Of a stretch of 21,278 nt of DNA, positions 1 to 21,278 are shown piece after piece. The notes beneath the pieces were generated by a model that had not been told where the DNA came from, did not search any database, and saw only the letters and a list, made by a program, of their open reading frames with translations. Source of the stretch: a virus; the IMG/VR virus record IMGVR_UViG_3300010430_003367, positions 1 to 21,278 of that record. One strand, given 5' to 3'. Both the position numbers and the translations under genes were made by a program. The first letter of the stretch is position 1. Every line of letters starts with the position of its first letter.

Positions 1-72
1 ATGGCGAAGCCAGACACCCAAGTGTTTTTATGCACGAGGTTTAAATAAGTTTATTCTAATTAAGGGTTTAAA

Positions 73-222
73 ATGGAGCGGGCAACGTATTTTTTATTGC
101 TCACAGCGGCATCGTTTGCATTTGCGTGTCTTGGTGAAAACACGATCGGGCGAGCAGCGTGCGTGTTTGCTGGCGTGATAGACGCCGGTTTTTTTATTGA
201 GGAAATCAAAAAGCGACACTAG
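73..222 (+). CDS. Small two-helix membrane peptide (49 aa)
   Basis: An ATG opens 49 codons to TAG. An AAGGG site lies six bases upstream. The peptide has two hydrophobic stretches, roughly residues 6-20 (YFLLLTAASFAFACL) and 27-42 (GRAACVFAGVIDAGFFI), joined by a short polar turn, and ends in a charged tail (EEIKKRH). This is the shape of a small inner-membrane hairpin protein. Class II holins and superinfection-exclusion peptides look like this, but nothing in the sequence points to one function. It precedes the ATPase gene and is separated from it by a hairpin-rich leader. I do not recognise a family. The 72 bases before it hold only a 15-codon open frame and an AT-rich box. Confidence 0.5.
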   Translation: MERATYFLLLTAASFAFACLGENTIGRAACVFAGVIDAGFFIEEIKKRH

Positions 223-426
223 GCGTGCAAACTTCTCAAAAGTTTTTTGCACGTTTCCCTCGTGTTTTTGCACATCTGTTGCACAAATCTTTAAAAAACT
301 TAAAAAAGCTTGAAAAAGCCCTTGTGCAATCTGCACCGCTCGACGATAACTATACCTGTGACGAGCGAGTCACGACCGCAACCAAGCGGAAACAATTTAC
401 CACCATCGCACAGAGGATTCTTAATC
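223..426 (+). promoter_or_regulatory. Hairpin- and GTGCA-rich leader of the AAA+ gene
   Basis: A 204-base non-coding stretch. CGTGCAAA (224-231) pairs perfectly with TTTGCACG (246-253), and an inner ACTT/AAGT extends the stem. TTGCAC or GTGCAA recurs at about 225, 247, 268, 280 and 323. A weak sigma-70-like arrangement is TTGCAC (268-273), 17 bases, TTAAAA (291-296); the -35 match is poor. The 3' part (341-426) shares CGACGATAACTA, TTTACCACCATC and CAGAGGA-T with the leader at 1827-1893. The AGAGGA at 412-417 serves the ATG at 427. A promoter or regulatory leader is likely but unproven. Confidence 0.45.
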
Positions 427-1713
427 ATGCCAGTTTCAAACCCTTCAAACTACTTTGTTTCTTCAGTACCAGAAAACGCTCGCACTCGAACAGCGTTTCG
501 CTCGTCAACCTGCATTTGTTGTGGCACCGCAATAGTTGCGGGAGATCATACGATCAAGCAGGTTAAAACGACAAACTCAAGCACAGGTGCGGTAAAAACA
601 AAATGGGTGCACGAGACTTGTGCAGACGCTTTTGACTTTGGCAAGACTGAACCAACACCAGCAGTTGCACCAGTTGAACCAGTAGCAGTTGAACCAGCAC
701 CAGTTGTGAAAGAGCAACCTGCCGACACTGACCAAGCGTTGCAATTGTTGTCACAGTTGCTTGCACCTAAGCAGCAAACGATTGACCTTGAAGCACTAAA
801 CGAAAACGTCAAGTCAATGGTTGCATCGGCAACGATGGCGTCTTGCGACTTGCTGATTGAGAAGTGCAACGAGCTTGAAAAGACTGTTGCCGAAATGCAA
901 CCTAAGATTATCAAAATCAAAGTTGGCGAGCGTAAAGAGGTTGCTTTGCCAAAGGGCGAAATCGTACACCCGATTTTCAAAGATGCACTGACGCTTGCGG
1001 AAGCTCGCAAAAACATTATGTTTGTCGGCCCAACTGGTTCTGGTAAAACGCATCTTGCCGGTCAGATTGCAGATGCACTCGAATTGAAGTTTCGATTCAT
1101 CTCTTGCAGCGGCGGAATGAGTGAGGGTCAATTGCTTGGTCGTTTGCTTCCAGTCGGTGAGGGCGGGTCTTTCGAGTATGTGCAAAGCGACTTTGTTGAT
1201 TGCTACGAGAACGGCGGCGTTTTTGCTTTCGATGAATTTGATGCAGCAGACGCAAACGTGCTGCTTGTCGTCAACGCTGCACTTGCAAACGGTCGCCTTG
1301 CCCTTCCAAATCGCACTGACAAACCAGTTGCAGAGAAGCACAAAGATTTCATTTGTGTTGCTTGTGCAAACACGTTCGGCACTGGTGCAGACCGTAAGTA
1401 CGTCGGACGATCACGACTTGATGAAGCAACGATTGAACGCTTTCGAATCGGAACGCTTTTCATGGATTACGATGCTGAACTTGAAAAGACGCTTTGCCCT
1501 TGTGAGAAGCTTCGCACAGAGCTTTCAAAGTTTCGCACGGCAGTTGTTGACCAGCGAGTTGAGCGAGTCGTTAGCACACGATTCATGCGTGACGCTTACG
1601 AAATGCAGCAAATGGGTTGGAAACAAGCACAGATCAACGAGGCATTGTTTTCAGGTTGGAAAGCAAGCGAGGTTGATCTTGTAAAGAACTACGCAAGAGA
1701 CTTGTCAGCGTAA
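427..1713 (+). CDS. MoxR/CobS-like AAA+ ATPase with N-terminal zinc finger
   Basis: A predicted ATP-driven remodelling protein of 428 residues. Residues 29-65 form a Cys-x2-Cys ... His-x2-Cys zinc-finger pattern (C29, C32, H62, C65). A Pro/Val/Glu-rich linker follows (about 75-98, built from short imperfect repeats), then a helical stretch (about 100-160) and the AAA+ core: Walker A GPTGSGKT at 201-208, Walker B VFAFDEFDAAD at 265-275, sensor-1 Asn in CANTFG near 315 and a LDEATIERFRI segment near 331 typical of the MoxR/CobS/CbbQ branch. I chose the ATG at 427 because AGAGGA sits before it and the same leader precedes two more genes; the frame is open upstream to 310. MoxR-type ATPases usually work with a VWA-domain partner, and the next gene looks like one. 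The substrate is unknown. Confidence 0.85.
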   Translation: MPVSNPSNYFVSSVPENARTRTAFRSSTCICCGTAIVAGDHTIKQVKTTNSSTGAVKTKWVHETCADAFDFGKTEPTPAVAPVEPVAVEPAPVVKEQPADTDQALQLLSQLLAPKQQTIDLEALNENVKSMVASATMASCDLLIEKCNELEKTVAEMQPKIIKIKVGERKEVALPKGEIVHPIFKDALTLAEARKNIMFVGPTGSGKTHLAGQIADALELKFRFISCSGGMSEGQLLGRLLPVGEGGSFEYVQSDFVDCYENGGVFAFDEFDAADANVLLVVNAALANGRLALPNRTDKPVAEKHKDFICVACANTFGTGADRKYVGRSRLDEATIERFRIGTLFMDYDAELEKTLCPCEKLRTELSKFRTAVVDQRVERVVSTRFMRDAYEMQQMGWKQAQINEALFSGWKASEVDLVKNYARDLSA

Positions 1714-1893
1714 GCGGTTTTGATTTCGAGTGGTGCGTGCTGCAAAGGGCAGCATGCTCACCCGCAATCTGAATCAGAAAAAAGATTTAAATAAGTCTAA
1801 AAAAGACTTTACAAACAAAGGGTTTTCGACGATAACTAGAGAAGTGCAAAACGCACGCAACGATTTACCACCATCAAATACAGAGGAATCAAA
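1714..1893 (+). promoter_or_regulatory. Intergenic leader with two hairpins, second copy of shared leader
   Basis: No gene fits here. GCGTGCTGC (1735-1743) pairs with GCAGCATGC (1749-1757) around an AAAGG loop with one G-U pair. AAGTC ... GACTT (about 1793-1809) flanks an A-rich loop. TTTAAATAAGT at 1786-1796 repeats the box at 40-50. GCTCACCCGCAA at 1756-1767 recurs with one change at 2907-2918. The 3' part (1827-1893) matches the leader at 341-426, including CGACGATAACTA, TTTACCACCATC and CAGAGGAATC before the ATG at 1894. The role could be promoter, attenuator or both. Confidence 0.45.
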
Positions 1894-2859
1894 ATGAAAG
1901 TCACAGCAGAACAACCAAGCAAGGGCAAAGCAATCGTCAACGGTTTAAGCATGCGAACCGTGCAACCTATTGAAGACGGCGGCAAAGATTTTGATGTGAT
2001 TATTTCTCGCTTTGCATCGATCACAGAGTATTACGAACGCATTGAAGCAAACATTGACCATCGAGTTGAGGACCGAATTCACGCAAGTTTCACTGCGAGC
2101 TTTTTGGGGCGAAACGATATCAGGTCACTTGCTGACGTTGGCGAGTTGCGAAGCAAAAAAGACGAAAAACTCTTGAGAACGATTGACAGAAAAATCGAGG
2201 AACTTGACAGCGAGTTGCCTGACCCGACAGAAATTAAACGCTCGCGAACCTTTGATGAATTCGATGGTGATGAGGTTGACTACGACCGATTGAGAAGCGG
2301 TCAAGAGTTTTGGCACGCAAGCGAGAAACGCGAAACAACAGGCGTGCAAAACGTTATTATCAACATCCAGCAGAACGCGAGCGGCATGACTGATTCGAAA
2401 TCAATCGCAGACCGCTGTGCAACTGCAATTGCTCTTGCAAAAAAGCTTGAGTCAGCAGGCTATGGCGTTGAGGTCAATGTTTTCAATTACAATACAAACG
2501 TTTTTGACGGACTGAGGCAAGGGTCCAACAACCGCTTGTTGACGATCATACCTGCAAAGACATTTGATCAAGGGCTTGACATTGTTGGTCTTGCAAACTT
2601 GACTGCACCTTGGATGTTTCGCACCTACACTTTCGCAGACCGTGCAATAACTGGTTTGATGTTTGGTGGTCAAGCAGGTTACGGAATGGGCAGCACGGTT
2701 GAGATTGATTCGTTTGCGATTGAGCAGATTGAAAATGGAATCGACACGAGCACAACAAAAGTGATTAACTTTGGCAAGTTGTGCTTGAATAGCTCAACCG
2801 CACTCAATGTTGCAAGGTTGGCGATTGCTTCGCTTGAGACGCAGCACGAGTTTGCTTAA
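1894..2859 (+). CDS. VWA-like partner of the AAA+ ATPase (degenerate MIDAS)
   Basis: A 321-residue protein, probably the partner of the upstream ATPase. Residues 153-198 read like the first strand, MIDAS turn and first helix of a von Willebrand A domain: VIINIQQNASGMTDSKS, then an Ala/Lys-rich helix and GYGVEVNVF. In a functional MIDAS the strand ends in DxSxS. Here the Asp position is Gln/Asn and the run is QNASG, so metal binding is probably lost or altered. The N-terminal half (1-145) is charged and helical, with FDEFDGDEVDYDRLRSG near 120-137. The start is fixed by CAGAGGAATCAAA just before the ATG. The pairing of a MoxR ATPase with a VWA protein is established for cellular homologues; its use in this phage is inference. 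The fold call rests on pattern only. Confidence 0.5.
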   Translation: MKVTAEQPSKGKAIVNGLSMRTVQPIEDGGKDFDVIISRFASITEYYERIEANIDHRVEDRIHASFTASFLGRNDIRSLADVGELRSKKDEKLLRTIDRKIEELDSELPDPTEIKRSRTFDEFDGDEVDYDRLRSGQEFWHASEKRETTGVQNVIINIQQNASGMTDSKSIADRCATAIALAKKLESAGYGVEVNVFNYNTNVFDGLRQGSNNRLLTIIPAKTFDQGLDIVGLANLTAPWMFRTYTFADRAITGLMFGGQAGYGMGSTVEIDSFAIEQIENGIDTSTTKVINFGKLCLNSSTALNVARLAIASLETQHEFA

Positions 2860-2976
2860 AGGCTTGCACGGTTTCGCGTGCAACGTGCACTGCACAAGCG
2901 GTGCACGCTCACCTGCAACCAGCAGTCAGAGACGCAACAATGTACCACTTTTACAACTCAAAGCAGAGGAATCAAA
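2860..2976 (+). promoter_or_regulatory. Leader with mutually exclusive hairpins
   Basis: Just after the stop of the VWA-like gene, TTGCACG (2864-2870) pairs with CGTGCAA (2877-2883) around GTTTCG. The overlapping segment GCGTGCA (2876-2882) can instead pair with TGCACGC (2902-2908). Both stems are perfect 7-mers and cannot form together. GCTCACCTGCAA (2907-2918) repeats the element at 1756-1767. AGAGGAATCAAA (2965-2976) leads directly into the ATG at 2977 and is the same as before 1894. It could act as an attenuator, but no clear U-tract follows either stem. Confidence 0.4.
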
Positions 2977-3492
2977 ATGAAATTCAATTCAAGCAAAGCT
3001 CACAAGGCAATTGAAGCATTCTCGAAAGGACGAAGCGAAATACTTGAGCAGGTGACGGCGTCAGGTAAATCAATGCGTGACGTTATCATCAACGTTGTCA
3101 ACGCAATGAATGAAACATACAAGAATGCGTGCAAAGACATTACAGCGGCGAGCAAGGTTGATGACGTTGACATGCTATTGATTGACCATGATTCAGGCAT
3201 GCAAAGCAACCTGTTGACAGAGGTGATGTTCGAAACGTCAGTTGGTTACCTTGTGCAATCAATCTTTGCAATCAAATTGAACTACGCGACAAGCGATGAA
3301 CCTTTTGAGCTTAACGACACTGATATTGCGTTTGCACGAAAGTTGTTTATCAGCTTTATGGCAAGCCAATCGTTTAGATTGAAACCTGAGTTTGATGAAT
3401 TCAGGCGAATTGCAGAGGCGCAGGAGCGTGCAGAGATAAAACAAAACACGCGAAGGAATTGCGGCAATGGTGGTAATCCAAGCGAGAACTAA
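2977..3492 (+). CDS. Unknown 171-residue protein, third gene of the AAA+/VWA-like block
   Basis: The ATG at 2977 follows the same AGAGGAATCAAA leader as the VWA-like gene, so I prefer it to in-frame starts further upstream from 2878. The protein is mostly helical by appearance: a Lys/Ser-rich start (MKFNSSKAHKAIEAFSKG), a segment with acidic patches (KVDDVDMLLIDHDSG, about 60-74), a more hydrophobic stretch (about 88-103, SVGYLVQSIFAIKLNY) and a charged, low-complexity tail ending CGNGGNPSEN. I see no catalytic motif, signal peptide or membrane helix. Its leader and position suggest it is co-regulated with the ATPase and VWA-like protein. It could be an adaptor or substrate of that pair, but this is inference. 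Confidence 0.65.
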   Translation: MKFNSSKAHKAIEAFSKGRSEILEQVTASGKSMRDVIINVVNAMNETYKNACKDITAASKVDDVDMLLIDHDSGMQSNLLTEVMFETSVGYLVQSIFAIKLNYATSDEPFELNDTDIAFARKLFISFMASQSFRLKPEFDEFRRIAEAQERAEIKQNTRRNCGNGGNPSEN

Positions 3493-3571
3493 ACTCGCAT
3501 CATTTCGCGAGCTAGGACCGTGGTAAGTCCGAACAGCACGCCTGAACCTCTGTCAGACGTGCACCGCTCGC

Positions 3572-3609
3572 AGACCTGTGCATGTGCAAACGTGTGCAGG
3601 TCTTTTTTT
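3572..3609 (+). terminator. Rho-independent terminator with GCAA tetraloop
   Basis: AGACCTG (3572-3578) pairs with CAGGTCT (3597-3603). The stem continues inward for seven more pairs, including three G-U wobbles, to a GCAA tetraloop. Seven Ts follow (3603-3609). It lies 80 bases after the stop at 3492, so it probably ends transcription of the AAA+/VWA-like block before the packaging genes. Confidence 0.85.
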
Positions 3610-3729
3610 GTTTCTTGTCACGATGCAGTGTTTGTGCAACAATTGCATTTGTCGCGTTCTTGGTGTTTCGGCGTGGTAACTGAACACACCATGCAAATTA
3701 TTTTGCGGGTGGCGTGGTAAATTGTTGCG
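3610..3729 (+). promoter_or_regulatory. Gap before the packaging genes, with direct repeats
   Basis: No gene is supported here. GGCGTGGTAA occurs twice, at 3670-3679 and 3711-3720, with starts 41 bases apart (about four helical turns). The core GTGGTAA also occurs at 3470-3476 and 3520-3526. The position between a terminator and the late genes suits a late promoter with activator sites. I cannot place a convincing -35/-10 pair. Confidence 0.3.
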
Positions 3730-3770
3730 TGGAAGCTTCTTTGATTACTCTTGGGAAAGCTTCCAGTTTT
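3730..3770 (+). promoter_or_regulatory. Hairpin abutting the small terminase start
   Basis: TGGAAGCTT (3730-3738) pairs perfectly with AAGCTTCCA (3757-3765) around an 18-base loop. The stem is followed by GTTTTT and then the ATG at 3772. This has the form of a terminator, but it sits where the ribosome would bind. It could limit read-through into the packaging genes or control translation. If translation instead starts at the TTG at 3751, half the stem is coding. Confidence 0.5.
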
Positions 3771-3771
3771 T

Positions 3772-4428
3772 ATGGCAGTCAAACAGCAAATCACAGACAC
3801 GGTGCGAGTTAATCACGCACAAACTCTTTTAAAGATCATCGCAGGTAAAAAGCCTACACGCGAGGAAGAAAAAGACTTTAACGCAGTTGAGCGGCAACGC
3901 AGGCTTGAGGTTATACGCGAATACGTTGAAAACGTTCCACTGACTGACCTGCAAGACTGGTTTGGGCATGGCACGCCTAGACGTATGCAGGTCAATCAAC
4001 TCAATGACATTCACAACAAATACGGGTTGCCGGTAAGCAAGTCGCCTGTTTCATTGCCGAAAGTCTTTCAGGCGCTTCGCACGCTTCTAAAACGCAACTC
4101 CAAGGTTATCAACGCAGCAGGCGACGACGATGACGAAAAGCCTGCAATCTTGAAAAAGAAAGAGGCAAAGCTTGACAGCGAAATTGAGCGTTTGCAACAG
4201 CAGATTAGATCACTAGAAACACGCAACCAAAAAGAGCTTGACATCCTCGTTGACAAGTCAATTGTGTTTCATCTTTACCAGATCACGGCAGACGTTTTAA
4301 GGTCGTGCGGCGAAGACTTTGCTAGACTCGATTCTATCACTGGCAAGCAGGCGCAAGAGCGGTTAAACGGTGCAGTTGACGCGATTGAACAAAAAGTTAC
4401 TTCAACAATTGGCGAGCAGCAAGAGTGA
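3772..4428 (+). CDS. Probable terminase small subunit
   Basis: A 218-residue protein that probably recognises the packaging site and hands DNA to the large terminase. It has an N-terminal helical region, a possible winged-helix segment (about 58-100, with LQDWFGHGTPRRMQVN and VSLPKVFQAL), an acidic linker (GDDDDEKP near 117-124) and a Lys/Glu/Gln coiled coil (about 128-165) that would support oligomerisation. This order resembles Nu1-type small subunits of phages that use GpA large subunits. The strongest evidence is context: the stop overlaps the GTG of the large subunit (GTGA at 4425-4428). I favour the ATG at 3772; an in-frame TTG at 3751 would add seven residues, and neither start has a clear ribosome site. 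Confidence 0.6.
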   Translation: MAVKQQITDTVRVNHAQTLLKIIAGKKPTREEEKDFNAVERQRRLEVIREYVENVPLTDLQDWFGHGTPRRMQVNQLNDIHNKYGLPVSKSPVSLPKVFQALRTLLKRNSKVINAAGDDDDEKPAILKKKEAKLDSEIERLQQQIRSLETRNQKELDILVDKSIVFHLYQITADVLRSCGEDFARLDSITGKQAQERLNGAVDAIEQKVTSTIGEQQE

Positions 4429-6596
4429 TATCACAATCAAAAAAGATTGATAACACACCAGATGCAAATGAACTATTTGCAGACTTGCATGATGAGAACG
4501 TTTGCTCTGATGAAATTGCAATCAAAGACTTTGTGCAGAAATTTTGCAAGAATGCACGCAGTGCAAAGCTTCGTTCAATCATTGAATTTGCAGAGGAAGA
4601 AATCAGACTGCCTCGCGATGGTGGACCGCACGAGGGGCAGCGATTTAAGCGCGAGCGGCAACCGTATGTAGAGTTGCTGTATAACCAATTCATGCTGCGA
4701 AAGTATGCCGAGTTTATTATTTGTGGTCCATCGCAATCAGGCAAAACACTTTCTGCGTTTGTTGTAATCATTGCTTACGTAGTTGCAGAGCTTCGCACAA
4801 ACATGGTGATTGCCGTTCCAGACCTCAACATGGTTGATAACAAATGGCAAATTGACATCTTGCCGGTGTTTCGTGAATCTCCGTTGCTTGCCTCATTGTT
4901 GCCGGTCAAAGGTGTCGGGAGTCCAGAAGGCGGCAAAGTAAAAGACTCTGTCACGTTTCAGAACGGCGTAACAATTAAATTTATGACCAAGGGCGGAAGC
5001 GATCAGAGCAAGGCGGGCTTCACTGCACCAATCGTTGCAATGACAGAGGCGGCGGGATTCAGCGAGAACAATTCAGGGTCGTCAGAGTCGGACCCGTTCA
5101 GGCAGTTCAAGGCACGGCAGCGTGCAACGAAGCAATTTTTAAAAGGCGGCAAGGTAAACACAAAGCGTCAGTTTTTTGCAGAAGGAACTTGCACAAATGA
5201 AGATGAATTGCCGTGGCGTGCACGTATCGGTTCAACAAAATCGCGAATCGTTTGTCAATGCAAGGATTGCAAAGAATGGGTGACGCCAGAAAGAGAACAC
5301 CTTGTTGGATGGCAAGAGGCAAGCGACCAGTTTGAAGCAGTTGAAAATGCTGTTTTTATCTGCCCTTCGTGCGCGTGCGTGATCGACGAGGATGCACGCG
5401 AAAAAATGAACAGTGGCATGCGGTTGCTGCATGACGGTCAAGAGATTGATGCGAAAGGAAACGTCAAAGGCAAAGAGGCACGCAGCGCACGTTTATGGTT
5501 CAGGTGGAATGCGTTTAACAACTTGTTTCAATCAATCGGCGACATTGCGTCAGAGGAATGGAGCAACGCACAGATTGACGAAGATGACCCTGACAGATTG
5601 AATGGCGAAAAAGACTTGATGCAAAGCGTTTGGGCGACACCATACGTGCCGCCAAGTGATGCAACGCGACCTCTCGACAAATCATTGATTGCAGTTCGAA
5701 CAGGATCAAAAGAGAATCTGAAAAAGAATGAGATACCAGCAGATACAAAACATCTTGCAATTGGTGTTGATATCGGCAGGTGGAAGTGCTGGTATTTTGC
5801 AATTGCATTTCAACACGACCGCATGCACGTTCCTTTTTATGGAAGCTGGAACACGTCACTGACAAAAGGCGGCATGGTTGAAAAGAAGCATGAGCGAGTA
5901 GCGATTGTAGATTGCTTGATTGAGATGACGCAGTTTTTCGAAAGCTTTACTCGCAAGCCTGACGCAGTTTGGATTGACTCAGGGTATATGCCTGACGCAG
6001 TGTTTGAGGCGTGCAGGCGAACAGGCAGCGGCATGCGAAACAGATACAAGCCGATAATCGGACGAGGGAAAACGACGCGAGACAAAAGGAAATATTCGAA
6101 ACCATCACGCATTGGAAACGAGGTCAGGCGAGCAGGTAACGGTTGGCACTTGAGCTACGTGCCGACCCGCAAAGGATGGCAGGCAACGGTCGATGTTGAT
6201 ACACAAAAATTCAACGTGCAACGAGCACTGCGAAACATTGAAGGTCAGGCGGGTGCACTTACTCTTTTTGATGCACCACCGCACGAGCACAAACAGGTGT
6301 CAGCACATCTTGCGTCAGAGTTTTTTAAGAGATGGCAAGAACCAGACGGTAGTTGGAAAGAGGAATGGTTTCAAACAGGTCACAACCACCTGCTAGATTG
6401 TGCCGCTTATGCGATGGGCGCAGGCGATTTTCTAGGGTGGTCAATACCTGCCGACGCATACGGCGAAACCAACAGCGAAACGTTACATGAACATAACAGC
6501 GGAGTGCAGGGAAACGCACAACAAAACGCCAGCAGCGTCCCGAAAAACCTTTTCTTGGCAAGGCTACAAAATGCAAAAAGTTCATCTGCCCGATAG
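4425..6596 (+). CDS. terL: Terminase large subunit, GpA family
   Basis: The 723-residue packaging ATPase and nuclease that pumps DNA into the prohead. Walker A is GPSQSGKT at 101-108. The Walker B position reads PIVAMTEAAG (202-211), where the usual Asp before Glu is Thr. A zinc-ribbon insert typical of GpA proteins has C277, C279, C282 and C313, C316, C318. The nuclease half begins at AIGVDIGRWKCWYF (D449), with WIDSGYMPDAV (D518) and HNHLLDCAAYAMGAG (about 653-667) near the end, as in GpA. Length is slightly above the family norm because of about 60 charged N-terminal residues. The GTG start overlaps the previous stop by four bases, which suggests coupled translation. The last 26 bases overlap the next gene. 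Confidence 0.93.
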   Translation: MISQSKKIDNTPDANELFADLHDENVCSDEIAIKDFVQKFCKNARSAKLRSIIEFAEEEIRLPRDGGPHEGQRFKRERQPYVELLYNQFMLRKYAEFIICGPSQSGKTLSAFVVIIAYVVAELRTNMVIAVPDLNMVDNKWQIDILPVFRESPLLASLLPVKGVGSPEGGKVKDSVTFQNGVTIKFMTKGGSDQSKAGFTAPIVAMTEAAGFSENNSGSSESDPFRQFKARQRATKQFLKGGKVNTKRQFFAEGTCTNEDELPWRARIGSTKSRIVCQCKDCKEWVTPEREHLVGWQEASDQFEAVENAVFICPSCACVIDEDAREKMNSGMRLLHDGQEIDAKGNVKGKEARSARLWFRWNAFNNLFQSIGDIASEEWSNAQIDEDDPDRLNGEKDLMQSVWATPYVPPSDATRPLDKSLIAVRTGSKENLKKNEIPADTKHLAIGVDIGRWKCWYFAIAFQHDRMHVPFYGSWNTSLTKGGMVEKKHERVAIVDCLIEMTQFFESFTRKPDAVWIDSGYMPDAVFEACRRTGSGMRNRYKPIIGRGKTTRDKRKYSKPSRIGNEVRRAGNGWHLSYVPTRKGWQATVDVDTQKFNVQRALRNIEGQAGALTLFDAPPHEHKQVSAHLASEFFKRWQEPDGSWKEEWFQTGHNHLLDCAAYAMGAGDFLGWSIPADAYGETNSETLHEHNSGVQGNAQQNASSVPKNLFLARLQNAKSSSAR

Positions 6597-6900
6597 CACC
6601 TGCAAAGGTTGCAGATCATGCAGTAAGTTTAGAATCTGGAAAGTGGCAGCGGTTGCAGGTCAAACAGTTCGCTTTGCAGAGTGCGTTGCGTGCAACTTTT
6701 TAAACGTGCTCGCTGCAAACCCGCGAGATTTGGAAATCGAATTGAATGCAGACGAAATCACAGTTGTCTATCAAAGAATTCGCTGCCCTAAATGCTACGG
6801 TGACGCTCGCACAAATCGTGTCGTGCGAAAAATAAATTTCACACGACGCGAGCACGAGTGCAAATCTTGCCTGCACGTATTTCACAGCATCGATTTGTAA
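6571..6900 (+). CDS. Double zinc-ribbon protein (109 aa)
   Basis: The ATG at 6571 lies inside the 3' end of the terminase gene (26-base overlap in another frame) with AAGG about ten bases upstream. The protein has two Cys-x2-Cys pairs per half: C11/C14 with C38/C41, and C72/C75 with C97/C100. C17 and H95 are extra possible ligands. This pattern predicts two zinc ribbons. The second half (RCPKCYGDA ... ECKSCLHVF) resembles ribbons that bind nucleic acid. Its place between terminase and portal suggests a packaging or late-transcription accessory. I do not recognise a named family. An upstream in-frame ATG at 6487 would lie wholly inside the terminase gene and is less likely. Confidence 0.7.
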   Translation: MQKVHLPDSTCKGCRSCSKFRIWKVAAVAGQTVRFAECVACNFLNVLAANPRDLEIELNADEITVVYQRIRCPKCYGDARTNRVVRKINFTRREHECKSCLHVFHSIDL

Positions 6901-6912
6901 AAGTGCTACACC

Positions 6913-6963
6913 ATGCCGAAAACGTTTGACGGTTTAAACGCATCAACTATTGTTTTGGAATGA
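6913..6963 (+). CDS. Possible 16-residue leader peptide
   Basis: ATG at 6913 opens MPKTFDGLNASTIVLE and stops at a TGA that overlaps the next ATG (ATGA, 6960-6963). The tight overlap is what translational coupling looks like. There is no good ribosome site upstream, and a 16-codon frame can arise by chance, so this is a weak call. Confidence 0.25.
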   Translation: MPKTFDGLNASTIVLE

Positions 6964-7259
6964 GCTTTTCAGACGCGAACACGGCGAAAGATGCAGCAGT
7001 CACAGCTTTTGAAGCGGGTGACTATGACACAGCACGCAAAAAAATAATCGTCGCGATGGCTCATTTGAACGCGATGAAAAAAGTTAGGCTTGACCAGCAT
7101 GCAGCAGGCGAGGTTGAGTTAGATATTGAGTTTTTGAAAACGTTGCTTGCTGAAATAAAAAGCTTTCAGCGTGACGCAGCATCGTTGGCAGCAGGTGGAA
7201 TTCAAACAGCTACCGTGAAATACACGCGAAACGGCGAAACAACCGACGACACGTATTGA
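6960..7259 (+). CDS. Small head-completion/connector candidate (99 aa)
   Basis: A 99-residue protein between the packaging genes and the portal, the slot held by gpW-type head-completion proteins in lambda-like phages. The first 75 residues look helical (AKDAAVTAFEAGDYDTARKK resembles a TPR-like helix pair). The tail, IQTATVKYTRNGETTDDTY, could form the short beta hairpin seen at the end of gpW-like proteins. No sequence motif proves the assignment, and the protein is longer than lambda gpW (68 residues). The start overlaps the stop of a possible leader peptide. Its C-terminal coding DNA shares an exact 17-mer with the capsid gene. Confidence 0.5.
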   Translation: MSFSDANTAKDAAVTAFEAGDYDTARKKIIVAMAHLNAMKKVRLDQHAAGEVELDIEFLKTLLAEIKSFQRDAASLAAGGIQTATVKYTRNGETTDDTY

Positions 7260-7266
7260 GCTTATC

Positions 7267-8907
7267 TTGATTAACACGATTAAAAAATTTGCAAAGACAA
7301 TCGGCATGCTTGGACGCGCCAAGAGCGTCAAGGATGGCGCGACCGATTACACTGACGCAAGGGTTGATCATCGTGCACAACTTGAACAAGAGTTCAATCA
7401 ACCGCATGCCATTCGACGTTGGGATGCAACCTACACTGACAGGTTAAACGAAGCTCATTGGGCAGGCGTGAACGGAAGCGGCGGGTATTACATGCACGTA
7501 AACGCTGACCTTGAATCGCACATTGAGAATCTAACTGCACGCTGCATTCACGAGTTTATGACAAACCCTGAAGTTGAGGGAATGGTCAAATCGTATGGCA
7601 AGGATTTGTTTGGTAAAACAGGTCCAACGCTGAACATCAATTCAACAGATGAAGAATTCAACATTGCAGCAAAAAAGGTTTGGCGCAAGTGGTGGAAGAA
7701 TCCAACGGTTTCAAACGATATTTGCGGCAGAGAGTTGTTATCTCGTTGGAATATTTCGTTATGGACAAAAGGTTCGATTCTCGCGCAGGTCGTGCCTGAC
7801 TCGCAAACCGAATCAGCAGTCAAGTTGAAACTGCTTGACCTTGACCCAAGACGCCTGCAAACTCCACCGAAACTTGTTGGTGATCAGGCAACAGTGCTTG
7901 GAACAACGTTCACAAAAATGGGTGCGCCTCGAACGAAATGGGTGCGTGACATCCGCAACGTCGTGACTCCGCATTTGTCGATGGACTTTCGATACGAAGA
8001 CATTCCGGCAGACCAGATGATTCACGCCTACGAATCAATCGAGGCAGGGCAGGCGACTGGCATACCGTGGCTTGCTTCTATGCTTCAAGACTTTGCAGAC
8101 CTGAGAGACTTTGACAAGCAAGTGCTCGATGCAGCAAGAGCGGCAGCAGATAGTGCAGTTCTTTTGCAGACAAAGCAACCTGAATTGATAAGTGATGCAC
8201 GACCGCTTTCAATGTCGGAAACGTTTACGTTTCAGCGGCGGCAGATTAAGGCGATTCCGGCAGGCTACGAAGCGAACCAAATGAAGGCCGAACAACCGAC
8301 AAACAATTACGTTGAATTTCGGCATGAGCGCTTGAGATCGATCGGGCGTGCACGGCATATTCCACTTTTGATCATGCTGTTAAGTGCAGAGAATTCAAAC
8401 TTCAGTCAGTCACGCATGGACGTAAACGTGATTTACGAGCGAGGGTTAGACGAAATACGCAGTTGGTGGGAAAACGCAGTTTTGACAAAGCTTGCACGAA
8501 TCGTTTTGAACGATGCACGCATGGACTTGCCGCCGTTCCCTGAAGACTTTGAAGTTACTTGGGGATGGACCCCAATGAAGCAGGCAGACGAAGCAAAATC
8601 AGAGAAGGCAAAAGAAGCTCGCTTGCGACGTGGGATCGACACATACGAGGAACAGCTTGCAGAGGAAGGCAAGGACCTCGAAACGCAAGTTGCTGCACGT
8701 CAAAGAATCAATGAGTTGCTAGAGTCATCAGGGCTTGAGCCTATACCGTCATTCGATTCACCAGTTGAAGCGGTTGAGGAACCAGAAGAAAGCACGCTTG
8801 CAAAGGAAAAGAAAAGCGACAAGCCAGAAACCGCAAAACGATCAACTGAAGAATTGATCGAAGCGGCAATCCGTGACGTGCTTGATGGAGTTGAGAGCAA
8901 TGCCTAG
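7267..8907 (+). CDS. Portal protein, lambda type
   Basis: A 546-residue protein expected to form the dodecameric ring at the capsid vertex through which DNA passes. The family pattern is clear: an early helical region with ESHIENLTARCIHEFMTNP (83-101), GLY/LYS-rich GKDLFGKTGPTLNI (111-124), the strand-rich middle KLLDLDPRRLQTP (188-200), the diagnostic IEAGQATGIPWLASMLQDFADL (258-279, read from AYESIEAGQATGIPWLA) and a following helix rich in Ala (AARAAADSAVLL). The last 75 residues are charged and Glu/Lys-rich. The start is TTG at 7267, eight bases after the previous stop; the next in-frame ATG is at 7306. A TTG start with good ribosome site is also used at 15110. The final eight bases overlap the protease-capsid gene. 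Confidence 0.9.
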   Translation: MINTIKKFAKTIGMLGRAKSVKDGATDYTDARVDHRAQLEQEFNQPHAIRRWDATYTDRLNEAHWAGVNGSGGYYMHVNADLESHIENLTARCIHEFMTNPEVEGMVKSYGKDLFGKTGPTLNINSTDEEFNIAAKKVWRKWWKNPTVSNDICGRELLSRWNISLWTKGSILAQVVPDSQTESAVKLKLLDLDPRRLQTPPKLVGDQATVLGTTFTKMGAPRTKWVRDIRNVVTPHLSMDFRYEDIPADQMIHAYESIEAGQATGIPWLASMLQDFADLRDFDKQVLDAARAAADSAVLLQTKQPELISDARPLSMSETFTFQRRQIKAIPAGYEANQMKAEQPTNNYVEFRHERLRSIGRARHIPLLIMLLSAENSNFSQSRMDVNVIYERGLDEIRSWWENAVLTKLARIVLNDARMDLPPFPEDFEVTWGWTPMKQADEAKSEKAKEARLRRGIDTYEEQLAEEGKDLETQVAARQRINELLESSGLEPIPSFDSPVEAVEEPEESTLAKEKKSDKPETAKRSTEELIEAAIRDVLDGVESNA

Positions 8908-11320
8908 CAAACGCAAACGTGCAAAACAAAAACAAAAGTCAGCAATTGAAATGGTTGTTGAAAATGTTCGCAGTCTAGCAACGGTGAGCAGTGAAAATGA
9001 AATTGACTTCAATGTGCGTAAGGATGCAGAGTTTGTCTCGACTTTCAATGAGTCAGACCGCTCAATCGAAATCATTCTTGCAACTGAAACACCGACAATG
9101 GTTTTCGATGCAGAAAAGAGAACCGTTGTTGACGAGGTCTTGCTTGCAGATGGTATGCAAGCCGTTGACGAGATACCGTTGCTCGACAACCATAATCGAT
9201 TCGACAATGACGCTGTTTTTGGATTGATTAAAAGCATCCGTGCAACGAATGGCGAGATACGTGCACGCATTTATTTTGCAGACATGCAACGCTTTCTCGA
9301 AAAGCACCCAAGCGACGAAGCTGCACTAAAGCTTGAAAGAACAGTTGAGAAGGTTCGGCAAGGTGTCTTGAAAGGCATCAGTGCAGGCTATCGCATTAAC
9401 GAACGAACATACATTCCGGCCGGTCAATCACGAACCGTTGCAGGAAAAAAATACACCGCTCGCGCTAACGTAGGCATGAGCATTGTTACTAATTGGATTC
9501 CGCGAGAAGGCAGCATCACGCCGGTACAGGCGGATAGGTTTTCAAAAACTCGCAGCGAAAGAAATGGAGCAAACGAAATGCCAGTAAAACTACGCAAGAA
9601 ATTGCAAGAGTTGGGCTTGCGTGCTGACGCGACTGAGGCGGAAGCATGGTCACACTATCACGGATTGAACGAATCACAACGCAGTGAGCTTTCTGACCTC
9701 ACAGACGGCGTCACGATTCCTGAACAGCAAAGCGAAAGCGGCGAACGCGCTGCAAGCGATGTTGCGTCAGAAACGGCAGCAGAGATTGCCGACGCAGTGC
9801 GAGCGGCACTAAATGGCGAAACAACCGACGAGAATGCTGCATCAGAGGCTTCGAGCGTTTCTGACGCTGTGCGAGCAGCAATTGACGCAGAGCGATCACA
9901 AGAGCGCCAGAGAGTCGCAAACATCAACAATCTGTTTGGTGATTCTGAACCAGAATTGCGAAACCGTGCGATTGCGGAAGGTTGGGATTATCAGCGGGCA
10001 AGCAGCGAGCTTGTTCCGCGATTGCGACAACTTTACCGTGCACCGCTTTCAGGCGACGTAGGCGGAAGTGCAGCAAGCTCAAACCTTGCGATTCACTCAC
10101 GAGGTGCTGACGACGTAAACGAGGAAGTGATTTCTGCCGCATTGATGCTACGTTCTGGCGTCAATGTTGAGCACCGATTCTTCGAAGATCGAGACTTGAC
10201 AGATAACCGCATCACTGCGCGAAGCTTGTGCGGTTCGATCAACTCTGACGATCGGCAGCGAACGCTTGAGCGTGCAAACAACATTCGCAGAATGTCAATC
10301 GTTGATATGTGTTCGACGATTATGCGTTTGCGAGGCATCAACGATTTTGACCCGCACGACGCTGAAAGCATTGTGCACCGTGCGTTGTCATCTGGAACGG
10401 TTACGAACATTTTCACAAGCGATGTTTCTGCACGCTTGATGACCTCGTATCTAGACGCAGCTGATACGACGCTTGGTTGGACGATGGAGGAAGAAGTTTC
10501 GAACTTCAAGACCAACGAACGCATCGGCATGGGCAAATTTGAAGGCTTGAAAAAGCATGCTCGCGGCGGTACGGCGGAAGACGATTACATGACTGACGAA
10601 AAGGAGGAGTACAAAATTGCACGGTACTCTGACAAGTACGTCATTGATGAGCAAGACATGATCGACGACGACATCAACGGGTTGAATTCGATCACACCGT
10701 CAGACATGGGAATGGCAGCGGCACAGTTGCGACCTGACCTTGTTTACGCTTTATTGCATGCGAATGCAAACATGCGTGATGGCACTGCACTGTTTCATGC
10801 AGATCACGGCAACCTTCGTTCAGGTGGTTCAACTGCTTTGTCGATTGCTTCGCTAGAAACTGGTGAAGTGGCTTTTGGTAAGCAGCGAATCGGCACACGT
10901 CCTTTGAACTTACGTGCACGATATTTGATTGTGCCTCGTGAATTGAAGTGGAAAGCAGCACAGATCATGGCGAGCGCAGAACGTCGTGAGAGTGCAGCAG
11001 CAGACGGCATCGCAAACCCAATCTCAGGCGAAGATATTTCAATTCGCTATGACGATCGAATGGGTGCGGTTGGTGTTGTCGATCCTGACACTGGAACCAC
11101 TCAAACCGGAACAGCAACTAACTGGTTGATGACGGCAAGCCCAGGCGAATCCGGTGCACGCACTGTTGTTGTTGGTTATAGACGTGGCACAGGTCGCGCC
11201 CCAACGGTTCGGTCATTTGTCCTTACTCAAGGTCAATGGGGAATCGGTTATGACATCAAGCACGACATCGGTGTCAAGGCACTTGATTGGCGTGCAATGC
11301 AGTGGAACGCCGGAGCCTAA
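8900..11320 (+). CDS. Prohead protease-scaffold-major capsid fusion
   Basis: An 806-residue fusion. Residues 30-215 match HK97-type prohead proteases (clan SH): the catalytic His in LLDNHNR (H98) and the Ser in GISAGYR (S161). Residues 227-370 are charged, Ala/Glu/Gln-rich and probably act as an internal scaffold; DAVRAA occurs twice (298-303, 322-327). Residues 370-806 form the coat, with Mu gpT-like features: DGTALFHADHGNL (627-639), LIVPRELKWKAAQ (676-688) and a hydrophobic strand-rich end. After assembly the protease should cut itself out. The ATG at 8900 has GGAG nine bases upstream. An in-frame internal ATG (9578) has its own ribosome site. The gene overlaps the portal by eight bases. 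Confidence 0.88.
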   Translation: MPSKRKRAKQKQKSAIEMVVENVRSLATVSSENEIDFNVRKDAEFVSTFNESDRSIEIILATETPTMVFDAEKRTVVDEVLLADGMQAVDEIPLLDNHNRFDNDAVFGLIKSIRATNGEIRARIYFADMQRFLEKHPSDEAALKLERTVEKVRQGVLKGISAGYRINERTYIPAGQSRTVAGKKYTARANVGMSIVTNWIPREGSITPVQADRFSKTRSERNGANEMPVKLRKKLQELGLRADATEAEAWSHYHGLNESQRSELSDLTDGVTIPEQQSESGERAASDVASETAAEIADAVRAALNGETTDENAASEASSVSDAVRAAIDAERSQERQRVANINNLFGDSEPELRNRAIAEGWDYQRASSELVPRLRQLYRAPLSGDVGGSAASSNLAIHSRGADDVNEEVISAALMLRSGVNVEHRFFEDRDLTDNRITARSLCGSINSDDRQRTLERANNIRRMSIVDMCSTIMRLRGINDFDPHDAESIVHRALSSGTVTNIFTSDVSARLMTSYLDAADTTLGWTMEEEVSNFKTNERIGMGKFEGLKKHARGGTAEDDYMTDEKEEYKIARYSDKYVIDEQDMIDDDINGLNSITPSDMGMAAAQLRPDLVYALLHANANMRDGTALFHADHGNLRSGGSTALSIASLETGEVAFGKQRIGTRPLNLRARYLIVPRELKWKAAQIMASAERRESAAADGIANPISGEDISIRYDDRMGAVGVVDPDTGTTQTGTATNWLMTASPGESGARTVVVGYRRGTGRAPTVRSFVLTQGQWGIGYDIKHDIGVKALDWRAMQWNAGA
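9566..9580 (+). promoter_or_regulatory. Internal ribosome site and start within the protease-capsid gene
   Basis: GGAG (9566-9569) is followed after eight bases by ATG (9578-9580), in frame at codon 227, just after the protease domain and at the start of the scaffold segment (MPVKLRKKLQELGL). It would give a 580-residue scaffold-capsid protein without the protease, so that capsid subunits outnumber protease subunits. Nested starts of this kind are known for lambda C/Nu3. Confidence 0.5.
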
Positions 11321-11342
11321 TCAGCGAAAACGCTCGCGGTCT

Positions 11343-11366
11343 AAAACACAGTTCGACCTGTGTTTT
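11343..11366 (+). terminator. Hairpin after the capsid gene
   Basis: AAAACACAG (11343-11351) pairs perfectly with CTGTGTTTT (11358-11366) around TTCGAC. The T-rich arm serves as a short U-tract, so it may terminate partially or protect the 3' end of capsid mRNA. It precedes a stronger terminator by six bases. Confidence 0.55.
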
Positions 11367-11372
11367 CCTTGG

Positions 11373-11412
11373 AGCGGGCAAGTGTTTTTCATCGTTCACT
11401 TGCCCGCTTTTT
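11373..11412 (+). terminator. Strong rho-independent terminator after the capsid gene
   Basis: AGCGGGCAAGTG (11373-11384) pairs perfectly over 12 bases with CACTTGCCCGCT (11397-11408), and five Ts follow (11408-11412). The 12-base loop is T-rich. With the preceding hairpin it would cut most transcripts after the capsid gene, leaving less read-through into the neck and tail genes. Confidence 0.85.
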
Positions 11413-11445
11413 AACTAGCAAAACAAAACAATTGAAAAAGACAAA

Positions 11446-11958
11446 ATGCAAATCGAAATCAAACTTTTAAGAGAAGTTGCATTTGGCAACGGAACGCGAA
11501 AACAAGGTTTTGTTTTTGCAACTTTGGACAATGAATTAAACACGTTTTTTGCAAAGCATTCAGAGTCATCAACGTTTAGCGAAGCGGATTGCAAAGCGTT
11601 AAAGCTAAAGCTCGCAGATGATGTGACCTTGACCGAGTTCAACCGTGCAATGCTGAACATTCAAGTGCTTGAGTTTTTTGACCCAAGCGAAGCAGCAACG
11701 GCGACTGTGCAAGGCGAACCAAATGCAGATGACCAGTTGATGCAGCGTCTTGCTGACATCACGATCGAGTCACTTGACCTCACGAAAACACTCAAGGGCA
11801 AGCTTGAATCTTCTGAACTTGTAACGGTTAAAGACCTTTACGACAAAGCCGAAACCGAGACTGCTTTTGACGGGATGAACCTGACTGATAAAGAGCTTGA
11901 AAAACTGCTCGACACAGTTGGCAACATTCTCAAAGAAATGGGCTACAAGCCAGAATAA
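11446..11958 (+). CDS. Unknown 170-residue acidic protein after the capsid
   Basis: The ATG at 11446 starts 33 bases after the terminator; the ribosome site is poor (only A-rich sequence). The N-terminal part looks strand-rich (MQIEIKLLREVAFGNG, then RKQGFVFATLDNEL) and the C-terminal part helical and acidic (GMNLTDKELEKLLDTVGNIL, about 145-164). No membrane segment, signal or Cys cluster is present. The position between coat and decoration protein fits a capsid accessory or assembly factor, but no family is recognised. It must be expressed by read-through of the terminator or from a promoter in 11413-11445 that I cannot identify. Confidence 0.6.
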   Translation: MQIEIKLLREVAFGNGTRKQGFVFATLDNELNTFFAKHSESSTFSEADCKALKLKLADDVTLTEFNRAMLNIQVLEFFDPSEAATATVQGEPNADDQLMQRLADITIESLDLTKTLKGKLESSELVTVKDLYDKAETETAFDGMNLTDKELEKLLDTVGNILKEMGYKPE

Positions 11959-12018
11959 CAAATCAAAGCTGGCAGCATTTAAACAAACAAACTTTAGAAC
12001 TTTTCAGGAGTCATAGAA

Positions 12019-12354
12019 ATGACAAACATTTATCGATACCCTGCCGACGAGCACCACGTTTCAGCAGCAGCAGGTGCGCTTGCAGCAGGTCAGATTGTGC
12101 TTTATGACGGCGCATTGTGGCAGGTTCAAGGGTTGAAAGCGATTGCCGTTGGCGAACCGTACACGCTCAAAAAGGGCATCGTTGTTGAAGTCACAAAAGA
12201 TTCAGCATCAACAACTTTTGCAGACGCAGCAGATGTTGGCATTGATGTTTCTGCACAAGAGGCAGTTGCCGCAACAACTGGTGACGTTGACGTGAGCTGC
12301 CGCAAAGCATCGACATCGTCTGACACAACCGTGCTTGTTGAGTTGCCGTTCTAA
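12019..12354 (+). CDS. Capsid decoration protein, DUF2190-like
   Basis: A 111-residue protein with a good AGGAG site (12006-12010, eight bases before ATG). It is small, strand-rich and full of Ala, Val, Thr and Gly: AAAGALAAGQIVLYDGALWQ (16-35), AIAVGEPYTLKKGIVVEV (41-58) and a repetitive end. The layout of an Ala/Gly stretch, a gain-of-access strand, then a GE-Y/GIV segment resembles DUF2190-type decoration (cement) proteins found next to coat genes. The assignment is by pattern and position. A non-coding gap of 60 bases separates it from the previous gene. Confidence 0.55.
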   Translation: MTNIYRYPADEHHVSAAAGALAAGQIVLYDGALWQVQGLKAIAVGEPYTLKKGIVVEVTKDSASTTFADAADVGIDVSAQEAVAATTGDVDVSCRKASTSSDTTVLVELPF

Positions 12355-12404
12355 AACCTTCGGTTGCGGTTTGTTCTTAGTTTGTATTTGTTAGAGGTGA
12401 AGGC

Positions 12405-12800
12405 GTGAGTGAATTCGGCGCAATGTTCCAAGAGGCTTCAAGCATGCTACATGACGTGCTTGGCGAATCGACGAAGGTTGTGACCTACACTCCGCCAATC
12501 ACTGACGCATTGCCGACACCAAGTGCACAAACGCTGACGAAACCAATTATCAGCAGCACGAACTTGACTGAACCGAGCGCGACGCAGCAAACAGGTCAAC
12601 ATATTTTTGTTGCAAAGTCATTGACTGCAAAATACTCAGACATCACGCGATTGAGCAATAAAGGCACGATCACGATTGATGGAACGAGTTATCCGATTTT
12701 AAACATGAACGTTGATGAAACGCTTGACTCAATAAACTTTTCGCTTGACTACACGCGACGAGTTACGGTTTCAAGTCCAAAGTTTGTGAGGTCTGTTTGA
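12405..12800 (+). CDS. Head-tail connector, gpFII-like
   Basis: A 131-residue protein starting at GTG with a near-ideal GAGGTGA site (12394-12400), which also suggests a host with the usual anti-Shine-Dalgarno. The pattern follows lambda gpFII: a short N-terminal helix (MSEFGAMFQEASSMLHDVLG), a beta region, then DITRLSNKGTITIDGTSYPI (78-97) that corresponds to the L-KGDTLTI-G--Y/F-V signature, and a final strand with DSINFSLDYTR. FII proteins close the portal vertex and receive the tail. Its place after the decoration gene and before other neck genes agrees. Confidence 0.6.
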   Translation: MSEFGAMFQEASSMLHDVLGESTKVVTYTPPITDALPTPSAQTLTKPIISSTNLTEPSATQQTGQHIFVAKSLTAKYSDITRLSNKGTITIDGTSYPILNMNVDETLDSINFSLDYTRRVTVSSPKFVRSV

Positions 12801-12801
12801 T

Positions 12802-13374
12802 ATGGTTATGCCAACGTCATCAGGTTGCATTGCAACGGCAAAGGATGTTTTCAAGGACTTGATTTCAAATTCGGCAGCGTTCCAAACGTTGACAGGATCG
12901 GCAAACGCAAGCGAAGCGGCAGGTCATATTTACTTAGAGATTTTGCCTCGCACACAGGACAACGGCGACGTTGATTTTGAAGCGATGGCGAAAGCGACAT
13001 ACGAGAGCAAGCGACCTTTTTGCGTGATCTATTTAGATTTTGACGCAGGGTTGTCGCTGACGCATGTTGCATCAGGCAGTGCACGCACGTTGAACGCGGA
13101 TGCGTTTTATTATTTCGAGGTTGATGTTCAGGATATCATCAGCGACGTGATGAGCTATTACGCAGGTGATGACGCAGCAGAAACGGCACAGGATTATGCA
13201 CATTACACGGACAATATTTTAGGCACGATTGCAGATCAGGTTGCAGATAATGCAGGTGATGCGCTTTTAACAGTGTCGCAGTTTCAAAGGGAGTTTAGCG
13301 AGCTACGCGAAAAGCACACAACTGGCGATTGGGTGTTTGGAATGTTCGGTGTTGCACTTGGTATTGACGGGTGA
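12802..13374 (+). CDS. Neck/tail terminator candidate (190 aa)
   Basis: Starts one base after the previous stop. The 190 residues have an N-terminal helix (IATAKDVFKDLISNS), an alpha/beta middle with RPFCVIYLDFDAGLSL (71-86) and FYYFEVDVQDIISDVM (101-116), and a C-terminal segment DWVFGMFGVALGIDG with strand character. Tail terminator and neck proteins (gpU-like) have this alpha/beta plan and sit here in lambda-like gene orders, between the FII-like and gpG/Z-like genes. No specific motif confirms it, so the role is inferred from order. Confidence 0.4.
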   Translation: MVMPTSSGCIATAKDVFKDLISNSAAFQTLTGSANASEAAGHIYLEILPRTQDNGDVDFEAMAKATYESKRPFCVIYLDFDAGLSLTHVASGSARTLNADAFYYFEVDVQDIISDVMSYYAGDDAAETAQDYAHYTDNILGTIADQVADNAGDALLTVSQFQREFSELREKHTTGDWVFGMFGVALGIDG

Positions 13375-13377
13375 GGC

Positions 13378-13845
13378 ATGGTCAAAATCACAGTCAAAAA
13401 AACAGGGGTTGAAATTAAGATTTTGCGGCGTGAACTTAACAACATCAACCGCGAAGTGTTTAAGGAAACTGGCGAATGGTTTCATGGTCGATATGTAAAG
13501 AAGCGATTCACGAGACGAGGTGCAGCAGAGCTTGGGTTTACACCGAGAAAACCTGCAACAGTACGAATCAAAAAGAAGCTATTCGGGCACAACCTACCAA
13601 ACGTTTTTTCAGGCGGATCAAGAGCACTTGCACGAATCAGAAACGTAAAGGCGACTGCGACTAACAAGCGTGCACAGGCACGAATCATTTTACGCACTCC
13701 GTTGCTGAACTTAAAAAACCCTAAATCAACAATTCATCCAGCAGAAGAAATCAGGCGAGTGAGTGACAACGAGGCGGCGCGAACATCAGTGCAAATTGCA
13801 TCACTCAAAGAATCAAAAATCAAAAAATACGCATCGCGAAAATAA
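13378..13845 (+). CDS. Basic neck/tail-completion protein, gpG/gpZ-like
   Basis: A 155-residue, very Lys/Arg-rich protein with GGGTGAGG directly before its ATG. The segment KRFTRRGAAELGFTPRKPAT (41-60), then KKLFGHNLPNVFSGGSRAL (65-83), resembles the 'W/F-t-R-K ... K--GH--P-L--SG-L' signature of Mu gpG/lambda gpZ-type virion morphogenesis proteins, which complete the neck or tail. The end is basic and low in complexity. Order, charge and signature agree, though no residue proves it. Confidence 0.5.
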   Translation: MVKITVKKTGVEIKILRRELNNINREVFKETGEWFHGRYVKKRFTRRGAAELGFTPRKPATVRIKKKLFGHNLPNVFSGGSRALARIRNVKATATNKRAQARIILRTPLLNLKNPKSTIHPAEEIRRVSDNEAARTSVQIASLKESKIKKYASRK

Positions 13846-13857
13846 AGGCAAAAACAA

Positions 13858-14808
13858 ATGACCATAACCGGAATACATAAACCAGCAGGCGTGCGAGTTG
13901 AGACAACTGACATAACTGAAACTCTGCTTGCAGGTGTCGTCAGTCACACGGTAGGAATTGACCCAAACGTTGAGCGTGAATATTCAGACGGGTTGCCCTT
14001 TCCAGTTCGCAACACAATCAATTCTCGTGAAGATTCAATCGAGTTTGAGACGCTTGACGTTGATGACTTGCTTGACCTCGTTGGCACAATAGGTCAGTGC
14101 GTTCGCGTGACAACAGAGGACGGGTTTGAGTTCTATTTGCGAAAGCAAGACAAGTGCAGCGTCACAGGTGCAGCAGGTTCAGTGCACACAAAATACGCGA
14201 TCAAAAACGGCTTGATGATTCCGACCAATCTATCCGTTTCGCATCGAGGCAATGCAACAATGTCTGCACGCTGCGAAGCTGACGAGGACGCTTCAAACGC
14301 TGGAATCGCCATCACGAATAACAATGCACTGCCGTCATTTGCCTCAAACAAAAAACGGTACACGCTTGGACAAACAACGCTTAACGGCGTTTCGGTCACA
14401 GATATGCGAAGCCTGCAAATAGCATTCGGCATTTCGATCGAAAAAGAATCGGCAGATTCAGCAATTCTTTCACAGTATTCGAACATCAGCGAGATAGGAA
14501 CAACTATCACAATCACTGGTGTCAATCCTGCGATTGTTGCAGCAGCAGGCATTCCGGTTGACGGCAAGGCACTCGCGCACGCAAACACAGATTTTTACTT
14601 GCGGCGACGGGGTGACACGTCAGGCGTCAGCTTCGAACCTGATGGAGACGCAGACCACATTAAATTCACGGCAGCAGGTCTTGCAGTGGCGACGACGTTG
14701 AGCACAGGTGATTCGCGATCGGCGACAGAAACAACGTTGCAAATCTACTGCGAGTACGACGGCACAAACAACCCGCTTGTCGTCTCGACTGGCACGGCAA
14801 TCACTTAA
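13858..14808 (+). CDS. Major tail (tube) protein candidate
   Basis: A 316-residue strand-rich protein with an AAAGG site nine bases upstream. Two beta regions appear: residues about 10-135 (with SIEFETLDVDDLLDLVG, 61-77) and about 165-316 (with GTTITITGVNPAIVAAAGIP and TTLQIYCEYDGTNNPL). Length and strand content fit a tail-tube protein with an added C-terminal domain, as expected directly after the neck genes. Thr, Ala and Gly are abundant and Trp is absent. If the virion has no long tail, it could be another neck or spike component, because no tape measure follows. Confidence 0.5.
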   Translation: MTITGIHKPAGVRVETTDITETLLAGVVSHTVGIDPNVEREYSDGLPFPVRNTINSREDSIEFETLDVDDLLDLVGTIGQCVRVTTEDGFEFYLRKQDKCSVTGAAGSVHTKYAIKNGLMIPTNLSVSHRGNATMSARCEADEDASNAGIAITNNNALPSFASNKKRYTLGQTTLNGVSVTDMRSLQIAFGISIEKESADSAILSQYSNISEIGTTITITGVNPAIVAAAGIPVDGKALAHANTDFYLRRRGDTSGVSFEPDGDADHIKFTAAGLAVATTLSTGDSRSATETTLQIYCEYDGTNNPLVVSTGTAIT

Positions 14809-14826
14809 ACAAGGAGCGTCAGCAAG

Positions 14827-15096
14827 ATGGCAAAAACACAGGTAGAACTCACCATGAAAAAAGACGATTCAAAAGCATCATCAGCGGCAGTTGTGCAAAA
14901 AAAAGAAACGCTTGTGCAAAGGTTGTGCAGATGCACGCCATCGTCAAAAAAACGTGCAGAGTCCTTTTTGGAAAAAGCAAGCGACGATGAAAAATCAGTG
15001 CTTGAAAAAGCAGACGATCGAAACCTTGCAGTAAAGTTGCACGAGCTTGTGACGCTGCGAACAGTCAAAGCAGCAGCAGAACAACAAACAGAATAA
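14827..15096 (+). CDS. Small charged protein (89 aa)
   Basis: The ATG has AAGGAG ten bases upstream (14811-14816). The protein is rich in Lys, Glu, Ala and Ser, mostly helical, with RLCRCTPSSKKRAESFLEK near 32-50. It sits where tail assembly chaperones are found in siphophages. A slippery run of eight As (14897-14904) is in the correct phase for a -1 shift, but that frame closes within about 28 codons, so I do not call a frameshift product. The function is unknown. Confidence 0.6.
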   Translation: MAKTQVELTMKKDDSKASSAAVVQKKETLVQRLCRCTPSSKKRAESFLEKASDDEKSVLEKADDRNLAVKLHELVTLRTVKAAAEQQTE

Positions 15097-15109
15097 CAGG
15101 AGCAAACAA

Positions 15110-15397
15110 TTGATTACTTTTGCAACAGCACAAACGACTGACGGTGCAAGCTCTGCATTTTATCACGACGGCGGGCAAGCGGTGTTTCAATGCAGCGGAA
15201 CTTGGGAAGGCACAGAAATGGTTGCCCTTGAGTATTCACCTGACGGCGGCACGACTTGGTTTCAAACTGGCGTGATCGTCACTGCAACGACAGCGGCAGA
15301 GGGTGATAGTGCAGACCTTGAAACGCCTTGCAAGTTACGTGCAAACATTGTCGGTGCAGGTGCAACAACAAGTTTGACGCCAACGCTTGTTGGCTAA
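15110..15397 (+). CDS. Small beta-sandwich virion protein (95 aa)
   Basis: The start is TTG at 15110, supported by AGGAG (15098-15102) seven bases upstream; no ATG fits. The 95 residues are Thr/Ala/Gly-rich and strand-forming: ALEYSPDGGTTWFQTGVIV (39-57) is the 'YS-DGG-TW' pattern of small phage surface and tail-associated beta-sandwich proteins. It lies between the tail candidates and the adhesin, so a surface decoration or adhesin-anchoring role is plausible. I do not recognise a named family. Confidence 0.6.
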   Translation: MITFATAQTTDGASSAFYHDGGQAVFQCSGTWEGTEMVALEYSPDGGTTWFQTGVIVTATTAAEGDSADLETPCKLRANIVGAGATTSLTPTLVG

Positions 15398-15437
15398 CGC
15401 TTGTTAGTTAATTCAAAACCAAAGAGAGGCAGAAACA

Positions 15438-18400
15438 GTGCTTTGTCGCAAACTTCGTCGCAGTCTCAATCAACCAATTCCAAAGAGGATAAAAGACCTC
15501 AATTTGCGCAATAGGGTGTTTGCTGCAATCTCTGCAAGCATGAATGACAAGGGGTTTAATCACTCACACGCAGACGCATTTGCAGCATGGTATTTCAATC
15601 GCAATGCCTCGCTATCTGGTGTGATCGAAGACGAAACGCCAAGCCGGAAAGACCGCACCGAATTGGCGACGACGGGAAGCGTTTTCGACGGGACGAACTA
15701 CTTCGAAAAAACGGATATCGCAAACAGTGTTCTAGGGGCGAATGACACATCGTTTACGGCCCGCGTGCGGTTCAGCGGCAACGGATCGTCGGGTGACGGT
15801 GATTACATTTTTGCATCTTATGATGGCACGCCAGACGAGGGTTTTCGATTCTCGGTCACTAGCGGATTTCTCACGTTTTCGATCAAAGACCGAGCATTTG
15901 CTGGGCTGTCGGCTGTCTCAACAGTAACGACCGCCGATATCCAAGCGGGCGGAATCTACGAGGTGGTTGGCGTTTACGATGCAGTCGCGGAAACGATTTC
16001 GATATATGTAAATGCAGTTTTTCACGACGACAATGTTGCTACTACTTACGCGGCACCAACGCAAAACATCGTGCGTATTGCCAATCGATCGGATGCGACA
16101 ACCGGAGCGTGGTTCGGCAACATTTACGAAGCCCAAATCTGGAACGACCAAGCCTTAACCGCCGCCGAAATCGTCAAACTTTGGGATAAGGAAATCAGCT
16201 ATTTCCAAGGCGATAAAGCCCCGTCGGTTGCGTGGCTACTTGATGGCCCAACGTGTACCGATTTGATCGCCGACAATGATTTATCACCGGTTGCCGATCC
16301 AGCGGCATACGTCGGATCAGAGGGCAGCACTTGGCTCAATGATCAAGGGTGGAATGCAACCGTTTACGAATCCGATTTTTCAGAAGGTTTCGACGGTTGG
16401 ACTGTAACTTCTCCTTCTATAAGAGACGTTCTTGATTTTGAAGGGCAAACAAATGTAATTCGGTATACAGGAGGCGATGAGGGGGCAGGAACTGCATCAA
16501 GTGAACGGCTACAAAACAATGCTAAATGGGGAAAAATAGTTGACGGCGAAACGTATACGCTCAAATTTGATATTTATATTCCAAGCTCGAATACGAATTT
16601 AGATTCGATCAAGTTTTCATCGTCAATTCTTGGTGCAGGTGCTACGTACATCCCAACGCCTGATACATGGGAAACATTTACGCTCGAAGGTCAAATTGCC
16701 ACCGTCTCAAATAACTACATTCGTTTCTATGCGGCTGATAATGGCTCTGTCAATTCAATTACCGCAGGCGACGTTTTTTATCTAGCAAACATCGAAGTCA
16801 TTGCAGAAGAAAGCATTTTTCCGAAACGATGGAACGCCGACCTGAATTCCAATGGCTTCGCAGGCGACGCCAATTCCTTCGGCCCAGTGAAGCGGAACCG
16901 TGAGTACCGCAACGGGCCATCGATTGATCTGGACGGTGTTGACCAACATATCAGTCTTGAAACTACAAGCCTTCTTGGAAGCGATTCGTTCACGCTTATT
17001 TTTGGTTTGTCACCCGATACAAGTCCGATCGGATCGGACGATAGGATATTTGGCAATACGACGTCTCCTACTACAGCCGGTCTTCTTGTTACACACAAGG
17101 CAAACCGTTTGCGGATCATAACCGAGGGGGCAGATCAGACGTACACCGATGACGGGGTAATGACTACCGGGGCTGCCCATCGTATCACGGTTCGAGTGAA
17201 CCGGACAACAAACACGACTTCATTTTTCGTTGATGGTGTTGAGCAAGCGTTGGCAACCGCCGATATTGATTGGTCCTTAATTGGGACGTTAGACACCGCT
17301 AGTAACTATGTTATCGGGGCCGAAACTAAGGGAGAGACTACAGCTAATTTCGATGGTAAAGTTTGGGATTTCCGGTATTACAATTCCGCACTTTCTGACG
17401 CTGAAATTTTAGCGGATGCTACGACCGGAACCAGCGAAACCACACCGACGCGGCATTACCCGATAAGTGAAGAAGTGGGCACGGAAATTCAATGCGTAAT
17501 TACAGGAGAGATTGCTGAAACCCAAAACGATCCAACGTGGGATTTCACGGTAAACGATTCGTTTTTCCACGGCGAGACGGTCGGTTATTCAGCAGTTCCG
17601 ATTTTCGTTGAACCAGTTGAATTGGTTTCTAGCACTAACGTCAATTTCGACGGCGTAAAGAATTGCACAATCGAGCTTGATTTTTTCTATTCAGTATCCG
17701 GCACGCAGGAGTTTTTTTGCGTAAGTTCCGTCGCACCGATTCGAATCCGAACGTCGGGTTCGACTATTCAGGTATTTGTCCGTGACTCAGCAAACGTAGC
17801 GGCGTCAACTGGCTTGCTGGTTTTGACGGTGGGTGAATTATATCGATTAAAAATCGTGATAACGGAGCACGCCACCGATCCAGAAAACCTCAGTTCAATT
17901 GTTATTACAGATCGTTTGACGGGTGAAGTATTGGCGTCTGCGACGGATGTTAATGTAGCTATGTCGTCCGCCTCGTCTAACGTCGGGAATCCGCAAATTG
18001 GTATTTACGCCAATGCGACAAATCCGTTTCTAGGTGATATGTACCGCGTCCGAATGTGGACGGACGATACATTGCAAGTTTCGGTCGATTTTCCGTCATT
18101 TGCTAATGCCGGTGCTGCTTCCGATTTCACCGAATCAGGCGGAACACTTGAAATAAAAAAGATTCCCGCTGTTTCGAAATCACTCGACGCGAACGGGTAT
18201 CCAACTAACAGACCCGCAGGCCCGTACCACAACCGCACCGCAGCAGAAGTCACCGAAACGCCGATTGCGAATTCGGATAGCGTGAACCCGATTTATTACA
18301 GTTCGGAAAACGACGGTCTTGGTTCAATTTCGCTTGATTCAACCATTACTTTGAGCGGGCCGTTTGAAATTTATTACGAAGTCTACTCCGATAATTTCGA

Positions 18401-18923
18401 TCAGTTAGGAATGATTTTAGGGCACGAAACGACAGATCAAAAAATTGGATTTACAAACACAGCGTCGGGTTTTGTTTTCTTTCGTTTAATAAATGCGGGC
18501 AGTTCAGATCAAACTATCGAGAAACCTTCTGCTGACGCATGGCACACTTTTAAGTTGATGCGAGATTCGGCTGATATTTGCAGCGTAATTATTGATGGAA
18601 CGACTTATCCATTGTTTGGCGGTGCTGCCCAAACCGGAAATCTGGTTTTAAACAGAGTCTATCGTGTTTCGGACGGGCAAAGATTTGACGGTCGATTGAA
18701 AAATTTGAAAATTATCGATGATGGAACAACGGTGCTAGATATGCCGCTCTACAAGGATTCACTTGACCGTTCGCCAAGCTGTAACCACGGAATAATTGCC
18801 GAGGCGGGCGTTTCGTTCCTTAGCAACGCGATGGAAACGGACCTCAACCCCGACATCGCCGAATCAGAAACACGATCCGTGACAAGCGGCGACCGCAAAA
18901 TAATTTCAATTGGAGCAAGATAA
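15438..18923 (+). CDS. Multi-LamG adhesin, probable receptor-binding protein
   Basis: A 1161-residue protein from GTG with GAGAGG eight bases upstream. Residues 1-60 are basic and helical, a likely virion anchor. Four LamG/concanavalin A-like sandwiches follow at about 81-250, 494-665, 728-885 and 962-1105; each shows the strand pattern with a late 'G-I-A-IWN--L--AEI' type segment (NIYEAQIWNDQALTAAEI, 228-245; KVWDFRYYNSALSDAEI, 641-657). Residues about 311-456 resemble a CBM4/9-type carbohydrate-binding sandwich (DFSEGFDGWTV to VFYLANIEVI). DLNSNGFAGD (468-477) looks like a calcium loop. It would bind host surface glycans. Codon use after about 15620 differs from the upstream genes, a sign of transfer. 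No peptidase or depolymerase motif was seen. Confidence 0.8.
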   Translation: MLCRKLRRSLNQPIPKRIKDLNLRNRVFAAISASMNDKGFNHSHADAFAAWYFNRNASLSGVIEDETPSRKDRTELATTGSVFDGTNYFEKTDIANSVLGANDTSFTARVRFSGNGSSGDGDYIFASYDGTPDEGFRFSVTSGFLTFSIKDRAFAGLSAVSTVTTADIQAGGIYEVVGVYDAVAETISIYVNAVFHDDNVATTYAAPTQNIVRIANRSDATTGAWFGNIYEAQIWNDQALTAAEIVKLWDKEISYFQGDKAPSVAWLLDGPTCTDLIADNDLSPVADPAAYVGSEGSTWLNDQGWNATVYESDFSEGFDGWTVTSPSIRDVLDFEGQTNVIRYTGGDEGAGTASSERLQNNAKWGKIVDGETYTLKFDIYIPSSNTNLDSIKFSSSILGAGATYIPTPDTWETFTLEGQIATVSNNYIRFYAADNGSVNSITAGDVFYLANIEVIAEESIFPKRWNADLNSNGFAGDANSFGPVKRNREYRNGPSIDLDGVDQHISLETTSLLGSDSFTLIFGLSPDTSPIGSDDRIFGNTTSPTTAGLLVTHKANRLRIITEGADQTYTDDGVMTTGAAHRITVRVNRTTNTTSFFVDGVEQALATADIDWSLIGTLDTASNYVIGAETKGETTANFDGKVWDFRYYNSALSDAEILADATTGTSETTPTRHYPISEEVGTEIQCVITGEIAETQNDPTWDFTVNDSFFHGETVGYSAVPIFVEPVELVSSTNVNFDGVKNCTIELDFFYSVSGTQEFFCVSSVAPIRIRTSGSTIQVFVRDSANVAASTGLLVLTVGELYRLKIVITEHATDPENLSSIVITDRLTGEVLASATDVNVAMSSASSNVGNPQIGIYANATNPFLGDMYRVRMWTDDTLQVSVDFPSFANAGAASDFTESGGTLEIKKIPAVSKSLDANGYPTNRPAGPYHNRTAAEVTETPIANSDSVNPIYYSSENDGLGSISLDSTITLSGPFEIYYEVYSDNFDQLGMILGHETTDQKIGFTNTASGFVFFRLINAGSSDQTIEKPSADAWHTFKLMRDSADICSVIIDGTTYPLFGGAAQTGNLVLNRVYRVSDGQRFDGRLKNLKIIDDGTTVLDMPLYKDSLDRSPSCNHGIIAEAGVSFLSNAMETDLNPDIAESETRSVTSGDRKIISIGAR

Positions 18924-19550
18924 ATGAGCCACCTACCACAGATCAGAACCACAAACGGATTTAAAAAAGCGGTGGCTTGGGGTAACTCCGACGTGTTAGG
19001 TGCTGCGTCCGGCACGTGGGATGCAAACGACTTTCAAACGCTTCTCGCATTGTGGGCCATCCTACAACAAACCGGAACATCCAAGGCGACAACCGATGGC
19101 GGCATGTTGCGAACCATCGATGCTGATGGCGTTAATGAGTTCATCCAAACGGTGACGATGGAGAACGCTGAATTGCTCCTGCAACCACGGCAGGCAGACG
19201 GTTCGCCGGTAGCTGATTTGATCAACTTCCCCGTATGGATTGAGCCGACCGATTTGCAAGCCGACGTGCCCGATGGGATGCCGCACAACACAACCAGCGT
19301 GATCGACGAGGAGACAGGCGACGTAACCGTTACGCCTATCAAGTGGGCCGATTATGATCCGCTTGATCGTGGTCGTAAGATTGTTGACTACGGTGGGAGA
19401 ATGGTGCTAACAGGAGCATTCAATCGAAGGACGTTGAGCAAGACCGAAACACTGTGGGACTATTTAAAACTCGCAGAAGCGGGGCACTTCACGCTGTTGG
19501 CAACGGTTGAGTTCCACGCACTTGTCGCGGCCAATTCAACACCAGAATAA
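18924..19550 (+). CDS. Unknown 208-residue companion of the adhesin
   Basis: The ATG immediately follows the adhesin stop and has GGAG eight bases upstream (18912-18915), so the two are one transcription unit. The protein is mixed alpha/beta without Cys or membrane segments: TWDANDFQTLLALWAILQQ (31-49), an acidic middle and RRTLSKTETLWDYLKLAEAG (168-187) near the end. Its codon use resembles that of the adhesin rather than that of the structural genes, so the two probably arrived together. An adhesin chaperone, a capping protein or a further tip subunit are all possible. No family is recognised. Confidence 0.65.
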   Translation: MSHLPQIRTTNGFKKAVAWGNSDVLGAASGTWDANDFQTLLALWAILQQTGTSKATTDGGMLRTIDADGVNEFIQTVTMENAELLLQPRQADGSPVADLINFPVWIEPTDLQADVPDGMPHNTTSVIDEETGDVTVTPIKWADYDPLDRGRKIVDYGGRMVLTGAFNRRTLSKTETLWDYLKLAEAGHFTLLATVEFHALVAANSTPE

Positions 19551-19594
19551 AAAAAGCCCCGCAATGAGGCGGCAACCTCGCGGGGCTAAAAAAA
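19549..19594 (-). terminator. Strong hairpin reading as a terminator on the minus strand
   Basis: AGCCCCGC (19555-19562) pairs with GCGGGGCT (19580-19587); inside, GAGG/CCTC closes a CGGCAA loop and AAT is bulged. Both flanks on the + strand are A7. Read on the minus strand the stem is followed by TTTTTTT, the canonical form; on the + strand it is followed by As. It may block antisense transcription into the adhesin genes, or stabilise the 3' end of their mRNA. Confidence 0.6.
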
Positions 19595-19674
19595 CTAACG
19601 TCTAACTATAGAATCGAAATCAGCGGAGAATTTCGGACACAAAAACACAAACCTTTAAAAGTAGGTTAAAAAAA

Positions 19675-19878
19675 TTGTTCGGCGTTTTGATTGCAGAGCT
19701 AAACGGCGTCGTTGTACTTGGTTTCATAGTGCTTGCAGTCGCATTGATTTTTGCAGTACTGCAAATGGAAATAAGGATTTCACAAGCTGAGTTTCACGCT
19801 GATGAATGTGAGCGTGATAGGGACGAGATAAAGCAACGATTAGATGAAATTGAAAGAAGAAAAAATGAAATTAAGTAG
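19675..19878 (+). CDS. Small membrane/coiled-coil protein, paralogue of the gene at 20262
   Basis: A 67-residue protein from TTG. The start is supported by an AGTAGG about nine bases upstream and by the paralogue, which also begins Met-Phe-Gly. Residues 10-30 (NGVVVLGFIVLAVALIFAVLQ) form one membrane helix; the rest is a charged helix, likely a coiled coil, with ADECERDRDEIKQRLDEIER. The motif E-C-E-x-D-R-x-E is shared with the protein from 20262. One membrane helix plus a coiled coil is the plan of inner-membrane spanins and of some holin-associated proteins. The following gene starts 14 bases before this one ends. Confidence 0.6.
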   Translation: MFGVLIAELNGVVVLGFIVLAVALIFAVLQMEIRISQAEFHADECERDRDEIKQRLDEIERRKNEIK

Positions 19879-20035
19879 CACATTGATTTTGATTTTTGGG
19901 CTAGCAGCTTTAATTTCGTCAATTGTTGTTGGTGATTGCAAAGACGAAACAAAGGCTACGATTCAAGTCGATAAAAAGTTTGAATCTGTAGTACGTGAGT
20001 ACGTAAAAACATTAGAAAGGATGGATTCAAAATGA
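19865..20035 (+). CDS. Small secreted or membrane-anchored peptide (56 aa)
   Basis: The ATG at 19865 follows GAAAGAAGAAA and overlaps the previous gene by 14 bases; an in-frame ATG at 19844 is possible but less well placed. MKLSSTLILIFGLAALISSIV is a signal sequence or membrane anchor. A single Cys follows (VVGDCKDE), but Asp before it breaks the lipobox rule, so I do not call it a lipoprotein. The remaining 35 residues are charged and helical. With the upstream helix/coiled-coil protein it could form a spanin-like pair, though a low-proline tail and the missing lipobox argue against it. Stop and next start overlap as ATGA. Confidence 0.5.
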   Translation: MKLSSTLILIFGLAALISSIVVGDCKDETKATIQVDKKFESVVREYVKTLERMDSK

Positions 20036-20262
20036 GTTGCGAAGCAGAACAAGCGGCATTTGATTTAGCGGTTATAAATCACACGGCTGCAATTGCTGCA
20101 ACAGCGGTTGCACAATCGAACCATGACGTTGATCCAACTCCAGCAACGTTGGCAATTTTAAACGCAGCTATCGCAGCAGAAGCGGAAGCTCTGACAGTAA
20201 AGAATGCAACGTATTTTGCATTAATGGAGTGCGGAAGCGGCACCGGAACTGGCGGCATGTAA
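20032..20262 (+). CDS. Small Ala-rich protein (76 aa)
   Basis: Starts in an ATGA overlap with the previous stop; GGATGG lies upstream. About a third of the residues are Ala, forming two helices (about 5-30 and 37-70) split by DVDPTPATL, and the end is Gly-rich (GSGTGTGGM). Cys3 and Cys67 are the only cysteines. I see no signal or long membrane helix, although the helices are amphipathic. The stop overlaps the next ATG (TAATG). Its place within a chain of coupled membrane genes suggests a shared role, but no family is recognised. Confidence 0.55.
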   Translation: MSCEAEQAAFDLAVINHTAAIAATAVAQSNHDVDPTPATLAILNAAIAAEAEALTVKNATYFALMECGSGTGTGGM

Positions 20263-20555
20263 TGTTTGGCGAAACGTTAGACGCAAATTCATGGGTTGTC
20301 ATTTGCACGCTTGCTGGAGTTGTGGCAGTCCTTGCGCGTCTATTTTGGTCACGACAGGTCAAGACAGAAATCAAACTGGAAGAATGCGAATCGGACAGGG
20401 TTGAACTCTGGAAAGTTATATCGGTGCAAGGTGAAAAAATATCAAACGTTGAAGGCAGGCAGCAAGCAATTGAAGAATTTAGAAAAGATTTCTCGGTAAA
20501 GATTTTAGAAATTCACGAATCAGTTTTGAGTGCGGTGGATAAGAAAGAAGATTGA
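20262..20555 (+). CDS. Small membrane/coiled-coil protein (97 aa), second paralogue
   Basis: Starts at the ATG in TAATG. Residues 10-29 (SWVVICTLAGVVAVLARLFW) form a membrane helix, followed by a long charged coiled coil. It aligns by eye with the protein from 19675: both start Met-Phe-Gly, have Asn and the hydrophobic helix at the same place, and then EECESDRVEL against DECERDRDEI. This copy has about 30 more residues at its C terminus. A role in host lysis or membrane perturbation fits the architecture; a holin would more often have two or three helices. Confidence 0.65.
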   Translation: MFGETLDANSWVVICTLAGVVAVLARLFWSRQVKTEIKLEECESDRVELWKVISVQGEKISNVEGRQQAIEEFRKDFSVKILEIHESVLSAVDKKED

Positions 20556-20556
20556 C

Positions 20557-20997
20557 GTGGAAAATCAGCACCCAGTAACCGAAGGCATTTCGTTAGCGCT
20601 TTCGTCGCCAGCTATCTGGATTGGTTTTGTCGTTACAGCGATTTCGTTTATCACGCTTTATCGCTCAAGGTCTAAGCCGATGAATCGTGAGCAAAAATTC
20701 ATTTTAGGGATTGGTATTTCTCACATCGGGGATGCGTTGGATTCAACCTACTGGTTGATACCGTGGAGCTTGCATTTTATGAATGACCCAAACGCGGAAT
20801 GGTGGTTTGCTAGTGGAGCATTGCCAAATATTTTCTTTAGGCAAATTTGTGATATAGTTGGAGCAACACTGCATTTAGTTGCATTGTTAGTCGCGTTTGG
20901 TCCTTGGCAAAAAAAGTTTGTGATTTGGTCAACGGTTGCAAGTTTTGTAATCGGCGTTGTTTATGTGATTGTTCTTTATATGCTGAGGCTACCATGA
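20557..20997 (+). CDS. Multi-pass membrane protein (146 aa)
   Basis: GTG at 20557 lies one base after the previous stop; a longer frame from GTG 20530 would overlap it by 26 bases. Hydrophobic segments lie near residues 20-36 (IWIGFVVTAISFITLY), 46-66 (weaker), 98-115 (CDIVGATLHLVALLVAFG) and 121-143 (FVIWSTVASFVIGVVYVIVL), so three or four membrane helices are likely. A Trp- and Asp-rich loop lies at about 67-90. Size, topology and position fit a holin-like protein, but no family signature is seen and larger-than-usual polar loops make this uncertain. Its stop overlaps the next ATG (ATGA). Confidence 0.6.
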   Translation: MENQHPVTEGISLALSSPAIWIGFVVTAISFITLYRSRSKPMNREQKFILGIGISHIGDALDSTYWLIPWSLHFMNDPNAEWWFASGALPNIFFRQICDIVGATLHLVALLVAFGPWQKKFVIWSTVASFVIGVVYVIVLYMLRLP

Positions 20998-21278
20998 CTG
21001 AACATTTTTGGCGTTCATTGAAAGCGTCAGTCAATCGATGTGCCTTAGCTTATAAAAAGCCAACGAATGTTTTCGAGAACGAAGAAATCGTGATCGAGGA
21101 AACAGATATTTTGCGTGTCTCAATCGCAGGCTCAAACGACGTGTTCGATTGGTTACAAAACTGCAACCTTGACCAAGTCAAGCTTGGCAAATGGAAAGTA
21201 TCAGAGGGGGTTTTAGAAGCTGCACGAAACGTGATGGCAATGGTCGATCAATATCGTTCAGCAAATGAAAAGTCGTAC
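20994..21278 (+). CDS. Possible class 3 lipase-like alpha/beta hydrolase, 5' part
   Basis: The gene begins in ATGA overlap with the membrane protein and runs off the window after 95 codons. The pattern resembles the start of class 3 lipases: ALAYKKP, then TDILRVSIAGSNDVFDWLQN (37-56), where lipases have 'D-vV-FRGT---DW--N', then KWKVSEGVLEAARNV (66-80), matching 'g-vH-GF--a---v'. The GT and His positions are not conserved exactly (GSND; KVSEG), and the Ser-Asp-His triad would lie beyond the window. If real, a phage lipase beside small membrane proteins would suggest outer-membrane attack at lysis. Confidence 0.45.
   Translation, partial: MTEHFWRSLKASVNRCALAYKKPTNVFENEEIVIEETDILRVSIAGSNDVFDWLQNCNLDQVKLGKWKVSEGVLEAARNVMAMVDQYRSANEKSY

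Follow-up and report, generated by a model that had tools for sequence, protein, structure and literature searches.

Cellular MoxR-VWA adaptors grip their targets through the MIDAS metal site. What, then, would a phage accomplish with a MoxR-like ATPase and a VWA-like partner in which this site has degenerated, and does a third gene that follows the two take part in the same process? These questions are raised by a locus in the window, a stretch of 21,278 nt of the virus record IMGVR_UViG_3300010430_003367, whose own numbering is used for all positions. The three open reading frames at issue were all confirmed to be present:

427-1713, + strand: P0001, a MoxR/CobS-like AAA+ ATPase of 428 residues belonging to phrog_249 (Pfam, PHROG and profile matches)
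1894-2859, + strand: P0002, a DUF7192 protein of 321 residues with a predicted VWA domain of MoxR-partner type lacking the MIDAS (Pfam, AlphaFold2, Foldseek)
2977-3492, + strand: P0003, the 171-residue product of ORF3, starting from an ATG at 2977 and classified as orphan (homology searches, model)

The Walker A/B motifs and MoxR/CobS features that the sequence-only reading had assigned to the first gene are borne out by the matches of its product to Pfam AAA_5 (PF07728; 3.9e-17, 63 bits at a cut-off of 22) and phrog_249 (8.7e-50) and by its motifs, since both Walker motifs, the sensor-1 Asn and the arginines of AAA_5 (in ERF and STR) are all found. The elements relevant for the argument are located as follows:

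511-621, + strand: zinc-finger-like motif at the ATPase N-terminus, C29-x2-C32 ... W-x-H62-x2-C65 (sequence)
1027-1050, + strand: Walker A, GPTGSGKT, residues 201-208 (alignment)
1138-1173, + strand: helix-2-insert segment GRLLPVGEGGSF, similar to the GRxLL/I motif of NorQ (sequence, alignment)
1231-1236, + strand: Walker B Asp-Glu, D269-E270 (alignment)

The profile of the ATPase finds its best matches in midasin, CobS, CbbQ and NorQ, with midasin as the top sequence match in the PDB, and its Walker A and B patterns are recognized in 89 and 88 of 90 phage family members, respectively. Judged from sequence alone, the GRLLP segment of P0001 is found at the position expected for the helix-2 insert, the β-hairpin itself being presumed. 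The zinc finger described as an unusual addition is reflected in a zinc-finger-like motif reading CxxC...WVHETC, but it is less singular than proposed, as motifs of this kind occur in 11 of the 90 phage ATPases, mainly in the nearest relatives of P0001.

By score, the window proteins are members of phrog_249 and of Pfam DUF7192/phrog_1909; the match of P0002 to DUF7192 (PF23822), a family mentioned in no paper of the literature searched, has an E-value of 1.3e-10 and 41.5 bits at a gathering cut-off of 27. The best Foldseek matches in the PDB of its AlphaFold2 model (pLDDT 86.8, pTM 0.84) are the NorD VWA chains in NorQD (9qh6_G, E 2.0e-5, prob 1.00), and VIA-align yields Z-scores of 10.3 for Rea1-MIDAS and 9.9 for NorD, whereas the low Foldseek TM-scores to NorD (about 0.2) and VIA rmsd values of 5-7 Å confine a safe comparison to the VWA core and the segment preceding it. 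Among viral structures, DUF7192 proteins rank first, followed by CobT/VWFA phage proteins. A profile-profile alignment of DUF7192 with CobT/NorD-like VWA proteins of plasmids and phages (E 1.6e-6 in a single comparison, prob 80%) pairs GDELD with the pre-VWA GKRID and strand 1 with the DxSxS strand, and the best sequence match of the DUF7192 profile in the PDB is a weak one to CobT (E 0.19). The VWA-like nature suspected for the second gene is thus upheld by the predicted structure and its Foldseek comparison, in which P0002 is modelled as a VWA fold of MoxR-partner type. Short matches of the DUF7192 profile to Cas14/Cas12f in the PDB were taken as chance.

Two regions of this protein bear on how it might work:

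2224-2337, + strand: segment before VWA strand 1, residues 111-148, GDEVD...G...W...K, at the position of the NorD finger (model, profiles)
2368-2382, + strand: degenerate MIDAS, residues 159-163, with QQNAS replacing DxSxS (alignment)

The replacement of the first MIDAS Asp, which is Gln159 in P0002, is confirmed, but it is no peculiarity of one phage, as a DxSxS-like triad is intact in none of 81 DUF7192 homologues, with the positions of the MIDAS Thr and the second Asp being uncertain. Conservation within DUF7192 reaches 2.13 bits per column in the finger region and 2.29 in helix 1, compared to 1.3-1.6 in other regions. In the model, residues 111-148 contain a strand (119-121), a helix (130-134) and a second strand (140-142), and this segment is a candidate for a NorD-type finger by its location and predicted secondary structure, together with a weak similarity of motifs and the structure-search match to NorD. 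PMC13036017 describes the NorD finger and defines the GRxLL/I motif within the helix-2 insert of NorQ. NorQ/NorD of nitric oxide reductase (PDB 9qh6, 9qhd), the best Foldseek match, resembles the window pair in combining an AAA+ with a VWA protein, in a putative finger segment preceding the VWA domain and in a GRxLL-like motif at the presumed helix-2 insert; unlike DUF7192, NorD keeps its DxSxS-T-D MIDAS and contains an extra N-terminal domain with linker and a functional C-terminal contact, whereas DUF7192 has neither a MIDAS triad nor a conserved C-terminus. Preservation of this C-terminal contact was considered and dropped after a check, as it is not conserved in DUF7192. Rea1/midasin, the top match in both the VIA-align comparison and the PDB sequence search with the ATPase profile, differs from the window pair in its single giant chain, which acts on pre-60S ribosomes and keeps its MIDAS intact.

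Although a phage-borne MoxR/VWA pair had been regarded as an oddity, its distribution identifies it as a widespread two-gene module. Among 90 ATPase loci, linkage was scored in the 87 with room for a second gene, and in all of these DUF7192 is encoded on the strand of the ATPase, in 61 directly downstream; a reverse search starting from DUF7192 found the ATPase partner in 30 of 30 cases. In each isolate lineage examined, DUF7192 as recognized by Pfam adjoins the ATPase or lies close to it; the isolates are the phages LeBron of Mycobacterium, LP-110 of Listeria, Tunturi_4 of Tunturiibacter, P106B and X2_24 of Rhizobium, Stab23 of Staphylococcus, Bestia of Acinetobacter and CECAV_04 of Enterococcus, and the crAss-like Aurodevirus. 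No neighbouring family besides DUF7192 is found in more than 16 of the 90 loci. ATPase and DUF7192 constitute a conserved phage module across many unrelated bacterial viruses, and their distance matrices correlate with an r of 0.92, which partly reflects shared ancestry (0.83 without close pairs; 0 of 500 permutations). The loci were found with the ATPase profile, as a single-protein scan of IMG/VR with DUF7192 gave no match and its 11-row alignment was too divergent to serve as scan profile; two scans of genome contigs, where confirmation relied on single-sequence tblastn, gave no confirmed relative and are a weak negative. An apparent ATPase-DUF7192 fusion in locus L119, where a deletion relative to L054 joins truncated copies, probably reflects faulty assembly or a broken copy.

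Based on these properties, we consider it probable that the two genes encode a phage MoxR-VWA remodelling machine with a finger-plugged ring, which would work without a MIDAS during the early or middle phase of infection and have a host or replication complex as its target, with ORF3 as accessory. As in the MoxR family, six ATPase subunits would assemble into a ring, for which the DUF7192 protein, in light of its predicted fold and the observed gene linkage, would act as VWA adaptor. This adaptor most likely inserts the finger-like hairpin before VWA strand 1 into the pore, thereby plugging the ring, and the helix-2 inserts would hold it there as in NorD/NorQ, while ATP cycling may twist or pull the adaptor together with its bound target, as suggested by NorQD. 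Since the MIDAS triad is lost across DUF7192, metal-bridged binding of an acidic residue is an unlikely way to grip the target, which would probably bind another surface of the VWA domain or the N-terminal region. With the MIDAS lost and the finger retained, force would reach targets via a metal-independent surface. On the broader proposal that DUF7192 would define a phage-wide MoxR-VWA class, with its MIDAS grip lost, its pore finger kept and its force transferred without metal, our judgement is evenly balanced. With moderate confidence, we expect the machine to serve a host or replication complex at an early or middle stage of infection rather than the virion.

The timing is where the most serious alternative departs, in which the pair would be a virion-assembly chaperone that folds or remodels proteins of the head or tail in the late phase, a role that we regard as unlikely. 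It has precedents in p618/p892 of Acidianus two-tailed virus, named for tail assembly in PMC7824862, and in the proposal for MoxR-vWA of jumbo group 2.2 in the same article; precedents are also named in PMC7911831. It would also suit the window, where the pair is found directly upstream of terminase, portal and capsid genes, and Rhizobium phage P106B, where tail genes flank it on one side and head-morphogenesis genes on the other, the pair being encoded on the opposite strand. However, the position of the pair varies beyond these two cases where it adjoins structural genes: two terminase clusters comprise 24 loci in which the terminase gene is found 3-7 kb upstream and is transcribed divergently from the pair, in Aurodevirus the pair is found among replication genes, and the phages that carry it differ in their terminase families, with no structural gene family recurrently travelling along in the loci examined. 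Even in the window, the second of two terminator-like hairpins parts the pair from the structural genes:

169-189, + strand: hairpin 5' of the three genes, with an 8-pair stem followed by TTTTTT
3572-3603, + strand: hairpin 3' of the three genes, with a 14-pair stem and a U tract

Both bracket the three genes, although the number of such hits in this region is not above that in shuffles. The pair's genes usually stand outside the structural operon, which favours early or middle action over a role in the virion.

A machine that acts on a defence complex of host or phage, remodelling it for superinfection exclusion or counter-defence, would agree with the spread of the module over many phage lineages, with the gene-dense early regions in several of them and with MoxR-VWA pairs in conflict systems, as noted in PMC7159879; it is nevertheless improbable, as PADLOC gave weak matches at the P-loop level for the ATPase and none for its partner, and a nearly fixed linkage that lacks a variable effector sets the pair apart from typical conflict systems. 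The PHROG label 'porphyrin biosynthesis' and the viral cobST pairs suggested in PMC8651126 point to an auxiliary cobaltochelatase, in which a CobS/CobT-like pair would recruit CobN of the host to raise cobalamin synthesis. The ATPase indeed has CobS as one of its closest cellular relatives, and CobT, a weak relative of its partner, shares the pre-VWA motif and the VWA fold. Yet this reading is disfavoured and very improbable: P0001 scores 30.6 bits against the CobS equivalog TIGR01650 with a cut-off of 558.55, none of the 81 DUF7192 proteins keeps an intact CobT-type MIDAS triad, the CobT C-terminal domain PF11775 has no match in the window while control genomes matched, and CobN is absent from 38 phage records, which may be incomplete and whose hosts could provide it. 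That the MIDAS-less VWA protein is a decoy that poisons host MoxR-VWA machines, with its retained finger as possible dominant-negative plug, is scarcely credible, since its own ATPase is present in all loci with room and diverges in a correlated manner, which identifies the phage ATPase as the natural partner.

The preferred reading, a phage remodelling machine, finds virus-borne counterparts in the MoxR-vWA pairs of jumbo phages, with their metallopeptidase fusion, and in the AAA/VWA pairs of archaeal viruses. VWA proteins of this type are larger and keep their MIDAS (711 residues in Hardycor1, 563 in Thermus phage P74-26), in contrast to DUF7192 proteins with about 300 residues and no MIDAS. 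In the libraries used, phrog_249, phrog_1909 and DUF7192 carry no functional description beyond the 'porphyrin biosynthesis' of phrog_249, a label that probably misleads and can give rise to claims of auxiliary metabolism in viruses. If correct, our interpretation of DUF7192 would provide a function class for a pair labelled 'porphyrin biosynthesis' and 'unknown', and the retention of the module across phages of Staphylococcus, Listeria, Mycobacterium, Rhizobium and, for crAss-like phages, gut bacteria suggests a common target for remodelling. A natural loss of the MIDAS throughout a family would separate two roles of a VWA partner, the driving of the ring and the gripping of the target, and this separation becomes testable in small, genetically tractable phages.

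Of the trio to be sought in other phages, the first two genes do occur together, while no homologues of the third were found. P0003 has no family match and no detectable relatives in homology searches, and its model, built without alignment, is poor (pLDDT 47). Without such relatives, the trio, and with it the suggestion that the third gene encodes an adaptor or target of the pair, is unsupported, as no ORF3 homologues are found beside the pair. A promoter scan of the region was not above chance and an Rfam search gave no match. The leader that the third gene was said to share with the other two is substantiated by a ribosome-site box that is exclusive to these genes (exact box matches in each case):

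411-420, + strand: box of the ATPase gene, CAGAGGATTC
1881-1890, + strand: box of the DUF7192 gene, CAGAGGAATC
2964-2973, + strand: box of ORF3, CAGAGGAATC

The consensus CAGAGGAWTC has three exact matches in the whole window, located 3-6 nt 5' of the three start codons, compared to a chance expectation of 0.04 and a count of three reached in 0 of 100 shuffles. ORF3, which has this regulatory leader in common with the pair, probably serves as an accessory gene specific to the phage.

The window takes up an entire IMG/VR record of 21,278 bases and is a piece of a tailed-phage genome, as shown by Pfam/PHROG matches downstream of the three reported ORFs: terminase gpA at 4425-6596, a portal of the lambda family at 7267-8907 and, at 8873-11320, a fusion of capsid and protease. 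The three reported ORFs are all located where the sequence-only reading had placed them:

427-1713, plus strand: P0001, MoxR/CobS-like AAA+ ATPase, 428 residues
1894-2859, plus strand: P0002, DUF7192 protein, 321 residues
2977-3492, plus strand: ORF3, third gene of the set, 171 residues

The capsid and protease appear to be fused in a single 815-residue ORF, which matches phrog_4523 ('major head and protease protein') at 2.5e-73, and a 1,161-residue ORF in the tail region (15438-18923) resembles, judged by eye, a series of LamG/concanavalin-like domains.

The conserved module consists of two genes, encoding the ATPase and the DUF7192 protein. Among 90 loci picked by their ATPase, the window included, 87 contain an ORF matching the DUF7192 profile, and in all three others (L016, L018, L083) the contig ends inside the ATPase gene. 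The DUF7192 ORF resides -30 to +60 bases downstream of the ATPase in 61 loci, the second most frequent neighbour family is found in 16/90, and ATPase and DUF7192 distances correlate. A reverse search with a DUF7192 sub-profile provided 30 further locus ids, several on contigs already in the ATPase set, with an ATPase in all, and the linkage was seen again in isolate phages, with DUF7192 confirmed by Pfam. The gene order is reversed in Enterococcus CECAV_04, a gene on the opposite strand intervenes in Acinetobacter Bestia, and 4 kb separate both genes in L022. A single ORF (L119:5416-6408) matches both proteins because about 240 bases are missing compared to L054; it is probably an assembly artefact or broken copy. 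Two crAss-like genes annotated 'transcriptional regulator' (L002:6776-7687, L003:6759-7670) encode DUF7192 proteins; the annotated frame of the former contains four standard-code stop codons, and its deposited end seems based on a recoding assumption.

P0001 matches Pfam AAA_5 (63 bits, cut-off 22) and phrog_249 (8.7e-50, labelled 'porphyrin biosynthesis'). In a search with the profile of its phage family, the best matches among solved structures were midasin, CobS, CbbQ and NorQ, which places P0001 in the MoxR/dynein-like group. The zinc-finger-like motif noticed earlier is present at its N-terminus (CxxC...WxHExC) and in 11 of the 90 phage ATPases including P0001, mostly its nearest relatives, and so marks one sub-branch.

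P0002 is a DUF7192 protein by Pfam (41.5 bits, cut-off 27), and DUF7192 is newly assigned here as MIDAS-less VWA partner of a phage MoxR-like ATPase. The proposed VWA fold is supported by predicted structure and sequence comparison alike. The AlphaFold2 model, based on a 60-row alignment of window and IMG/VR sequences (pLDDT 86.8, pTM 0.84), retrieved the NorD VWA chains of the NorQD complex as only PDB matches below 1e-3 in Foldseek, and VIA-align placed Rea1-MIDAS (Z 10.3) and NorD (Z 9.9) on top, with integrin and VWF domains lower (Z 6-7). Among viral models, phage CobT/VWFA proteins follow after DUF7192, and the DUF7192 profile matches plasmid and phage CobT/NorD-like VWAs with an E of 1.6e-6 for that single comparison (prob 80%). 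Homology to MoxR-partner VWAs is thus likely, though unproven. On conjugative plasmids (pCAR1, IncHI2-type, others), noted with L091:3818-7956, a long VWA gene lies beside DUF3150, in pCAR1 also alongside a MoxR-like ATPase; the plasmid VWA protein matches 2,300 plasmid records, and one DUF7192 query found no DUF7192 on plasmids.

The suspected alteration of the MIDAS, the metal site of VWA domains, is borne out by alignments, where P0002 residues 159-163 (QQNAS) are in register with CobT DNSGS and plasmid VWA DKSGS. Of 81 distinct homologues, 33 have Asp at the first position, 35 have Asn and 3 have Gln, and none contains D-x-S/T-x-S/T, so MIDAS loss is a trait of the whole family. NorD needs its MIDAS for an active target enzyme, although NorQ still co-purified with MIDAS mutants (PMC9976466). 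By analogy, DUF7192 can act as ring partner, but a MIDAS-type hold on a target is unlikely.

In NorD, VWA-domain residues 403-448 form a finger that reaches into the pore of NorQ and touches its helix-2 inserts; remodelling depends on this finger (PMC13036017). P0002 111-148, directly preceding strand 1, is modelled by AlphaFold2 as strand, short helix and strand and can be aligned to GKRIDTGRI in a plasmid VWA, while GRLLP in P0001 sits, by sequence comparison, where NorQ has its GRxLL/I insert motif. Residues 111-148 of P0002 average 2.13 bits per column (helix 1, 2.29; other regions, 1.3-1.6), with R116, G125, D129, G136 and W140 among the most conserved DUF7192 columns. The partner is probably finger-bearing, and the family may have retained the putative coupling element but not the adhesion site. 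By analogy, the pair might work like NorQD-type machines.

In two terminase clusters, comprising 24 loci, the pair is divergent from the terminase, and in the crAss-like Aurodevirus it resides among replication genes, which favours a non-structural role, although placement varies among phages. The same observations argue against a virion-assembly machine, a less probable reading that nevertheless has viral MoxR-vWA precedents in virion assembly (PMC7824862, PMC7911831). Evidence against a cofactor role comes from the score of P0001 against the CobS equivalog, far short of the cut-off (30.6 versus 558.55 bits), the lost MIDAS and the absence of CobN from all 38 phage records. The gene pair is widespread, and the window adds a member with a zinc-finger-like ATPase.

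The anticipated trio is reduced to this pair, as searches of the 90 loci, of IMG/VR and of 50,697 phage records yielded no relatives of ORF3, and a role as adaptor is not supported. Its shared leader does hold, in form of a CAGAGGAWTC box common to all three genes, with no other copy in the window. Co-regulation of ORF3 with the other two is plausible, and all three lie in one interval between two terminator-like hairpins. Strong hairpins also occupy the gaps between the genes (1735-1769 and 2860-2920, z -3.7 and -2.6), where the near-repeat CTCACCYGCAAYC is found at 1757-1769 and 2908-2920; together they possibly constitute a shared processing or regulatory element.
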